Positions 1 to 64,000 of a DNA stretch of 64,000 nt are shown here, one piece after another. The position numbers and the translations under genes were made by a program. The stretch spans positions 1,527,289 through 1,591,288 of the forward strand of contig OY282446.1 of NCBI GenBank assembly GCA_958295975.1, written 5' to 3'. Each line of letters starts with the position of its first letter. Positions within the stretch are counted from its first letter, which is position 1. The notes under the pieces were generated by a model. That model worked only from the letters and a program-made list of their open reading frames with translations, ran no database searches and was not told the DNA's origin. The DNA is from Tepidiformaceae bacterium (GTDB lineage Bacteria; Chloroflexota; Dehalococcoidia; Tepidiformales; Tepidiformaceae).

Positions 1-21
1 CGGCGGTCCCCCCGGGCGGCG

Positions 22-756
22 ATGATGGCGACCTCGACTGACCCCCGCGGCCCCATCGCGGACGCCGCCGTGCGCGCCGTGCTGGACCGGCTGCACGCCG
101 GGGCCGAGGCCGAGATGCGCGCCTTCGCGCCGCGTCGCGGGCCGCTGGCCGGGCTGCGGCGGCGGCTGCGCGCGCGGCGCGAAGGCGACGCCCCCGCGCC
201 CTTCGACCCCGACGCGGCGCGCGATCTCTACCGCGACAAATACATCTCCCTCGAACGGGAGCAGGGCGAGCTGCTCTACCTGCTGGCGCGGGCGCTGGGG
301 GCGCGGCGCGCGGCCGAATTCGGCACCTCCTTCGGCGTCTCCACCATCTACCTCGCCGCCGCCATGCGCGACAACGGCGGCGGGCTGGCCATCGGCAGCG
401 AGATCGAGCCGTCCAAGGCCGCCGTGGCGCGCGCCAACCTCGTCGCGGCGGGACTGGACGCCTTCGCCGAGGTGCGCGTCGGCGACGCGCGCGAGACGCT
501 GGCCGACCCCGGCGGGACGCTCGACCTCGTGCTCATCGACGGCTTCCCCCACCTGAACCTGACCATGCTGCAACTGCTCGCGCCCCGCCTGTGCGCGGGC
601 GGAATCGCGCTGGCCGACAACGTGGGCTCCTTCCCGCGCGAAATGGGCCCCTACGTCGACTGGGTGCGCGATCCCGCCAACGGCTTCGTCTCCACCACGC
701 TGCCCCTGCGCGGCGGCACCGAGCTCTCCGTGCGCACGGCGGCGCGCGCCGATTGA
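22..756 (+). CDS. Class I SAM-dependent O-methyltransferase-like protein
   Basis: This 244-residue protein looks like a catechol/caffeoyl-CoA O-methyltransferase-type enzyme that transfers a methyl group from S-adenosylmethionine. The Rossmann SAM-binding motif I is AEFGTSFGVSTIYLAAA (from residue 98), an acidic SAM-contact residue follows in IGSEIEPSK, GDAR lies at about residue 154 and the catalytic-strand motif LVLIDGFP ends near Asp173. Two ATG codons stand together at 22 and 25; either could be the start. The first 60 or so residues are Arg-rich and not part of the fold. The substrate cannot be told. The next gene, an ABC exporter, is 115 bases downstream and may be transcribed separately. 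Confidence 0.8.
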   Translation: MMATSTDPRGPIADAAVRAVLDRLHAGAEAEMRAFAPRRGPLAGLRRRLRARREGDAPAPFDPDAARDLYRDKYISLEREQGELLYLLARALGARRAAEFGTSFGVSTIYLAAAMRDNGGGLAIGSEIEPSKAAVARANLVAAGLDAFAEVRVGDARETLADPGGTLDLVLIDGFPHLNLTMLQLLAPRLCAGGIALADNVGSFPREMGPYVDWVRDPANGFVSTTLPLRGGTELSVRTAARAD

Positions 757-871
757 ACATAGCGCCGCCGCTTCCCACGATGGAGGCGGGCGCGGCGCGA
801 GCCGTCGCCCGTTTCGCCCCGACGATCCGGCGCACGGCCCGGCGGCGCGGGGGGCCAGAGAGGACGCCGAC

Positions 872-1795
872 GTGACACCCGCCCTCATCGAGGCGAGCGG
901 CCTCGTCAAGCACTACGGCGATTTCGTCGCCGTCGATGGCATCACCTTCGCCATCCGCGAGGGGGAGTGCTTCGGCGTGCTCGGCCCCAACGGCGCGGGC
1001 AAGACCACCACCATCCGCATGATCACGGCGGGATCGCCCGTGACGCGCGGCGAGCTGCGCGTGGCGGGCCTGAGCGTGGCCGAAGCGCCGCGCAAGGTGA
1101 AGGCCCTGCTCGGCGTCGTGCCCCAGGACGACAACCTCGACCCCGACCTGCTCGTGCGCCAGAACCTCGAGGTCTACGCCCGCTACTTCGGGCTGCACCG
1201 CGAGACCGTGCGTCAGCGCATCGACGAGGCGCTCGAACTGTTCCAGCTCGACGACCGCGCCAAATCCAACGTGGACGACCTCTCCGGCGGCATGAAGCGG
1301 CGGCTCACGATCGCGCGCGCGCTGGTGAACGACCCCCGCGTGCTCATCCTCGACGAGCCCACCACGGGCCTCGACCCGCAGGCCCGCCACCTCGTCTGGC
1401 AGCAGCTGCGGCTGCTCAAGGCCCGCGGCGTCACCATGCTGCTCACCACGCACTACATGGAGGAGGCGACCCACCTCTGCGACCGCCTCGTGATCATGCA
1501 CCGCGGGCGCATCCTGCGGGAGGGGCGGCCCCACGACCTCATCGCCGAGGTGGCCGGGCCGCAGGTGCTGGAGCTGCGCCTGCCCCCCGCCGAGCGCGAC
1601 GCCCTGCTCACCGAGTTCCCCCAGCACGACGGCGTCTCCGTCGAGCAGGTGGAGGACCTCACCTACGTCTTCGGGGGCGGCCGCGCCTCCGAACTGGCCG
1701 CCGCGCGCGTGGGCGATCCCCACCGCGCCCACCTGCGCCCCGGGAACATGGAGGACGTGTTCCTGCTGCTCACGGGACGGGGGCTGCTCGATTGA
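872..1795 (+). CDS. ABC transporter ATP-binding protein (NodI/DrrA-type)
   Basis: Cytoplasmic ATPase subunit of an ABC-2 exporter, 307 residues, GTG start. Walker A GPNGAGKTT is at residues 38-46, the Q-loop is in VVPQDD, the signature LSGGMKRR starts at 137, Walker B LILDEPTTGLD has Asp161/Glu162, and the switch histidine is in LLTTHYMEEA. A C-terminal extension of about 80 residues (ELRLPPAERDAL onwards) resembles the regulatory tail of NodI/DrrA-like ATPases. The stop TGA overlaps the TTG start of the permease gene, so the two subunits are probably made together. Family members export lipids, oligosaccharide signals or drugs; the cargo is not visible here. Confidence 0.92.
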   Translation: MTPALIEASGLVKHYGDFVAVDGITFAIREGECFGVLGPNGAGKTTTIRMITAGSPVTRGELRVAGLSVAEAPRKVKALLGVVPQDDNLDPDLLVRQNLEVYARYFGLHRETVRQRIDEALELFQLDDRAKSNVDDLSGGMKRRLTIARALVNDPRVLILDEPTTGLDPQARHLVWQQLRLLKARGVTMLLTTHYMEEATHLCDRLVIMHRGRILREGRPHDLIAEVAGPQVLELRLPPAERDALLTEFPQHDGVSVEQVEDLTYVFGGGRASELAAARVGDPHRAHLRPGNMEDVFLLLTGRGLLD

Positions 1796-2586
1796 TCGCC
1801 GTCGCGCTCGCCCCCGACGTCTCCCGCGGCGCGTTCCGCGTGTGGCAGCGCAACCGCGACGCCACGCTGCGCAACTGGCTCACCGAGTTCCTCGGCGTCG
1901 CCATCGAGCCGTTCGCCATCATCCTCGCCCTCGGCCTGGCGCTGGGGCGCTTCGTCGAGCTGAGCAGCGGCGAGGAGTACGTGCAGTTCCTCGCGCCCGG
2001 GCTGATGGCCCTCTTCCCCATGTTCGCGGCCACCTTTGAATGCGCCTGGGGCAGCTACGTGCGCCTCGAAATGCAGGGCACCTACGAATCCATCACCGCC
2101 ACCCCCGTCAGCGTGGACGACGTGATCACGGGCGAGATCCTGTGGGGCACCACGCGCTCGCTGGTGAACGGAAGCTACATCCTGCTGGTGGCCTTCATCC
2201 TCAACCCGTGGCTGCACATGATCGACTCCCCCTGGGCCCTGCTCGCCATCCCCGTGGGCGTGCTGCCCGGCATCCTCTTCAGCTCCATCTCCATCGCCTT
2301 CGCCTCCATCGCCCGCGCCATGAGCCACTTCGCCTACTTCTTCACGCTCGTCATCAACCCCATGTTCTGGTTCGGCGGCGCCTTCTTCCCCTTCGACGAC
2401 CTGCCCGGCTGGGTGCAGGTGGTGGGCTGGTTCGTCCCCCTCAAGCACGTGGTCGACATCTACCGCGGCCTGGTCACGGGGAACCTGGAGTGGTCGATGC
2501 TCATCAGCCTGGCCTGGCTGGCGGTGGCCACCGCGTTCTTCTACGTGCTGGCCGTGAAGCTGATGCGCCGCCGCCTCATCCACTGA
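1792..2586 (+). CDS. ABC-2 type transporter permease (NodJ-like)
   Basis: Membrane subunit partnering the preceding ATPase, 264 residues with about six hydrophobic segments. The C-terminal signature FGGAFFPFDDLPGWVQ followed by FVPLKHVVDIYRG is typical of the NodJ/DrrB ABC-2 permease family. The start chosen is TTG at 1792, which overlaps the upstream TGA and has a G-rich stretch (GGGACGGGGG) upstream; the next in-frame alternative is GTG at 1840, which would remove the short cytoplasmic N-terminus. A longer reading frame extends upstream across the ATPase gene but is only a GC-driven artefact. Confidence 0.88.
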   Translation: MIAVALAPDVSRGAFRVWQRNRDATLRNWLTEFLGVAIEPFAIILALGLALGRFVELSSGEEYVQFLAPGLMALFPMFAATFECAWGSYVRLEMQGTYESITATPVSVDDVITGEILWGTTRSLVNGSYILLVAFILNPWLHMIDSPWALLAIPVGVLPGILFSSISIAFASIARAMSHFAYFFTLVINPMFWFGGAFFPFDDLPGWVQVVGWFVPLKHVVDIYRGLVTGNLEWSMLISLAWLAVATAFFYVLAVKLMRRRLIH

Positions 2587-2609
2587 ATCCCGCCGCGCCG
2601 CCGCTGCGG

Positions 2610-2615
2610 TAAGCT
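2610..2615 (+). promoter_or_regulatory. Candidate -10 box TAAGCT, 9 bases before a start codon
   Basis: TAAGCT lies nine bases upstream of the ATG at 2625. It is one of many TANNNT boxes placed very close to starts in this window. No clear -35 is visible. Confidence 0.4.
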
Positions 2616-2624
2616 GCCCGCGCC

Positions 2625-3116
2625 ATGCCGCCCCGCCGCCCGCCCGCCCGCCTCGTGGTGCGCCGCAAGCTGCCCGTGGCCGCCGCCCCGCGCGCCGTCT
2701 GGGAGGCGCTCGTCGACCTGCCCCGCTGGCCCGTGCGCGACCGCTACATCCAGTGGGTGCGCCCCGTCGGCGCGCCCCCGCCCGAGGGCGCTCCCTGGTG
2801 GTCCGTGGGCCGGCGTTACCGCGAGCAGGTGCGGCGCGGCCCCTTCCGCCCGGTCTTCGCCCTCACCGTCGTCGAGGTGGAGGAGGGCCGCCGCGTCGCC
2901 TGGCAGGCGCGCTACCTCTGGGTGGACGCCGTCCACGCCTGGGATGTCGCGCCTCGTGGCTCCGGCGCGCTCCTCGTGAGCGAGGAGACGTTCACCGGCC
3001 CGCGCCCGCTGCTCGCCATCGCCCGCGTCGTCCTCCGCATCTTCACCGTGGAGCGCATGACCGACCGCCAGCTGGCCTTCATCGCCGCCGACGCGCTCGA
3101 TCCCCCGTCCCGCTGA
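2625..3116 (+). CDS. SRPBCC-fold (polyketide cyclase/dehydrase-like) protein
   Basis: This 163-residue protein resembles the START/SRPBCC superfamily of hydrophobic ligand-binding proteins. The pattern is KLPVAAAPRAVWEALVDLPRW at the N-terminus (the usual 'ApxxVWevltD...W' opening), central beta-strands FALTVVEVEEGRRVAWQARY, and a C-terminal amphipathic helix ERMTDRQLAFIAADAL. Function is unknown; members include polyketide cyclases, coenzyme Q-binding proteins and general lipid binders. It stands alone between the exporter and a small zinc ribbon, with its own -10-like box. Confidence 0.65.
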   Translation: MPPRRPPARLVVRRKLPVAAAPRAVWEALVDLPRWPVRDRYIQWVRPVGAPPPEGAPWWSVGRRYREQVRRGPFRPVFALTVVEVEEGRRVAWQARYLWVDAVHAWDVAPRGSGALLVSEETFTGPRPLLAIARVVLRIFTVERMTDRQLAFIAADALDPPSR

Positions 3117-3181
3117 AGGCGGCGCCATGCGCGCGTCGGAGATCGCCCCGCGCCCGCGTCAGGATGCGCGCGGAGGTGGCG

Positions 3182-3328
3182 ATGATGCCGCGCCGATCCC
3201 CCGTCCGCGTGCGCCCGCGCGCCTGCCCGCGTTGCGGCGGCGACGCCTGGTTCGACGCCCGCGAGGACCGCGAGTGGCGCTGCCTGCAGTGCGCGCGCCC
3301 CGTTCCGCCGGAGCGCCGCCGGGCGTAG
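3182..3328 (+). CDS. Small zinc-ribbon protein (48 aa)
   Basis: A very short reading frame encodes a basic N-terminus followed by a two-knuckle zinc ribbon, CPRCGG then CLQC twenty or so residues later, and a basic tail ending RRRA. Support for translation comes from a strong ribosome-binding site, GGAGGTGG, a few bases before tandem ATG codons at 3182 and 3185; an in-frame ATG at 3164 lacks this. The four cysteines fit one zinc ion. Such mini zinc ribbons are often nucleic-acid or protein adaptors, but no specific role can be assigned. Confidence 0.5.
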   Translation: MMPRRSPVRVRPRACPRCGGDAWFDAREDREWRCLQCARPVPPERRRA

Positions 3329-3334
3329 TAGGCT
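3329..3334 (+). promoter_or_regulatory. Candidate -10 box TAGGCT exactly 6 bases before GTG start
   Basis: TAGGCT followed by six bases and then GTG at 3341. With standard sigma-70 geometry transcription would begin at the G of the start codon, giving a leaderless message. Confidence 0.5.
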
Positions 3335-3340
3335 CGCGCC

Positions 3341-4126
3341 GTGCGCGCGCCCGACGACCCGTACGCCGTCGATGCCGCCTTCTACGACGCCGTGCACGGC
3401 GAAGGGGGCGAGGACCTGCAGTTCTGGGCGCCCTTCGCGCGCGAGCGGGACGGCCCCCTGCTCGAGGTGGGCGCGGGCACGGGCCGCCTCACCCTGCCGC
3501 TGGCGCGCGAGGGCCACGCCCTCACCGCCCTCGACCCCTCGCCCGCCATGCTCGCCATCGCCCGCGCAAAGGCCGCCGCCACGGGGCTCGACGTCGCCTT
3601 CGTCGAGGGACGCCTGCCGGGGGCGGGGCTCCCGCGCGACGCCTTCGCCGCCGTCCTCTTTCCCGCCGACGTCTTCCTCGCCTGCGCGGACGCCGCCGAA
3701 CAGGTCGCGGCCCTGGGCGAGGCGGCGGCGGCGCTCGCCCCGCGCGGGCAGGTGGCGCTGGACCTGCCCGGCCCCGGCCACTGGCTCGATCCGGCGCGCA
3801 ACGGCGAACCCGTCCTCGCCTTCGAGGGCCGCATCGACGGCGACGCGCTCCTCGTCTGGCACGTGCGCGAGGACGACCTCGTGGCGCAGACGCGCGTCCT
3901 GCGCGTGCTCTACGAGCGCACCGGCGCGGACGGCCTCGCGCGCCGCGCCGTCAGCCGCCACCGCCTGCGCTACGTCGCGCGCCCGGAGCTCGACCTGCTG
4001 CTCGCCGCCGCCGGGCTGCGCGCGCTCGACGCCTGGGGCGGCTACGCGCTCGCGCCATTGACGAACGCCAGCGAGCGCATGATCGTTATCGCCGAACGCG
4101 CCGGGGAGGGCGGAGCGCGCGCATGA
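3341..4126 (+). CDS. Class I SAM-dependent methyltransferase
   Basis: A 261-residue methyltransferase of the Methyltransf_25 type, GTG start. Motif I LEVGAGTGRLTLPLA, the acidic motif II ALDPSPAMLAIARAK and the motif around AAVLFPADVFL are all present. The C-terminal half carries strand-rich sequence (LVWHVREDDLVAQTRVLRVLYER), as seen in small-molecule methyltransferases. The substrate is unknown. Its stop codon overlaps the plsX start in an ATGA arrangement, so it is co-translated with a phospholipid-synthesis gene; that may be a matter of genome economy rather than function. Confidence 0.8.
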   Translation: MRAPDDPYAVDAAFYDAVHGEGGEDLQFWAPFARERDGPLLEVGAGTGRLTLPLAREGHALTALDPSPAMLAIARAKAAATGLDVAFVEGRLPGAGLPRDAFAAVLFPADVFLACADAAEQVAALGEAAAALAPRGQVALDLPGPGHWLDPARNGEPVLAFEGRIDGDALLVWHVREDDLVAQTRVLRVLYERTGADGLARRAVSRHRLRYVARPELDLLLAAAGLRALDAWGGYALAPLTNASERMIVIAERAGEGGARA

Positions 4127-5130
4127 AGCCGAGAATCGCCGTCGACGTGATGGGGGGCGACCACGGCCCCGCCGAGGTCATTGAGGGCTGCGTCATGGCC
4201 GCCCGCGACCTCGACGTGGAGGTCCTGCTCGTGGGGCGCGAGGCGGACGCGCGCGCCGCCCTCGCCGAAGGCGCCCCCGCCCTCCGCATCGTCCACGCCC
4301 CCGACGTGATCGCCATGGACGACCCCATCGAGGCGGTCAAGGCCAAGCCCGACGCCTCCATCAACGCGGGCATGGGGCTGCTGCGGAACGGCGAGGCCGA
4401 CGCCTTCGTCACGGCCGGCAACACGGGGGCCACGCTCACCGCCGCCCTCCTGCGGCTGGGCCGCATCCCCGGCATCGCCCGCCCCGCCTTGGGCATGGTC
4501 GTGGCCACCGGCGAGGAGAGCCTCACGCTGCTGCTCGACATGGGCGCGAACGCCGATTCCCGGCCCGCCCACCTCGTGCAGTACGCGCACATGGGGGCCG
4601 CCGTCATGGAGCGCATGCACGGCATCGCCTCGCCCCGCGTGGGCCTCGTCTCCATCGGCGAGGAGGATTCCAAGGGCAACCAGCTGACCATCGAGGTGAA
4701 CCGCGCCCTGCGCGCCAGCGACCTCAACTTCATCGGCAACGTCGAGGCCGGCCAGCTGCCCCGCTACGCCGCCGACGTGGCCGTCATGGACGGCTTCACC
4801 GGCAACATCATCATCAAGACCGTGGAGGGCGTCTCCGAGCTCTTCTTCGGCGAACTGCGGCGCGCCGTGCGCATGACCCCGTGGAACCTGGCCGCCGGGC
4901 TCGTGCTGCGCTCCGAGCTGCGCAAGTCCCAGCGCCGCCTCGATTACGCCGAATACGGCGGGGCCCAGCTGCTCGGCGTGGAGGGCGTCGTCTTCGTGGC
5001 CCACGGGCGCTCCGACGCGCGCGCCATCCTGGGGGGCATCCGCGCCGCCGCCGAGGCCGTGCGCACCGACATGCTCGCCCACCTGCGCGACATCGCCGCG
5101 CGCGTCCCCGCCCGCGACGGCCGCGCCTAG
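4123..5130 (+). CDS. plsX: Phosphate acyltransferase PlsX
   Basis: PlsX converts acyl-ACP and phosphate to acyl-phosphate, the first step of glycerol-3-phosphate acylation by PlsY (EC 2.3.1.274). The protein has 335 residues, the usual length. Diagnostic stretches are IAVDVMGGDHGP at the N-terminus, VTAGNTGATLTAAL, LLDMGANADSRP, GLVSIGEEDSKGN, VMDGFTGNIIIKTVEG and YGGAQLLGVEGVVFVAHG. The ATG at 4123 overlaps the upstream methyltransferase stop. Neither fabD/fabH nor acpP follows, unlike the classical plsX-fab cluster. It is the last gene before a change to exported proteins. Confidence 0.97.
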   Translation: MKPRIAVDVMGGDHGPAEVIEGCVMAARDLDVEVLLVGREADARAALAEGAPALRIVHAPDVIAMDDPIEAVKAKPDASINAGMGLLRNGEADAFVTAGNTGATLTAALLRLGRIPGIARPALGMVVATGEESLTLLLDMGANADSRPAHLVQYAHMGAAVMERMHGIASPRVGLVSIGEEDSKGNQLTIEVNRALRASDLNFIGNVEAGQLPRYAADVAVMDGFTGNIIIKTVEGVSELFFGELRRAVRMTPWNLAAGLVLRSELRKSQRRLDYAEYGGAQLLGVEGVVFVAHGRSDARAILGGIRAAAEAVRTDMLAHLRDIAARVPARDGRA

Positions 5131-5149
5131 AGGCGGAACCCGCCCGCGC

Positions 5150-5186
5150 GCCCGCCGCTCCCGTTGACGGGCGCGATACGGCGGGC
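5150..5186 (+). terminator. Possible stem-loop downstream of plsX
   Basis: GCCCGCCG (5150-5157) pairs with CGGCGGGC (5179-5186), with a small inner CCCG/CGGG stem. There is no U-tract, so it could be a weak terminator or a chance structure in GC-rich DNA. Confidence 0.25.
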
Positions 5187-5212
5187 TTAGCCTTGCGGGA
5201 GAGGTGCGGCAC

Positions 5213-7078
5213 ATGCGCGCACGCTGGCTGCGGTTCGGGCTGATGCTGGGCTTGGCGCTGGGCGTGGTGGGGCTGGCGCTGGCCGCGGGCATGTCGCGCG
5301 GGGATGCCCCCGGCGCGGGCGCGCAGGGCGCCGTGGCGTCGCCCACGTTGCCGCTGGGCGACGCGCCCGACCTGGGCGGCGGGGCTGGCGTCGCGCTGGC
5401 CACGCCAACGCCAACGCCCGCGCCCGCCGCAACGCCGTCCACCGCGTCCACGCCGGAGATCTCGGACGATTCGCATCTGGGGCGCACGACGCCGACGACC
5501 GCGCCCGTGGCGACCGCGATCCGGCAGACGCCGGAAACGCCGGAGACGCCCGCGACGGCCCTCCCCGCGAACCCGCCGACCTGCACGGCCACGACGCTGG
5601 GGGGCACGCGCACGGCGAACGCGCAGCTGGCGGCGGACTGCGACACGCTGCTGGCCATCGAGAGCACGCTGGCGGGGACGGACGCGCTGAACTGGGCCCC
5701 CACGCTGGCGCTGGCGTCGTGGGAGGGGATCACGGTCGGGGGGATGCCGAAGCGGGTGACGCACTTCGCAATCCAGGGTGGCAAGCGCGCGAGCAAGCTG
5801 AACGGGACGCTGCCGACGCAGTTGGGGAACCTGACGGGGCTGAGGCGGCTGGACCTGAACGATCACAGCCTGACGGGGAGCATCCCCACGCAGCTGGGGA
5901 AGCTGACGGCGCTGACGTACATCGACCTGGCGGACAACGGGCTGACGGGGGCCGTGCCCACGCAGCTGGAGAAGCTGACGCAACTGGAGTACCTGTGGCT
6001 GTGGAAGACGCGCCTGAGCGGGCCGCTGCCGACGCAGCTGGGGAGCCTGACGAAGCTGCTGGTGTTGTCCTTCAACGGGGCGAGCCTGAGCGGGGAGATC
6101 CCGACGCAGCTGGGGGGATTGACGAAGCTGACGGAGCTGGCGCTGGCGGGGAACAGCCTGAGCGGGGGCATTCCGGCGGAGCTGGGGAGCCTGACGGCGC
6201 TGGCGAGGCTGGAGCTGCAATACAACCGGCTGACCGGGAGCATCCCTGCGGAGCTGGGGAGCCTGACGGCGCTGACGAGGCTGGAGCTCCAGCGCAACCG
6301 GCTGAGCGGGAGCATCCCTGCGGAACTGGGGAGCCTGACGGCGCTGACGAGGCTGAATCTGGCGGGCAACTCCCTCACAGGCTGCGTGCCCGAGGCACTG
6401 CGCCGTGCGGCAACGAACGATCTGGCGCGGCTTGGTCTCCCCTACTGTTTGAAGCTCATCGCGCTCTCGGATGGTACGGCCCGCGAACTGATTCTGGAGT
6501 GGACGGCGACAGCCGCAGGCGTTACGAGTTGGCAGTACCGCCTGCGTGGGCCATACAGCAACGGGATCTTTCCCAAAGCTGCGGGGGCATGGATAACCAT
6601 CCCCGGCAGCGACGCAACGACGCGCGCCTACCGTCTCCGCAACCTTGCCGATCATCGGGCCTACATGATCCAAGTGCGCGGGCAGGGTATTGGCTCTGGT
6701 GCTGTGTCCTACGTTTCCGATGAAACGTATGGCGCAACGCCCGAGGTAGGATCCGACGGTATCCCGTTTATGGACACCGCAATGACGTACAAGGGAGGGG
6801 GAAGGTACCGCTTGGGTGGTACTCACTATGTCGTTACTATCCCCGCAACCATGCGCCTCATAATGGGTGGTGGTGCCATAGAAAATGGGAGAATTATCGG
6901 CAGCATCAAAGAGGTTAGTTCCGGATCGTGGATGATTTTTGATGCGACAACAGGGGAAATATTGGAGCGACCGAGTAGTGGTGCTACCGGGTCTTCGCCT
7001 GGTGGCGGCAGTGAGACAGAGACGAGCAGGCTTTTTGATCAGCTCGCGGCATCAATTCAGAAAGTTCTTCGTCCATGA
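5213..7078 (+). CDS. Exported leucine-rich-repeat protein with plant-type repeats
   Basis: A 621-residue surface or secreted protein. Residues 1-30 form a signal peptide or anchor (RWLRFGLMLGLALGVVGLAL). A Thr/Pro-rich linker follows (TPTPTPAPAATPS), then a Cys-bearing cap (TCTATTLGG) and about eight 24-residue repeats of the form LTALTRLELQRNRLSGSIP. The last 200 or so residues hold a fibronectin-III-like stretch (ILEWTATAAGVTSWQYRLRG...YMIQVRGQG) and a Gly/Ser-rich tail. ATG at 5213 is preferred over GTG at 5204 because GGAGAGG sits at the right distance. From about 6400 the base composition becomes much AT-richer. Its stop overlaps the protease start (ATGA). A role in adhesion or protein binding is inference. 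Confidence 0.75.
   Translation: MRARWLRFGLMLGLALGVVGLALAAGMSRGDAPGAGAQGAVASPTLPLGDAPDLGGGAGVALATPTPTPAPAATPSTASTPEISDDSHLGRTTPTTAPVATAIRQTPETPETPATALPANPPTCTATTLGGTRTANAQLAADCDTLLAIESTLAGTDALNWAPTLALASWEGITVGGMPKRVTHFAIQGGKRASKLNGTLPTQLGNLTGLRRLDLNDHSLTGSIPTQLGKLTALTYIDLADNGLTGAVPTQLEKLTQLEYLWLWKTRLSGPLPTQLGSLTKLLVLSFNGASLSGEIPTQLGGLTKLTELALAGNSLSGGIPAELGSLTALARLELQYNRLTGSIPAELGSLTALTRLELQRNRLSGSIPAELGSLTALTRLNLAGNSLTGCVPEALRRAATNDLARLGLPYCLKLIALSDGTARELILEWTATAAGVTSWQYRLRGPYSNGIFPKAAGAWITIPGSDATTRAYRLRNLADHRAYMIQVRGQGIGSGAVSYVSDETYGATPEVGSDGIPFMDTAMTYKGGGRYRLGGTHYVVTIPATMRLIMGGGAIENGRIIGSIKEVSSGSWMIFDATTGEILERPSSGATGSSPGGGSETETSRLFDQLAASIQKVLRP
5812..6372 (+). repeat. Tandem 72-base repeats encoding leucine-rich repeats
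   Basis: About eight in-frame units of 72 bases (24 codons) encode the plant-specific LRR consensus LxxLxxLxLxxNxLxGxIPxxLGx. The last units (about 6150-6370) are almost identical at the DNA level, pointing to recent unit duplication. Confidence 0.85.
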
Positions 7079-8634
7079 AGACGTTTCTTTCGATTTCGTT
7101 CGTGATTATCAATGTCCTGATTTGGAGCATTATGATCGTGAGTGCCGAGCACGATGACGATACGAAAATCCTCTGCTACCTCGAGCCTGTTGAGGGAGTT
7201 CCTTTCGGTAGGCTTGCTCCGCTTGATGACTGTATCCCTGCCATTGCCCGAAACCTTGTTGGTGGCGAGAAGATCGGTGTATGTATCGATGACTTCAACA
7301 ATATGGATTACGAAACAGAATCTTCGTTAGTCGAAGACGCCATCTCCCTCTGGGAGAGTGCACTAGGTGTCGATATATTTGATTTTCTTGGCACCCCTCA
7401 AAATTGTAATGCTGATTCTGCGAACAAAATATCGAGCGTCATAATCTCCGAAACAAAGAATCGGGATGGAATTTTGGGAAATACTGCTGTGAAGTGTACG
7501 TCATCGGAAGGACTTGCCTGTGCTGTACACGCTAACGTCAAAGGCGATCCAGCCTATACATATACCGGGCAAGCCGAAATTCGATTCCGGGAAGGCAATG
7601 AGTATTATGAAAATGGCGAACTTAAATTTCGTGATGGGACACTAATTCGTCACCACACGACTAATGTGATTTGGCCCAAATCGACACAGAAATACCTCAT
7701 TGCTCATGAACTTGGTCATATTTTTGGACTGAAGGATCTGAAAATTTGGTTGACGAAGGAATGGGTGTGTCAAAATGATAGCGGACTCTCCTCTCCAAGT
7801 GATCCAAGCATCATGAACGGTTGGGGTTGTGATGAGCGAACGCCAACGGCTGCAGATAAGGAGTACTACGAGGCCATCTACAGTCCTGCGGTAGTCACGG
7901 GCTTGACAGCCAGCTCGCCGCGCGCTGGGCGAGTCGACCTGACGTGGACCGCGACGCACGTTCATGTCGAGAAGGACTTCGAGATACGGCGGTGCACGGG
8001 CAGGAAGACCGCCTGCGACGCCACGAGCGCCAGCTGGACGAGCGCGAGAACAGTCGCCGCGAACACCCGGTCGGTCACACTGACCGGCCAGGGTTCCGGC
8101 TGGAAGAGTTATCGGGTGGTTTCGCGGACCAGCGCGCTCACGGGCGATCTGGCCGAGGCCGCATCCACGATCGTGGAAGTTAATGTCGCGACGGTGGTGC
8201 CACCTCCAGTGATCCCGACCCCGGTCTATTGCACGGTAACGGTGGTGGCTGCCGAGGGCGGAACCGCCAGCGGCGGAGGCACCGTGCAGTGTGGCGTGGG
8301 GCGCGCCTCTTACACATCGCAGGCTGACCCGGGCTGGTGTGTCAACGGTTTCATACCGCCGCCAGGCGCGACGGGCCAGTCGATCTACTTCACCATCTGC
8401 CCGCAGACGGGCGCGGGATACATCGTGCCAACGAAGAATGTGACCGTCACGGCTACCTTCATCCGGCGCTCGTCGCTCCCCCGGGGGCTGGACGAGACAG
8501 ACGGGAGCACGCCCACGCCCACTGCGACTCCCACGCCAACCGCGACCCCCACGCCCACTGCGACCCCCACGCCCGCCACCGCAACGCCCACGCCGTCCGC
8601 GACCCCCACACCGACCGGCCCCTCGGGGCAGTAG
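7075..8634 (+). CDS. Exported metzincin-like zinc protease with FN3 and repeat domains
   Basis: A 519-residue exported protein. Residues 1-24 are a signal peptide ending near VSA. The catalytic domain has HELGHIFGLKD at 211-221, which fits the metzincin pattern HExxHxxGxxH/D with Asp221 as a possible third ligand, and a Met-turn-like SIMNG with Met247. An FN3-like domain (about 275-375), a Cys-containing InlB-B-like repeat (YCTVTVVAAEGGTASGGG...) and a C-terminal TPTPTA linker follow. No sorting motif or membrane anchor is seen at the end. The first 270 codons are strikingly AT-rich compared with the surroundings, while the later domains return to high GC. ATG overlaps the LRR gene stop, suggesting joint production. 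Confidence 0.75.
   Translation: MKTFLSISFVIINVLIWSIMIVSAEHDDDTKILCYLEPVEGVPFGRLAPLDDCIPAIARNLVGGEKIGVCIDDFNNMDYETESSLVEDAISLWESALGVDIFDFLGTPQNCNADSANKISSVIISETKNRDGILGNTAVKCTSSEGLACAVHANVKGDPAYTYTGQAEIRFREGNEYYENGELKFRDGTLIRHHTTNVIWPKSTQKYLIAHELGHIFGLKDLKIWLTKEWVCQNDSGLSSPSDPSIMNGWGCDERTPTAADKEYYEAIYSPAVVTGLTASSPRAGRVDLTWTATHVHVEKDFEIRRCTGRKTACDATSASWTSARTVAANTRSVTLTGQGSGWKSYRVVSRTSALTGDLAEAASTIVEVNVATVVPPPVIPTPVYCTVTVVAAEGGTASGGGTVQCGVGRASYTSQADPGWCVNGFIPPPGATGQSIYFTICPQTGAGYIVPTKNVTVTATFIRRSSLPRGLDETDGSTPTPTATPTPTATPTPTATPTPATATPTPSATPTPTGPSGQ
8509..8620 (+). repeat. Short tandem repeats encoding a TPTPTA linker
   Basis: Imperfect units of about 18 bases (CCCACGCCCACTGCGAC variants) encode Thr-Pro-Thr-Pro-Thr-Ala at the C-terminus of the protease. 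Similar low-complexity linkers are frequent in Chloroflexota exported proteins. Confidence 0.85.
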
Positions 8635-8639
8635 CGGAA

Positions 8640-8656
8640 GGCCCCGCGCGGGGGCC
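8640..8656 (+). terminator. Hairpin after the protease gene
   Basis: GGCCCC (8640-8645), loop GCGCG, GGGGCC (8651-8656), six bases after the protease stop codon. It lacks a long U-run but is well placed to end the LRR-protease transcript before topA. Confidence 0.45.
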
Positions 8657-8738
8657 GCCTTGACACTACCGCCGTTCGCCTTTCACGCTCACCGGTGGAG
8701 CGGCGTCCCCGCGATGGGCCGCCGGAGGGAGCGCGTCA

Positions 8739-11078
8739 ATGGCGAAACGGGCGGCCACGGCCTCGTCCGCGAACGGCGGCGCCCCCAACCTCGTGATCGT
8801 GGAGTCGCCCGCCAAGGCGCGCACCATCGAGGGCATCCTCGGCGCGGGCTACCGCGTCATCGCCTCCGTGGGCCACGTGCGCGACCTGCCCCAGCGCGGC
8901 TACGGCGTGGACGTGAAGGGCGGCTCCTTCGCGCCCACCTACGTGGTGCTTGACGACAAGAAGGACGTGGTGCGCCAGATCAGGTCCGCCGCCGAAGCCG
9001 CCGAGCGCGTCTACCTTTCGACGGACGCGGACCGTGAGGGCGAGGCCATCGCCTGGCACATCGTGGAGGCGGCGGACATCCCCGAGGCGAAGACGCACCG
9101 CGTCGTGTTCCACGAGATCACGAAGCCCGCCATCGAGGCCGCCTTCCGCAAGCCGGGCGAGCTCAACCGCGGCCTGATCGAGGCGCAGGAGACGCGCCGC
9201 GTGCTCGACCGCCTGATCGGCTACCCGCTCACCTGGTTCGTGGGCGGCAAGGTGGCGCGCCACGCCAGCGCGGGCCGCGTGCAGAGCGTGGCCCTGCGCC
9301 TCATCGTCGAGCGCGAGCGCGAGATCCAGGCGTTCGAGCCGCGCGAGTACTGGACCATCGCCGCGCGCGTGGCGAAAGACGGCGACGAGTTCGAGGCGCG
9401 GCTCGTCTCCCTGCCCGGCGTGAAGAAGCTGGACGAGAAGCGCGACATCCCCGACGAGGCCGCGGCCAATGCCCTGCTCGCCGCGCTGCGCCGCTCCGCC
9501 TTCGCCGTGGAGTCGGTGAAGACGGGCGAGCGCAAACGCCGTCCCGCGCCGCCCTTCACCACCAGCAGCTACCAGCAGGCGGCCAACAACCGGCTGGGCA
9601 TGGGCGCGCAGCGGGCGATGGCGCTCGCGCAGCAGCTCTACGAGGGCGTGACCCTCCCGGGCGAGGGTCCGACCGGCCTCATCACCTACATGCGCACGGA
9701 CTCGCTTAGCGTCTCCCCCGTGGCCCGTCGCGAGGCGCGCGCCTGGGCGGCCCAACGCTGGGGCGCGGAGTTCGTGCCCGGGAAGGAGCGCCTCTACCGC
9801 TCGCGGGCGCGCGGCGCGCAGGAGGCGCACGAGGCCATCCGCCCCACCTCCCCCGCGCGCGCGCCGGAGACGCTGCGGAACGCGCTCAACCGCGACCAGC
9901 TGCGCGCTTACGCGCTCATCTGGGAGCGCTTCATGGCCAGCCAGATGGCCGACGCCCGCTACGCCACCACCGCCGTCGAGATCGAGGCGCGCGAGGACGG
10001 CCAGCCGCGCGGCGGCTTCCGCGCCAGCGCCCGGCGGCTCGTCTTCGCGGGCCACCTCGCCGCCCACGGCATCCACCCCGGCGAGGAGGGCGCCGCGGAC
10101 GGTGACGGCGAGACCGCCGGGACCATCCCGAACGTGGCCGCGGGCGACGCCCTCGAGCGCCGCGCCGTCGATGGCGCGCAGCACTTCACGGAGCCGCCCC
10201 CGCGCTTCACCGAGGCCACGCTCGTGAAGGCGCTGGAGGAAGAGGGCATCGGGCGGCCCAGCACCTACGCCTCGATCGTGCAGAAGGTGCTCAACCGCGC
10301 CTACGTGGAGCGCGAGGGACGCCAGCTCGTGCCCCGCGAGCTCGGCTTCATCGTCAACGACCTCCTCGTCGAGCACATGGACCGCTACGTGGCCGTGCCC
10401 TTCACGAGCGAGATCGAGGGGGAGCTGGACGCCATCGCGGGCGGCGGGCAGCGCTACGACGCCGTCGTGCGCGGCTTCTGGGGACCGTTCGACGAGGCCC
10501 TGTCCACGGCCCGGGAACGGGCCGGCAAGCAGGTCGAGGAGACCGACATCGTCTGCCCCAAGTGCGAGGAGGGGAAGATGCTCGTGCGCTGGAGCCGCAC
10601 CGGCAAGTTCCTCGGCTGCTCGCGCTTCCCCGAGTGCCGCAACTCCATGCCCCTCACGGCGGAGGGCGAGCCGCAGCCGCTGCCCGCGCCGCGCCCCTCG
10701 GAGTGGCCCTGCCCCCGCTGCGGGGCCGCCACCGAGCTGAAGCACGGCCCCTACGGCGAGTACCTCGACTGCGTGAAGCGCGACGCGAAGGCGTGCGAAT
10801 TCCGCTCGAGCGCGCCCGTGGGCGTGGCCTGCCCGGAGGAGCCGAACGGCCAGCTGGTGGCCAAGCGCATGCGCGGACGCGGGCGCGGCGTCTTCTACGG
10901 CTGCTGGAACTACCCCGACTGCACCTACACCACGAACAGCATCGAGCCCGATGCGATGACGCCCGCGCGCAGCGACGAGGAGCGCGCCGAGGCCGCGGCG
11001 AAAGCGGCGGCGCGGCCCGTCCGCGGGCGTGGCGCGCGCCGGACCGGCGGGACGCGCCGGGGCCGCCGCGCCAGCTAG
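8739..11078 (+). CDS. topA: DNA topoisomerase I
   Basis: Type IA topoisomerase that relaxes negative supercoils through a 5'-phosphotyrosine intermediate. The 779-residue protein opens with the Toprim domain (IVESPAKA; STDADREGEAIAW with the acidic metal triad). The gate domain follows, with the active-site tyrosine Tyr317 in TGLITYMRTDS. The C-terminus has three zinc-ribbon modules: CPKCEEGK...CSRFPEC, CPRCGAA...C, and a degenerate one (CPEE...CWNYPDC) that has lost one cysteine. A basic, Arg/Gly-rich tail ends RGRRAS. A GGAGGGAG site precedes the ATG. It heads a long same-strand run with xerC and others, the typical context in this phylum. Confidence 0.97.
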   Translation: MAKRAATASSANGGAPNLVIVESPAKARTIEGILGAGYRVIASVGHVRDLPQRGYGVDVKGGSFAPTYVVLDDKKDVVRQIRSAAEAAERVYLSTDADREGEAIAWHIVEAADIPEAKTHRVVFHEITKPAIEAAFRKPGELNRGLIEAQETRRVLDRLIGYPLTWFVGGKVARHASAGRVQSVALRLIVEREREIQAFEPREYWTIAARVAKDGDEFEARLVSLPGVKKLDEKRDIPDEAAANALLAALRRSAFAVESVKTGERKRRPAPPFTTSSYQQAANNRLGMGAQRAMALAQQLYEGVTLPGEGPTGLITYMRTDSLSVSPVARREARAWAAQRWGAEFVPGKERLYRSRARGAQEAHEAIRPTSPARAPETLRNALNRDQLRAYALIWERFMASQMADARYATTAVEIEAREDGQPRGGFRASARRLVFAGHLAAHGIHPGEEGAADGDGETAGTIPNVAAGDALERRAVDGAQHFTEPPPRFTEATLVKALEEEGIGRPSTYASIVQKVLNRAYVEREGRQLVPRELGFIVNDLLVEHMDRYVAVPFTSEIEGELDAIAGGGQRYDAVVRGFWGPFDEALSTARERAGKQVEETDIVCPKCEEGKMLVRWSRTGKFLGCSRFPECRNSMPLTAEGEPQPLPAPRPSEWPCPRCGAATELKHGPYGEYLDCVKRDAKACEFRSSAPVGVACPEEPNGQLVAKRMRGRGRGVFYGCWNYPDCTYTTNSIEPDAMTPARSDEERAEAAAKAAARPVRGRGARRTGGTRRGRRAS

Positions 11079-11118
11079 CGCCGGACCGTCCGCAATCGCC
11101 CCTGACCCCGCGCGCTGC

Positions 11119-11124
11119 TATCCT
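11119..11124 (+). promoter_or_regulatory. Candidate -10 box TATCCT exactly 6 bases before ATG
   Basis: TATCCT, six bases, then ATG at 11131. Geometry predicts transcription starting on the A of the start codon (leaderless xerC message). Confidence 0.5.
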
Positions 11125-11130
11125 CGGCTC

Positions 11131-12093
11131 ATGGTCGCCGTCGCCGCTCCGCCCGCGCACAGGACCGCCGATGCCTTCCTCGACGCTTGGCTGCGCGAGC
11201 TGCGGGCGGGCGGGCGTTCGGCCTACACCATCCGCAACTACCGCACGGACGTGCGCCACTTCCTGCGCGCCTGCGCGGAGGACGGGACCGATCCGCTGGC
11301 CATCGACCGCGCGCGCTTCCGCGCCTATCTGGGCGAGCTGCGCGAGGCAGGCGCCGCCCCCGCCTCCGTCGCCCGCCGCACCACCACCATCCACGGCTTC
11401 TACCGCTTCCTGCGGCGCGAGGGCGCGACGGAGCGGGATCTGCTCTACGGCGTGGCCCTGCCGAAGAAGCCGAAGCGGCTGCCGAAGGTGGTCGAGCCGC
11501 CCCACCTGCGGGCGCTCATCGAGACGCCGGACGCATCCACGCCGCAGGGCGTGCGCGACCGCGCCATCCTCGAGCTGCTCTACGGCGCGGGCGTGCGCAT
11601 CTCCGAGCTCACCGGCCTCGACGTGGGCGACGTGGACCTGATCGAGGGGCAGGCCATCGTGCGCGGCAAGGGCGACAGGGAGCGCGCCGTCCTTTTCGGC
11701 GAGCCCGCCGTGCGCGCCCTCGAAGCCTGGCTGGAAACGGGGCGTCCGGCGATGACCAAACGCCCGGGGGCGGCCCTCTTCCTCAGCCGCAGCGGAGGCG
11801 TGCGCATGTCCGACCGCGCCGTGCAGATGCTGGTGCGCCGCCACGCCCTCGCGGCGGGCATCCCGCGGGAGGTGCACCCGCACCTGCTGCGCCACACCTT
11901 CGCCACCCACCTGCTGGACGGGGGGGCGGACATCCGCATCGTGCAGGACCTGCTCGGCCACTCCTCCGCCGCCACCACGCAGATTTACACGCACGTGAGC
12001 CGCGCGCGGCAGGCGGAGGCGTCGAAGGACGCCTGGGCCGGGCTGGGCGCGAAGGCGCTGAAGCGCGCCCGCGCGGGCCGTCGCGCCTCGTGA
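11131..12093 (+). CDS. xerC: Tyrosine recombinase XerC/XerD
   Basis: Site-specific recombinase that resolves chromosome dimers at dif. The 320-residue length is normal. An N-terminal SAM-like core-binding domain (YTIRNYRTDVRHFLRACAED) precedes the catalytic domain, in which all residues are visible: Arg156 (GVRISELTGL), Lys180 (VRGKGDRERAV), His251-Arg254 (HLLRH), His277 (LLGHSS) and nucleophile Tyr286 (QIYTHVS). The start is the ATG at 11131; the frame is open further upstream but overlaps topA without a ribosome site. It is not flanked by mobile-element features, so a housekeeping role is likely; the XerC versus XerD label is uncertain. Confidence 0.92.
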   Translation: MVAVAAPPAHRTADAFLDAWLRELRAGGRSAYTIRNYRTDVRHFLRACAEDGTDPLAIDRARFRAYLGELREAGAAPASVARRTTTIHGFYRFLRREGATERDLLYGVALPKKPKRLPKVVEPPHLRALIETPDASTPQGVRDRAILELLYGAGVRISELTGLDVGDVDLIEGQAIVRGKGDRERAVLFGEPAVRALEAWLETGRPAMTKRPGAALFLSRSGGVRMSDRAVQMLVRRHALAAGIPREVHPHLLRHTFATHLLDGGADIRIVQDLLGHSSAATTQIYTHVSRARQAEASKDAWAGLGAKALKRARAGRRAS

Positions 12094-12572
12094 GCGCCGC
12101 CCCCCTCGTGCTGCTCGTCCACGGCCCCAACCTGAACCTGCTCGGCGAGCGCCGCCCCGACGTCTACGGGCGCGATGGCCTGCCCGCCATCGAGGCGGAC
12201 GTGGCCGCCGCCGCCAACGCGCGCGGCGCGACCGTGCTCGGCTTCCAGAGCAACCACGAGGGCGCGCTCGTCGATTTCCTGCACGAGCACCGCCGCCGCG
12301 CCGCCGGCGTCCTCCTCAACGCGGGCGCGCTCACGCACACCTCCGTGGCCCTGCGCGACGCCATCGAGGCGATCGCCCCGCCCGTGGTCGAGGTGCACCT
12401 CTCCAACGTGCACGCGCGCGAATCCTTCCGCCGCCGCTCGCTCATCGCCGCCGTCTGCGCCGGGCAGGTGGCGGGGCTGGGGCGCGCGGGCTACGCCGTC
12501 GCCGCCAACCTGCTGCTGGACCGTCTGGGCGCGCCCCCCGCGCGCGCGTCGGGCGCTACACTGGCCCCGTGA
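12090..12572 (+). CDS. aroQ: 3-dehydroquinate dehydratase, type II
   Basis: Catalyses the third step of the shikimate pathway (EC 4.2.1.10). At 160 residues it is slightly longer than usual because of a short tail. Family motifs are HGPNLNLLGERRPDVYG (catalytic Arg and Tyr loop), FQSNHEGALVDFLHE, NAGALTHTSVALRDAI and the substrate-binding VEVHLSNVHARESFRRRS. The GTG start at 12090 overlaps the xerC stop (GTGA). No other aro genes are in the window; the association with efp and pepP is common in bacteria. Confidence 0.96.
   Translation: MSAAPLVLLVHGPNLNLLGERRPDVYGRDGLPAIEADVAAAANARGATVLGFQSNHEGALVDFLHEHRRRAAGVLLNAGALTHTSVALRDAIEAIAPPVVEVHLSNVHARESFRRRSLIAAVCAGQVAGLGRAGYAVAANLLLDRLGAPPARASGATLAP
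12557..12562 (+). promoter_or_regulatory. Candidate -10 box TACACT exactly 6 bases before GTG
   Basis: TACACT inside the aroQ 3' end, six bases before the GTG of the aminopeptidase gene at 12569. It would allow a leaderless internal transcript for pepP-efp. Confidence 0.45.
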
Positions 12573-13717
12573 ACGGCGCGGCGCACTCCGCGGAACGGCT
12601 CGCGCGCGTGCGCGAGGCCCTCGACGAGGCGGGACTGGACGGCCTCTGCGTCGCCAGCCCCGTGGACGACGTCAACCACCGCCACTCCGCCAACCGCCGC
12701 TACCTCACCGGCTTCACCGGATCCGCCGGCCACGCCGCCGTTTCCGCCACGGCCGCCGTGCTCGCCGTGGACGCGCGCTACGCCGCGCAGGCGCGCCGCG
12801 AGGCCGAACCGCGCGGCTTCACCGTGCTCGACGTGAAGGGGCCGCTGGCCGCCTGGTTCCCCGCGTTCGCGGCGGCGGCGGGGGTCGCGGGCAAGCGCCT
12901 GGGCCTGTCGCGGGCCGACTTCAGCTACGGCGATTTCCTCGCCCTGCGGGAGGCGGTGGAGGCCATGCCCGCCGCCGACCGCCCCGAGCTGGCGCCCGCG
13001 CCGCCGCTCGTCGAGCGCCTGCGTTCGCGCAAGGACGCGGCGGAACTCGCGCTCATCGAGGAGGCCGTGGCCATCGCCGAGCGGGCCTTCCGCGCCGTGC
13101 GCGCCGCCGCCGCGCCGGGCGTCACGGAGCGCGAATTCGCCGCCGCCCTCGACGCCGCCGTCAAACGCGGCGGCGCGCGCGGCCTCTCCTTCGAGCCCAT
13201 CGTGGCCGCGGGCGAGCGCGGGGCCATGCCCCACGCCGACCTCTCCGACCGCCCCTTCGCGCCCGGCGAACCCGTGGTCGTGGACTGGGGGGCCGAGCTG
13301 GACGGCTACTGCAGCGACCTCACGCGCACCTTCTGGCTGGAGCGGGAGCCGCCGCGCTTCCGCGAGGTCCACGAGGCCGTGCGCGAGGCCCAGCGCGCCG
13401 CCATCGAGCGCGTGGAGGCGGGCATGAGCGGCGCGGACGCCCACGCCCTCGCCGCCGACGCGCTCGAGGCGCGCGGCTTCGGCGACGCCTTCACCCACGG
13501 CCTCGGCCACGGCGTGGGCCTCGACGTGCACGACTACCCGCCCTACCTCGGCCCCTCCTCCACGGACGTGCTGGAGGACGGCATGGTCTTCACCATCGAG
13601 CCCGGCGTCTACCTGCCCGGCTGGGGCGGCGTGCGCATCGAGGACATCGTGACGCTGGAGGGCGGGCGCGCGCGCCAGCTCAGCCGCCTTGAATCCACCC
13701 TTCCCGAGGGAGCGTGA
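12569..13717 (+). CDS. pepP: Xaa-Pro aminopeptidase (M24 family)
   Basis: Metalloaminopeptidase cleaving N-terminal residues before proline; 382 residues. The N-terminal creatinase-like domain (YLTGFTGSAGHAAVSATAAV) is followed by the pita-bread catalytic domain with five metal ligands: Asp239 (VVDWGAE), Asp250 (CSDLTRTF), His314 (GLGHGVGLDVHD), Glu344 (FTIEPGVYLPG) and Glu358 (RIEDIVTL). GTG start overlaps the aroQ stop (GTGA). Adjacent efp is a classical neighbour; the two genes are separated by one base, so they are almost certainly co-transcribed. Confidence 0.95.
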   Translation: MNGAAHSAERLARVREALDEAGLDGLCVASPVDDVNHRHSANRRYLTGFTGSAGHAAVSATAAVLAVDARYAAQARREAEPRGFTVLDVKGPLAAWFPAFAAAAGVAGKRLGLSRADFSYGDFLALREAVEAMPAADRPELAPAPPLVERLRSRKDAAELALIEEAVAIAERAFRAVRAAAAPGVTEREFAAALDAAVKRGGARGLSFEPIVAAGERGAMPHADLSDRPFAPGEPVVVDWGAELDGYCSDLTRTFWLEREPPRFREVHEAVREAQRAAIERVEAGMSGADAHALAADALEARGFGDAFTHGLGHGVGLDVHDYPPYLGPSSTDVLEDGMVFTIEPGVYLPGWGGVRIEDIVTLEGGRARQLSRLESTLPEGA

Positions 13718-13718
13718 C

Positions 13719-14285
13719 GTGAGCCAGATTTCCACCGGCGAACTCCGCCGCGGCGCCACCATCGAGCTGCACGGCAAGCTCTACGCGGTGCTCAGCTACG
13801 AGCACGTGAAGATGGGCCGCGGCTCCGCCTTGGTGCGCCTCAAGCTGCGCGACGCGCGCAGCGGCGCCATCATCGAGCACACGGTGCAGGCGGGGACGCG
13901 CTTCGACCGCGCCCGCATCGAGCGCCGCGAGATGCAGTACCTCTACGCCGACGGCGACATCTACCACTTCATGAACACCGAGACCTACGACCAGATCCCG
14001 GTGGACGCCGCCAAAATGGGCGACGCCGTCCGCTACCTGAAGGAGAACGGCGTCTGCGAGCTGGCCCTCTACGGCGAGGAGGTGATCGCCGTGGAGATGC
14101 CCGGCTCCGTGGCCCTCGCCGTGACCGCCACCGACCCGGGGGTGAAGGGCGACACCGCGCAGGGCGGGGCCAAGCCCGCCACCCTCGAAACCGGCCTCGT
14201 CGTGAACGTGCCCCTCTTCATCGGCGAGGGCGAGATCATCCGCGTCAACACCGAGACCGGCGAGTACATCGAGCGGGCCGGCTAG
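13719..14285 (+). CDS. efp: Translation elongation factor P
   Basis: EF-P relieves ribosome stalling at polyproline runs. The 188-residue protein has the three beta-barrel domains; the N-terminal KOW-like domain carries the tip loop in VKMGRGSALVRLKLRD, the OB domain contains YLYADGDIYHFMNTETYDQI, and the C-terminus has TGLVVNVPLFIGEGEIIRVNT split over the usual signature. The tip residue is Arg34, not the lysine modified by EpmA, and Met32 replaces the usual proline. No earP or epmA is nearby. The start is GTG at 13719 with GAGGGA upstream; an upstream TTG at 13689 lies inside pepP and would add ten unconserved residues. Confidence 0.96.
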   Translation: MSQISTGELRRGATIELHGKLYAVLSYEHVKMGRGSALVRLKLRDARSGAIIEHTVQAGTRFDRARIERREMQYLYADGDIYHFMNTETYDQIPVDAAKMGDAVRYLKENGVCELALYGEEVIAVEMPGSVALAVTATDPGVKGDTAQGGAKPATLETGLVVNVPLFIGEGEIIRVNTETGEYIERAG

Positions 14286-15463
14286 TGGAGCCCATCCGCG
14301 TCTCCCAGCTCGTCTACCTGCTCCGCGACATGCTGGAGGGGAGCGAGCTGCTCTCCGACCTGTGGGTCTCGGGCGAGGCGGCGGACTCCGTGCGCTCGCG
14401 CCCCGGCCACCGCTACTTCTCGCTGCGCGACGGCGAGGGGATGCTGCGCGCCGTGCTCTTCCGCGACGACATGCCCGAGGCCGAGGTCCCCAACGGCGAG
14501 CGCGTCCTCGCGCACGGGCGCGTGAGCGTGTACCCGCGGCGCGGCGAGCTGCAGTTCGTCTGCGACTTCATCCGCCCCGAGGGCGTGGGCATCGAGGCCG
14601 CGCGCCTCGAGCAGCTGCGCGAGCGGCTCGAGCGCGAGGGGCTGTTCGAGCCCTCGCGCAAGCGCCCCCTGCCCGCCTACCCCCGCCGCATCGGCGTCGT
14701 CACCTCCACCAGCGGGGCCGCCATCCGCGATGTGCGCGATGTGCTCGCGCGCCGCTGGCCGCTGGCTGAGCTGGTGGTCGCGCCCGCCCTCGTGCAGGGC
14801 GAACAGGCCCCGGCCAGCATCGTCGCCGCCCTGCGCGCGCTGGCCGCCGACGAGACGCTCGATCTGGCGCTGGTGGTGCGCGGCGGGGGCGCCGCCGGCG
14901 ACCTCGCCGCCTTCAACGACGAGGGAGTGGTGCGCGCCGTCTTCGGCTTCCCCGCGCCGGTCGTCACCGGCATCGGGCACGAGACGGACACGACGCTCGC
15001 CGATTTCGCCGCCGACGTGCGCGCGCCCACGCCCAGCGCCGCCGCCGAGCGCGCCGCGCCCGATGCCGCCGAGGTGGCGGATCGCCTGGCGGCCATGCAG
15101 CGCACGATGGCGTTGCGCGCGCGCGGGCGCATCCGCGAGGGCGCGGCGCTGCTGCGGAACCTGTCGGCGGAGCTGCGCCACGCCGCCCCCAGCCCCGCCC
15201 GCGCCGCCGAACGGGCCGCCGCCGCGGGCGAGCGCGTGCGGAACGCCCTGGCCGCGCGCCTCGTGGCGGAGCGCGCCGCGCTCGACCATGTGGCCGTGCG
15301 CGTGGCCACGCTCGATCCGGCCACCACGCTGGCGCGCGGCTACGCCGTCGTGGAGCGCATCGACCGCGGACGCCGCGTCGTGCGCCGCGTGGGCGACGCC
15401 GGGAGCGGCGCGCGGCTCGCCGTCTCCGTCAGCGATGGCGCCTTCTGGGCGGAGGTGAGCTGA
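14285..15463 (+). CDS. xseA: Exodeoxyribonuclease VII large subunit
   Basis: Catalytic subunit of the ATP-independent single-strand exonuclease VII; 392 residues, at the short end for the family. The N-terminal OB-fold is visible in LWVSGEAADSVRSRPGHRYF and GRVSVYPRRGELQFV. The central nuclease region has PLPAYPRRIGVVTSTSGAAI, VVRGGGAAGDLAAFND and the conserved GIGHETDTTLADFAAD. A coiled-coil stretch and a C-terminal segment (TLARGYAVVER) follow. GTG at 14285 overlaps the efp TAG by one base. The stop overlaps the xseB ATG by one base, so both subunits are translated in tandem. Confidence 0.95.
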   Translation: MEPIRVSQLVYLLRDMLEGSELLSDLWVSGEAADSVRSRPGHRYFSLRDGEGMLRAVLFRDDMPEAEVPNGERVLAHGRVSVYPRRGELQFVCDFIRPEGVGIEAARLEQLRERLEREGLFEPSRKRPLPAYPRRIGVVTSTSGAAIRDVRDVLARRWPLAELVVAPALVQGEQAPASIVAALRALAADETLDLALVVRGGGAAGDLAAFNDEGVVRAVFGFPAPVVTGIGHETDTTLADFAADVRAPTPSAAAERAAPDAAEVADRLAAMQRTMALRARGRIREGAALLRNLSAELRHAAPSPARAAERAAAAGERVRNALAARLVAERAALDHVAVRVATLDPATTLARGYAVVERIDRGRRVVRRVGDAGSGARLAVSVSDGAFWAEVS

Positions 15464-15738
15464 TGGCGGAGCCCTCCTTCGAGGAGCTGGTCGAGCGGCT
15501 CGAGGAGCGCGCGCGCACGCTTGAGGCGGGCAACATCCCCCTCGACCGCGCCATCGCCGTCTACGAGGAGGGCGCCGCCCTCGTCGAGCAGCTGCGCGAG
15601 ATGCTGGACGCCGCCGAGCTGCGCGTGCAGCGCCTGCGGGGCGCGTTCGCCGAGGGCTCGTCCTTCCGCGAGGAGCCGGAGCCCTACGACGAGCTCGCCA
15701 TCCCCGCCGGGCCCGGCGACGACGGCGGCCCCGCCTGA
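15463..15738 (+). CDS. xseB: Exodeoxyribonuclease VII small subunit
   Basis: The 91-residue helical partner of XseA. The typical signature SFEELVERLEERARTLEAGN is followed by PLDRAIAVYEEGAALV and a second helix with LRGAFAEGS. The C-terminal 20 residues are acidic and Gly/Pro-rich, not conserved. TGATG overlap with xseA indicates translational coupling. Confidence 0.92.
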   Translation: MAEPSFEELVERLEERARTLEAGNIPLDRAIAVYEEGAALVEQLREMLDAAELRVQRLRGAFAEGSSFREEPEPYDELAIPAGPGDDGGPA

Positions 15739-15746
15739 GCGCCGCC

Positions 15747-16523
15747 ATGCGTCCGCCGCTGCGCATCGCTTGGCTCACCACGGGCCGCGGGCCCGGCTCC
15801 CTCGGCGCGCTGGAGGCGCTCGTCGCGGCCATCGACGGCGGCCTGCCGGTCGAGCTCGCGGTCGCCTTCTGCAACCGCGAGCGGGGCGAATTCGCGGCCA
15901 CCGACCGCCTGCTCGACCTGCTCGACGGGCGCGGCGTACCGGTGGAGACGCTCTCCTCCGTGCGCTTCCGCAAGGCGCGCGGGGGCGAGCGTTCCCGTCC
16001 CGGCGCGCCCCTGCCCGCCTGGCGGCGCGCCTTCGACGAGGCCGCCGCCGCGCGCCTCGCCGCCCACCGCTTCGACCTCGCCGTCATGTTCGGCTACATG
16101 CTCATCGCCACGGAGGCGCTCCACGGGCGCTTCCCCATCGTCAACGACCACCCCGCCCTGCCCGACGGCCCCACCGGCGCGTACCAGCGGGTGATCGCCG
16201 ATCTCATCGCCGCGGGGGCGCATGAGTCGGGCTGCATGTACCACCTCGTCACCGGCGACCTCGACCGCGGCCCCGCGCTCAGCTACTGCCGTTACGCCAT
16301 TCCCGCCGGTCCCGCCGTGCGCGTTGCGCCGGACGCGGGGCGCGCGGAGCTGGAGGCGCTGCCGCGCTACGCCGAAATCCGCGCCCTCGGCGTCGCCCGC
16401 GAACGCCCCTTCCTGGTGGAGACCCTGCGCGCCATCCAGTCGGGCCGTCTGGCCGTGCCCCCGGACCGTCCGCTGGACCTCACGGGCGAGGTGGAGGCGG
16501 CCCTCGCCGCGCGTGCCCTATAA
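15747..16523 (+). CDS. Formyltransferase-fold protein (PurN/Fmt-like)
   Basis: A 258-residue protein related to the N10-formyl-tetrahydrofolate-dependent transferase family. The first strand is RIAWLTTGRGPGSLGALEAL; the core contains FDLAVMFGYMLIATEALHG, IVNDHPALPDGPTGAYQRVI with the Asn-x-His pair, and a catalytic Asp-like residue in TGDLDRGPALSY. The glycine-rich loop and the spacing differ from PurN, and an insert (ETLSSVRFRKARGGER) is present, so it may act on another substrate. It starts nine bases after xseB. Confidence 0.7.
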   Translation: MRPPLRIAWLTTGRGPGSLGALEALVAAIDGGLPVELAVAFCNRERGEFAATDRLLDLLDGRGVPVETLSSVRFRKARGGERSRPGAPLPAWRRAFDEAAAARLAAHRFDLAVMFGYMLIATEALHGRFPIVNDHPALPDGPTGAYQRVIADLIAAGAHESGCMYHLVTGDLDRGPALSYCRYAIPAGPAVRVAPDAGRAELEALPRYAEIRALGVARERPFLVETLRAIQSGRLAVPPDRPLDLTGEVEAALAARAL

Positions 16524-16524
16524 T
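16519..16524 (+). promoter_or_regulatory. Candidate -10 box TATAAT (perfect consensus)
   Basis: A perfect TATAAT, eight bases before the ATG at 16533, overlapping the end of the formyltransferase gene. A conspicuous AT island in GC-rich DNA; predicts a near-leaderless transcript. Confidence 0.6.
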
Positions 16525-16532
16525 CGCGCGGC

Positions 16533-16907
16533 ATGGCCGGTCCCGCGTCCCTCACGCTCGTCTGCCCCTACTGCGCCGCCGTCCGTGACGCTGGCGACAA
16601 CTTCTGCCGCCGCTGCGGCGTGGACCTCGCCGGCGAGCGGCTGCCCGTGGCGCGGCGCTCCGCCGCCATCGCCCCGCTGCGTCCCTCCCTGTCCGCCGTG
16701 CCCGCGCCCGTGAAGCGCGCCGCCGCCGCCGTGGCCGTGGGGACCGCCCTCCGCATCGGCGCGGGGATCGCGGGCAGGCTGCTCGCGCGGCGCTCCGCCC
16801 ACCCCGCCGGGGGCGCGCTCGCCCGTCGCGCCCGCGCCGCGCCGTCCCGCGCGACGGTCGTGAGCGAGGCCCTGTTCGTGCGGCGCACCTGGTTCGAGCG
16901 CGACTGA
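16533..16907 (+). CDS. Zinc-ribbon protein with one hydrophobic segment
   Basis: A 124-residue protein with an N-terminal zinc ribbon, CPYCAA...CRRCG (four cysteines), a linker, then one apolar Ala/Gly-rich segment (AAAAVAVGTALRIGAGIAGR) and a basic tail ending TWFERD. The arrangement resembles small zinc-ribbon membrane or membrane-peripheral proteins of unknown function. It has its own consensus -10 box. Confidence 0.6.
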   Translation: MAGPASLTLVCPYCAAVRDAGDNFCRRCGVDLAGERLPVARRSAAIAPLRPSLSAVPAPVKRAAAAVAVGTALRIGAGIAGRLLARRSAHPAGGALARRARAAPSRATVVSEALFVRRTWFERD

Positions 16908-16911
16908 GCCG

Positions 16912-17307
16912 GTGCGCGTCCGCAACCCCATGATCATCCACTACGTGCGCGACATGGCGCGCGCCCGCGCCTTCTACGCCGGGACGCTGGGGCTGGCGGA
17001 CGAACCCACGCCGGGGTCGGGATCGCCGGGCTGGCATACGTTCCGCTGCGACGGGCTCATCGTCGCGCTCCACATCCTCCCCGCGGGGGAATCCGCCGAG
17101 GGGCCGCTCCCCCACGCCGGGCTCAACCTGCAGGTCGACGACCTCGACGCGGCGCTGGCCGAGCTGCGGGACGGCGGCGGCGAGGTGCGCGCCGTGCACG
17201 AGGCGGGCGGAGGCGTCCCCGTGCGCGTGGCCGAGGCGGCGGACCCCGACGGCAACGGCTTCGAACTGCGCCAGCACGTCGCCCGCGAAGGGCGCAGGCA
17301 TGTTTAA
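16912..17307 (+). CDS. VOC/glyoxalase superfamily protein
   Basis: A 131-residue vicinal-oxygen-chelate fold protein. Two beta-alpha-beta-beta-beta modules are visible: IIHYVRDMARARAFYAGTLG...WHTFRCDGLIVALHIL and LNLQVDDLDAALAELRDGGG...AADPDGNGFELRQHV. Candidate metal ligands are His in IIHYV, His in ALHIL and Glu in FELRQ. The family includes glyoxalase I, dioxygenases and antibiotic-resistance proteins; substrate unknown. GTG start; the end overlaps the next gene by eight bases. Confidence 0.8.
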   Translation: MRVRNPMIIHYVRDMARARAFYAGTLGLADEPTPGSGSPGWHTFRCDGLIVALHILPAGESAEGPLPHAGLNLQVDDLDAALAELRDGGGEVRAVHEAGGGVPVRVAEAADPDGNGFELRQHVAREGRRHV

Positions 17308-18124
17308 CACGATCGGGCACACCTTCGACCTGATGAAAATGAGCTGGCGCGTGCTCATGCTGGACCGCGAACTCATCCTGTTCCCGCTGATGGCTGGCGC
17401 GATGCTTGTCCTGATGGCCGTTCTCGGCGTCCTCAGCGGCTCGGTCGACGCCGTGGCGAACGAGCGGGAGCAGCTGGGCGGGCGTGATCTGGCGGTCGCC
17501 GTGGCGCTCGCCTTCTGCTCCTCAACCATCGTCGTCTTCTTCAACGCGGCGCTCGTCGCGGCGGCGATGGAACGGTTGCGCGGGGGCGACCCCAACGTCG
17601 TCTCCGGGCTGCGGGCGGCGACCGAACGCCTGCCGCAGATTCTGGCGTGGGCGCTGATCACGGCGGTGGTCACCGTGATCCTGCGGGCGCTGCGGGAACG
17701 CGGCGGCATCGGCGGCGCGATCGCCTCGGCCATCGGCGGCATGGCCTGGGACTTCGCGACGTTCCTCGTCATCCCCGTGCTGGTCGCGGAGGGAGTGGGG
17801 CCCATCGAGGCGATTCGGCGCTCGGCCTCGCTCCTGCGCCGGACCTGGGGGCGGCAGGTGGCCGCCAGTTTCGGGTTCAGCATCATGGTGCTCATCGCCG
17901 GTGGCGGCGCCGCGCTGCTCGCCGTGCTGCTCTTCCTCGTGCACCCGGTGCTTGGCATCGGCGTCGGCGTCCCGCTGGTCGCGTTGGCGATCGGCATGGT
18001 CGCCGCCCTTGAGGGCATCTTCCGCGCCGCGCTCTACGACTACGCCATGGGCCAGACGCCGCACGGTTTCGATACCGCCACGCTCGCAAGCGCCTGGCAG
18101 CCGAGCGCCAGCGGCCTGCGCTAG
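17300..18124 (+). CDS. DUF6159-like multi-pass membrane protein
   Basis: A 274-residue integral membrane protein with about five to six hydrophobic helices. The opening MFNTIGHTFDLMKMSWRVL followed by LDRELILFPLMAG and the later AIRRSASLLRRTWGRQVAAS match the DUF6159 pattern as I remember it. No catalytic motif is seen and the function is unknown. The overlap with the VOC gene suggests co-expression. Confidence 0.7.
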   Translation: MFNTIGHTFDLMKMSWRVLMLDRELILFPLMAGAMLVLMAVLGVLSGSVDAVANEREQLGGRDLAVAVALAFCSSTIVVFFNAALVAAAMERLRGGDPNVVSGLRAATERLPQILAWALITAVVTVILRALRERGGIGGAIASAIGGMAWDFATFLVIPVLVAEGVGPIEAIRRSASLLRRTWGRQVAASFGFSIMVLIAGGGAALLAVLLFLVHPVLGIGVGVPLVALAIGMVAALEGIFRAALYDYAMGQTPHGFDTATLASAWQPSASGLR

Positions 18125-18179
18125 CCGCGCCGCGCGCCGCCCCGTAGGATCGCGCCCAGCCCCCGATCGGAGCCGCGCC

Positions 18180-18890
18180 ATGGAACGACTCACCGACGAA
18201 CAGCTGGAAGCGCTGCGCGACTGGCCCTCGCCCGCCATCTCCAACGCCATCGAGACCTTCGGCGTGCGCGCCCGCAACGCGGGCGTCATGAGCCCCGACA
18301 TCCGCTGCCATTTCCCCGAAATGCGGCCCATCGTCGGCTACGCCGTCACCTGCACCATCCGCGCCAGCGCGCCGCCCGATCAGGACCTCGAGGCGAACGT
18401 CGCGCGCGGCGACTGGTACGCGCACATCGAGTCCGTGCCCGCGCCCCGCATCGTCGTCGTGAAGGACCTCGACCAGCCGCCCGTCGGCTCCTTCTGGGGG
18501 GAGGTGAACGCCAACGTCCACCGCGCCTTCGGCTGCGCGGGCGTCGTCACCGACGGCGGCGTGCGCGACATGGAGGAGGTGCGCGCGCTCGGCTTCCAGT
18601 TCCTCGCCAAGGAGGTGCTCGTCTCCCACGCCTTCGTGCATCAGGTCGAGGTGGGCGTGCCCGTCACGGTCGGCGGCCTCACCGTGCGCCCGGGCGACCT
18701 GCTGCACGCCGACCTGCACGGCTGCATCGCCATCCCCCACGCCATCGCCGCGGAGGTGCCCGCCGCCGCGCAGCTGGTGGAGGACCGCGAGCGCGTCATC
18801 ATCGACTACGCGCAGTCGCCGGAGTTCACGCGCGAGGGGCTGCTGGAGCGCTTCCGCGGCGGCTTCACGCGCCCGCGCGAGGAGTCCTGA
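18180..18890 (+). CDS. RraA family protein (aldolase/decarboxylase-like)
   Basis: A 236-residue member of the RraA/HMG aldolase family. Such enzymes act as 4-hydroxy-4-methyl-2-oxoglutarate aldolase or oxaloacetate decarboxylase with a divalent metal, while others bind RNase E. The signature GCAGVVTDGGVRDMEEV, with the Arg and Asp of the active site, is intact. Other supporting stretches are SPAISNAIETFGVRARN and VRPGDLLHADLHGCIAIP. The C-terminus has an extra helix (RERVIIDYAQSPEFTREGL). GGAG precedes the ATG. A divergent dehydrogenase follows, hinting at 2-oxo/2-hydroxy acid metabolism. Confidence 0.85.
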   Translation: MERLTDEQLEALRDWPSPAISNAIETFGVRARNAGVMSPDIRCHFPEMRPIVGYAVTCTIRASAPPDQDLEANVARGDWYAHIESVPAPRIVVVKDLDQPPVGSFWGEVNANVHRAFGCAGVVTDGGVRDMEEVRALGFQFLAKEVLVSHAFVHQVEVGVPVTVGGLTVRPGDLLHADLHGCIAIPHAIAAEVPAAAQLVEDRERVIIDYAQSPEFTREGLLERFRGGFTRPREES

Positions 18891-18927
18891 GCCGCGCGGC
18901 GAAGGGATGCCGTGCTGGCGGGTACGC

Positions 18928-19932
18928 TCAGTCGCGCGGGGGGAGCGCGGCGCGGGGACGCACGCGCGGGTTGGCCACGAATTGCGGCCAGCGCCCCTCC
19001 AGCAGCCCCACGATGGTCTCGCCGATGCGCCGCCGCATGCTCTCGAACGACTGGTCCGAATAGGAGGCCGAATGCGGCATGAGCGCGACGTTCTCCATGC
19101 GCGCCAGCGGCGACCCTGCCTCGAGCGGCTCGCGCTCGAACACGTCCAGCCCCGCGCCCGCGATGCCGCCCGCGTCCAGCGCCGCGATCAGCGCCCGCTC
19201 GTCCACTACGGGCCCGCGCGAGGTGTTGATGAGGAAGGCCGTGGGCTTCATGGCCGCCAGCTCGGCCTCGCCGATCAGGTGGCGCGTCTCCGGCGTGAGC
19301 GGCGTGTGCAGGGAGACGTAGTCGGAGCGCTCCAGCAGCTCGCGCAGCGTCTCCACGCGCTCGACGCCGTGGGCGCGGAAGACGCCCTCGCCGAGGTACG
19401 GGTCGTGGGCGATCACGTTCAGGTCGAACGCGCGCGCCCGCGGGACCACCGCGCGCGCGATGTTGCCCAGCGCCACCAGCCCCAGCGTCTGCCCGCCGAT
19501 GGCCCCCATCGGCCCCAGCGGCCCGGGCCGCCAGCGCCCGTCGCGCACGGCCCGGTCGAGCGCGTGCAGCTTCTTCGCGCAGGCGAGCAGCAGCAGCATC
19601 GTCTGGTTGGCCACTTCCGGCTGGCAGAAGTCGGGGAAGTGCGCGACCACGATGCCGTGGTCCGTGGCCGCCGGAATGTCGAGCGTGTCCAGCCCCACGC
19701 CCGTGCGCACGATGAGCTTGCAGCGCGGCATGCCCTCGACCACGCGCCGCGTGATGCGCGCGGAGGAAACGATGATGGCGTCCGCCTCGCGCACGTGCCC
19801 GATCAGCTCGTCCTCGCTGGCCGCGCTGATGGCGGCGAAGCGTCCGCCCCCCGCCTCGACGATGCGCTGTTCGATGTCGAAGGAAGCGTTCGGGCGTTTG
19901 TCGACGTGCACGGCGAGCCACGGTTCGGTCAT
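18928..19932 (-). CDS. D-isomer-specific 2-hydroxyacid dehydrogenase-like protein
   Basis: A 334-residue NAD(P)-dependent dehydrogenase of the phosphoglycerate dehydrogenase/CtBP family. The catalytic triad is present: Arg in LINTSRGPVVDE, Glu in AGLDVFEREPLE, His in ALMPHSASYSD. The dinucleotide-binding loop reads TLGLVALGNIARAV, so two glycines of GxGxxG are alanine. Substrate-domain residues include IVRTGVGLDTLDIPAATDHG. The start ATG at 19932 lies seven bases after a TAGGCT box on this strand. It faces the RraA-like gene and is divergent from the hydrolase, so it is its own unit. Confidence 0.88.
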   Translation of the reverse strand: MTEPWLAVHVDKRPNASFDIEQRIVEAGGGRFAAISAASEDELIGHVREADAIIVSSARITRRVVEGMPRCKLIVRTGVGLDTLDIPAATDHGIVVAHFPDFCQPEVANQTMLLLLACAKKLHALDRAVRDGRWRPGPLGPMGAIGGQTLGLVALGNIARAVVPRARAFDLNVIAHDPYLGEGVFRAHGVERVETLRELLERSDYVSLHTPLTPETRHLIGEAELAAMKPTAFLINTSRGPVVDERALIAALDAGGIAGAGLDVFEREPLEAGSPLARMENVALMPHSASYSDQSFESMRRRIGETIVGLLEGRWPQFVANPRVRPRAALPPRD

Positions 19933-19939
19933 GGGCGAA

Positions 19940-19945
19940 AGCCTA
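19940..19945 (-). promoter_or_regulatory. Candidate -10 box TAGGCT, 7 bases before start
   Basis: On the minus strand TAGGCT is followed by seven bases and the ATG at 19932; near-leaderless geometry. Confidence 0.45.
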
Positions 19946-19986
19946 CCGCCGCGGGCGCGCGCGGGCCAGCGGCGGCGCGCTTCGCG

Positions 19987-19992
19987 TATGAT
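19987..19992 (+). promoter_or_regulatory. Candidate -10 box TATGAT
   Basis: TATGAT in the divergent 102-base gap, 42 bases before the hydrolase ATG. A leader with AAAGGAG as ribosome-binding site would result, in contrast to the leaderless units nearby. Confidence 0.5.
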
Positions 19993-20034
19993 GCGGCGCG
20001 CTGGCCCCATCCACTGGCCAAAGGAGCGCCCTTC

Positions 20035-20823
20035 ATGACGACGGCCGAACAGACCTGGACCGAATCCACCACCGAGGTCGCGGGCCTCGGCGTCCGCTCC
20101 CTGCAGGGGGGGAGCGGCCCCGCCGCCGTCGTGCTCCACCACTCCTCGGGCAACCTCGGCTGGATTCCCTTCTACGAGGAGCTGGCGCGGAGCTTCCGCG
20201 TGACCGTGCCCGACCTCCCCGGCTACGGCCAGTCGCAGCGGCCCGCGTGGGCGCGCGACGCGCGCGACGTCGCCATCCTCATGGACCGCTTCCTCGCGCG
20301 CGTCGCCCCCGAGGGCGCCGTGCTCGTGGGCCTCGGCTTCGGGGGCTTCATCGCCGCCGAGCTGGCCACCATGCACCAGGAGCGGCTGGGCGCGCTCGCC
20401 CTCGTGGGCGCCGCCGGCCTCCAGCCCGAGGAGGGCGAACTGCTCGACCAGATGCTCATCGACTTCCCCGAATACATGGCGGCGGGCTTCCGCGACGACG
20501 CCCGCTACCGCGAATTCTTCGGGGAGGAGGTGGCCAAGGAGGTGCGCGAGCTCTGGGACTTCAGCCGCGAGATGACGGCCCGCCTCAGCTGGAAGCCGTA
20601 CATGTTCAACCGCCGCCTGCCCCACCTGTTGCCGGAGGTGCGAACCCCGACGCTCGTGGTCGCGGGCGGCGCGGACCGGGTCGTGCCCCTCGCCTGCGCG
20701 CGCCAGTACGCCACCTTGCTGCCCAATTCCGCGCTCGAGATCGTGGAGGGCGCGGGCCACTTCGTGGACTACGAGGAGCCGCAGGCGCTGGCCGCCCTCA
20801 TCGCGCGCCACGCCGGCGCCTGA
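20035..20823 (+). CDS. Alpha/beta hydrolase-fold protein lacking the nucleophile serine
   Basis: A 262-residue alpha/beta hydrolase fold. The oxyanion region HHSSGNLGWIPFYEELA, the DLPGYGQS loop, an acidic residue in VVAGGADRVVPL and a histidine in VEGAGHFVDYEEP are all as expected. The nucleophile elbow, however, reads GLGFGG, so residue 101, where serine would stand, is glycine. The protein may therefore be catalytically dead, act through another residue, or be a cofactor-free oxygenase/lyase-type member. AAAGGAG precedes the ATG. The next gene is a flavin-dependent oxidoreductase on the same strand. Confidence 0.8.
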   Translation: MTTAEQTWTESTTEVAGLGVRSLQGGSGPAAVVLHHSSGNLGWIPFYEELARSFRVTVPDLPGYGQSQRPAWARDARDVAILMDRFLARVAPEGAVLVGLGFGGFIAAELATMHQERLGALALVGAAGLQPEEGELLDQMLIDFPEYMAAGFRDDARYREFFGEEVAKEVRELWDFSREMTARLSWKPYMFNRRLPHLLPEVRTPTLVVAGGADRVVPLACARQYATLLPNSALEIVEGAGHFVDYEEPQALAALIARHAGA

Positions 20824-20863
20824 CGCCGTCCGCGCCCCTTCCCACGGCCCCGCGCGCAGGCGG

Positions 20864-20869
20864 TATGAT
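20864..20869 (+). promoter_or_regulatory. Candidate -10 box TATGAT
   Basis: TATGAT about 53 bases before the oxidoreductase ATG, giving a leader with GGGGAGCAGG as ribosome-binding site. Same hexamer as in front of the preceding hydrolase gene. Confidence 0.5.
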
Positions 20870-20922
20870 GCGCGGCAACTGAAGCGCGCCGCGCGGGAAC
20901 GCGAGGCGCGGGGAGCAGGCCC

Positions 20923-22236
20923 ATGTTCATCGGCTACTTCACCGAGCGGCCCTACCAGGATCAGAAGTCCGGCTACTTCGGCGCGGCGGGGCGCGACATC
21001 GCGGACCTCGGCATCAGCAACCGCGAGTACGACCCGCGCCTCGGCTCCGATCTCTACAACCGCTACCTCGACGAGAAGGTCTACGCCGAGGAGATGGGCT
21101 TCGACGGGCTCATGCTGAACGAGCACCACAGCACGCCCTTCTGCATGGGCGGCGTGGTGAACGTGGAGGCGGCCATCCTCGCGCGCATCACGAAGCGCGC
21201 CCGCATCGTCATCCTCGGCAACGTGCTGCCCATCTGGGACGACCCCCTCTGGCTGGCCGAGGAGCTGGCCGAGATCGACATGATCTCGCGCGGTCGCCTG
21301 GTGACGGGCTGGGTGCGCGGCACGGGCCGCGAGAGCGTGGCCCACAACGCCCAGTCGCCCTTCAACTGGGATCGCTTCCAGGAGGCCCACGACCTCGTGC
21401 TCGCCGCCTGGACCCGCTCCGGCCCCTTCCGCTGGGAAGGCGAGCACTACAACTACCGCTACGTGAACCCGTGGGCCAAGCCCTACCAGCAGCCCCACCC
21501 CCAGATCTGGATCCCCGGCGTCATGAGCCGCAACACGGTCAAGTGGGCCGCCGAGCACCGCTACCCCTACGTCATGCTGGCCACCGACCTCGAGCCCACG
21601 AAGGGCTCCTACGACTACTACGACGAGGTGGCCCGGGAGAGCGGCTACGAGGCCGGCACGCAGCACCGCGGCTACCTCTTCAAGGTGCACGTGGACGAGA
21701 CGGAGGAACTCGCCGACCAGGCCGCCCGCAAGTACGTGGAAGGGCCGAGCAACCCCTTCCTCGAGGGCAACCAGGGCATCGTGCGCCCCTACCTGCAGAA
21801 CCTGCCGGGCATGACCTCGCGCACCAACCTGCTGCCCACCGTCACCAGCTTCACGCAGGCGCGCGCGCGCGGGCGCCTGGCGGAGCACGAGCAGGCCACC
21901 GCCGAGGCCGAGGGGAAGGTCGAGGCCGCCGACCAGTTCGGCACCTACGAGAACCAGAAGGAGCGCATGACCATCATCACGGGCACGCCCAAGACGGTCA
22001 TCCCCAAGGTCCGCCACGTGCTCGAATATCTGCGCCCCGGCAGCATCTTCTTCTGGGACGGCGACGGCGCCATGGACCACGACGACGCCATGCGCAGCCT
22101 GCGCCTGATGGGCGAGGAGGTCATCCCCGCCACGCGCGAGATCGCGAAGGAGCTCGATCTGAAGAGCCCCTTCGAGGTCGATACGATGACGAACGATGCG
22201 GTCGCGGAAGAGGCCGTGGCGGCCCCCGCGGGCTAG
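20923..22236 (+). CDS. LLM-class flavin-dependent oxidoreductase
   Basis: A 437-residue luciferase-like TIM-barrel enzyme expected to use reduced FMN or F420 for monooxygenation or hydride transfer. The diagnostic parts are YAEEMGFDGLMLNEHHST, ILARITKRARIVILGNVLP, LAEIDMISRGRLVTGWVRG and a long substrate region HPQIWIPGVMSRNTVKWAAE. The C-terminal third (PKTVIPKVRHVLEYLRPGS) is typical of the larger subgroup abundant in Chloroflexota and Actinobacteria. The substrate is unknown. Next to a hydrolase-fold protein and a halogenase-like flavoprotein it may belong to degradation or modification of organic molecules (inference). Confidence 0.88.
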   Translation: MFIGYFTERPYQDQKSGYFGAAGRDIADLGISNREYDPRLGSDLYNRYLDEKVYAEEMGFDGLMLNEHHSTPFCMGGVVNVEAAILARITKRARIVILGNVLPIWDDPLWLAEELAEIDMISRGRLVTGWVRGTGRESVAHNAQSPFNWDRFQEAHDLVLAAWTRSGPFRWEGEHYNYRYVNPWAKPYQQPHPQIWIPGVMSRNTVKWAAEHRYPYVMLATDLEPTKGSYDYYDEVARESGYEAGTQHRGYLFKVHVDETEELADQAARKYVEGPSNPFLEGNQGIVRPYLQNLPGMTSRTNLLPTVTSFTQARARGRLAEHEQATAEAEGKVEAADQFGTYENQKERMTIITGTPKTVIPKVRHVLEYLRPGSIFFWDGDGAMDHDDAMRSLRLMGEEVIPATREIAKELDLKSPFEVDTMTNDAVAEEAVAAPAG

Positions 22237-22321
22237 CCCGCCGCTCCGCGCCCCTGGGCCGCGATCGCCGGGCCCCCTCGTCGCGCGCGCCCCCGCCGCC
22301 GCGGTGTGCGACGATCGGGGC

Positions 22322-23956
22322 GTGAGCGGCTTCGACGTCGACGTGGCTGTGGTGGGGGGCGGGCCGGCCGGGTCCGCCGCCGCCACCATGCTCGCGCGCA
22401 AGGGCTGGCGCGTGCGCCTGCACGAGCGCGAGCGCTTCCCCCGCGAGCACGTGGGCGAATCGCTGCTGCCCGCCTCCATGCCCGTGCTCGCCGAGCTCGG
22501 CGTGCTGCCCGCCATCGAGGCCGAGGGCTTTCTGCCCAAGTACGGGGCCACCATGGTCTGGGGCCGCGATCCCGACCCCTGGAGCTGGTCCTTCCGCGAA
22601 TCGAGCCCCCGCTACCCGCACGCCTTCCAGGTCGTGCGCGCCCGCTTCGACGAAATCCTGCTCCGCAACGCCGCCGCCGCGGGCGTCGAGGTGCGCGAGG
22701 GCGCCCGCGTGCTGGCGGCGGAGGCCGGTCCCGATGGCGCCCTGCTGCGCGTCGCCGACGGCGGAGGGGAACGCGCGCTGCGCGCCCGCTTCGTCATCGA
22801 CGCCAGCGGCCAGGCGGGGCTGCTGGGGCGCGCCCGCGGCCTGCGCGAGCCCGATCCCTTCTTCCGCAACCTCGCCGTGCACGGCTACTACGCGGGCGGC
22901 CGGCGCCTGCCCGAACCGCGCGCCAACGACATCCTCATCGAATCGACCGCGGACGGCTGGCTCTGGGCCATTCCCCTGCACACCGGCGTCGTCAGCGCGG
23001 GCGCGGTGGTGGACGCCGCCTTCGGGCGCGAACGCCTGCGCGCGCTCGCCCCGGAGCGCTTCCTGCGCGAGCAGGTGGCGGGCGGACGGCATACCGCCGC
23101 GCTGCTCGACGGCGCGAGGCTCACGGGCGCGCCCGCCGTCGTGCGCGACTGGTCCTACGCCTCGCGCGAGCTGGCGGGCGAGGGCTTCGCGCTGGCGGGC
23201 GACGCCGCCTGCTTCGTCGATCCCCTCTTCTCCTCGGGCGTGCACCTGGCGCTCTCCTCGGGCGTGCTCGCCGCCGCCCTGGCCACGTCCGCGCTCGGGG
23301 ACGCGGAGCTGGGGCGCGCCGCCGCCGTCGCCTACGCCTCGCAGTACCGCCGCCAGTACCGGCACTTCCGCGAGCTGGCGCGCCTTTTCTACGCGGGCAA
23401 CCGCACGGTCGATTCCTACTTCTGGGAGGCGCGCCGCCTCACCGGCGGGGACGCGGAGACGCCCGCGCGGCTCGCCTTCGTGCGCGCCGTGGCGGGGCAG
23501 CCCCCCGCCGGATACGAGCGCGCCGTGCTCGCCCACGGCGAGACGCCCCGCGGCTTCAGCGAGGCCGTGGGCGCGGTCGAGCGCCGCCGCCGCGAACGCG
23601 CCGCCGCCTTCGACGCGCGCTTCGGCGGCGACCCCGACGCGCTGTCCGCCATCGCGCCCGTGCTCGCCGCGGACGCGCGCATCGAGCGGGCCCCGGTCGT
23701 GGGCGAGGGCGAGTACGTCTGGAGCAGCACCGTCGTCACGCCCGACCGCCCCGAGGGCGCGCCCGTGAGCGACTTCGTCGCCCGCGTCGTGGCCCTCATC
23801 GACGGGCGGCGCACGGTCGCCGCGCTCCGCGGGGCGCTGTCCGCGCGCGTCCCGCCGGAATCGCGCGGGCGGCTCCCCGCGCACGTCGCCGAAACCCTGC
23901 GCCTGCTCCACGTCGAGGGCGTCATCGAGCGCTTCGCCGGGGGCGACGGCCCGTGA
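22322..23956 (+). CDS. FAD-dependent halogenase-like oxidoreductase
   Basis: A 544-residue FAD-binding protein, GTG start. The dinucleotide motif VVGGGPAGSAAATMLARKG is at the N-terminus, followed by HVGESLLPASMPVLAELGV. The flavin-dependent halogenase hallmark WxWxIP occurs as GWLWAIPLHTG (Trp213-Pro218). Lys73 in FLPKYGATMVWG lies where phenol/pyrrole-type halogenases place the lysine that handles HOCl. LAGDAACFVDPLFSSGVHLA is the second FAD motif. The last 120 residues are an unusual extension. Alternatives are a geranylgeranyl-reductase-like or other group-A flavoprotein. The stop overlaps the MOSC gene start (GTGA). No flavin reductase is next to it. Confidence 0.72.
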   Translation: MSGFDVDVAVVGGGPAGSAAATMLARKGWRVRLHERERFPREHVGESLLPASMPVLAELGVLPAIEAEGFLPKYGATMVWGRDPDPWSWSFRESSPRYPHAFQVVRARFDEILLRNAAAAGVEVREGARVLAAEAGPDGALLRVADGGGERALRARFVIDASGQAGLLGRARGLREPDPFFRNLAVHGYYAGGRRLPEPRANDILIESTADGWLWAIPLHTGVVSAGAVVDAAFGRERLRALAPERFLREQVAGGRHTAALLDGARLTGAPAVVRDWSYASRELAGEGFALAGDAACFVDPLFSSGVHLALSSGVLAAALATSALGDAELGRAAAVAYASQYRRQYRHFRELARLFYAGNRTVDSYFWEARRLTGGDAETPARLAFVRAVAGQPPAGYERAVLAHGETPRGFSEAVGAVERRRRERAAAFDARFGGDPDALSAIAPVLAADARIERAPVVGEGEYVWSSTVVTPDRPEGAPVSDFVARVVALIDGRRTVAALRGALSARVPPESRGRLPAHVAETLRLLHVEGVIERFAGGDGP

Positions 23957-24498
23957 GCGCGGGGGAGCGCGGGCGCATCGTCCAGCTCAGCGTCTCCAGC
24001 GGCGGCGTGCCCAAGCGCGCGGTGGCCGGGGCCGAGGTCGGGCGCGATGGCCTCGCGGGCGACCGGCAGGCGGACCTCCGCGCCCACGGCGGCCCCGCCC
24101 GCGCCCTCTGCCTGTTCGCGCTCGAACGCATCGCGGCGCTGTCCGCCGAGGGCCACGCCATCGCCCCCGGGCTCGCGGGCGAGAACGTCACCACCGAGGG
24201 CATCGACTGGGGCCGCGTGACGCCCGGCGCGCGGCTGCGGCTGGGCGAGCGCGCGCTCGTCGAGGTCACCGGCTACGCCGCGCCCTGCTGGAAGAACGCG
24301 CGCTGGTTCCTCGACGGCGACATCCGCGCCATCGATCAGGAGACGCGCCCGGGCTTCAGCCGCGTCTACGCGCGCGTGCTGGAAGGGGGCAGCCTGCGCG
24401 CGGGCGATGCCGTCGCGCTGCTCTCCGCCAGCGCCGCCGAGCGGCTCGAACGCACGCGCGTCCCCACCGTGCGCTGGCGCGCGCCGGGCGGCGATTGA
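23953..24498 (+). CDS. MOSC domain protein
   Basis: A 181-residue MOSC (molybdenum cofactor sulfurase C-terminal) domain. Signature parts are SSGGVPKRAVAGAEVGRDG, GDRQADLRAHGGPARALCLF, GLAGENVTTEGIDW and the conserved Cys in YAAPCWKNARWF. MOSC proteins handle the Mo-ligand sulfur or act as Mo-dependent reductase subunits. GTG start overlaps the upstream flavoprotein stop. A close paralogue is encoded at 45218-45703. Confidence 0.87.
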   Translation: MSAGERGRIVQLSVSSGGVPKRAVAGAEVGRDGLAGDRQADLRAHGGPARALCLFALERIAALSAEGHAIAPGLAGENVTTEGIDWGRVTPGARLRLGERALVEVTGYAAPCWKNARWFLDGDIRAIDQETRPGFSRVYARVLEGGSLRAGDAVALLSASAAERLERTRVPTVRWRAPGGD

Positions 24499-24533
24499 CG
24501 GGCCCCGCGCCCTCTGGCACAGTTAGGCGGACG

Positions 24534-24560
24534 GACTTAGTGTATTCCGTACACTAAGTC
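24534..24560. promoter_or_regulatory. Perfect 11-bp inverted repeat upstream of nadA (operator candidate)
   Basis: GACTTAGTGTA, spacer TTCCG, TACACTAAGTC. The two 11-base arms are perfectly complementary. The element is AT-rich in a GC-rich context, contains possible -10 boxes TAGTGT (24538-24543) and TACACT, and ends 12 bases before the nadA ATG. Position and symmetry fit a dimeric repressor site that shuts off nadA, for example in response to NAD or biosynthetic intermediates; the regulator is not in the window. Confidence 0.65.
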
Positions 24561-24572
24561 GGCCAGGGAGGG

Positions 24573-25775
24573 ATGGCCATGACCGCGAGCGAGGGCGTTG
24601 CCCTGCTGGAGCGCTACTCCGACCCCGACACCTGCCCCACCGACCGGCTCGAACCGCTGCCCCTCGTGGAGGAGCCCGCCTTCGTCAGCTGGCAGCAGGA
24701 GATCCCCCGCTCCTACCTCGGCCTGCCCACGGAGGAGCTGGACCGCCGCATCCGCGAGGCGCGCGCCGTCCTCGGCCCGCGGCTGGTCGTGCTCGGCCAC
24801 CACTACCAGCGCGACGAGGTCATCCGCTACGCCGACTACACGGGCGACAGCTTCAAGCTCGCGCGCCACGCCGCCGCCCAGCAGGACATCGAATACGTCC
24901 TCTTCTGCGGCGTGCACTTCATGGCCGAATCCGCCGACATCCTCACGCCGCCCGAAGTGGCCGTGATCCTGCCCAACATGGCCGCCGGCTGCTCCATGGC
25001 GGACATGGCCGATCCCGCCGACGTCTTCGCCGCCTGGGACGAGATGACGGCGGCGCTCCCCGGCGAGCGCATCATCCCCGTCACCTACATGAACAGCGCC
25101 GCCAGCCTCAAGGCGTTCGTGGGCAGGCGCGACGGCATCGTCTGCACCTCCGGCAACGCGCCGCGCACGTTCGACTACGCCTTCGCGCGCGGCGAGAAGG
25201 TGCTCTTCTTCCCCGACCAGCACCTGGGCCGCAACACCGGCCACGACATGGGCATCCCCCTCGACGAGATGGTCGTGTGGGACTGGCGGCGGCCCCTCGG
25301 CGGCAACGCGCCCGAGGAGCTCGCGCGCGCCCGCGTCATCCTCTGGAAGGGGCACTGCAGCACGCACCAGCGCTTCTCCGTGGCGCAGATCGAGCGCGCG
25401 CGCGCGGAGCGCCCCGGCGTCAACGTGATCGTCCATCCCGAATGCTCGCGCGAGGTGGTGGCGGCGGCGGACGCCAGCGGCTCCACGGAGCGCATCATCC
25501 AGGCCATCGACGCGGCGCCCGCGGGCTCCGTCTGGGGCGTGGGCACCGAGATCAATCTCGTCAACCGGCTGGCCAGCCAGCACCCCGACAAGACCGTCTT
25601 CTGCCTCGACCCCGTCGTCTGCCCCTGCAGCACCATGTACCGCATCCATCCGGCCTACCTCGCGTGGACGCTGGAGGAGCTGGTCGCGGGGCGCGTGGCG
25701 AACCGCGTGGCGGTGGACGCGGAGACGCGCGAGTGGGCGCTGGTCGCCCTCGAACGGATGCTGGCCCTGCCGTAG
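24573..25775 (+). CDS. nadA: Quinolinate synthase NadA
   Basis: 4Fe-4S enzyme condensing iminoaspartate with dihydroxyacetone phosphate to quinolinate in NAD synthesis (EC 2.5.1.72). The 400-residue length corresponds to the long bacterial form with an insert (DWRRPLGGNAPEELARARV). Candidate cluster cysteines are Cys140 (AAGCSMAD), Cys291 (HPECSREV) and Cys350/352 (PVVCPCSTMYRI). Substrate motifs GHHYQRDEVIRYADYTGDSF and TYMNSAASLKAFVG are present. GGGAGGG precedes the ATG at 24573; a second ATG at 24579 is also possible. nadB and nadC are not adjacent. The palindrome just upstream suggests its own regulator. Confidence 0.96.
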   Translation: MAMTASEGVALLERYSDPDTCPTDRLEPLPLVEEPAFVSWQQEIPRSYLGLPTEELDRRIREARAVLGPRLVVLGHHYQRDEVIRYADYTGDSFKLARHAAAQQDIEYVLFCGVHFMAESADILTPPEVAVILPNMAAGCSMADMADPADVFAAWDEMTAALPGERIIPVTYMNSAASLKAFVGRRDGIVCTSGNAPRTFDYAFARGEKVLFFPDQHLGRNTGHDMGIPLDEMVVWDWRRPLGGNAPEELARARVILWKGHCSTHQRFSVAQIERARAERPGVNVIVHPECSREVVAAADASGSTERIIQAIDAAPAGSVWGVGTEINLVNRLASQHPDKTVFCLDPVVCPCSTMYRIHPAYLAWTLEELVAGRVANRVAVDAETREWALVALERMLALP

Positions 25776-25792
25776 CCCGCGCGCCGTTCCGG

Positions 25793-25808
25793 TATCGTCG
25801 CGTATCGT
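25793..25808 (+). promoter_or_regulatory. Tandem TATCGT boxes upstream of the symporter
   Basis: TATCGT occurs at 25793-25798 and 25803-25808 within a 10-base direct repeat, before GAAGGGAGG and the ATG at 25828. Either could serve as a -10 element. Confidence 0.35.
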
Positions 25809-25827
25809 CGCGCGCGAAGGGAGGCGC

Positions 25828-27186
25828 ATGGAAAGTCGCCTGTCCGCGCGCGAGCGGCTGCTCTACGCCTCCGGTTCGCTGGGCGGCAACGCCCTGTCGC
25901 GCGCCCGCGACCTCTGGCTCCTCGCCTTCTACCTGGGCGACCTCGACGACGGCGACCCGGCGCGGCGGGGCGCGGCCATCGCCATCGGCGCGGCCATCGT
26001 CGCGGTGCGCCTGATCGAGGCCTTCGACGACCCCATCATCGGTTACTGGAGCGACCACACGCGCTCCCGCCTGGGCCGCCGCATCCCCTTCGTGCTGAGC
26101 GCCACGCCCTTCCTCGCCATCTTCTTCACGCTCGCCTGGATTCCCCCCGATCCGGGCGAAACCTGGGCCAACGTCATCTTCCTCTTCGGGATGCTGTGGC
26201 TCTTCAACCTCTTCTCGACGCTCTCCGGCGGCCCCTTCGAGTCGCTCCTGCCGGAGATCGCGCGGCGCGAGGACGACCGCCTCAGCATCGTGGGCTGGCA
26301 GGTCGCCTTCGGCCTCGCCGGCACCGCCATCGGCTTCGTGCTCAGCGGCGTGCTGATCGAGTGGGTGGGCTTCGCGGGCATGGCCATGATCATCGCCGCC
26401 ATCGCCCTCGTCTCGCGCTACGTGGCGCTTTCGGGCGCGTGGAAGCGCTCCATCGCGGTCTCGCGCGAGCTCGCCGCGGAGCCGCAGGGGGCACGCGTGC
26501 CCATGCGCACGGCCATCCTCACCTGCCTGCGGAACGGGCAGTTCCTCGTCTTCCTGCCCTCCTTCATCCTCTACAACGCGGGCATCCTCATGATCGTCGG
26601 CGTGCTGCCCTTCTACGCCGACGCCGTGGTCGGGCGGGACGACACGCTCACGGTGGCCGCCCTCGCCGGGGCGGCGCTCGTCGGCGTCGCGCTCGTGCTG
26701 CCCGTCGCGGTCACGCTCGCGCGCCGCCGCTCCAAGCGTCTCGTCTACGGCTGGGGGATGATCTTCGCGGGCCTCTGGTTCCCGCTCTTCGCCTTCGCGG
26801 GCTTCGTGCCGGGCGTCCATCCGCTGGCGCAGGGGATCGTCTACGCGCTCATCGCCGGGGTGGCCATCGCGCCCGTGCAGACCTTCCCCAACGCGCTCCT
26901 CGCCGACATCACCGACTACGACACGACGCTCACGGGGCAGCGGCGCGAGGCCACCTTCTACGCCACGCACGAGACGCTGCAGAAGATCGCGGGGGCGGCG
27001 GCGCCCGGCCTGCTCGTGCTCCTGCTGCTGGTCGGCTCGACCGCCGACGACCCGCTCGGCATCCGTCTGGTGGGGCCGGTGGCGGGCGCGCTGGCGCTGG
27101 CGGGCTACGCCGTCTTCCGGCGCTACTGGCTGCCCGACCGCGTGACCGCGGAGACGCTGGCGGCGCGCACGCCCCAGGGCCCCTAG
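25828..27186 (+). CDS. MFS symporter of the glycoside-pentoside-hexuronide type
   Basis: A 452-residue membrane transporter with about twelve hydrophobic helices. GPH-family signatures are FDDPIIGYWSDHTRSRLGRR (loop 2-3) and, in the second half, DITDYDTTLTGQRREATFY. The helix 1 segment LLYASGSLGGNALSRARDLW also fits. Family members import sugars or glycosides with Na+ or H+; this one may take up another organic solute. Its stop overlaps the 3' end of the convergent CoA-transferase gene by four bases. Confidence 0.85.
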   Translation: MESRLSARERLLYASGSLGGNALSRARDLWLLAFYLGDLDDGDPARRGAAIAIGAAIVAVRLIEAFDDPIIGYWSDHTRSRLGRRIPFVLSATPFLAIFFTLAWIPPDPGETWANVIFLFGMLWLFNLFSTLSGGPFESLLPEIARREDDRLSIVGWQVAFGLAGTAIGFVLSGVLIEWVGFAGMAMIIAAIALVSRYVALSGAWKRSIAVSRELAAEPQGARVPMRTAILTCLRNGQFLVFLPSFILYNAGILMIVGVLPFYADAVVGRDDTLTVAALAGAALVGVALVLPVAVTLARRRSKRLVYGWGMIFAGLWFPLFAFAGFVPGVHPLAQGIVYALIAGVAIAPVQTFPNALLADITDYDTTLTGQRREATFYATHETLQKIAGAAAPGLLVLLLLVGSTADDPLGIRLVGPVAGALALAGYAVFRRYWLPDRVTAETLAARTPQGP

Positions 27187-28415
27187 CCCTCCAGTTCGGC
27201 GAACACGCGCTCGTTGTCCTCGCCCAGCAGCGGCGCGTGCCGCCGAATGCGCCAGGGCGAACGCTGGAAGCGGTAGGGCGCGCCCGCATAGGTGAACGAG
27301 CGCCCCAGCTCCGGGTGTCCGACCTCCACGGGAAAGCCGCGCGCGATGAAATGCGGGTCCGCCAGCGCCTCCCCGGGGGCATTGACGATGCCCACCTGGA
27401 AGCCGCGCCGCTGCCCGCCCGTGAAGAAATCGTAGGCGTTCAGCCGCGAGGCGAGGAAGTTCATGGCCGCGCGGCCCGCGCCGAAGATGGCCCGCAGCTC
27501 CTCGTCGCCCGCCAGCGCGGCCAGGTCGAAGCGCTCGCGGCGCGTCCCCTCCTCCAGCAGCGGCGTCTCCGCGAACTCGTCCGCCAGCCCCAGCGTCTCC
27601 AGCCACTCGCACAGCGCCGCGAAGGCGGCGGGCCCCCGCGGCGGGACGCCGGTGTTGGCGTGGCGCCCGTCCGCGCAGCGCACCTGCGTGGGCATGGAGG
27701 GGTTCACGGCCGCGTGCCGCCCGGTCTGGCGCTCCACCGTCTGGCGCGCCACCAGCCAGCTGTAGGTGCCCGCCTCGGTAGTCACGTTGGCGGCGGCGTG
27801 GGCGTTCACGTCGACGTGCTGGCCGCGCCCCGTTTCGTCGCGATACAACAGCGCCGCCAGCGCCGCCATGACGGCGAAGTGGCTGGCCGTGTGGTAGCCC
27901 TGATTGCCGCCGCCGCGCACGGGCGGCAGCGCGTGGTCGTCGTAGCCGCAGTTCCACACGGGGCCGCCCGCGGCGAGGATGGTGAGGTCGGTGGCGGCCT
28001 CGCCCGCGCGCGGCATGTTCCGCCCGAAGGGGCTGATCGTGACCACGATCAGCCCCGCGTTCGCCGCCCGCAGCGTCTCCGCGTCGAAGCCCGCCGCCGC
28101 CAGCCCCGGCGGCGCGCCGCTCTCCAGGTAGAGGTCGGCGCGCGCGATCAGGGCGCGCAGCCGCCCGCGATCGCCCTCCCGCGCCAGGTCCAGCGTGACC
28201 CCGGCCTTGCTCGTGTTGTAGTGCCAGAAGGCGAGGCTGCGCTCCGCTCCGGGCTCGTCGTCGAGGAAGGGGGGCCAGGCGCGCACGGGGTCGCCCTCGG
28301 GCGGCTCCACCTTGACCACGTCCGCGCCCATGTCGGCCAGCAGCTTGCCCGCCAGCATGCCCAGCTCGTCGCACAGTTCGACCACGCGCAGCCCCTCCAG
28401 CGCGCCCTCCGTCAC
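27183..28415 (-). CDS. CaiB/BaiF family CoA-transferase (downstream copy)
   Basis: Type III CoA-transferase, 410 residues, moving CoA between carboxylic acids. Family motifs are GLRVVELCDELGMLAGKLLA, LADMGADVVKVEPPEGDPVR, the catalytic Asp in EAATDLTILAAGGPVWNCG, and GRGQHVDVNAHAAANVTTEA. The GTG start at 28415 overlaps the stop of the upstream CoA-transferase by four bases. The two paralogues are clearly different in sequence, so they may form a heteromer as BbsE/BbsF do (inference), or act on different acids. Confidence 0.9.
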   Translation of the reverse strand: MTEGALEGLRVVELCDELGMLAGKLLADMGADVVKVEPPEGDPVRAWPPFLDDEPGAERSLAFWHYNTSKAGVTLDLAREGDRGRLRALIARADLYLESGAPPGLAAAGFDAETLRAANAGLIVVTISPFGRNMPRAGEAATDLTILAAGGPVWNCGYDDHALPPVRGGGNQGYHTASHFAVMAALAALLYRDETGRGQHVDVNAHAAANVTTEAGTYSWLVARQTVERQTGRHAAVNPSMPTQVRCADGRHANTGVPPRGPAAFAALCEWLETLGLADEFAETPLLEEGTRRERFDLAALAGDEELRAIFGAGRAAMNFLASRLNAYDFFTGGQRRGFQVGIVNAPGEALADPHFIARGFPVEVGHPELGRSFTYAGAPYRFQRSPWRIRRHAPLLGEDNERVFAELEG

Positions 28416-29647
28416 AGCACGCCCTCCGCGCGCAGGGCCGCGATCTCGTCCGCGTTCAGCCCCAGCAGCCCCCCGAACACCTCCTCGTTGTGCTCGCCGA
28501 GGCAGGGGCCGCCGCGCTCCATGCGCCAGTCCGTTTCGGAGAAATGCACGGGCAGGCCGTCCACGCGCACCTCGCCCATCTCGCGGTGCGTCACCGTGGG
28601 CCAGAGGCCCCAGGCGGCGGTGTTGGGGTCGCGGTCGATGCGCTCCTGCGGGCGCTGCACGGCGGCGGCGGGAACGCCCGCGGCCTGCAGCGCCGCCGCC
28701 GCCGCGAATTTGTCCCGCGTCCGCGTCCAGCCCGCCACGAGCGCGTCGAGTTCGTCCTCCGCCGCCAGCCGCCCGTCCAGCGCGGCGAAGCGCGCGTCCC
28801 GCGCCCAGTCCGCGCCCGCGGCCTCGCCCAGCGCGGCCCAGTCGCGGTCGTCGCGGCAGGCGATGGCGACCCAGTCGTCCTCCCCGCGCGAGGGGTAGAC
28901 GCCGTGCGGGGCCATGGGCGGCTGGCGGCTGCGGTTGCTGTGCACGGCGCCCGCGTCCGGCGTCGCGCGCCCGTTCACGGCGGCGTCGAGCAGGGCCGGG
29001 CCGCTCAGGCTCGCGCCCGCGTCCGTGCAGGAAAGGTCCACCCACTGGCCCTCGCCCGTGCGGTTGCGGTGACGCAGGGCCATGAGGATGGCGATGGCCA
29101 TGTAGTAGCCGCCCGTGTGGTCCATGTAGGAGTAGCCCCAGCCCGCGGGCGGCTGGCCGGGCAGCCCCGAGCTGAAGGTGAGCCCCGAGACGGCCTGCAC
29201 GATCGGCCCCCACGTCTTGAAGTCGCGGTAGGGGCCCTCGTGGCCGAAGCCGCAGTTGGAGACGTAGACGATGTCCCCGCGGATGGCGCGCAGGGCCTCG
29301 TAGCCGAAGCCGAGGCGCTCCATCACGCCCGCCGAGAAGTTCTCCGCCACCACGTCGGAGATGGCCACCAGCGCGCGCAGCAGCTCCCTGCCGCGCTCCG
29401 TGCGCAGGTTCAGGGTGACGCCCAGCTTCTCCACGTTGTGGTTGTTGAAGGGGCCGCCGAACTCGACGCCGCGGCGCTCGTCCACGAAGGGCGGCATCCC
29501 CCGCAGGATGTCCCAGCGCCCCTGCGCGACGGGGTCCTCGATGCGGATGACCTGCGCGCCGAGGGCGGCGAGGAAGCGCGTGGCCCCGGCCCCCGCCAGC
29601 TGCCCCGTGAAGTCGCAGATTCGCAGATGCGAGAGCGCCCCCGGCAT
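28412..29647 (-). CDS. CaiB/BaiF family CoA-transferase (upstream copy)
   Basis: A 411-residue type III CoA-transferase. LRICDFTGQLAGAGATRFLA, LGAQVIRIEDPVAQGRWDIL, VAENFSAGVMERLGFGYE, catalytic Asp in YSYMDHTGGYYMAIAIL and GEGQWVDLSCTDAGASLS identify the family. A strong site GGAGGGGAC precedes the ATG, and a TATGCT box lies at 29670-29675 on the minus strand. It is co-translated with the second copy. The substrate cannot be inferred; such genes are expanded in SAR202-type Chloroflexota degrading recalcitrant organic acids. Confidence 0.92.
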   Translation of the reverse strand: MPGALSHLRICDFTGQLAGAGATRFLAALGAQVIRIEDPVAQGRWDILRGMPPFVDERRGVEFGGPFNNHNVEKLGVTLNLRTERGRELLRALVAISDVVAENFSAGVMERLGFGYEALRAIRGDIVYVSNCGFGHEGPYRDFKTWGPIVQAVSGLTFSSGLPGQPPAGWGYSYMDHTGGYYMAIAILMALRHRNRTGEGQWVDLSCTDAGASLSGPALLDAAVNGRATPDAGAVHSNRSRQPPMAPHGVYPSRGEDDWVAIACRDDRDWAALGEAAGADWARDARFAALDGRLAAEDELDALVAGWTRTRDKFAAAAALQAAGVPAAAVQRPQERIDRDPNTAAWGLWPTVTHREMGEVRVDGLPVHFSETDWRMERGGPCLGEHNEEVFGGLLGLNADEIAALRAEGVL

Positions 29648-29709
29648 GGCCGTCCCCTCCTGCCGCGCGAGCATACCGCGCGGGCGCGCCGGCTTCCCTT
29701 CGCGCGCCG

Positions 29710-30558
29710 TCAGCCCTCGCGGTCCCGCTCCGCGGAGAGCCGCTCCATCTGCTCCTCCAGCCGCTGGAGGGAATCGCGCGCGGTGCGCAGCTCCTGCAGC
29801 ATGGACTCGCGCGTCTCCTGCGCGACTTCGCGCGGCCTCGCCTGCTTCATGGTGTCGAGGTTGTTGACGATCAGGGCGGTGAACAGGTTGATGACGATGA
29901 AGGTGGCCAGCACCACGAAGCTGGTGAAGTAGAGCCACGCCAGCGGGTGCGCCTCCATGGCCGTGTACATGATGTCCGTCCAGTCCTCCAGCGTGACCAC
30001 GCGGAAGAGGGAGAGCAGGGACGTGCCGAGGTTGTGCCAGTGCATCGGGTCGTGCTCGCTGAAGAGCTGGTAGCCGACGATGGCGTAGATGTAGGTGAGC
30101 AGGCTCGTCAGGACCACGATGTGCAACATGCCCGGCAGCGAGCGCACCAGCGTGGTCACCAGCAGCCGCAGTTCGGGGATGACGGACACCAGCCGCAGCA
30201 CGCGCAGCAGCCGCGCCGTGCGCGCCACCAGCGCCAGCACCCCCACCGCCGGGACCAGCGACAGCACGATGATGAGGAAATCGAAGTCGTTCCAGGGGTC
30301 GCGGAAGTAGCTGTCGATGCGGGGCCAGACGGCGTACAGCTTGAGCGCCGCCTCGACGATGAACACGCCCAGCACCGCCCACTGCCCGGCGTCCAGCCAC
30401 GGTCCGAGCCGCTCCACCATCCCGGGGGAGGTCTCCAGCCCCAGCAGGGCGCCGTTGAAGAGGATGAGCGCGACGATGAAGTACTCGAAGCGCCGGGAAT
30501 AGGTGAACCGGTAGGCCACCCCCCGCGCGCCCCCGTGGCGCTGCGTCTGCGTCTCCAT
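29710..30558 (-). CDS. Voltage-gated cation channel (BacNaV/BacCaV-like), copy 1
   Basis: A 282-residue single-domain 6TM channel that would form tetramers in the membrane. Segments S1-S4 are visible; S4 carries arginines every third residue in VARTARLLRVLRLVSV. The pore has the selectivity filter TLEDWTD at residues 189-195 and S6 FIVINLFTALIVNNLD. A C-terminal coiled coil (MLQELRTARDSLQRLEEQ) fits a tetramer bundle. The two acidic side chains plus a third Asp in the filter are closer to the engineered calcium channel CavAb (TLDDWSD) than to Na-selective NaChBac (TLESWAS). Start ATG follows GGAGGA. It is a tandem duplicate of the next gene. Confidence 0.9.
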   Translation of the reverse strand: METQTQRHGGARGVAYRFTYSRRFEYFIVALILFNGALLGLETSPGMVERLGPWLDAGQWAVLGVFIVEAALKLYAVWPRIDSYFRDPWNDFDFLIIVLSLVPAVGVLALVARTARLLRVLRLVSVIPELRLLVTTLVRSLPGMLHIVVLTSLLTYIYAIVGYQLFSEHDPMHWHNLGTSLLSLFRVVTLEDWTDIMYTAMEAHPLAWLYFTSFVVLATFIVINLFTALIVNNLDTMKQARPREVAQETRESMLQELRTARDSLQRLEEQMERLSAERDREG

Positions 30559-30683
30559 GCGTCCTCCAGGCCGTACCGGCGGGGCCGCGCCCGCGTTCTG
30601 CGGACGGCGGCCCCGCCGCGCCGTGATGGCCACAGGATAGCGCGGGCCTTCGCGCGGGCGCGCCGGCTTCCCTTCGCGCGCCG

Positions 30684-31535
30684 TCAGCCCTCGCGGTCCC
30701 GCTCCGCGGACAGGCGCTCCACCTGCTCCTCCAGCCGCTGGAGGGAGTCGCGCGCGGTGCGCAGCTCCTGCAGCATGGACTCGCGCGTCTCCTGCGCGAC
30801 TTCGCGCGGCCGCGCCTGCTTCATGGTGTCGAGGTTGTTGACGATCAGGGCGGTGAACAGGTTGATGACGATGAAGGTGGCCAGCACCACGAAGCTGGTG
30901 AAGTAGAGCCACGCCAGCGGGTGCGCCTCCATGGCCGTGTACATGATGTCCGTCCAGTCCTCCAGCGTGATCACGCGGAAGAGGGAGAGCAGGGAGACGC
31001 CCAGGCTGCGCCAGTGCGTCGGGTCGTGCTCGCTGAAGAGCTGGTAGCCGATGACGCTGTAGATGTACATGAGGGCGCCCGTGAGCATGAGAATGTGCAG
31101 CATGCCCGGCAGCGAGCGCACCAGCGTGGTCACCAGCAGCCGCAGTTCGGGGATGACGGACACCAGCCGCAGCACGCGCAGCAGCCGCGCCATGCGCGCC
31201 ACCATCGCCAGCGCCCCCACCGCCGGGACCAGCGACAGCACGATGATGAGGAAGTCGAAGTCGTTCCAGGGGTCGCGGAAATAGCTGTCGATGCGGGGCG
31301 CGACGGCGAACAGCTTGAGCGCCGCCTCCGCGATGAACACGCCCAGGATGACCCACTGGCCGAAGTCCAGCCATGCCCCGTACCGCTCCGTCAGCATGGA
31401 GGACGTTTCCAGCCCCAGCAGGATGGCGTTGGCGACGATGAGGGCGACGATGAAGTATTCGAAGGAGTGGGAGCGCGTCATGCGCTGGACGCGGGCGCGC
31501 GTTTCCAGACTCAGGGGCCGCGAAAGCATCTGCAT
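30684..31535 (-). CDS. Voltage-gated cation channel (BacNaV/BacCaV-like), copy 2
   Basis: A 283-residue paralogue of the channel just downstream. The S4 reads VARMARLLRVLRLVSV, the filter TLEDWTD lies at residues 190-196, and the S5-S6 and coiled-coil regions are almost the same as in copy 1. The N-terminal third (S1-S3) differs more, as expected if the voltage sensor is evolving. ATG at 31535 follows GGAGGACC, with a TATGCT box at 31552-31557 on the minus strand. Mixed tetramers of both subunits are possible. Confidence 0.9.
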   Translation of the reverse strand: MQMLSRPLSLETRARVQRMTRSHSFEYFIVALIVANAILLGLETSSMLTERYGAWLDFGQWVILGVFIAEAALKLFAVAPRIDSYFRDPWNDFDFLIIVLSLVPAVGALAMVARMARLLRVLRLVSVIPELRLLVTTLVRSLPGMLHILMLTGALMYIYSVIGYQLFSEHDPTHWRSLGVSLLSLFRVITLEDWTDIMYTAMEAHPLAWLYFTSFVVLATFIVINLFTALIVNNLDTMKQARPREVAQETRESMLQELRTARDSLQRLEEQVERLSAERDREG

Positions 31536-31611
31536 GGTCCTCCGCCCGCGCAGCATACCCGCGCGCGGGGCGGCCCACCGCCGGGGCGCCCGACGCGCCC
31601 GCCGGGGCGTG

Positions 31612-31617
31612 TAGGAT
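31612..31617 (+). promoter_or_regulatory. Candidate -10 box TAGGAT exactly 6 bases before GTG
   Basis: TAGGAT, then CGGCCC, then GTG at 31624. Predicts transcription initiation at the start codon of the carboxylase gene. Confidence 0.5.
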
Positions 31618-31623
31618 CGGCCC

Positions 31624-34600
31624 GTGTCCGTGCGCGGCGTGCTGGTGGCCAATCGCGGCGAGATCGCCATCCGCGTCATGCGCGCGGCGGCGGAGCTCGG
31701 CATCCGCGCCGTCGCCGTCCACGCCGGGGACGACGCCAGCTGCCTGCACACGCGCCGCGCGGACGCCGTGCGTCCCCTGCGCGGGCGCGGCGCGGCCCCC
31801 TACCTCGACGCCGCCCAGCTCGTCGAGGCCGCCCGCGAGTCCGGCTGCGACGCCGTCCATCCGGGCTACGGCTTCCTCTCCGAGCGCGCGGGTTTCGCCC
31901 GCGCCTGCGAGGATGCCGGGCTCACGTTCGTCGGACCCCGCCCCGAAACGCTCGACCTGTTCGGGTCGAAGGTGCGCGCCCGCGAGCTGGCGGAAGAATG
32001 CGGCGTGCCCGTCGCGGAGGGGATCTCGCGCGCGGTGAGCGCGGAGGAGGCGCGCGCCTTCCTGGCCGCGCTCCCGCCGGGCGCGGGCATGGTGATCAAG
32101 GCGGTCGCGGGCGGCGGCGGGCGGGGCATGCGCGCCGTCGCGGAGGCCGCCGACGTCGAAGCCGCCTGGGAGCGCTGCCGCTCCGAGGCCATGCAGGCCT
32201 TCGGCGCTCCCGACGTCTACGTCGAGCGCCTCGTGCCGCGCGCCCGCCACGTCGAGGTGCAGATCGCGGGCGACGACGGCGGCGAGACGGTCCACTTCGG
32301 CGAGCGCGACTGCAGCATCCAGCGTCGCCACCAGAAGCTCATCGAGATCGCCCCCGCCCCCGCGCTCGCGCCGGAGCTGCGGGAGCGCCTCGTCGAGGCC
32401 GCCCTGCGCCTCGCCCGCGCCAGCGGCTACCGCAACCTCGGCACCTTCGAGTTCCTGGTGCGCCCCGACGAGGGCGACGGCGGCGCGTTCTGGTTCATCG
32501 AGGCGAACGCCCGCCTGCAGGTGGAGCACACCGTCACGGAGGAGGCGACCGGCGTCGACCTCGTGCAGCTGCAGCTGCGGCTGGCGGGGGGCGAACGGCT
32601 GGCCGCGCTGGGCCTCGCCCCGCAGGCGCCGCAGCCCCGCGGCTTCGCCGTGCAGGCGCGCGTGAACATGGAGACGATGGCGGCGGACGGCAGCGCGCGC
32701 CCCTCCGGCGGGGCCCTCGCCGCCTTCGAGCCGCCCTCCGGGCCGGGCGTGCGCACGGACTCCCACGGCTACGCGGGCTATCGCGCGAACCCCGCCTTCG
32801 ATTCGCTGCTGGCGAAGGTCGTCGCCTCCTCGCCCTCGCCCGACCCCGCGCACGCGCTGGCGCGCGCCTCCCGCGCGCTCGCCGATTTCCGCATCGAGGG
32901 CGTGGCCACGAATGCCGCCTTCCTGCGCGCCATCCTCGCCCACCCCGATCTGGCGGCGGGGCGCGTCCACACGCGCTTCGTGGACGAGCACGCCGCCGCC
33001 CTCGCCGCTCCCGCCGCGGAGACGGCGCCGCGCTTCTTCACGCGCGCGGAGGCCCCCTCCGCCCCCGCCAGCGGCCAGGCGGGCGTGACCGTGGACGCGG
33101 GCGACCCGCTGGCGGTGCTCGACCACGGCAGGCGGGGCGAGACCGCGGCCGCCTCCCCCGCGCCCTCCGAAGCGCCCGTGCCCGAGGGCGTCGCCGCCGT
33201 GCGCGCCCCCCTGCAGGGCACGGTCGTCGCCATCGAGGTGGCCCCGGGCGAGGCCGTGCGCGCGGGCGGCCTGCTGCTGGTGATGAGCGCCATGAAGATG
33301 GAGCACGAGGTGCGCGCGGAGGCGGGCGGGACGGTGCGCGAGATCACGGTGGCGGCGGGCGACACCATCTACGAGGGCCATCCCCTCCTCTTCCTCGACG
33401 AGGGCGCCGTCGGGGAAGGGGGCGAGGACGCCGCGGAGGCGATCGACCTCGACCGCATCCGGCCCGACCTGGCGGAGGTGCGCGGGCGGCACGCGGCCAC
33501 GCTCGACGCCGCCCGCCCCGACGCCGTGGCGCGCCGTCGCCGCACGCACCAGCGCACCGCCCGCGAGAACGTGGACGACCTCTGCGACCCCGGCAGCTTC
33601 GTGGAGCACGGCTCGCTCGCGCTCACGCCCGGCACGGGGCTGCCCGTGGAGGAGGTGGTGCGGCGCTTCCCCACGGACGGCATGATCACCGGCGTCGGCG
33701 CCATCAACGGCGAGCTCTTCGACGACGAGGCCGCGCGCTGCGTCGTGCTCGCCTACGACTACACCGTGCTCGCGGGCACGCAGGGCGCGGTCAACCACCC
33801 CAAGACGGACCGCATGCTGGAGCTGGCGGCCAAATGGCGCCGTCCGGTCGTGCTCTTCGCCGAGGGCGGCGGCGGGCGCGCGGGTACGGGCGGGCGGCGC
33901 GAGGGCGGCCAGGCCGCCGCCGAGGCGCAGGTCGGGGCCTACCGCCCGCTGGACACGCCCACCTTCGCCACCATGGCCAAGCTCAGCGGGCTGGTGCCCC
34001 TCGTGGGCGTCACCTCCGGGCGCTGCTTCGCGGGCAACGCCGTGCTGCTCGGCTGCTGCGACGTCATCATCGCCACGGCCAACTCCAACATCGGCCTCGG
34101 CGGGCCCGCCATGATCGAGGGCGGCGGCCTCGGCGTGTTCACGCCCGAGGAAGTCGGCCCCATGTCCGTGCAGGTCCCCAACGGCGTCGTGGACATCGCC
34201 GTGGCCGACGAGGAAGAGGCCGTGGACGCGGCGCGCCGGTACCTCTCCTACTTCCAGGGCGCGGTGGCCGACTGGGAATGCGCCGACCAGCGCCTGCTGC
34301 GCACGCTCGTGCCGGAGAACCGCCTGCGCGCCTACGACGTGCGCGCCGTCATCCGCACGCTGGCCGACGACGGCGCCGTGCTCGAGCTGCGCCCCCGCTT
34401 CGGCATCGGCATGGTGACGGCCCTGATCCGCGTGGAGGGCCGCCCCCTGGGCCTCATCGCCAACAACGCCACCCACCTCGGCGGGGCCGTGGACAGCGAC
34501 GGCGCGGACAAGGCGGCGCGCTTCATGCAGCTCTGCGACGCCTTCGACCTGCCCATCCTCGTGCTCGCGGACACGCCCGGCATGATGGTCGGCCCGGAAG

Positions 34601-35046
34601 TGGAGAAGACCGCGCTGGCGCGCCACTCGGCGCGGCTCTTCGTGACCGGCGCGAACCTCACCGTGCCCCACTTCACCATCTTCCTGCGAAAGGGCTACGG
34701 CCTGGGCGCGCAGGCCATGGCCGGCGGCAACACGAAGGAGCCCTTCTTCGCCGTCAGCTGGCCGACGGGGGAGTTCGGCGGCATGGGGCTGGAGGGGCAG
34801 GTGAAGCTGGGCTACCGCAACGAGCTCGCCGCCATCGGGGACGCGGGGGAGCGCCTGGCGCGCTACGAGGAGCTGGTGGCGCGCGCCTACGAGCGCGGCA
34901 AGGCCCTCAACCAGGGCGTGGCCTTCGGGCTGGACGACGTGATCGACCCCATGGACTCGCGCGCCTGGATCAGCGCCGCCATGCGCTCCGTGCCGCCCCC
35001 GCCGCGGCGCGAGGGCAAGAAGCGCCGGAACGTCGACGCCTGGTAG
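31624..35046 (+). CDS. Single-chain biotin-dependent acyl-CoA carboxylase
   Basis: A 1140-residue fusion with all three functions of an acyl-CoA carboxylase. Residues about 4-450 are biotin carboxylase (VLVANRGEIAIRVMRAAAEL; ATP-binding VIKAVAGGGGRGMR; FIEANARLQVEHTVTEEATG). Residues about 515-595 are the biotin carrier with the biotinylated Lys558 in SAMKMEHEV. Residues about 600-1110 are the carboxyltransferase, beginning VARRRRTHQRTARENVDDL and including LAYDYTVLAGTQGAVNHPKT and LADTPGMMVGPEVEKTALAR. The order matches the long-chain acyl-CoA carboxylases known from mycobacteria and relatives. The acyl substrate (acetyl, propionyl or long-chain) is not predictable. It uses GTG with a -10 box six bases upstream. 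Confidence 0.93.
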   Translation: MSVRGVLVANRGEIAIRVMRAAAELGIRAVAVHAGDDASCLHTRRADAVRPLRGRGAAPYLDAAQLVEAARESGCDAVHPGYGFLSERAGFARACEDAGLTFVGPRPETLDLFGSKVRARELAEECGVPVAEGISRAVSAEEARAFLAALPPGAGMVIKAVAGGGGRGMRAVAEAADVEAAWERCRSEAMQAFGAPDVYVERLVPRARHVEVQIAGDDGGETVHFGERDCSIQRRHQKLIEIAPAPALAPELRERLVEAALRLARASGYRNLGTFEFLVRPDEGDGGAFWFIEANARLQVEHTVTEEATGVDLVQLQLRLAGGERLAALGLAPQAPQPRGFAVQARVNMETMAADGSARPSGGALAAFEPPSGPGVRTDSHGYAGYRANPAFDSLLAKVVASSPSPDPAHALARASRALADFRIEGVATNAAFLRAILAHPDLAAGRVHTRFVDEHAAALAAPAAETAPRFFTRAEAPSAPASGQAGVTVDAGDPLAVLDHGRRGETAAASPAPSEAPVPEGVAAVRAPLQGTVVAIEVAPGEAVRAGGLLLVMSAMKMEHEVRAEAGGTVREITVAAGDTIYEGHPLLFLDEGAVGEGGEDAAEAIDLDRIRPDLAEVRGRHAATLDAARPDAVARRRRTHQRTARENVDDLCDPGSFVEHGSLALTPGTGLPVEEVVRRFPTDGMITGVGAINGELFDDEAARCVVLAYDYTVLAGTQGAVNHPKTDRMLELAAKWRRPVVLFAEGGGGRAGTGGRREGGQAAAEAQVGAYRPLDTPTFATMAKLSGLVPLVGVTSGRCFAGNAVLLGCCDVIIATANSNIGLGGPAMIEGGGLGVFTPEEVGPMSVQVPNGVVDIAVADEEEAVDAARRYLSYFQGAVADWECADQRLLRTLVPENRLRAYDVRAVIRTLADDGAVLELRPRFGIGMVTALIRVEGRPLGLIANNATHLGGAVDSDGADKAARFMQLCDAFDLPILVLADTPGMMVGPEVEKTALARHSARLFVTGANLTVPHFTIFLRKGYGLGAQAMAGGNTKEPFFAVSWPTGEFGGMGLEGQVKLGYRNELAAIGDAGERLARYEELVARAYERGKALNQGVAFGLDDVIDPMDSRAWISAAMRSVPPPPRREGKKRRNVDAW

Positions 35047-35052
35047 CGCGCC

Positions 35053-35787
35053 TCAGCCGCGGTCGATGCCGAGGGCGGCGGCCAGCGGCGCCACCGGGTC
35101 GGCGGCGCGCTCCACCGCTTCCTCGATGGAGCGCTGCCAGAAGCGCCCCAGCGGCGCCAGCTCCTCCGCGTTGAAGCGCCGCTCCTTCATGACGAAGGAA
35201 TCGCGCTCGTAGAACACCGCGTCCACGGGCGGGCCCACGCTGGACGAGCTCGTTTTGGTCGAGTTGAAGGAGAGCAGGCCCGCGCGCAGCGCCTTCTCCA
35301 GCGTGGCGTCGTGGCGCAGCGTGCGGTCGAGGATGGGCTTGCCGTAGGTGGTGTCGCCGATGCTGACGTAGGGCGTGCCGTGCGACACCTCCACCCAGTT
35401 GCCCTGGGGGTAGAGGTGGTAGAGGTGGGGCTCCGCGTCGTCGTCCAGCTGGCCGCCCACGATGCAGTGCAGGTCGAACCAGAGGCCCGCGCGCCTGAGC
35501 CACTCGTTGTCCTCCTCGTGCACGCGGCGCATCTCCTCGGCGAGGGCGTTGACGGCGAGGAAGGCGCGCCCGAAGTCCGCCCCGTTGTGCCGCAGGCGCT
35601 CCCCGAAATAGGTGATGGCCTTGTCGCGCACCGAGCGCAGGCCGCTGGTGAGCACGAAGAGCGCGTGGCGATCGCCCTGGTGCACGGCGATCTTCTTGGC
35701 CGTGGACACCTCCGAGCCCTCCGTGATGCGCGTGTCGGCGATGGCCACGAGGCCGCTCTCGCACTTCATGCCCAGACAGAACGTCAT
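35053..35787 (-). CDS. Anbu-type proteasome-like Ntn hydrolase
   Basis: A 244-residue protein of the ancestral beta subunit (Anbu) group of proteasome-related peptidases. After removal of Met1, Thr2 is the expected nucleophile (MTFCLGMKCESGLVAIADTR). Asp18, Arg20 and Lys31/32 (STAKKIAV) correspond to the usual proteasomal catalytic residues. The C-terminal half is divergent, containing DTTYGKPILDRTL and SSSSVGPPVDAVFYERD. The start codon overlaps the alpha-E gene stop by four bases. Context is the conserved Anbu operon; the peptide ligase-like partner lies two genes upstream. Confidence 0.9.
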   Translation of the reverse strand: MTFCLGMKCESGLVAIADTRITEGSEVSTAKKIAVHQGDRHALFVLTSGLRSVRDKAITYFGERLRHNGADFGRAFLAVNALAEEMRRVHEEDNEWLRRAGLWFDLHCIVGGQLDDDAEPHLYHLYPQGNWVEVSHGTPYVSIGDTTYGKPILDRTLRHDATLEKALRAGLLSFNSTKTSSSSVGPPVDAVFYERDSFVMKERRFNAEELAPLGRFWQRSIEEAVERAADPVAPLAAALGIDRG

Positions 35788-36764
35788 TGGCCGCCCTCCG
35801 CCGCCCCGCCCCGCTCCGGGTGGAACGGGGCCGCGCGGAAGATATCCTCCGTGATGGCGCGGTCAACGTCGATCAGGCGCGCCTGGAAGTCGTCGAGGAA
35901 TTCGTGCAGGCCGTCGTCCACCACCTGCTCGATGTCGCCCGCGTCCAGGTCCAGGTTGAGGATGCCGACGCGGCGCGCGGCCCGTGCGCGGCGGCGCTTC
36001 GGCGTCTCCGCGGCGGCCTGCTGGTAGTGCCGCTGCAGGGCCTGCAGGCAGAAGGCCAGGCTGCGCGGAAAATCGCGCGAGAAGATCAGCAGCTCCGCCA
36101 CCAGCGGCCCCTCCACCTCCCCCCGGCCCGTGCGCTGGTAGGCCTCGCGCGCCGAGGCCGAACGCAGCACCGCGATCCACTGGAAGCGGTCGAAGGAGCC
36201 CCCCACGGCGTCCGCCGGGGGCAGCAGGATGTGGTACTTGGCGTCGACGATGCGGCTCGTCATGTCCGCCCGTTCGAGGTACACGCCGCAGCGGAACCAC
36301 TCGCGCCCCTCGTCGCGCAGCACCGTGTTGTCGAACAGCCCGAGGATGGTGGCCGTGCGCCGCTGCGTCTCCGTGCAGAGCTCGTGCACGTCGCTGGCCA
36401 CGAACTGCTTGCGGTAGGCGAGGAACAGGTAGAGCCCGTTCACCTCCTCCCAGACCTCGCGCGAGATGTACTCGCGCAGCCCGCGCGCCAGCTCGCGCGC
36501 GCGCACGAAGATGGCCCGCAGCGACCCCGGATTGAGCATGGAGAGCAGCAGGAATTCGGACTCGGTCAGCTCGGGCGATTCGGCCCGCGCCGCCGCGAAG
36601 GCCTCGTTCGAGTCGGTGGCGTGGATGAGGCTGTCCCAGATGCCCCCCGCCCCGGCGCCCTCCAGCGAGGCGTCGTGTTCGACCACGGCCATGCGCGCGA
36701 TGTTCTCCGTGCGCTCCACGTAGCGCCCCAGCCAGTACAGGTTCTCGGCCACGCGGCTGAGCAT
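35784..36764 (-). CDS. Alpha-E domain protein (DUF403) of the Anbu operon
   Basis: A 326-residue all-helical protein of the alpha-E superfamily. It begins MLSRVAENLYWLGRYVERTE, the family signature, and includes WEEVNGLYLFLAYRKQFV and LIFSRDFPRSLAFCLQALQ. Its biochemical role is unknown; the family is always found next to circularly permuted ATP-grasp enzymes and often to transglutaminase-like and Anbu genes. ATG overlaps the upstream stop (TGATG) and its own stop overlaps the Anbu start, so the three proteins are stoichiometrically coupled. Confidence 0.9.
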   Translation of the reverse strand: MLSRVAENLYWLGRYVERTENIARMAVVEHDASLEGAGAGGIWDSLIHATDSNEAFAAARAESPELTESEFLLLSMLNPGSLRAIFVRARELARGLREYISREVWEEVNGLYLFLAYRKQFVASDVHELCTETQRRTATILGLFDNTVLRDEGREWFRCGVYLERADMTSRIVDAKYHILLPPADAVGGSFDRFQWIAVLRSASAREAYQRTGRGEVEGPLVAELLIFSRDFPRSLAFCLQALQRHYQQAAAETPKRRRARAARRVGILNLDLDAGDIEQVVDDGLHEFLDDFQARLIDVDRAITEDIFRAAPFHPERGGAAEGGQ

Positions 36765-38221
36765 CAGTCCGTCTCCCCGCCGAGCACCCAGGTGTCCTTG
36801 CTGCCGCCGCCCTGCGAGGAGTTGACCACGTAGGAGCCCTCGCGCAGGGCCACGCGCGTGAGCCCGCCGGGGATCACCCAGGGCTCGTCGGCGGAGAGCA
36901 CGAAGGGGCGCAGGTCCGCGCGCCGCGGCTTCAGCCCCCCGCCCGCGAAGGTGGGGATGGAGCTGAACTCCACGAGCGGCTGCGCGATCCAGTCGCGCGG
37001 CTCGGCCTCGACGCGCGCGAGCGTGGCCGCCAGCTCGGCCTCCGACGCCTGCGGCCCGATGAGCACGCCGTAGCCGCCGGAGGCGTTGGCGGGCTTCAGC
37101 ACCAGCTCGCGCGCGTGGGCGCGGATGTGGTCCAGCTCCGCCGGGATGATCGCCGCGAAGGTCTCCACGTTCGGCAGGATGGCCTCCTCGCCCAGATAGA
37201 AGCGGATGATCTCCGGCGCCCAGCGGTAGACCACCTTGTCGTCGGCCACGCCCGCGCCGGGGGCGTTGGCGAGCGTCACCGTGCCCGCCAGACAGGCGCG
37301 CATCAACCCGGGCACGCCCAGCAGCGAGTCCGGACGGTAGACCAGCGGGTCGAGGAAATCGTCGTCGATGCGGCGGTAGATCACGTCCACCCGCTCCAGC
37401 CCGCTGGTCGAGCGCAGGTAGACGGTGTCGTCGCTGTCCACGAGCAGATCGGAGCCCTCCACCAGCGTGAGCCCCGTGCGCTTGCTCAGGAAGGAGTGCT
37501 CGAAGTAGGCGGAGTTGTAGACGCCGGGCGTGAGCAGCACGGCGCGCGGCTCGCCCGTGCAGGCCGCCGGCCGCGCCGCGAGCAGCGTGGCCAGCAGCTG
37601 GTTCGGGTAGTCGTCCACCGCGCGCACGCGCCGCCGCGGGAAGAGGTCGGGGGCCACGCGCAACATGACCGTGCGGTTCTCCAGCACGTAGGACACGCCC
37701 GAGGGCGTGCGCAGGTTGTCCTCCAGCACCATCATGCCGCCGCGCTCGCCGCGCACGAGGTCGCAGCCCGCCACGTGCGCGTAGACGCCCAGCGGCGGCC
37801 TGAAGCCCGCCATCTCCGGCTTGTAGCCGGGGGAGCCCAGCGCCACCTCGGCGGGGATGATGCGCTCGCGCAGGATGCGCTGCTCGCCGTACAGGTCGAG
37901 CAGGAAGAGGTTGAGCGCCGTGAGCCGCTGCCGCAGCCCCGCGTCGATCGTGCGCCACTCCGCGCCGCTCACGATGCGGGGGATGAGGGAGAAGGGGAAG
38001 ATGCGCTCCGCGCCCTGCTCCTCGGAGTAGACGTTGAAGGTGATGCCCGCGCTCAGGAGCGCCAGGTCGGCGCGCTCCTGCCGCTCCCCGTAGCCCTCGG
38101 CGGACCAGCCCCGCAGGGCCGCCGCCAGCTCGCGGTAGGCGGGCCGCAGCTCCCCCCGCTCGTCGAACATCTCGTCGGGCGTGCCGTAGGTCTCGTAGCC
38201 GTCGAGGATGCCGTGCGCCAT
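36764..38221 (-). CDS. Circularly permuted ATP-grasp protein (DUF404/DUF407)
   Basis: A 485-residue ATP-grasp type 2 protein, thought to form peptide-like bonds. Signature stretches are DEMFDERGELRPAYRELAAA, LALLSAGITFNVYSEEQGAE, PSGVSYVLENRTVMLRVAPD, LLTPGVYNSAYFEHSFLSKR, VLKPANASGGYGVLIGP and VVNSSQGGGSKDTWVL at the C-terminus. It is the first gene of the Anbu operon; its start lies nine bases after TAGAAT. Substrate and product are unknown for the family. Confidence 0.92.
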   Translation of the reverse strand: MAHGILDGYETYGTPDEMFDERGELRPAYRELAAALRGWSAEGYGERQERADLALLSAGITFNVYSEEQGAERIFPFSLIPRIVSGAEWRTIDAGLRQRLTALNLFLLDLYGEQRILRERIIPAEVALGSPGYKPEMAGFRPPLGVYAHVAGCDLVRGERGGMMVLEDNLRTPSGVSYVLENRTVMLRVAPDLFPRRRVRAVDDYPNQLLATLLAARPAACTGEPRAVLLTPGVYNSAYFEHSFLSKRTGLTLVEGSDLLVDSDDTVYLRSTSGLERVDVIYRRIDDDFLDPLVYRPDSLLGVPGLMRACLAGTVTLANAPGAGVADDKVVYRWAPEIIRFYLGEEAILPNVETFAAIIPAELDHIRAHARELVLKPANASGGYGVLIGPQASEAELAATLARVEAEPRDWIAQPLVEFSSIPTFAGGGLKPRRADLRPFVLSADEPWVIPGGLTRVALREGSYVVNSSQGGGSKDTWVLGGETD

Positions 38222-38230
38222 GCGGGCGCC

Positions 38231-38236
38231 ATTCTA
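38231..38236 (-). promoter_or_regulatory. Candidate -10 box TAGAAT for the Anbu operon
   Basis: TAGAAT on the minus strand, nine bases before the ATG at 38221, in a 47-base divergent gap. The opposing gene has TAGAGT 19 bases away, so the two promoters must overlap almost completely. Confidence 0.45.
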
Positions 38237-38254
38237 GCGCGGCGGCGATGGTGG

Positions 38255-38260
38255 TAGAGT
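38255..38260 (+). promoter_or_regulatory. Candidate -10 box TAGAGT for the fusion gene
   Basis: TAGAGT, eight bases before ATG at 38269. Supports the 38269 start over the upstream ATG at 38248, which lies before the box. Confidence 0.45.
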
Positions 38261-38268
38261 GCGCGCCG

Positions 38269-39216
38269 ATGTCGCCGCCCCCGCCGCGCACGCTCACCTG
38301 GGCCGACGTGGACCGTCTGGCGGACGATCTCGTGGCGCGCATCCGGCGCGAATGGGGGCGCGCCGACCCGCCCCTCTGGCCCATCCCGCGCGGCGGCGTG
38401 TTCGTGGCCGCCCTGCTGGCCCCGCGCGGCCTCACGCTCGTGGGCGAGCCCGAAGACGCCGCCCTCGCCATCGACGACATCATCGACAGCGGCGCCACCG
38501 CCGCGCGCGTGGAGCGCGAGCACGGCCTCCGCACCTTCGCCCTGCTCGACCGCCACGCCATCCCCGCCGGGGAGTACTCCTGGGTGGTCTTCCCCTGGGA
38601 GGCCGCCACCGGCGGCTATGGCGCGGACGCGGAGGCGGTGGTCACGCGCATGATCGAGCTGGTGGGCGACGACGCCGCCCGCGACGGCCTGCGCGACACG
38701 CCCGCGCGCGTCGTCGCTGGCTGGCGCGACCAGTTCGCGGGCTACGGCGTCACCGCCGCCGCCATCGACGCCCTGCTCGCCGCCGGAGACGCTCCCGACG
38801 GCGGCGGCGTGGCCGGTCCCGACGCGCCCCTGGCCGTCATCGCGGGCATCCCCTTCCACGCCACCTGCGAGCGCCACCTGCAGCCCTTCCCCGGGCGCGT
38901 CGACGTGGTCTGCGCCCTCGCTGGCCCCGCCCTCGACGGGGACGCCGTGGCCCGCGTCGTGGACGCCCTCGCGCGGCGGCTCACGTGGCGGGAGCGGCTG
39001 GCGCGTGAGCTCGCGGAGGCGCTCTGCCGCGCCCCCGCCGTGGCCGTGGCGGGCGTGCGCGTGATGGCCACGCGCCACTGCCTGCTCGCGCGCGACGAGC
39101 CCGCCGAAAGCGCCCCGCTCGCCGCCTCCGCGGTCGAGGCCAACCGCGCGCGCGTGCGCGACGGCGACCTGCAGGCGCTGCGCGGCGCGGTCGAAGGCGC
39201 GCTCGAGCGCTGCTGA
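38269..39216 (+). CDS. Phosphoribosyltransferase / GTP cyclohydrolase I-like fusion
   Basis: A 315-residue two-domain protein. Residues 10-110 form a phosphoribosyltransferase with loop PIPRGGVFVAALLAP (38-52) and the PRPP motif AIDDIIDSGATA (Asp69-Asp70). Residues about 115-315 resemble GTP cyclohydrolase I: EAVVTRMIELVGDDAARDG, GLRDTPARVVAGWRDQFAGY, ATCERHLQPFPGRVDVV and ATRHCLLARD. By eye, the zinc ligands match (Cys200, His203, Cys271), but the two catalytic histidines of the E. coli enzyme (H112, H179) are replaced by Arg202 and Arg269. It may thus do something other than standard FolE chemistry, or the alignment may be off by one. ATG at 38248 is the alternative start. Confidence 0.75.
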   Translation: MSPPPPRTLTWADVDRLADDLVARIRREWGRADPPLWPIPRGGVFVAALLAPRGLTLVGEPEDAALAIDDIIDSGATAARVEREHGLRTFALLDRHAIPAGEYSWVVFPWEAATGGYGADAEAVVTRMIELVGDDAARDGLRDTPARVVAGWRDQFAGYGVTAAAIDALLAAGDAPDGGGVAGPDAPLAVIAGIPFHATCERHLQPFPGRVDVVCALAGPALDGDAVARVVDALARRLTWRERLARELAEALCRAPAVAVAGVRVMATRHCLLARDEPAESAPLAASAVEANRARVRDGDLQALRGAVEGALERC

Positions 39217-39230
39217 CATTGGGTGTACCC

Positions 39231-39245
39231 CTCCCCGCGGGGGAG
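39231..39245. terminator. Hairpin between convergent genes
   Basis: CTCCCC (39231-39236), loop GCG, GGGGAG (39240-39245), in the 68-base gap between the fusion gene and the convergent arylsulfotransferase gene. It may terminate transcription from either side. Confidence 0.45.
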
Positions 39246-39284
39246 CGCCTTGAGGGCGGGAAGCGCATCGCTCCGGCCACTGGG

Positions 39285-41075
39285 CTAACGGGCGTCGACC
39301 CGGTAACGCTGACCCGCGGTGAGGACGGTGAGCGTGTTCACGCCGGGTGGCGCATCGGGGGAGAAGCTGAGCCGGGAGGGCGATGCCGCGTCCCACGTCT
39401 CGACGGCTGCGATCGGGAAATGGCGGAGCGCTTCCTCGACGGGGATGCCGTCGCGCCCTCGCCAGACGATACTGTTCCATCCCGGTTCGAGGTCCAGAAG
39501 AGAGTTGACGGGCCGCCACTCGAGCGCGTCCGGCGGCAGGGGGTAGGCGCGGGTTGGCAACACATTCTGTTCTTCGTCGGTGATGACGATCGAGAGCAGC
39601 TCCCGGCCCGTCAGCGGATCCACTTCGGTGATCGATTCGTCGGGAGGGGGGCTGCGCTCAGGGATGCCCCGCCCCCAACTGATCAGCCAGTTTCCATTGT
39701 CCAGCAATGCAACACGTCCTGCCGCCCATCCAACCTTGTCAAAGGTTCCATGCAACGCATGGTGGCGCTGGAACACCGCTTGCCCGGATTCGATGTCGAT
39801 CGCGTATTCCACCGCTCGGCTGAAGACATCGTTTGTGCGCGCGGTGGTTCCGGTCTCCGGATCGATGGAGCAGGCCACGCCGTTGTCATACAGGACGAGG
39901 TTGCCGTTCGGCCTCAGGTGTGCGGCGTGCTGCCCGCAGAATTCGCCGTATGGGTCCCCCACGATCTTCAGGGGGGCTGGCGATCCGCTGGCGATCCAGT
40001 CCGCGTCGCTGCGGTTGCTCTTGCCCACGCGCCAGACCACGTCCCCGGTCGTTCCGTCGATACGCAGCACTTGCGCGCACCCCCGGAACGAAGCGATGAA
40101 GTCCCCATCGACGACCACCACCGAGTTAAGGTGTGCATAGTCCCACGGGAAGCGGTGTTGTAAACAGTCATCCATCACAGCCATGTGATCCCAGGAGTTC
40201 CACAAGAAAACCTGCTCCCGCTGTGGGGTGATCTCCTGGATGACGGAATCCTCCGTTCCCTCGGTTGTGCTGTACGGGTTGCCGTCCGGGTCGCTGCGTG
40301 AGCTGAAATCGCGCCGGGTGGGCTCGTAGCCCATCAGGACGTAATTCCCGTTCGACTTGATAGCGAAATCGTGATGATCGGTGTGCGTGAGCGGCGGGAC
40401 GACCTGCACGACATCCACTATACTCAGATCCCAGTCGAGCACTACGATCTGGAAATTGGTGAGTTCTGGGAGTTCTTCGCTGAAAGCAGGGATAGTGCCC
40501 GCCCTGCGCGTGTACGAGTACGGATAGAACCCCTCTGGATGGTACTGGAAGTCCTTGCCAAATGATGGCTTACGATGGAAGCGCGGGACGCCATTGGTGT
40601 CGAGAATCCCGAAGAATGGCCCTATCCTTGCCGAGATCAGGATGTCCGAGGCTTCCGCCAACTTCCGCACGGTGATGGTCGGAAAGTCAGGCGGCAGGCA
40701 ATGGACGGTATAGGTGGCGCTGCCCGCGGCGTTCTCGAGCGCGACGACGGTGTCGCTGTCCCCGGACACCCTCAGTTGGACGGCGTCGCCGTTCGAGTGT
40801 ACAACGTCGTTGACCGTCATCTGCGTGTCCGCGTCGTGGGCGGAAAGTGTGAGCGTCAGGATTCCCGAATCGCCACAGCCCACGGCGTAGTGATACGTCT
40901 CGGGGTCGAACGGCGGGTACATCGCCCGCCCCTCGCCCTCCGCCGTGAGCGTGTCCAGCGCTGGCGCGTCCGGCGGCGGGGAGGGGCTCTGGCTGCAGGC
41001 GATGGCCAGCGCGCCAGCCAGCAGGCTCAGGCCCGCGAGGAAGAGACGGAACGGCGAGGCGCTCACGCGCTTCAT
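39285..41075 (-). CDS. Arylsulfotransferase-family lipoprotein, copy 1
   Basis: A 596-residue exported protein with a lipobox ending ALAIAC (Cys27). An N-terminal Ig-like stretch (YAVGCGDSGILTLTLSAHD) precedes the ASST-type beta-propeller. Its motifs are THTDHHDFAIKSNGNYVLM, DYAHLNSVVVVDGDFIASFR, GEFCGQHAAHLRPNGNLVLY and SRAVEYAIDIESGQ. The enzyme family transfers sulfate between phenolic compounds without PAPS, using a catalytic histidine. The C-terminus carries the GWN...W.GRDG module (PGWNSIVWRGRDGIPVEEAL) shared with the large zincins at 50031-55596. It is a tandem duplicate of the next gene. Confidence 0.8.
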   Translation of the reverse strand: MKRVSASPFRLFLAGLSLLAGALAIACSQSPSPPPDAPALDTLTAEGEGRAMYPPFDPETYHYAVGCGDSGILTLTLSAHDADTQMTVNDVVHSNGDAVQLRVSGDSDTVVALENAAGSATYTVHCLPPDFPTITVRKLAEASDILISARIGPFFGILDTNGVPRFHRKPSFGKDFQYHPEGFYPYSYTRRAGTIPAFSEELPELTNFQIVVLDWDLSIVDVVQVVPPLTHTDHHDFAIKSNGNYVLMGYEPTRRDFSSRSDPDGNPYSTTEGTEDSVIQEITPQREQVFLWNSWDHMAVMDDCLQHRFPWDYAHLNSVVVVDGDFIASFRGCAQVLRIDGTTGDVVWRVGKSNRSDADWIASGSPAPLKIVGDPYGEFCGQHAAHLRPNGNLVLYDNGVACSIDPETGTTARTNDVFSRAVEYAIDIESGQAVFQRHHALHGTFDKVGWAAGRVALLDNGNWLISWGRGIPERSPPPDESITEVDPLTGRELLSIVITDEEQNVLPTRAYPLPPDALEWRPVNSLLDLEPGWNSIVWRGRDGIPVEEALRHFPIAAVETWDAASPSRLSFSPDAPPGVNTLTVLTAGQRYRVDAR

Positions 41076-41122
41076 TCTGCCGCTTCCCGCGATTGCCGCA
41101 AGCGCCAGGGGTGGCCGCGGAG

Positions 41123-42898
41123 CTAACGGGCGTCGACCCGGTAGCGCTGGCCCGCGGTGAGGACGGTGAGCGTGTTCACGCCGGGCGGCGCATCGGGGGA
41201 GAATCTGAGCAGGGAGGGCGCGTCCCACGTCTCGATGGCTGCGATCGGGAACTGGTGGAGCGCTTCCTCGACGGGGATGCCGTCGCGCCCCCGCCAGACG
41301 ATGCGGTTCCACCCCGGCTCGAGGTGCAGAAGAGAGTTGACGGGCCGCCACTCGAGCGCGTCCGGCGGCAGGGGGTAGGCACGGGTTGCCAACACATTCT
41401 GTTCCCCGTCGGTGATGACGATCGAGAGCAGCTCCCGGCCCGTCAGCGGGTCCACCTCGGTGATCGATTCGTCGGGATGGGGGGAGCCCCGCCCCCAGCT
41501 GACCAGCCAGTTTCCGTTGTCCAGCAATGCGACATGCCCTTCCGCGTACCCCGCTCTGTCAAAGGTTCCATGCAACGCATGGTGACGCTGGAACACCGCT
41601 TGCCCGGATGCGGTATCGATCGCGTATTCCACCGCCCGGCTGAAGATGCCGCCTGTGCGCGCGCTGGTTCCGGTCTCCGGATCGATGGAGCAGTGCACGC
41701 CGTTGTCATAGAGGACGAGGTTGCCGTTCGGCCGCAGGTGCGCGGCGTGCTGCCCGCAGAATTCGCCGTACGGGTCCCCCACGATCTTCAGGGGGGCTGG
41801 CGATCCGCTGGCGATCCAGTCCGCGTCGCTGCGGTGGCTCTTGCCCAGGCGCCAGATCACGTCTCCGGTCGTTCCGTCGATACGCAGCACTTGCGCGCAC
41901 CCCCGGAACGAAGCGATGAAGTCCCCATCGACGATATTCACCGAGTTAAGGTGTGCATAGCCCCACGGGAAGTGATGTTGTAAACAGTCATCCATTACGG
42001 CCATGTGATCCCAGGAATTCCACAAGAAAACCTGCTCGCGCTGTGGGGTGATTTCCTGGATGACGGAATCAGCCGTTCCCTCGGTCGTGCTGTACGGGTT
42101 GCCGTCCGGGTCGCGACGTGAGCTGAAATCGCGCCGGGTGGGCTCGTAGGCCATCAGGACGTAATTCCCGTTCGCCTTGATATCGAAATCGTGATTATCG
42201 GTGTGCGTGAGCGGCGGGACGACCTGCACGACGTCCACGATGCTCAGGTCCCAGTCGAGCACTACGACCTGGAAATTGATGAGTTCTGGTCTTTCTTCGC
42301 TGGAAGTAGGGATAATGCCCTCCTTGCGCGTGTACGAGTACGGATAGAGCCCCTCCGGGTGGTATTGGAAGTTCTTGCGAAAATTTGGTGGCTTACGATG
42401 GAAGCGCGGGACGCCATTGGTGTCGAGAATCCCGATGAATGGCCCCATCCTTGCCGAGATCAGGATGTCCGAGGCCCCCGCTGACTTCCGCACGGTGACG
42501 GTCGGAAAGTCAGGCGGCAGGCAATGGACGGTATAGGTGGCGCTGCCCGCGGCGTTCTCGAGCGCGACGACGGTGTCGCTGTCCCCGGACACCCTCAGTT
42601 GGACGGCGTCGCCGTTCGGGTGCACGACGTCGTTGACCGTCACGCGCGTGTCCGCGGCGTGGGCGGAAAGGGTGAGCGTCAGTGTCCCCGAATCGCCACA
42701 GCCCACGGCGTAATGATACGTCTCGGGGTCGAACGGCGGGTACATCGCCCGCCCCTCGCCCTCCGCCGTGAGCGTGTCCAGCGTCGGCGCGCCCGGCGTC
42801 GGTGGGGGGGATGCCTGGCAGGCGATGGCCAGCGCGCCAGCCAGCAGGCCCAGGCACGCGAGGAAGAGGCGGGACGCCCAAGCGCGCATGCGCCCCAT
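41123..42898 (-). CDS. Arylsulfotransferase-family lipoprotein, copy 2
   Basis: A 591-residue paralogue of the gene downstream. Lipobox cysteine is again Cys27 (LAIACQASPP). All propeller motifs of copy 1 are retained (DNHDFDIKANGNYVLMAYEP; GYAHLNSVNIVDGDFIASFR; GQHAAHLRPNGNLVLYDNG). The C-terminal GWN...GRDG module is present. Start 42898 is chosen because it aligns with the start of copy 1; ATG 42889 is the alternative. Whether both act on the same sulfate donor and acceptor is unknown. Confidence 0.8.
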   Translation of the reverse strand: MGRMRAWASRLFLACLGLLAGALAIACQASPPPTPGAPTLDTLTAEGEGRAMYPPFDPETYHYAVGCGDSGTLTLTLSAHAADTRVTVNDVVHPNGDAVQLRVSGDSDTVVALENAAGSATYTVHCLPPDFPTVTVRKSAGASDILISARMGPFIGILDTNGVPRFHRKPPNFRKNFQYHPEGLYPYSYTRKEGIIPTSSEERPELINFQVVVLDWDLSIVDVVQVVPPLTHTDNHDFDIKANGNYVLMAYEPTRRDFSSRRDPDGNPYSTTEGTADSVIQEITPQREQVFLWNSWDHMAVMDDCLQHHFPWGYAHLNSVNIVDGDFIASFRGCAQVLRIDGTTGDVIWRLGKSHRSDADWIASGSPAPLKIVGDPYGEFCGQHAAHLRPNGNLVLYDNGVHCSIDPETGTSARTGGIFSRAVEYAIDTASGQAVFQRHHALHGTFDRAGYAEGHVALLDNGNWLVSWGRGSPHPDESITEVDPLTGRELLSIVITDGEQNVLATRAYPLPPDALEWRPVNSLLHLEPGWNRIVWRGRDGIPVEEALHQFPIAAIETWDAPSLLRFSPDAPPGVNTLTVLTAGQRYRVDAR

Positions 42899-42964
42899 TC
42901 TGCCAATTCCCGCGCCTGCCGCAAGCGCCGGGCGGGCGCCCTCCACGCTGGCGTCCCCCGCGCG

Positions 42965-43381
42965 CTACCCGATGGGGCGGAAGAGGGGGATGGGGTACTC
43001 GCCTTCCTCCTGCTCTTCGAACTCCACGCGCACGCGCTGGCCGATGGCGATGTCGGTCGTCGGGTTCTCCACGCCGATGACGCCGCTCATCATGCGGAAG
43101 CCCTCGTCGAGGTCGACGTAGGCCACCGAGTACGCGCCCAGGTCGATGAAGCCGGGCATGCGGTTCTGGCGCACCACGGAGAAGGTGTAGACCGTGCCCT
43201 CGCCCTTCGAGACGAGCCACTCCAGCTCGTCCGCGCCGCAGGCGGGGCAGTGCTGGCGCGGGTAAAAGACCACGCCCTCGCAGGCGGCGCAGCGCTGGTA
43301 GCGCAGTTCGCCCTGTTTGGCGCCCTCCCAGAAGGGCTCGGTGTGGGGTTCGGGGAAACGGGGCTGGGGTCGCTTCGCCAT
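42965..43381 (-). CDS. DUF35 OB-fold zinc-ribbon acyl-CoA-associated protein
   Basis: A 138-residue protein with an N-terminal rubredoxin-like zinc ribbon (YQRCAACEGVVFYP; HCPACG) and a C-terminal OB-fold (GEGTVYTFSVVRQNRMPGF, YSVAYVDLDEGFRMMSGVI). DUF35 proteins pair with thiolase-like enzymes and are required, for instance, for Ltp2-type aldolases of sterol side-chain degradation and for acetyl-CoA acetyltransferases of archaea. The thiolase gene lies four bases upstream, so the two form a complex candidate. Confidence 0.9.
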   Translation of the reverse strand: MAKRPQPRFPEPHTEPFWEGAKQGELRYQRCAACEGVVFYPRQHCPACGADELEWLVSKGEGTVYTFSVVRQNRMPGFIDLGAYSVAYVDLDEGFRMMSGVIGVENPTTDIAIGQRVRVEFEEQEEGEYPIPLFRPIG

Positions 43382-43385
43382 CGCG

Positions 43386-44576
43386 CTAGTCCTTCGCCAG
43401 AATCACGGTGCCGCCCGTGTGCGTGCCGCCGAGCAGGCCGCCGTTGCCGTGGGCCACGGCGAGGCGGGCGTCGGGAACCTGCGAGGTCGATTCGCCGCGC
43501 AGCTGCCGCGCCGCCTCGAGCAGCAGGAAGATGCCGCGCATGCCCGGATGGTTGGAGGAGAGGCCGCCCCCGTCGGTGTTGAGCGCCGGGCCCTCGCCGC
43601 TGTCGAAGGCCAGCCGCGCGTTTTCCACGTAGGCCCCCACCTCGCCCTTGCCGCAGAAGCCGAGGTCCTCGAGGCAGACGGCCACGGTGATGGTGAACGA
43701 GTCGTAGATCATGGCGATGTCGATCTCGTCCGCCGTCACGCCCGCCTCGGCGAAGGCGATGGGGCCGCTCTGGGCGGCGGCGCTGGTGGTGATGTCGCCG
43801 CCGTTCTCGCGGTACTTCGTGGCCTCGCCCGCGCCGATGAGCCACACCGGCGGCTTGCGGCAGTCGCGCGCCACGTCCGCCGAGGCGATGACCACGGCCC
43901 CGCCGCCGTCGCTGATCATGCAGCACTCCAGCAGGTGCAGGGGGTCGGCCACGATGCGCGAGTCGAGCACGTCCTGCGGGGTGATCTCGTCCACGCCCAC
44001 GAACTGCAGGTCGGTCATGGCCTTCACGGCCTCGGGATTGCGCATGGCGTGGTGGCGGGTGGCCACGGAGATGCCCGCGAACTGCTCGTCGGTGGAGCCG
44101 TACTCGTACTGGTGGCGCCGCTTCACGAGGGCGTAGTTGGCGATGAGCGTGGCCCCGTAGGGGGCCTCCATGTTCTGCTGCCAGTTGGCCGGGCCGCCGC
44201 GGCCCAGCCCCCCCGTGCCGATGGCCACGCGGTTGGAGGCCGAGGTGGAGCCGTAGCTGAGCACGGCCACGCGGCACTTGCCCGCGGCGATGTCGCGCAT
44301 GGCGTGGGCCGCGTGGAACTGGTACGACGAGCCGCCCACCTGCGTGGTGTCGATCACCGTGGGGCGGATGCCGAGGTAGGCGGCCAGCTGCAGCCCCCCG
44401 CCCGCCTCGCCGTCCTGCGCGTCGTAGATGGCGTCCACGTCGCCCCACCCCAGGCCCGCGTCCCGCAGCGCCGCGCGGATGGAATCGACCTTGATGTTCA
44501 TGGCCGAAACGCCGGGCGCCACCCGCAAGGGGTACTCGTGAATCCCGACGATCGCCGCCGTTCGCTCCGATGCCAT
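43386..44576 (-). CDS. Thiolase-fold acyl-CoA enzyme lacking the active-site Cys
   Basis: A 396-residue SCPx/Ltp2-like thiolase family protein. The N-terminus is RTAAIVGIHEYPLRVAPGV; the position of the nucleophilic cysteine holds Ser83/Ser84 (TQVGGSSYQFHAAHAM). The C-terminal motif VAHGNGGLLGGTHTGGTVIL has no second cysteine. Other parts, such as MISDGGGAVVIASADVARD and NTDGGGLSSNHPGM, fit the family. Absence of both cysteines argues against classical thiolysis and for aldol-type or other chemistry, as in Ltp2. It is coupled to the DUF35 gene. ATG follows GGGGGAG. Confidence 0.87.
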   Translation of the reverse strand: MASERTAAIVGIHEYPLRVAPGVSAMNIKVDSIRAALRDAGLGWGDVDAIYDAQDGEAGGGLQLAAYLGIRPTVIDTTQVGGSSYQFHAAHAMRDIAAGKCRVAVLSYGSTSASNRVAIGTGGLGRGGPANWQQNMEAPYGATLIANYALVKRRHQYEYGSTDEQFAGISVATRHHAMRNPEAVKAMTDLQFVGVDEITPQDVLDSRIVADPLHLLECCMISDGGGAVVIASADVARDCRKPPVWLIGAGEATKYRENGGDITTSAAAQSGPIAFAEAGVTADEIDIAMIYDSFTITVAVCLEDLGFCGKGEVGAYVENARLAFDSGEGPALNTDGGGLSSNHPGMRGIFLLLEAARQLRGESTSQVPDARLAVAHGNGGLLGGTHTGGTVILAKD

Positions 44577-44621
44577 CGCTCCCCCTTCGGCCCGGCGTTG
44601 CGCCGGAGCCCGCGCGTCGCG

Positions 44622-44627
44622 TACCGT
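44622..44627 (+). promoter_or_regulatory. Candidate -10 box TACCGT exactly 6 bases before GTG
   Basis: TACCGT then six bases then GTG at 44634; predicts a leaderless message for the phosphoesterase-MOSC pair. Confidence 0.45.
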
Positions 44628-44633
44628 GCGCGC

Positions 44634-45221
44634 GTGCGCATCGCGGTGATCGCCGATACCCACCTGCCCGCCCTCATCCGTCAGCTGGACGAGCTTGGGC
44701 CGGAGCCGGGCGAACTGCTCGCGTCCGCGGACCTCATTCTACACGCCGGAGACGTGACCGCGCCGGACGTGCTCGACTGGTGCGAGGCGTTCGCGCCCGT
44801 GCTCGTCGCGCGCGGCAACAACGACCTCTTCGAGGACGCGCGCATGGCCGAACGCCAGCTGCTGGACCTTGAGGGCTGGCGGCTGGGCATGACGCACGAG
44901 CTGCGCCCCGAATCGCGCCCCATCGGCGTGCTGCTCGACGACTGCCTGGGCGGCGAGCGCGTGGACGTGCTGGTGGGCGGGGACACGCACGTGGAGCGCC
45001 TCGAATTCCGCGAGGACGTGCTCTTCGTGAACCCCGGCAGCCCCTCCCTGCCCCACCACAAGGAGTACCGCCTCGGCACCGCCGCCGTGCTCGACATCGA
45101 GCGCGACCGCATCCGCGCCGAGGTGCGCCTGCTCGGCGAGACGGACGGCTCGCCCAATCCGGGGCGGCCCATCGTGCTCGACATCGCCCGCGACGGCGGG
45201 CGCGCGCGGGCGCTCGCATGA
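44634..45221 (+). CDS. YfcE-type metallophosphoesterase
   Basis: A 195-residue calcineurin-like phosphoesterase. Metal-binding motifs are IADTHLPAL (Asp, His), LHAGDVTAP (Asp), ARGNNDLFE (Asn), a histidine in MTHELRPESRP and GGDTHVERLEF, followed by FVNPGSPSLP. Family members hydrolyse cyclic nucleotides or phosphodiesters. GTG start at 44634; ATGA overlap with the MOSC gene. It is divergent from the thiolase gene. Confidence 0.87.
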   Translation: MRIAVIADTHLPALIRQLDELGPEPGELLASADLILHAGDVTAPDVLDWCEAFAPVLVARGNNDLFEDARMAERQLLDLEGWRLGMTHELRPESRPIGVLLDDCLGGERVDVLVGGDTHVERLEFREDVLFVNPGSPSLPHHKEYRLGTAAVLDIERDRIRAEVRLLGETDGSPNPGRPIVLDIARDGGRARALA

Positions 45222-45703
45222 CCGCCGGCGGGCCGCGCGTGGCCCTCATCAACGTCTCCGACGGGGGCGTGCCCAAGCGCCCCGTGGCGCGCGCCGCGGT
45301 CGGCCTCCTCGGCGTCGCGGGCGACCGCCAGGCCAATACGGAGTCGCACGGCGGCCCCGAACGCGCCCTCTGCCTCTACTCCCTCGAACGCATCGAGGCG
45401 CTGCGCGCGGAGGGCCACCCCATCGGCCCGGGCGACGCGGGCGAGAACGTGACCGTGGCCGGGCTGGACTGGGACGGCGTGGTTCCCGGCGCGCGCCTGC
45501 GGCTGGGGGCGGACGTGCGCATCGAGATCACGCGCTACACGACGCCCTGCCACAAGATCGCGGCCAGCTTCGCGGACGGCGACTCCGCCCGCATCAGCCA
45601 GCAGCGCCACCCCGGCTGGAGCCGCGTCTACGCGCGCGTGCTCGCGGGCGGCGAGCTCGCCTCCGGCGACCCCGTCGAGCCGCTGCCCGCCGACGACGAC
45701 TGA
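45218..45703 (+). CDS. MOSC domain protein (second paralogue)
   Basis: A 161-residue MOSC protein closely similar to that at 23953-24498: NVSDGGVPKRPVARAAVGLL, GDRQANTESHGGPERALCLY, GDAGENVTVAGLDWDG and the Cys in TTPCHKIAASFAD. It is shorter at the C-terminus. It overlaps the upstream phosphoesterase start-to-stop (ATGA) and its last 76 bases overlap the convergent hydrolase gene. Confidence 0.85.
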   Translation: MTAGGPRVALINVSDGGVPKRPVARAAVGLLGVAGDRQANTESHGGPERALCLYSLERIEALRAEGHPIGPGDAGENVTVAGLDWDGVVPGARLRLGADVRIEITRYTTPCHKIAASFADGDSARISQQRHPGWSRVYARVLAGGELASGDPVEPLPADDD

Positions 45704-46569
45704 TCGCCGAGCAGGGCCGCGGGATTCCCCCGCAGCATCCGCCCCACTTCCGCCTCGCCGAGGCCCGCGTCGAGGAAGCGCTCGCCGAAGCGGGCCAGCG
45801 CCGCCGCCGGTTCGGGGTTGGCCGCCTGCCCGTGGTCGGAGGAGAGGATGACGCGCCCGGCCCCCACCTCCCGCACCTGCCGCAGGAGTTCGGGCCACGC
45901 CGCCTCTTCGTCCCCGCCCGCGACGGCGATGGCGCACTGCTCGATGAAGCCGCCCCGCGCCGCGATGTCGCGCTGCAGCTCCAGCGGCGTCCAGAAGGAG
46001 GCGTGCGTGATCACGCAGCGGATGCCGCGGTCCAGCGCCGCGCCGAGCAGGGCGGCGGTCTCCTCCGGCGAGAGGTGGCCGCTGGCGAGCGCCGCGTCGT
46101 GCGCCGCGATCAGGTCGAGGATGTCGTGGCACGCGGGGTCCAGCGCGCCGTCCGCGTCCAGCACGGAGATGCCCGCGCGCGCGCTGTTCCAGCCGCCGGG
46201 CCGCCAGCCGCGCCAGTGGCGCGCGTCGAAGGTGGGCATCCACACCACGCGCCCGCCGATGCGGAGCGCGATCTCGACGGCGTCGGGGTTGAGCCCGCCC
46301 ACGCCCCAGTCGAGCGCCACGCCGCCGTGCACGGCGATGCCGTCGAACTCGCGGTCCAGCGCCCAGGCGAGCGGCTGCGTGGGGTACTCGTGGCTCTTCA
46401 GCACCAGCCCCGCCATCCCCGCCTCGCGCGCCCGCGCCACCGTCGCGCGGAAGTCGAGCTTGCGCGCCGCGTAGGGGTCCGGGTCGGCGTGCACGTGGAT
46501 GTCGATGGCGCCCCGCAGCAGCGCCCGCGCGCGGTCGGACAGCGTCTCCAGCGTCGGTTCGGCGCCCAC
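45628..46569 (-). CDS. DUF6282-like metal-dependent hydrolase
   Basis: A 313-residue amidohydrolase-like protein. Metal-binding candidates are the HxH in AIDIHVHADPDPYA, a lysine in AGLVLKSHEYPT, His in CVITHASFWTP and Asp in ILSSDHGQAANPE. The overall pattern fits the DUF6282 group of the amidohydrolase superfamily; substrate unknown. The start is GTG at 46569, eight bases after the SDR stop. The last 25 codons, of low complexity (SSSAGSGSTGSPEASS), read through the 3' end of the convergent MOSC gene, so the true end could be the result of a recent stop-codon loss. Confidence 0.75.
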   Translation of the reverse strand: MGAEPTLETLSDRARALLRGAIDIHVHADPDPYAARKLDFRATVARAREAGMAGLVLKSHEYPTQPLAWALDREFDGIAVHGGVALDWGVGGLNPDAVEIALRIGGRVVWMPTFDARHWRGWRPGGWNSARAGISVLDADGALDPACHDILDLIAAHDAALASGHLSPEETAALLGAALDRGIRCVITHASFWTPLELQRDIAARGGFIEQCAIAVAGGDEEAAWPELLRQVREVGAGRVILSSDHGQAANPEPAAALARFGERFLDAGLGEAEVGRMLRGNPAALLGDQSSSAGSGSTGSPEASSPPASTRA

Positions 46570-46577
46570 GCCGCGCC

Positions 46578-47423
46578 TCAGCCGCCTGCGTCGAGCCGGT
46601 CGTAGGCGGCGAGAATGGCGGCGAAGCGCGCCTCCACCGCCTCGCGCGTCTCCGGGTGCGTCACGACGTACAGGTCGTTGTTCCGCACCGCCGCCACCAC
46701 GTGCCGCGCGATGACGTCCGGCTCCTGCACGTTCGCGCCGATGATGCGCGGCATCTCGCCCGAGGCGGGCGGCTGGATGGGCGGCTCGGCCGTCGTGGGG
46801 GGGCCGCCCGCCGCCGCGGGCCGGTTGCGCGCCGATTCCCCGATGCGCGTGTTCACCACGCCCGGACAGAGCACGGACGCGCCCACGCCGTGGGGCCGCA
46901 GCTCCTCGTGCAGCGTCTCCGTGATGCCCACCACGCCGTACTTGGCCGCCGTGTAGGCGATCACGTTGGGCGCGGCCAGCGGCACCAGCCCGGCGATGGA
47001 CCCGGTGTTGACGACGTGCCCCTCGCCCTGCGCCACCAGCGCGGGCAGGAACGCCTGCAGGCCGTTCACGACGCCGTGCAGGTCGACGTCCAGCACCCAC
47101 CCCCAGTCCGCGTCGCTCAGTTCGGCGGAGGGCTTGCCCGCCACCACGCCCGCGTTGTTGCACACCACGTGCGCCCCGCCGAGCGCTTCCCGCGTGGCCG
47201 CCGCGAGGGCGCGCACGGAGGCGGCGCTGGTCACGTCGCAGGCCACGGCCACGGCCCGCCGCCCCTTCGCGCGCACCTCGTCCGCCACGCGCTCCGCCGG
47301 TTCCGTCTCGATGTCGCCGATGGCCACGTCCATGCCCTCGTCCGCGAAGGCGAGGGCGAGGGCGCGTCCGATGCCGCTCCCCCCGCCCGTCACGACCGCC
47401 ACCTTGCCGTTCAGTTCGCGCAT
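46578..47423 (-). CDS. Short-chain dehydrogenase/reductase
   Basis: A 281-residue classical SDR using NAD(P). Cofactor motif VVTGGGSGIGRALALAFADE, NNAG in VVCNNAGVVAG, and the Ser-Tyr-Lys triad in VNTGSIAGL and IAYTAAKYGVV. An insert rich in Pro/Ala (NRPAAAGGPPTTAEPPIQPP) sits after the substrate loop, longer than usual. Start ATG at 47423 follows AAGGGGGCAACC; a TACACT box lies at 47449-47454 on this strand. It is probably co-transcribed with the hydrolase downstream. Confidence 0.9.
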   Translation of the reverse strand: MRELNGKVAVVTGGGSGIGRALALAFADEGMDVAIGDIETEPAERVADEVRAKGRRAVAVACDVTSAASVRALAAATREALGGAHVVCNNAGVVAGKPSAELSDADWGWVLDVDLHGVVNGLQAFLPALVAQGEGHVVNTGSIAGLVPLAAPNVIAYTAAKYGVVGITETLHEELRPHGVGASVLCPGVVNTRIGESARNRPAAAGGPPTTAEPPIQPPASGEMPRIIGANVQEPDVIARHVVAAVRNNDLYVVTHPETREAVEARFAAILAAYDRLDAGG

Positions 47424-47487
47424 GGTTGCCCCCTTCCCGTGGCGCGCGAGTGTAGCAGGGCGCGCGGCGCGCGGCCCGCGAAAGGCG

Positions 47488-47493
47488 TACCAT
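47488..47493 (+). promoter_or_regulatory. Candidate -10 box TACCAT
   Basis: TACCAT 24 bases before the lipoprotein ATG at 47518; CAGGAGG serves as ribosome-binding site in the short leader. Confidence 0.4.
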
Positions 47494-47517
47494 CGATCCC
47501 GCCGCAGGAGGCGCGTC

Positions 47518-48057
47518 ATGCCGCTCCGGGCTTCGATCCTTTCGCTGGCGTTCATCCTCTCCCTGCTCATCGTCGCCTGCGGCGGCGACGCCGACCGGCT
47601 CTCGGCGGACGACCTCGAGAGCGCCACCTACCTGGCCGAAGGCCCCGACGCGGGCGAGGCCACGCTCGACGGCGGCGAATTCCGCTATCCGGTCGCGGAA
47701 GGCTCCTCCGCCGAGGCCGTGATCCGGCTGGACCACTGGTCCCCCGGCGACCTCGACGGGGACGGCACGGAGGACGCGGCGGCCATCACCAGCGAGCGGC
47801 CCGGCGGGAGCGGCGCCTTCTCCTACGTCCACGCCCTGCGGAACGAGTCGGGCGCGCTGCGCGACGAGGGCTTCGCCTTCCTCGGTGATCGCGTGCGCGT
47901 GGAGTCCGTCGCCATCCGCGACGGCGTCATCGTGGTCGCCCTCTTCGACCGCACCGAGACGGCGTCGTTCGCGGAAGAGCCGACGGTGGCGGTCATCCGC
48001 CGGTTCCGGCTCGACGGCGGCGCGTTGGTCGAACTGCCCGCGCCCGGCGGCAACTAG
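47518..48057 (+). CDS. Lipoprotein with a calcium-binding-like loop
   Basis: A 179-residue lipoprotein precursor: hydrophobic signal with lipobox LLIVAC (Cys21). The mature part is beta-rich and contains GDLDGDGTEDAAAI, which resembles the FG-GAP/dockerin-type calcium loop DxDxDG. Nothing else is recognisable and the function is unknown. It is convergent with the M3 peptidase gene, seven bases apart. Confidence 0.7.
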   Translation: MPLRASILSLAFILSLLIVACGGDADRLSADDLESATYLAEGPDAGEATLDGGEFRYPVAEGSSAEAVIRLDHWSPGDLDGDGTEDAAAITSERPGGSGAFSYVHALRNESGALRDEGFAFLGDRVRVESVAIRDGVIVVALFDRTETASFAEEPTVAVIRRFRLDGGALVELPAPGGN

Positions 48058-48064
48058 CGGGGCG

Positions 48065-50026
48065 CTACGCCTCCAGCCCGAGGCCGCGCAGGAAGGCGTC
48101 CGCGTTCGGTTCGCGGCCGAGGAAGTCGCGCACGAGCCGGTCGCCGTCCACGGAGCCGCCGCGTTCCAGCACCGTGCGGCGGTACTCCGCGCCCAGCTCC
48201 GCGTTCATCAGCCCCGCCCGCTCGAAGCGCGTGAACATGTCGTCGCCGAAGACATGGGACCAGAGGTAGCCGTAGTAGCGCGCGTCGTAGCCGAAGAGAT
48301 GCCCCCAACCCGACTGGAAGTGCGTGCCGGGCGTGTAGGGGAAGGAGGTGATCTCGTGCAGCTCGCGCGTGAGGACGGTGCTGTCGCCCGCGAACCCGGG
48401 GGCGTGGAAGGCCTGGTCGAGCCGCGCGAAGTAGAGCTGCCGCAGCGTGGTCACGCCCGAGCTGAGCGTCTTCGCCGCCAGCATCGCATCGAGCAGCGCG
48501 TCCGGCAGGGGCTCGCCCGTGCGGTGGTGGCGCGTGAAGCCCGCCAGCACCTCGCGGTCCCACACCCAGTGCTCCAGCATCTGCGAGGGCGCTTCCACGA
48601 AATCGCGCTCCGTGCCCGTGCCGCTGAAGCGCGCGTGCGCCGCCCGCGTCAGCGTCTGGTGGAGGACGTGGCCGAACTCGTGGAAGAGCGTCTCCACCTC
48701 CGAATGGCGCAGCAGGGACGGCGCCTCCGCCGAGGGCTTCGTGAAGTTCGCCACGATGGCGCTCACCGGCATCTGGTAGGAGCCGTCGGGCAGTCGCCGC
48801 CCGCTCCGCAGCGTGAAGGCGGCGGCGTGGCCGTAGGTGCCGGGCCGCGGGAACAGGTCCATGTAGAAGCGCGCGAAGGGCTCGCCGCCCGCCGCCTCGA
48901 CCACGTCGAAGGCGCGCACGTCCCCGTGCCACGCGGGCGCGTCCGGGCGCGGCTCGAAGCGCACGCCCAGCAGCCGGCGGCAGACTTCGAACAGGCCGTC
49001 GAGACAGGCGTCCAGCGGGAAGTAGCGGGCCACCTCGAACTCGTCCACGGCGTGGCGCGTCTGCAGCAGCTGGTCGTGGCAGTAGCGCCAGTCCCAGATG
49101 TGGACGGGGCCGCCGTTCACCCCGGCCATGAGGGCGAGGTCGGCCTCCGCCTTCACCGCCACCTTCCCGCGCAGGTCGGCGAGGAAGTCCGCCACGCGCT
49201 CGCGCCCGCCCGCCATGCACACCTCGAGCGCGTACGACGCCCAGGAGTCGTAGCCGAGCAGGGCGGCCATCTCGCGGCGCGCCGCCAGCGCCCGTTCGAG
49301 CACGGCCACGTTGGCCGCGCCGCCCTTCACCTGCTCCTTCCCGAACAGCTCCCGCCGCAGCTCCGCCGAGCGCGCCTTGCCCATGAAGGGGAAGTACTCC
49401 GGGTAGTCGAGGGAGACGCGGTAGCGCGTCCCGCCGTCCGTCTCCTCCGCGCGCAGCGACTGGATGAAGGCCTCGGGCAGGCCGTCCAGCGCCTCGCGCG
49501 GCACGGCGATGCCATCGTCCCACTCGTTGATGTTCTTCTGGAACTCGACGCCCAGCGAGACGAGTTCGTCGCTGAGCGCCCGCACGCGCCCGCGTTCGCC
49601 CGCGGGCAGCCCGAAGCCGTTGCGGCGGTAGTCGCGCAGCTGGTGGTCGAGCAGGCGCGCCTCCTCCGGCGCCAGCGCCTCCCCCCGCGCCGCGTACGCC
49701 CTCATGGCGGCGTACAGGTCCTCGCGGAAGGAGAGCCCGACGAAGTACCGCTCGATGCGCTCCTCCTGGCGGCGGGCGGCCTCGCGCAGGGCGGCGTCGT
49801 CGGCGACGTAGGCCATGAAGGCGTACTGCCCGGCGGCCTGCGCCACCTGGTCGGTGGCGTCCTCGAGCGCGCCCGGCGTATTGGCGAAGGTGCGCTGGCC
49901 GTCGGGCGCGGCCACGATGGCGTTCACGGCGTCGTCGCAGGCGGCGATGGCGCGGTCGCAGGCGGCGTCCACGCCCGACGGCGTCATCGCCGCGAAATCC
50001 GGCAGCCCCGCATCGACGTCGGCCAC
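48065..50026 (-). CDS. M3-family oligopeptidase
   Basis: A 653-residue zinc oligopeptidase of the thimet/PrlC/Dcp group, expected to be cytoplasmic because no signal peptide is visible. The zinc site is HEFGH at 449-453 (ETLFHEFGHVLHQTLTR), with a third ligand Glu in RDFVEAPSQMLEHW. The remainder contains the typical FYMDLFPRPGTYGHAAAFTL and YFPLDACLDGLFEVCRRLLG stretches. It starts four bases after the stop of the large secreted zincin gene and is likely in its operon. Confidence 0.92.
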   Translation of the reverse strand: MADVDAGLPDFAAMTPSGVDAACDRAIAACDDAVNAIVAAPDGQRTFANTPGALEDATDQVAQAAGQYAFMAYVADDAALREAARRQEERIERYFVGLSFREDLYAAMRAYAARGEALAPEEARLLDHQLRDYRRNGFGLPAGERGRVRALSDELVSLGVEFQKNINEWDDGIAVPREALDGLPEAFIQSLRAEETDGGTRYRVSLDYPEYFPFMGKARSAELRRELFGKEQVKGGAANVAVLERALAARREMAALLGYDSWASYALEVCMAGGRERVADFLADLRGKVAVKAEADLALMAGVNGGPVHIWDWRYCHDQLLQTRHAVDEFEVARYFPLDACLDGLFEVCRRLLGVRFEPRPDAPAWHGDVRAFDVVEAAGGEPFARFYMDLFPRPGTYGHAAAFTLRSGRRLPDGSYQMPVSAIVANFTKPSAEAPSLLRHSEVETLFHEFGHVLHQTLTRAAHARFSGTGTERDFVEAPSQMLEHWVWDREVLAGFTRHHRTGEPLPDALLDAMLAAKTLSSGVTTLRQLYFARLDQAFHAPGFAGDSTVLTRELHEITSFPYTPGTHFQSGWGHLFGYDARYYGYLWSHVFGDDMFTRFERAGLMNAELGAEYRRTVLERGGSVDGDRLVRDFLGREPNADAFLRGLGLEA

Positions 50027-50030
50027 GGCG

Positions 50031-53000
50031 CTACTCTGCGCCCTGCGCCAGCCCTGCGTCCAGCCCGCCCCAGCCGCAGGGGGACCAGCGGGTCTCGGGC
50101 AGCGCTTCCCGCCGGACGACGATGCGCATGCCGACCTCAGCGTCGCGCGGAATGTCGAAAATGGCGTCAGAGGGCTCGCGCTCGATGGAGCTGAAGACGG
50201 TGCACCCGCTCACCTGATCTGAAAGAACATGCATCCGGTAGACATCAGCATCCAGACCAAAGCTGAATGCCCCTTCTGCATCCGTCCATGCTGCGAAGTA
50301 CCCTTTGCCCCACCCTTCGTTTCTCGGATGTCTGAGAGCCGCCACCCACAGTCTGCTCACCGGCTCGCCGTCCATGCCAACGACAGTTCCATGCAGGCGT
50401 GCCGTGAACGGAGGCGCGATCTCCGCGCGGTATGCCGCAAAGGCATCGTAGAAGTCATCGACCGATATGCCGAAAACGGCGCGGAACGCGGCCCGCCAGT
50501 CCGGGTGCGATGGGCGCTGGCGATAAAAGATGGTGATCGAGGCTTCTCCCGCGCGGTCGATGAGCCAGTCGACCGCAAGCGTTCCGAGGGAGTAGTTCGC
50601 GCGCAGATCCCCGCCGATGCCTAGGTCGTGCTCAAGGTCCCGGAGACGGGCGGGAGTGCGACGAACCGCGATGATGTCTGCCTGAATGCGGCCATCGTAC
50701 GTTTGCTCGGACGTCTCGTCGTGATACCTGTGCGACCAGTAGTTCGCCACGCCCTCCGTCAACCAGCGGGGAGAGACCTGGATGTCTCCGTACCGGACTT
50801 CCACATGGCCCCAGCGTCCGTTTTCCTCGATCGTTGCGTAGTATTCCTGAACCGCCTGGCTGTACTCATGCGCGCGGGCAGTGAAAGGATCTTGCAGATA
50901 GATCACTTCGTTGCCATAGATGCCACGCGGCTTGCCCGGGGTGACGTCGTCGAACTGGAACGTGAGGCCGGGGACTTTGATGCCGGTATGTCGGGCGAAG
51001 AACTCTACCACGCTATCGACTGCCGCCCGGAGTTCAGCCTGTTTGGCGGGCGTGAACGCGCTCAGGAACTCCACCTGCGGTGCGAGCTGCCACCAGCGCT
51101 TCGCCCCGGAAACCCGGACCCAGTATGCGTCCCCCTTGTCGAGCGTGCGCAGCGTGTTGGCGCGGGCGCTCGGGGTGTACGTCTCGCGCCGTTGCGCCGC
51201 CGCGTCCCAGCCCCACGCCTCGGTCACGCCGTCGAGCCCGCGAAACGCCTCGTCGGGAGCGACGCCGTCGCGCCCGGCCCAGGCCACGAAGTTCCAGCCC
51301 TCGCGCAACGGTACGAGTCCGATCTTGCCCGGTGGCAGCACAGGGCGCGTCCATACGACTGGTTCCGTGCCGCCGAGCGCGAGCCAGAGCCCCATGCCCG
51401 GCGTGAGCGTCGTCAGGTCGCCGGAACCGTCGCGGGCGGCCCAGCGGAACACTTGCGCGCCAGCATCCCAGGCGTAGGCCATGTCGAGGCGGGGAATCGC
51501 TTCGAAGAGCGTCGCGACGCTGGCCTCATTCCCGGTCCAGCCCGCGAGATTGAGGCCCGGCCGGAGCGTGGTCGTGGCCGTGGCGCGTACTGTGAACGGA
51601 GGCGCGATTTCCGCGTGGTACACTTCGAAGGCGTCGTAAAAGTCATCGACCGATATGCCGAAAACGGCGCGGAACGCGGCCTGCCAATCAGGATGCGATG
51701 GACGCTGGCGGTAGAAGTCGGTGATTGAGGCTTCTCCCGTGCGGTCGACGAGCCAGTCGACCGCAAGCGTTCCGAGGGAGTAGTTCGCGGACACATCCCC
51801 GCCGATGCCCAAGTCGCGTTCAAGGTCCCGAAGACGGGCGGGAGTGCGACGAACCGCGATGATGTCTGCCCGAATGCGGCCATCGTACGTTTGCTCGGAC
51901 GTCTCGTCGTGGTACCTGTGCGACCAGTAGTTCGACACGCCCTCCGTCAACCAACGCGGAGCGATATCCGTGCGATACGCCTCGAAGGCATCATAGAAGT
52001 CATTGACCGATATGGCGAAAGCGGCGCGGAACGCGGCCTGCCAATCAGGATGCGATGGACGCTGGCGGCGGAAGTTGGTGATCGAGGCTTCTCCCGCGCG
52101 AGTGACGAGCCAGTCGACCGCAAGCGTTCCGAGGGAGTAGTTCGCGGACACATCCCCGCCGATGCCCAGGTCGCGTTCAAGGTCCCGGAGACGGGCGGAG
52201 GTGCGCCGTACCGCGGCAATGTCCGCCCGAATGCGGCCATCGTACGTTTGCTCGGATGTCTCGTCGTGGTACCTGTGCGACCAGTAGTTCGCCACGCCCT
52301 CCGTCAACCATCGGGGAGAGACCTGGATGTCTCTGTACCGTACTTCCACATGGCCCCAGCGTCCGTTCTCCTCGATCGTTGCGTAGTATTCCTGAACCGC
52401 GTGGCTGTACTCATGCGCGCGAGCAGTGAAAGGATCTTGCAGATAGATCACTTCGTTGCCATAGCTGCCACGTGGCTTGCCCGGTGTGACGTCGTCGAAC
52501 TGGAACGTGAGGCCGGGGACTCTGATACCGATATGTCGGGCGAAGAACTCTACCACGCTATCGACTGCCGCCCGGAGTTCAGCCTGTTTGGCGGGCGTGA
52601 ATGCGCTCAGGAACGCCACCTGCGGTGCGAGCTGCCACCAGCGCTTCGCCCCGGAAACCCGGACCCAGTATGCGTCCCCCTTGTCCAACGTGCGCAGGGT
52701 GTTGGCGCTGGCGTTCAGGGCGTACGTTTCCCGCTGCTGCGCTGCTGCGTTCCAGCCCCAAGCCTCAAGCAGGACGCCGTCGAGCCCGCGAAACGCCTCT
52801 CTGGCGGCGATGCCGTCGCGCCCGACCCAAGCCACGAAGTTCCAGCCCTCGCGTAGCGATACGAGTCCGATCCCGCCCGGTGACAGCACGGGGCGTGTCC
52901 ACACGGCTGGCTCCGTGCCGCCGAGCTCGAGCTGGAGGCCCATGCCCGGCGTGAGCGTCCGCAGGTCGCCGGAGCCGTCCGCGGCGGCCCGGCGGAACAC

Positions 53001-53594
53001 CTGTGCGTCGGTATCCCAGGCCGTGGCCATGTCGAGCCGGGGGATCGCCTCGAAGAGCGCCGTCACGTTCGCCTCGGCCCCAGTCCAGCCCGCGAGGTTG
53101 CGGCCGGGCTGGAGCGTGGTCGTGGCGAACTCGTCCGCGATCCTGCACGGGATCCACTGTGCATCCTCCTGTAGGGAACCGCTCACGACGACGACGATCC
53201 CGACGATGGGGCGTCCCGCGACGATGATCGCCCTCGGCCTGTTCGGCGCCTCTTCGTAACCGGTTATGGCGCAGTCGTCGCCACGGTCCGTCCAGATGTG
53301 CAGGTGGTAGAAACCATCCGGGAGCGAGAGGGTGAACTCCCCCGTGTCCTCGACCCACTGCTGGACCCGTCGCTGCTTGAGGCGCTCGTGTCCTTCCGGC
53401 TGTGGTCCGGTCTCGAGGGCTGTGATCCTGTGTCCGCTGCTGGGGTTGCCGCTCTCATCCATCACGATGCCGCGCACCTGCCACGACACCGTGGTACCGC
53501 CCTGCGCGGAGGCCGTCGGCGCCGCCGTCGCCAGCCCGACGGCCAGCGCGAGGAGCGCCATGCCAGCGATGAGGACGGAACGAACGGGCGGCAT
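50031..53594 (-). CDS. Large secreted protein with repeated gluzincin-like domains
   Basis: A 1187-residue secreted protein. Residues 1-32 are a signal peptide (ALLALAVGLATAAPTASAQ). Then come a carboxypeptidase-regulatory-like domain (VRGIVMDESGNPSSGHRITA), two GWN-type modules (NLAGWTG; EGWNFVAWVGRDG) and a peptidase-MA-like domain with HEYSH at 394-398 and WLTEG at 429-433, giving HExxH plus Glu432. A partial second unit repeats only the WLTEG half. A second pair of GWN modules follows, then a third unit with HEYSQ at 909-913, in which the second histidine is lost. Another regulatory-like domain closes the protein. ATG at 53594 is preferred over GTG 53603. Substrate unknown. Confidence 0.72.
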   Translation of the reverse strand: MPPVRSVLIAGMALLALAVGLATAAPTASAQGGTTVSWQVRGIVMDESGNPSSGHRITALETGPQPEGHERLKQRRVQQWVEDTGEFTLSLPDGFYHLHIWTDRGDDCAITGYEEAPNRPRAIIVAGRPIVGIVVVVSGSLQEDAQWIPCRIADEFATTTLQPGRNLAGWTGAEANVTALFEAIPRLDMATAWDTDAQVFRRAAADGSGDLRTLTPGMGLQLELGGTEPAVWTRPVLSPGGIGLVSLREGWNFVAWVGRDGIAAREAFRGLDGVLLEAWGWNAAAQQRETYALNASANTLRTLDKGDAYWVRVSGAKRWWQLAPQVAFLSAFTPAKQAELRAAVDSVVEFFARHIGIRVPGLTFQFDDVTPGKPRGSYGNEVIYLQDPFTARAHEYSHAVQEYYATIEENGRWGHVEVRYRDIQVSPRWLTEGVANYWSHRYHDETSEQTYDGRIRADIAAVRRTSARLRDLERDLGIGGDVSANYSLGTLAVDWLVTRAGEASITNFRRQRPSHPDWQAAFRAAFAISVNDFYDAFEAYRTDIAPRWLTEGVSNYWSHRYHDETSEQTYDGRIRADIIAVRRTPARLRDLERDLGIGGDVSANYSLGTLAVDWLVDRTGEASITDFYRQRPSHPDWQAAFRAVFGISVDDFYDAFEVYHAEIAPPFTVRATATTTLRPGLNLAGWTGNEASVATLFEAIPRLDMAYAWDAGAQVFRWAARDGSGDLTTLTPGMGLWLALGGTEPVVWTRPVLPPGKIGLVPLREGWNFVAWAGRDGVAPDEAFRGLDGVTEAWGWDAAAQRRETYTPSARANTLRTLDKGDAYWVRVSGAKRWWQLAPQVEFLSAFTPAKQAELRAAVDSVVEFFARHTGIKVPGLTFQFDDVTPGKPRGIYGNEVIYLQDPFTARAHEYSQAVQEYYATIEENGRWGHVEVRYGDIQVSPRWLTEGVANYWSHRYHDETSEQTYDGRIQADIIAVRRTPARLRDLEHDLGIGGDLRANYSLGTLAVDWLIDRAGEASITIFYRQRPSHPDWRAAFRAVFGISVDDFYDAFAAYRAEIAPPFTARLHGTVVGMDGEPVSRLWVAALRHPRNEGWGKGYFAAWTDAEGAFSFGLDADVYRMHVLSDQVSGCTVFSSIEREPSDAIFDIPRDAEVGMRIVVRREALPETRWSPCGWGGLDAGLAQGAE
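51604..52317. repeat. Two tandem 357-base units inside the large secreted protein
   Basis: The segments 51604-51960 and 51961-52317 are direct repeats of 357 bases (119 codons) encoding the WLTEG...AFRA...FYDAFE part of the domain. A third, more distant copy lies near 50418-50770. Confidence 0.75.
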
Positions 53595-53604
53595 GGCCCC
53601 CACC

Positions 53605-55596
53605 TTATTCGCCGGTGTCCCTGATCGGCGCGTCCAGCCCGCCCCAGCTGCAGGGGAACCATTGGGCCTCGGGCAGGACCTCCCGCCGCACGACGACGCG
53701 CATGCCGATGGAGTCGTTGTCCGCGACGCTGATGACTGGGCTTGCGGGATCGCCCACCTCGACGGAGCTGAAGACGGTGCATCCGCTCACCTGCTCCGAG
53801 TGGACGTGTATCCGGTACGCGCCGCTCTCCGGGCGGAAGCTGAACGCGCCGTCGCTGTCGGTGTTATCCCCGAAGTACCGTTCGCCTCCCCGCAGCCTGA
53901 GCGCCGCCACCCACAGCCCGCGCACGGGCTCGCCGTCCGTATCGACGGCGGTTCCCCATATGCGCGCTGGCGGCGGCGCGATCTCCGCGCGATGCGCCCC
54001 GAAGGCGTCGTAGAAGTCGTCAACCGTCATGCCGAAGACGGCGCGGAACGCGGCCCGCCAGTCCGGGTGCGCCGGACGCTCGCGGTAGAAGGCGATGAGC
54101 GAGTCCTCGCCCGCGCGGTCGACGAGCCAGTCGGCGGCGAGCGCGGAAAGGGAGTCGTTCGCGGACTGGTTCCCGCCCGCGAGCATGTCGCGTTCGAGCT
54201 CGCGCAGACTGCTGGCGACGCGCGCCCGCGCGGCGTCTTCCGCGAGCCGGTCGTCGTACGTCTGGTCGCTGGTCTCGGCGGCATGGACGTGCGACCAGTA
54301 GTTCGCCACGGCCTCGGACAACCAGGCGGGGCCGCTCCGCGCATCCCCGTAGCGGCTCCGCACGTCGCCCCAGCGCCCGCTCTCCTCGATCGTCGCGTAG
54401 TACTCCTGGATCGTGCGGACGTACTCGTGCGCGTGGGCGGCGAAGCAGCGCTCCTGCAGGTAGATCACCTTGTCGCCGTAGCTCCCGCACGGCCGCTCCG
54501 CCGTCTCCGCGTCGACCTGCACGGTGAGGCCGGGGACCCTGAGGCCGATGCGGCGGGCGAAGAACGCCACCGTGTCGTCGACCGCCGTGCGGAGTTCGGC
54601 CCGTCTGGCGGGCGTGAACTCGCTCAGGAACTCCAGCCGCGGCGCGAGCTGCCACCATTCCCGCGGGGCCGAGACATGCACCCGGTACGCGCTGCCCGCG
54701 TCGAGCGCGCGCAGGGCGGCGGCGGGGGCGGCGGGGGCGTACGACTCCCGCCGTTGCGCCGCCGCGTTCCAGCCCCAGCCTTCGATCAGGACGCCATCGA
54801 GCCCCGCGAACGCCTCGCGGGCGGCGGCCCCGTCGCGCCCGGCCTAGGCGACGAAGTTCCAGCCCTCGCGCAGCGGCACGAGCCCGCTGGCGGCGCGCAC
54901 CGGGCGCGTCCACAGGGCCGCTTCCGTGCCGCCGAGCGCGAGCCAGAGCGCCATGCCCGGCGTGAGCGTCGTCAGGTCGCCGGCGCCGTCGCGGGCGGCC
55001 CAGCGGAACCGCCGCGCGCCGGCGTCCCAGGCGTAGGCCATGTCGAGCCGGGGGATCGCCGCGAAGAGCGCCGCCGCGTTCGCCTCGGCCCCGGTCCAGC
55101 CCGCGAGGTTGAGGCCCGGCCGGAGCGTGGTCGTGGCGAGCTCGTCCGCGATCCGGCACGAGATCCACTCGCGGCGTTCCGGTCGCGGGCCGCCCAGCAC
55201 GAGCACGATCCCGGCGACGGGACGGCCCGCCACGGTGATCGTCCGCGGGTGGTTCACCGCCGCCTCGTAGCCCGTGACGGCGCAGGTGGCGCCCCAGTCC
55301 GTCCAGACGCGCAGGAGGTAGCGCCCGTCCGGGAGCGAGAGCGTGAACTCCCCCGTGTTCCCGACCAGCCGCTGCACCCGCCGCTGGTTGAGGCGCTCGT
55401 GCCCTTCCGGCTGTTCGCGGAACTCGACGGCGGTGATCCAGTGCCCGCCGACGGGGCTGCCCTGCCCGGTGGTCACGACGCCGCGCACCTGCCGCTGCGC
55501 CGCGGCCTCCCCCTGCGCGGAGGCCGCGGGCGCCAGCATGGCGGCCAGCGCGAGGAGCGCCGCGCCAGCGGCGAGGATGGCGCGAACGTGCGGCAT
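53605..55596 (-). pseudogene. Secreted gluzincin-like paralogue interrupted by an amber codon
   Basis: A single frame of 663 codons would encode a shorter paralogue of the neighbour: signal peptide (MPHVRAILAAGAALLALAAM), regulatory-like domain, two GWN modules, a peptidase-like domain and a C-terminal regulatory-like domain. Codon 251 (54844-54846) is TAG where the neighbour has TGG in NFVAW, so translation would end in the second module. The zinc site is also altered: HEYVR instead of HEYSH and WLSEA instead of WLTEG. Downstream of the stop the frame remains open and conserved, so the change is recent, a sequencing error, or read through. Ten bases separate it from the next gene. Confidence 0.75.
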
Positions 55597-55622
55597 GGCG
55601 CTCGTTCCGGCGAACCCCCCGC

Positions 55623-57275
55623 CTAGCGCGTGAGCCAGGAGAACTGCTGCGGCTTCCGCTGCGCCTGCGGGTCGATCATGATGTTCACGATCGAGGGCGT
55701 CGGGTCATCCACCGCCTTCCGCAGCGTCGCGTCCAGCTCGTCCACCCGCGTGACGAAGTGCCCCTTGCCCCCGAAGGCCTCGATGATCTTCTCGTAGCGC
55801 GCGTTGGGCATGTAGGCGCCGGGCGGGACGTTCTCCGGATCGAGCTCGTTGGGCCCGCCGCCGATGCCGTTGTTGTTCACCACGATGAAGGTGATGGGCA
55901 GGTTGTAGCGGCAGGCCACCTCCACCTCCATGGCGCTGAAGCCGAAGCCCGCGTCGCCCTCCACCGCCACCACCTTGCGGTCGGGGTGGACGGCGGCGGC
56001 GGCGATGGCCTGCGCCACGCCCACGCCCATGGTGCCGAAGGTGCCCGCGTCCAGCCGCGAGCGCGGCGTCACGTTGGGCAGCACCGTGCGCCCGATGTCC
56101 ATCGTGCTCGCCCCCTCGCTGGCGATGATGGCGTCCGCCGGAATCGCCTCGCGCACCGCCCGCAGCACGCGGTAGTAGCCCATCGGCTCCGAATCGTCCA
56201 TCTCCATGGCCGCCACCGCCCGACGGTTCTCCTCCGACTTGGCCGTCAGCCCCGTCCACCACGTCGTCTCCTGCGGATAGGACCACGGGTTCCGCTGGAG
56301 GGCGGCGTTGAGCTGCCCCGTCACCGCCTTCGCGTCGCCCACCAGCGCCACCTCGGTGGGCACGTTCGTGCCCATCTCCTCGGCGCTGATGTCCATCTGC
56401 ACCACGCGCACGTTCTCGTTGAAGCGCGGCGGCAGCCCGAAATGCATGATCCAGTTCAGGCGCGCCCCCATGAGGAACACGAGGTCCGCGTTCTGCAGCG
56501 CGTGCGAGCGCGCGGGCGCCACCGACAGGGGATGGTCGTCGGGCACCACGCCCTTGCCCATGGGCGAGGCCAGGAAGGGCAGCTGCGTGGCCTCGATGAA
56601 GGCCCGCACCTCGTCCTCCGCGCGCGCGTAGGCCGCCCCCTTGCCCACGATCGCGAGCGGACGCTCCGCCGACCTGAGCGCCTCGATGGCCCCGTCCACG
56701 GAGGCCGGATCGGCGTGGATGCGCGGCGCGTCCGGGCAGCGCTCGCGGAAGGCCACCTCCGTCTCGTCCACGCGCCCCGAGATCACGTCGTTGGCGAAAT
56801 CGAGGTACACCGCCCCCGGGCGCCCGTACATGCTCGTCCGCACCGCCTGCTCGACGTAATAGGGCACGCGCTCAATGCTCTCCGCCCGCCGCGACATCTT
56901 CGCGAAGGGGCGCGCCGCCTCCACCTGCGGGGCCTCCTGGAAGGAGCCCTGCCCGTCCTGGTAGGAATCGGGCGCGCCCCCGATGAGGAGCATGGGCCAG
57001 GTGTTGGACCAGGCGTTGGCCATGCCCGCGATGCCGTGGATCATCCCCGGCCCGCAGACCGTGAGGCACGCCCCCGGACGCCCCGTGAGGTAGCCGATGG
57101 CCCCCGCCGCGTAGCTGGCCGCCTGCTCGTTGTGGAAGCCGAAATAGCGGATGCCCTCGCGCTGGGCCGCCGCCGCGATGCCCTGAACGGGGAATCCCAC
57201 CACGCCGAACATGTAGTCGACGCCCTGCTGCTTCAGGCTCCGCGCGATCACCGTCGCGCCGCTGATATCCGCCAT
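55623..57275 (-). CDS. Thiamine-diphosphate enzyme, 2-hydroxyacyl-CoA lyase/oxalyl-CoA decarboxylase-like
   Basis: A 550-residue ThDP-dependent enzyme. The catalytic Glu of the PYR domain is in FGFHNEQAASYAAGAIGYL; LTVCGPGMIHGIAGMANAW follows; the ThDP-binding GDG...NN motif appears as VEGDAGFGFSAMEVEV and FIVVNNNGIGGGPNE. The pattern is nearer to oxalyl-CoA decarboxylase and 2-hydroxyacyl-CoA lyase than to acetolactate synthase. ATG at 57275 has GAGGAGCAGG upstream and TATCAT at 57306-57311 on this strand. It may connect to the CoA-transferases at 27183-29647 in oxalate or 2-hydroxy acid use (inference). Confidence 0.87.
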   Translation of the reverse strand: MADISGATVIARSLKQQGVDYMFGVVGFPVQGIAAAAQREGIRYFGFHNEQAASYAAGAIGYLTGRPGACLTVCGPGMIHGIAGMANAWSNTWPMLLIGGAPDSYQDGQGSFQEAPQVEAARPFAKMSRRAESIERVPYYVEQAVRTSMYGRPGAVYLDFANDVISGRVDETEVAFRERCPDAPRIHADPASVDGAIEALRSAERPLAIVGKGAAYARAEDEVRAFIEATQLPFLASPMGKGVVPDDHPLSVAPARSHALQNADLVFLMGARLNWIMHFGLPPRFNENVRVVQMDISAEEMGTNVPTEVALVGDAKAVTGQLNAALQRNPWSYPQETTWWTGLTAKSEENRRAVAAMEMDDSEPMGYYRVLRAVREAIPADAIIASEGASTMDIGRTVLPNVTPRSRLDAGTFGTMGVGVAQAIAAAAVHPDRKVVAVEGDAGFGFSAMEVEVACRYNLPITFIVVNNNGIGGGPNELDPENVPPGAYMPNARYEKIIEAFGGKGHFVTRVDELDATLRKAVDDPTPSIVNIMIDPQAQRKPQQFSWLTR

Positions 57276-57345
57276 CTGCCTGCTCCTCGTGCTCGTTGCG
57301 CCGCGATGATACGGCAAAGACGCATCCGCGCTCCCGCCCGCGCCG

Positions 57346-60300
57346 CTACCCCGGGGCCAGCAGGCGCGCCGCCAGCGCCTCGATGCGCTGGCCCAGCGGC
57401 GACGCCTCCAGCCAGCCGCGCAGCTCGCGGCGCGCCCGCGCCACGCCGACGCCGTCCTCGCGGGACCGGCGCAGGGCGTCCAGCCGCGCCGACGCCTCGC
57501 GCGCGGCCTCCGCGCCCGCGTCGGCCAGCTCACGGTGCAGGCCCTCCCCGCCGTCGTACTCCGGAATCGCCAGCCGCCACAGGTGCTTGTGGACATCGCG
57601 CGCCCCGAACTGCCCCTTCGGCATCAGGGGCGCGACGGCATTCCGAAGGGCGTTGCTGTTGATGACGGCGGCGAGATAGTCGCCCTCTTCTCGCGTATGG
57701 CAGCGCAGCCAGTAGAGCTTGGTGTCGATGATCGGATCGGGATCGTCCAGCACCGCCGCCGTGGGCCTTCCCGATGTGGTGTAGAGCAGGCGCGAGCCGG
57801 TCCCCCCTCCCAGCTGGGCGCTGAATTTGCTCATGTAATCGAGCTGGCCCAGCAGGTCGAGATTGTTGTTGGCGTTCTTGTGATCGTTCCAGAGGCGGTT
57901 GGCGGCGCTCCAGCGGTCCCGCATGCGATGACCCATCAGGGACGCCTCGACGCCGTTGATGGCCGTCTCCGCATCCGAGCGTGGGGAGGCGGGCGGTTCG
58001 CGGTCCGCACGCACAGGGAGCACCGCGCGTCGCGGTTCGAGCAGGACGAAGGGGGCCGTCGTCTCGCCGAGGTGCACATGCCAGACATGCTCCTCCTCAA
58101 TGGGGCCGTGGAGTTCGGGCGGATCGAGATCCTTCCAGGGCGATTTCTCCTGCGGGCTGCGTTCGGGGAGCGCGCGCACGATGCCAGAGACGATGGCGGA
58201 CGGCAGCGGCTCGACGGTGACGAAGAAGAGGGCGCGCGGGACGATGGTGGCACCCTGTCGCGCGCGCTCCGCGTAGGGCGAGGCGAAGCCGTCCGCGCTG
58301 GCCAGCGGGACGGTCTCGTACGTGAACGGCCCGCCAACCGGACCGCGCCAGCGCCGCGCCGCGGCTGGCAGCGGACGCGCACCACCCGCGCCCCGCTTGC
58401 GCGCGAAGGCCACGCAGGAGGGCACGGGGAAGAAATCGTTGGGCTTGATGCGTTCGAGATCCCACGGCTGGCGCTCGGAGAGGTCGACCTCGGTCGGCCC
58501 CCAGCGCCCCCCGCGCCAGAGGCGGTACTGGCCCGCCTGCAGGGCGCTGTGGGGGAGCACCATGCCCATCTCGCCGTCCTCCTTCAGGTAGAGGTCGGCA
58601 CAGCGGGCGAAGAAGAGCCCGGCCACGTCCTGGTGGGTGGCGTACTGGCGGCCCGCCCAGATGCCGTACTCGCCGCTCTGGCTCAGCTTCCGCAGTTCGC
58701 TGCGGAGGGTGGCAGCGGAGCGGCTGTAGGTGAGCCACGGGGGGTTGCCCACGATCGCGTGGGCCTTGCCGTCCTCGCGCGCGAGCCAAGCGGGACGCAC
58801 GAGGTTGCGGGCGTAGTAGGCCCAGATATGGTTGCGCCCCTCCTTGTGAAGGGTCTGCATCTCAGTCGCCGTGGCCTTCAGCATCTCGCGGTCGGGGCCG
58901 TCGCTGATGCGGCTCTCGTCGAGCGCCGCGCTCGGTGGGCGGTCCCTCTCGATGGCCTCGGCGACGCGCAGCATGACGTCGTCGAACCAGTCGCCCTGCT
59001 CGACCAAGGCGCGGGGGAAGCGCAGCTGGCGCGGCCGGTCGGGCGTCTCGGCGGCGGGCTCAACCTCGATCGTCACGGTGTCCCGGCTGAAAAGGCCGGA
59101 CGGGTCGGTGCGCAGCTGGAGGGAATCGCCGAGGTAGACGGGGACGGTGAGGCTGGAGGCGGCATCCCGCCCTGCGTTGGCAATAACCTCGCGCGCGGCC
59201 AGCACCCAGGTGGCCCGCGCCAAGCGCACGGAGACGGGATGGATGTCGATGCCCGTGATGGCCTGCCGCAGCTGGTCCACGGTCTGGCCCGCGTCGAGCC
59301 CGCTTGCCCGCGCGGCGTCGATGAAGGCGCGGACGGCGGCGCGCAGGAAGGTGCCCGATCCGCAGGCGGGATCGAGTACGCGCTGGTTCAGCGGATCGGT
59401 GACGACCTCCTGCACGATGGCCTCGGCCAGCCAGTCGGGCGTGTAATACTCGCCGAGGCGGCGGCGATCGCCAGCGGGGATGACGGACTGGTAGAGGATG
59501 CGGGCGACATCGTACTCAGCGTCCGCCCAACGGAAGCGGGCCACGCGCGCGGCCAGCCCCGCAAGCCAGCTGGCCCCCTCCGCCTCGGCGGGCCAGGCGA
59601 AGAAGTCGGACTCGACCACGCCGCGCACACCGACCTCGCGGAAGAAGGCCACGCCGGTGAGGAGTTCGAGCGGGTCGCGCTCCGCCTGTTCGCGGATGTC
59701 CATGCCGAAGGCGGACTGGACGGCCATGCCGACCACGATGGAGAGATAGGTGTGACGGATGAAGAGACGATCGATTTGCGGCTCCTCCTCAACGGCGGCA
59801 CCGAGGGCGACCGTGAGGAGCCTCCGCCAGAGGTCGCGCTTGACGGCAATGGTGGAGTCTTCGCGGCGGGCATCGTGGAGCGCCGCCAGCCGGGCGATGC
59901 CGCTCTCGAAGCGCGGCCCTTCGCCGAACGAGCGCAGAATGTCCTCCTCGTGTAGGGGACGGCCGGTCTGTTCGATCGCCTGCGACTCGTCGCGCAGCCA
60001 CTCCGCCAGACTGGAGCCGAGGGAAGCGCCCGACAGGGTGAAGGCGTAGGGCGCATACGTTCGCACCTCTTCCACACCGGGCAGGCGCAGATACCAGCGC
60101 TGCCCGTCGGTGAGGATGCCGAGCCGGTCCGGTTCGCCGCGCTCGCGCGCCTCCCGCAGGTAGCCGTCCAGCTGCTCGACCCAGCGGGAGTGCGGCCTTC
60201 CGGCGGGACCGGTCTGCCGCTTCACCTCGATCACCAAGTTTTCGGACTGGATGTCGATGCGGTTCGCTTCCAGCCGCATGTCGCCGCGCGCCACGAGGTC

Positions 60301-60432
60301 CGTTTCCACCAGAAAATCGCAGACGGCAGCGCGAATATCGGCCTCGGACGCGGAACCGTGATGGCGGTCCAGCATGCGCTGGGCAGCCTCTTGCGCGCGG
60401 CCAGCGTCGAAGGTGCGCATGAACCCATTCAT
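57346..60432 (-). CDS. Fused restriction endonuclease/N6-adenine methyltransferase (Type IIG-like)
   Basis: A 1028-residue protein. The N-terminus has a PD-(D/E)xK-type nuclease signature: Asp60 in NRIDIQSENLVIEVKRQTG, with Glu69-Val-Lys71. The methyltransferase core has motif I LDPACGSGTFLRAA (Asp354) and motif IV VGNPPWLTY (Asn563-Trp566), indicating adenine-N6 methylation. The C-terminal part (LWNDHKNANNNLDLLGQLDY; FGARDVHKHLWRLAIP) resembles the target-recognition regions of Eco57I-like enzymes. No separate specificity or helicase genes adjoin it, so BREX and DISARM are unlikely. Start ATG at 60432, nine bases after TAGGCT on this strand; a second ATG at 60420 exists. Confidence 0.85.
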   Translation of the reverse strand: MNGFMRTFDAGRAQEAAQRMLDRHHGSASEADIRAAVCDFLVETDLVARGDMRLEANRIDIQSENLVIEVKRQTGPAGRPHSRWVEQLDGYLREARERGEPDRLGILTDGQRWYLRLPGVEEVRTYAPYAFTLSGASLGSSLAEWLRDESQAIEQTGRPLHEEDILRSFGEGPRFESGIARLAALHDARREDSTIAVKRDLWRRLLTVALGAAVEEEPQIDRLFIRHTYLSIVVGMAVQSAFGMDIREQAERDPLELLTGVAFFREVGVRGVVESDFFAWPAEAEGASWLAGLAARVARFRWADAEYDVARILYQSVIPAGDRRRLGEYYTPDWLAEAIVQEVVTDPLNQRVLDPACGSGTFLRAAVRAFIDAARASGLDAGQTVDQLRQAITGIDIHPVSVRLARATWVLAAREVIANAGRDAASSLTVPVYLGDSLQLRTDPSGLFSRDTVTIEVEPAAETPDRPRQLRFPRALVEQGDWFDDVMLRVAEAIERDRPPSAALDESRISDGPDREMLKATATEMQTLHKEGRNHIWAYYARNLVRPAWLAREDGKAHAIVGNPPWLTYSRSAATLRSELRKLSQSGEYGIWAGRQYATHQDVAGLFFARCADLYLKEDGEMGMVLPHSALQAGQYRLWRGGRWGPTEVDLSERQPWDLERIKPNDFFPVPSCVAFARKRGAGGARPLPAAARRWRGPVGGPFTYETVPLASADGFASPYAERARQGATIVPRALFFVTVEPLPSAIVSGIVRALPERSPQEKSPWKDLDPPELHGPIEEEHVWHVHLGETTAPFVLLEPRRAVLPVRADREPPASPRSDAETAINGVEASLMGHRMRDRWSAANRLWNDHKNANNNLDLLGQLDYMSKFSAQLGGGTGSRLLYTTSGRPTAAVLDDPDPIIDTKLYWLRCHTREEGDYLAAVINSNALRNAVAPLMPKGQFGARDVHKHLWRLAIPEYDGGEGLHRELADAGAEAAREASARLDALRRSREDGVGVARARRELRGWLEASPLGQRIEALAARLLAPG

Positions 60433-60441
60433 ACGACGCGC

Positions 60442-60447
60442 AGCCTA
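60442..60447 (-). promoter_or_regulatory. Candidate -10 box TAGGCT before the restriction-modification gene
   Basis: TAGGCT, nine bases before the ATG at 60432 on the minus strand; near-leaderless, separate from purA upstream. Confidence 0.4.
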
Positions 60448-60468
60448 CACCGCTCCGCCCGCGCCCGC

Positions 60469-61773
60469 CTAGAAGATGGGGTTGACGATGATCGCCTGCT
60501 CGCGCTCCGGGCCCACGGAGATGAGGTCCACGGGCACGCCCAGCAGGCGCTCCACGCGGCGCACGTACAGCTGCGCCTGGGGCGGCAGGTCGTCGAAGGC
60601 GCGCACGCCGGAGACCGGCGCGTCCCAGCCCGGCAGCTCCTCGTAGACGGGCTTGGCGCGGCGCAGGGCGGAAGCGCTGGCCGGCAGCGTGCTCACGATC
60701 TGGCCGTCGATCTCGTAGGCCGTGCACAGCTTCAGGGAGGGCAGCCCCTCCAGCACGTCGAGCCGCGTGAGGGCCAGCGCGGAGAGGCCGTTGAAGCGCA
60801 CCGAATAGCGCGCCGCCACCGTGTCCAGCCAGCCGATGCGGCGCGGGCGGCCCGTGGTGGTGCCGTATTCGCCGCGCCCGAACTCCTTGCCGTGGTCGCG
60901 CAGGCGGTCGCCGACGTCGCCCGTGAGCTCGGTGGGGAAGGGGCCGTTGCCCACGCGCGTGCAGTAGCTCTTGAACACGCCCACGGCGCGCTGCACGTCC
61001 GTGGGGCCGATGCCCACGCCCAGCGTGGCCCCGCCCGCGGTGCTGCTGGGCACGCTCGAGGTCACGTACTCGTAGGTGCCGTGGTCGAGGTCGAGCAGCG
61101 AGCCCTGCGCCCCCTCCAGCAGCACGTAGTCGCCCGCGCGCAGGGCGTCGATCACGATCGCCTGCGTGTCCGCGACGAAGGGGCGCAGCCGCCGTCCGTG
61201 CGCCAGGTGCTCCTCGAGGCAGGCGTCGAACTCAAGCGGTTCCGCGCCGTAGACGCCCGTGATGAGGCGGTTCTGGTAGTCGAGCACGGCGCGCAGGCGG
61301 GGGGCCAGATCCTCCGGCTCGAGCAGGTCGGCGATGCGGATGCCGCGGCGCGCCACCTTGTCCGTGAAGCAGGGGCCGATGCCCTTGCCCGTGGTGCCGA
61401 TGGCGCCCGCGCCGCGCAGCTCCTCGTCCAGCCGGTCGATCAGGCGGTGCCAGGGCATGACCACCTGCGCGCGCTCGCTCACCTTCAGGCGGTGGGCGTC
61501 CACGCCGCGCGATTCGAGCTGCGCGATCTCGTCCAGCAGCACCGCCGGGTCGACGGCCACGCCGTTGCCGATGAGGCAGGTCTTGTCGGGATAGAAGATG
61601 CCCGCGGGCACGAGGTGGAGCTTGAACTCGCCGCGCTCGTTCACGATCGTGTGGCCGGCGTTGTTGCCGGCGGAATAGCGCGCGACGACGCGCGCCTTGC
61701 GGGCCAGCAGGTCGACGATGCGGCCCTTGCCCTCGTCGCCCCACTGGCCGCCAACGACCACGACAGCGGGCAT
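60469..61773 (-). CDS. purA: Adenylosuccinate synthetase
   Basis: GTP-dependent synthesis of adenylosuccinate from IMP and aspartate (EC 6.3.4.4). The 434-residue protein shows VVGGQWGDEGKGRIVDLLA (phosphate loop and catalytic Asp), GNNAGHTIV (catalytic His), GAIGTTGKGIGPCF, ALRAGDYVLLEGAQGSLLD and the aspartate-binding region GEYGTTTGRPRRIGWLD. A GGAGAGG site precedes the ATG. A TAGGCT box lies at 61813-61818 on the minus strand. Purine genes are otherwise absent from the window. Confidence 0.97.
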   Translation of the reverse strand: MPAVVVVGGQWGDEGKGRIVDLLARKARVVARYSAGNNAGHTIVNERGEFKLHLVPAGIFYPDKTCLIGNGVAVDPAVLLDEIAQLESRGVDAHRLKVSERAQVVMPWHRLIDRLDEELRGAGAIGTTGKGIGPCFTDKVARRGIRIADLLEPEDLAPRLRAVLDYQNRLITGVYGAEPLEFDACLEEHLAHGRRLRPFVADTQAIVIDALRAGDYVLLEGAQGSLLDLDHGTYEYVTSSVPSSTAGGATLGVGIGPTDVQRAVGVFKSYCTRVGNGPFPTELTGDVGDRLRDHGKEFGRGEYGTTTGRPRRIGWLDTVAARYSVRFNGLSALALTRLDVLEGLPSLKLCTAYEIDGQIVSTLPASASALRRAKPVYEELPGWDAPVSGVRAFDDLPPQAQLYVRRVERLLGVPVDLISVGPEREQAIIVNPIF

Positions 61774-61812
61774 GGCGGCCTCTCCGGGCTCCCGCGTGGA
61801 GCCCTGCGCTCC

Positions 61813-61818
61813 AGCCTA
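61813..61818 (-). promoter_or_regulatory. Candidate -10 box TAGGCT for purA
   Basis: TAGGCT 39 bases before the purA ATG, with a normal leader and ribosome-binding site. Confidence 0.4.
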
Positions 61819-61831
61819 CAGGGGCGGGGCC

Positions 61832-62395
61832 TTACGGGGCCGGGGCCGTCGCCTCCGGCGCGGGGCCGTCGCCTTCGCCCTCCGCCACGCCCGCGTCGCC
61901 GCGCGCGGCGAGGAACGCCGCCCAGCGCCGGTCGCGCGCGCGCGAGCCGCGACGGTAGCCGATCTGCGCGCCGATCAGCGGCCCGAACAGCTGCGCCAGC
62001 AGGTAGCCCCCGCCGATGAGCACGAGGAAGGCCAACGGATACCCCAGCGGTCCCGGCGCCCACACCACCAGCCCCACGAAGGCCGCCGCCGCCAGCAGCA
62101 GCCCCAGCATCGCCCCCCCGTAGACCCACGCCGCCTCCGTGCGCTTCTTCGCGCGGTAGATGCGGAGCACCTCCGCGGGCACGGCCCCCACCGTGGCCCG
62201 CGCCGCCGTCTCCGTGGCGCACCAGGGGCAGCGTTCGGCGCCCTCCGCCAGCCGCGCGAAGCAGAAGCCGCAGAACACGCCGGAGTTCGGCGCGCGCCGG
62301 TCGATCAGCTCGTCCATGCGTTCCTGCAGGCGGGGCGCGTAGGGGTAGGGCGAGACGTACCCGGCGTGGGCCGCGGCGCCGTCGGCGGTCGTCAT
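61832..62395 (-). CDS. Zinc-ribbon membrane protein with two transmembrane helices
   Basis: A 187-residue protein with an N-terminal zinc ribbon (FCGFCFARLAEGAERCPWC), a linker and two hydrophobic helices (GAMLGLLLAAAAFVGLVVW; PLAFLVLIGGGYLLAQLFG), ending in an acidic, Ala/Pro-rich tail. It has the layout of many uncharacterised small zinc-ribbon membrane proteins. Function is unknown. It is between purA and the truncated regulator-like gene. Confidence 0.6.
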   Translation of the reverse strand: MTTADGAAAHAGYVSPYPYAPRLQERMDELIDRRAPNSGVFCGFCFARLAEGAERCPWCATETAARATVGAVPAEVLRIYRAKKRTEAAWVYGGAMLGLLLAAAAFVGLVVWAPGPLGYPLAFLVLIGGGYLLAQLFGPLIGAQIGYRRGSRARDRRWAAFLAARGDAGVAEGEGDGPAPEATAPAP

Positions 62396-62404
62396 GGGGA
62401 ATTG

Positions 62405-64000
62405 TTATCCGGACCGGTACTCGATGAGTGCGGACTGGCCCACGATCGCCACGATGCGGACCAGCATTTCATGTCCGTCCGAGTCGGTGAGGCGCATATC
62501 CTGGCCCGGCGCGAAGTCCACGGGCTGTCGTCGTCCTTCGTTGATGGCGATGTTGGAGGCGTACAGGTACGTCCGGTCCAGCGTATCGCGGATGGGGTTC
62601 AGCCGTCCCGACAGCCCCGGGACGTGGCCGGTTTCTTCCGGAAAGATGACGGAGCCGCCCGCGAGGAGCGACGCCAGTTGCAGGGCAAGCGCTCCCTCCG
62701 TGGGCCGCCAGTCGCGCTCCAGATGGGCCGCATACCCCGCGGCGGCCGCGAAGACCGTCATCGGAAGATGCGCGGAATGCAGGTCCAGGCGCGCCTCTCC
62801 ATGCTCGTCCGTTGTCGCGCGTTTCCATGTGCCATTCGGGAAGAGCGCCAGGATGTCCACGTCGGCCAGCGGGCTGCCGTCATGGCGTACCGTAATCGCG
62901 GCGGAGGCTGGCGCCGGTTGCCACGCCGCCGCCGGAATCGTGAGACAGAGTTCGGAGTCGTCGATCAGCCGGAAGTTCGGCAGTTCCCCCGACAACTCCC
63001 GTGTCTCGCGATTGATGATGGGAATTCCGTCTCCGCGTCGCTCGATGAAGTACCGTCGCCCGCCGCTTCCCTCAATTCCCCGAACGGGCATCCTGCCGAG
63101 CATCGAGGCGAGTACTTCGTTGCGCGTCGACTGGCGCTCGCCCATGCTCTCAATGGAGAGGGTGTTGGGGAGGGAGCCCGGCGAACACAGCTCGACCCGA
63201 TCCTCGAACATCGAGAGCCTGATTCTGCTTCCCCTGATCGAATAGTCGCGGTGGACCACGGCGTTGACCAGCGCCTCAAAGAGCGCCCGAACGCTGTATT
63301 GCGGCATCTCCGCGCGTGCCGGATCCTTGAGCGCTGCCACCCGCATGTTGCGCCGCGCAAACGCGAGCGCCTGCGCGATCTGCCGGTCGAGCGGGCCGCT
63401 GACGACCTGCGCGTCGATCTGTCCGGATGCCTTGTCCGTCCCCCGGTAGCGGGTCGCCGCGATGCAGGCTCCCGCGAGCCACTGGTCTGGGGTATCGCTG
63501 CAGAGGAGGACGCCCGCCACCGTCGCCCGCGTCGTTCCGTGCTCGTCGCTGGCCAACAGGCCCATCTTCTCCAGCGCCAATTCGGGAGCGGCGGCGCCCT
63601 CGGCGCTGAGCAGGGGCTCCCACAGCGACCGGGCCAGCGTCCCGAAGCCCGTCTGGGGCACGGTCTGTTCGTCGAACCAGCGGAACCGGGCCTGTCCGCG
63701 CCGCTGTGCGAGGCGCAACGCGGCATCGCCTTCCATCTTCCGTATCGAGCTGCCAACGCGCTGGAAAGCACCGTCGCGGCTCTCGTGCAGCGCATAGCCG
63801 GTTTCCACTTCGAGCAGGATGAACGCGCTCCCTTCGTCCGTTTCCCTGCGGAAGGCGTTGGCCGTCACCGGCGGGGTGATGGAATCCCGCGCCACCTCGA
63901 TCAGCAGGCGCTCCAGTCCGTCCATCTGCGCGCGGGACATGCCCTGCACGGCCCCCGCGTCCGTGACCCCGCACAGCAGCACGCCGCCGCTGGCGTTGGC
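62405..64000 (-). CDS. AlbA/HATPase-type protein with C-terminal Ig-like domain (5' end outside the window)
   Basis: 532 codons are visible and the frame is open at the right edge, so the start lies outside the window. The visible N-terminal part (NASGGVLLCGVTDAGAVQG) is the end of a Schlafen/AlbA_2 domain. A GHKL-like HATPase_c_4 region follows (LVNAVVHRDYSIRGSRIRLS, FEDRVELCSPGSLPNTLS). After that comes a carboxypeptidase-regulatory-like beta domain (VRHDGSPLADVDILALFP) and a small C-terminal beta domain (YLYASNIAINEGRRQPVDFA). The first two domains suggest a DNA- or nucleotide-binding regulatory or defence protein; the added beta domains are unusual for this group. Confidence 0.75.
   Translation of the reverse strand, partial: ANASGGVLLCGVTDAGAVQGMSRAQMDGLERLLIEVARDSITPPVTANAFRRETDEGSAFILLEVETGYALHESRDGAFQRVGSSIRKMEGDAALRLAQRRGQARFRWFDEQTVPQTGFGTLARSLWEPLLSAEGAAAPELALEKMGLLASDEHGTTRATVAGVLLCSDTPDQWLAGACIAATRYRGTDKASGQIDAQVVSGPLDRQIAQALAFARRNMRVAALKDPARAEMPQYSVRALFEALVNAVVHRDYSIRGSRIRLSMFEDRVELCSPGSLPNTLSIESMGERQSTRNEVLASMLGRMPVRGIEGSGGRRYFIERRGDGIPIINRETRELSGELPNFRLIDDSELCLTIPAAAWQPAPASAAITVRHDGSPLADVDILALFPNGTWKRATTDEHGEARLDLHSAHLPMTVFAAAAGYAAHLERDWRPTEGALALQLASLLAGGSVIFPEETGHVPGLSGRLNPIRDTLDRTYLYASNIAINEGRRQPVDFAPGQDMRLTDSDGHEMLVRIVAIVGQSALIEYRSG

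Follow-up and report, generated by a model that had tools for sequence, protein, structure and literature searches.

A chromosomal phosphoribosyltransferase-FolE fusion with a rebuilt cyclohydrolase site, related to fusions of viral 7-deazaguanine operons

A single open frame in a Tepidiformaceae chromosome raises the question of what a protein can do when it joins a phosphoribosyltransferase (PRTase) to a domain with the fold of GTP cyclohydrolase I (FolE) in which presumed catalytic residues are replaced. The frame was analysed within a stretch of 64,000 nucleotides, hereafter the window. Because the window has 72% GC and long antisense ORFs overlap positions 38269-39216, the open frame alone is no proof of a gene there. 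The gene is nevertheless real: its product matches the FolE family of Pfam (PF01227), relatives of this 315-residue protein align across its full length, its codon use is that of a gene of this genome, and a TAGAGT element precedes the start (Table 1). The gene has a GC3 of 0.96 and the synonymous codon use of most neighbours; GC1 (0.84) and GC2 (0.57) are both high. Elements of the form TAnnnT also occur 6-9 nt before the likely starts of seven other ORFs of the window (2625, 3341, 11131, 22196, 31624, 60432, and 38221), a spacing that suggests that leaderless transcription is common in the source genome.

Table 1. Features of the fusion gene and its product, in window coordinates
Feature	Position	Strand	Basis or remark
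PRTase-FolE fusion CDS (P0001, the window protein)	38269..39216	+	Open frame, 315 aa; host-like codon use
Alternative in-frame ATG	38248	+	Less likely start of the CDS
TAGAGT, putative -10 element, leaderless type	38255..38260	+	8 nt 5' of ATG 38269; inferred
XGPRT-type phosphoribosyltransferase domain, residues 1-112	38269..38604	+	AF2 pLDDT 93.5; Foldseek 4jls E 6e-6; VIA Z 11.4; profile matches to XGPRTs 5e-9 to 1e-7
PRGG, residues 40-43, pyrophosphate-loop equivalent	38386..38397	+	Kept in nearly all fusions; aligns with SRGG/ARGG of XGPRTs
AIDDIIDSGATA, residues 67-78, PRPP/5'-phosphate binding motif	38467..38502	+	Alignments with fusions and XGPRT profile alignment
WVVFPWE, residues 105-111, counterpart of XGPRT base-binding W..PW(D/E)	38581..38601	+	Fusion alignment and XGPRT profile alignment
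FolE-fold domain, residues 116-315	38614..39213	+	Pfam PF01227; VIA Z 19.9 to 1wm9 over model residues 116-314
CERH, residues 200-203	38866..38877	+	Zinc ligands Cys200 and His203 kept; Arg202 in place of catalytic H112
DGDA, residues 223-226, replacing GLSK	38935..38946	+	S135 and K136 lost (Asp225, Ala226)
TWRE, residues 239-242, replacing QVQE	38983..38994	+	Q149 and Q151 lost (Thr239, Arg241); E152 kept
R269-H270-C271	39073..39081	+	Arg269 opposite H179 in the ungapped alignment, with His270 beside it; zinc ligand Cys271

The initial annotation had read the protein as a PRTase joined to a FolE-like domain, and the PF01227 match (76.1 bits for a cut-off of 27, residues 122-289), the AlphaFold2 models and the profile matches to XGPRTs all bear this out. 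The N-terminal domain scores 13.1 bits with the Pfam Pribosyltran profile, under the cut-off of 26.3. When it is modelled alone (pLDDT 93.5), its best folds are the XGPRTs of E. coli and Yersinia (VIA Z 11.4, rmsd 2.9 over 107 residues), and model and profile together place it among type I PRTases with the fold of XGPRTs. The PRPP motif, the pyrophosphate loop, and the base-binding W..PW(D/E) are all present. With E. coli Gpt, an XGPRT, the window protein thus shares the fold (Z about 11) and the PRGG, DDIIDSG, and W..PWE motifs, and differs from it by the fusion to FolE and by the absence, in profile alignments with XGPRTs, of about 22 residues that follow the PRGG helix and precede the PRPP motif, at the position of the mobile loop of Gpt. 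This region of XGPRTs is the site of the mobile catalytic loop that covers the active site, and the gap is a trait of the whole fusion family. The gap weakens the proposal that the protein is a guanine or xanthine salvage PRTase, with the N-terminal half alone active and the FolE half a scaffold. XGPRTs are the closest folds, and the near-invariant PRTase positions, defined on 126 other fusions, are kept 12/12 both in the window protein and in its chromosomal relative L180 (see following), as salvage would predict. Without the loop this explanation seems rather improbable.

The C-terminal half has the FolE fold. The AlphaFold2 model of the whole protein (pLDDT 92.4, pTM 0.84) aligns with Thermus FolE (1wm9) over 180 residues, with a VIA Z of 19.9. 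The domain resembles GTP cyclohydrolase I (E. coli FolE, Thermus 1wm9, and M. tuberculosis 9p8z) in its fold, in its three zinc ligands, in the Glu after the first Cys, and in the counterparts of R139 and E152, two residues that presumably recognise the purine. Cys200, His203, and Cys271, which had been proposed as zinc ligands, indeed align with E. coli C110, H113, and C181. In contrast to FolE, the window protein carries the extra PRTase domain, scores 57.9 bits with the NCBIfam equivalog TIGR00063, under its cut-off of 181.6, and shows the changes H112R, S135D, K136A, Q149T, Q151R, and, in the ungapped alignment, H179R (E. coli numbers), R185 being kept. We take H112 and H179 to be the catalytic residues of FolE and S135, K136, and Q151 to be contacts of the triphosphate or the base. 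The initial annotation had rested on the replacement of both histidines by arginine. This holds for Arg202, which lies at the H112 position, is common to L180, and is unique to this pair. It is less secure for Arg269, which is lineage-specific and falls on the H179 position in the ungapped alignment only (A-T-R-H-C in the window protein against A-S-H-L-C in L180), where a pair of one-residue indels would restore a histidine; His270, beside it, could by its position take the role of H179. The changes also extend well beyond the two histidines to which they had been limited. With the 126 other distinct fusions as reference, 16 of 35 near-invariant FolE positions are lost and 19 kept, versus none of 12 lost in the PRTase domain; with an earlier set of 76 fusions, 23/41 FolE positions were kept versus 14/14 PRTase positions (Fisher p 0.002).

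Among the 126 fusions, H112, H179, S135, Q151, and R185 are found in all 126, K136 in 124, and Q149 in 125. Since the residues lost from the window protein are the GTP-specific catalytic and triphosphate-binding ones, its FolE half very probably makes no dihydroneopterin triphosphate any more. One may still suppose that this product, or a ring-opened intermediate, is made with the help of Arg202, His270, or neighbouring subunits. H179 mutants of E. coli FolE were reported to stop at the ring-opened formamide, and the fold, the zinc ligands, E152, and a histidine adjoining the H179 position are all there. However, H112, S135, K136, Q149, and Q151 are gone, though (nearly) invariant in 126 relatives, and the genome already has an ordinary FolE, which makes such an activity highly improbable.

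The fusion is real, as initially annotated, but it is no one-off: the database survey for the same domain pair found these 126 other distinct fusions, nearly all of them viral and all with a canonical FolE active site. The sequence CEHH is present in 153 of 156 fusion entries, CERH being limited among the 156 to the window protein and L180. Viral fusions such as those of Pseudomonas phage PaMx25/NP1, Vibrio phage VpKK5, and Sphingomonas phage MMDA13 have the same domain pair in the same order, a similar length, and 23-38% identity (A7 set) with the window protein; they differ from it by their complete FolE active site and by lying mostly beside QueC, QueD, QueE, and DpdA. The viral-type loci (L001, L002, L025-L029, L032, L034-L039, L098-L175, and L189-L266) have an XGPRT-like PRTase without the mobile loop. 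Among INPHARED phage records, 34 have the domain pair, versus 393 in which a phage fusion finds a FolE-like match. The fusion is also found in a plasmid and a chromosome of Sinorhizobium, in MAG contigs of several phyla, and in many IMG/VR contigs.

Most fusions lie in QueE-QueC-QueD-fusion-DpdA operons, for 7-deazaguanine DNA modification. In a first set of 76 loci, the fetched stretch contains DpdA in 71, QueE in 73, QueC in 71, and QueD in 69; a second set, of 78 loci and in part shared with the first, gives 66, 73, 53, and 70, respectively. These neighbourhoods place the fusion in the pathway of 7-deazaguanine DNA modification that was described by Hutinet et al. 2019 (PMC6884629), a paper that treats phage FolE as an ordinary family member and whose main text does not contain the term "phosphoribosyl". 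Annotated fusion records bear the name GTP cyclohydrolase only, and the open-access literature searched yielded no description of a PRTase-FolE fusion, an absence that does not prove novelty. The fusion thus appears to be a recurring, unrecognised component of viral DNA-modification operons. DpdA presumably puts preQ0 into DNA through an exchange of bases in which guanine is swapped out. This exchange should release guanine. A guanine-type PRTase joined to the first enzyme of preQ0 synthesis therefore points either to the recycling of guanine, with the PRTase making GMP, or to feedback control of preQ0 synthesis. This would be the natural reading of the viral operons, it can be tested in laboratory phages, and the missing PRTase loop favours control over recycling. 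The linkage of base salvage to ring opening, put forward for the window protein, is not a plausible reading of this copy, which has lost S135, K136, Q149, Q151, and H112, has no QueC in its genome, and has a PRTase without the mobile loop. It is plausible for the 126 canonical viral fusions, because the adjoining DpdA swaps guanine for preQ0.

Some loci depart from the common arrangement. The fusion is broken in two in viral contig L003 (4902-6351): PRTase and FolE have an ORF each, and the FolE half is fronted by an HNH-like segment, as though a homing endonuclease had inserted between the two domains. In Sinorhizobium (L028, 5411-8878, and L036), QueD, PRTase-FolE, QueE, and QueC lie together and the fetched stretch has no DpdA match; preQ0 may be made there for another purpose, or DpdA may lie elsewhere. 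L082 and L083 were considered as partial fusions and rejected, as each is a stand-alone FolE in the frame read.

The second CERH member, L180, was found with a profile of the N-terminal domain in a genome of the same class and a different family (G180). It is a chromosomal fusion with 45% identity to the window protein over the full length. The two share H112R within CERH, the loss of K136, Q149T, the zinc ligands, and E152; each is a chromosomal singleton in a genome that has a separate canonical FolE (about 255 bits) and where genome searches detected no QueC. The ordinary FolE of the window's genome lies at G000:C1:1218759-1219334. L180 differs by keeping H179, S135, and Q151, by having no aligned R185, by a 5-residue insert near 215-220, and by its other neighbours. 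The window copy is the more changed of the two. In a quick, midpoint-rooted tree, they form one group (SH-aLRT 100) with long branches, outside all other fusions. The CERH group numbers these two members in the genomes searched. Neither the rest of the window's own 38-genome family nor the other 19 genomes of the family/order of G180 yielded a copy of the fusion gene; a sample of 400 genomes of the phylum gave no further CERH fusion, one of 393 genomes of the class gave L180 only, with weaker matches that were short, and the DNA pattern for TCERHxQPF had 0 matches in viral contigs.

The comparison of the two genes also bears on whether the window copy is a decaying viral relic without function. 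Identical codons are used at 74 of the 113 shared residues with a synonymous choice, versus 66.9 +/- 5.0 expected if the choices were independent, whereas second codon positions differ at 0.404, versus 0.749 when shuffled, a contrast that holds in both domains (0.35 and 0.40). Saturated synonymous sites together with held amino-acid positions indicate purifying selection over most of the divergence between the window gene and L180, a pattern also compatible with constraint on the window copy having been lost very recently. To judge from the codon positions, the remodelled fusion protein has been under selection and is not a decaying relic. Decay would fit with the absence of the gene from the rest of the 38-genome family, with the many active-site residues lost, and with the high GC1 and GC2 (0.84 and 0.57), which could mean weakened constraint. 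Yet H112R is common to a distant genome, both domains combine synonymous saturation with conservation at second codon positions, there is no frameshift, and the -10 element is of the host type. The L180 comparison and the codon-position test thus led to the rejection of decay as the main reading, and it is very unlikely.

The genomic context of the pair is unlike that of the viral fusions. There is no QueC, QueD, QueE, DpdA, or other pathway gene in the 64-kb window or around L180, the sole PTPS match of the window genome lies about 229 kb from the fusion, and the two loci have no neighbours in common. In the window, the neighbours of the fusion belong to ordinary chromosomal families. A prophage was considered and rejected, given these neighbours, the absence of tRNA in the window, and the absence of PHROG matches for the four neighbours tested; anti-phage defence was rejected likewise, there being no PADLOC match.

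The reading that we favour, with a probability of about 0.45, is that the window protein is a chromosomal offshoot of a viral-operon PRTase-FolE enzyme, that its FolE half has ceased to act as a GTP cyclohydrolase, and that it is most likely a zinc-stabilised ligand-binding protein with a regulatory role. The ligand of the PRTase domain would be a guanine nucleotide or PRPP. The FolE half, which keeps its fold and zinc ligands in a protein under selection, would act as a scaffold for oligomers and may join with the FolE of the host, an enzyme whose active sites form between subunits. We infer a viral origin of the lineage of the window protein and L180; the midpoint-rooted tree, which puts the pair outside the other fusions, lends it no support. 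Further points weigh on the regulatory reading. The group has few members, two, both with long branches; the loss is not uniform, as the L180 sequence still has H179, S135, and Q151; and a new zinc-dependent reaction would account just as well for the retention of the zinc ligands and E152. In that case the substrate of the FolE half would be a purine or pterin without triphosphate (e.g., guanine, GMP, or a nucleoside), with the base supplied or removed by the PRTase half. The retention of the zinc ligands, the neighbouring Glu, R139, and E152 in both members, the loss of the triphosphate-binding residues, and the selection on both domains are consistent with such an enzyme. One would expect members with one common new reaction to agree at H179, S135, Q151, and R185, where they differ, and there are neither pathway neighbours nor common neighbours at the two loci; the explanation is unlikely. 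It is less probable still that the protein is a domesticated viral-operon enzyme turned into a two-domain purine protein of a new kind, in which a FolE-type zinc site without the triphosphate and H112 machinery works together with a loop-less XGPRT-type domain in a reaction on a guanine species without triphosphate. Of the two options offered by the initial annotation, the regulatory zinc protein agrees with the evidence more closely than the new reaction does.

The result of wider bearing is the unrecognised viral fusion family. In the window copy and in L180, such a protein has settled in the chromosome, with the PRTase half held constant and the cyclohydrolase site rebuilt; the two offer a set of natural mutants with which the role of the fused domain can be studied. 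GFRP is a regulator of FolE in animals. If the CERH pair regulates the host FolE, it would be, in principle, a bacterial counterpart.

Two features of the surroundings of the fusion gene can be added. On one side (35053-38221), genes for a proteasome-like protease, an Alpha-E protein, and a circularly permuted ATP-grasp protein adjoin it in divergent orientation, and are unlinked to the fusion at L180. On the other (39285-42946), there are two tandem arylsulfotransferase-like genes with repeat blocks 86-94% identical and a GC3 of about 0.80-0.82, versus 0.94-0.99 in the other neighbours, which probably reflects a recent duplication of foreign genes.
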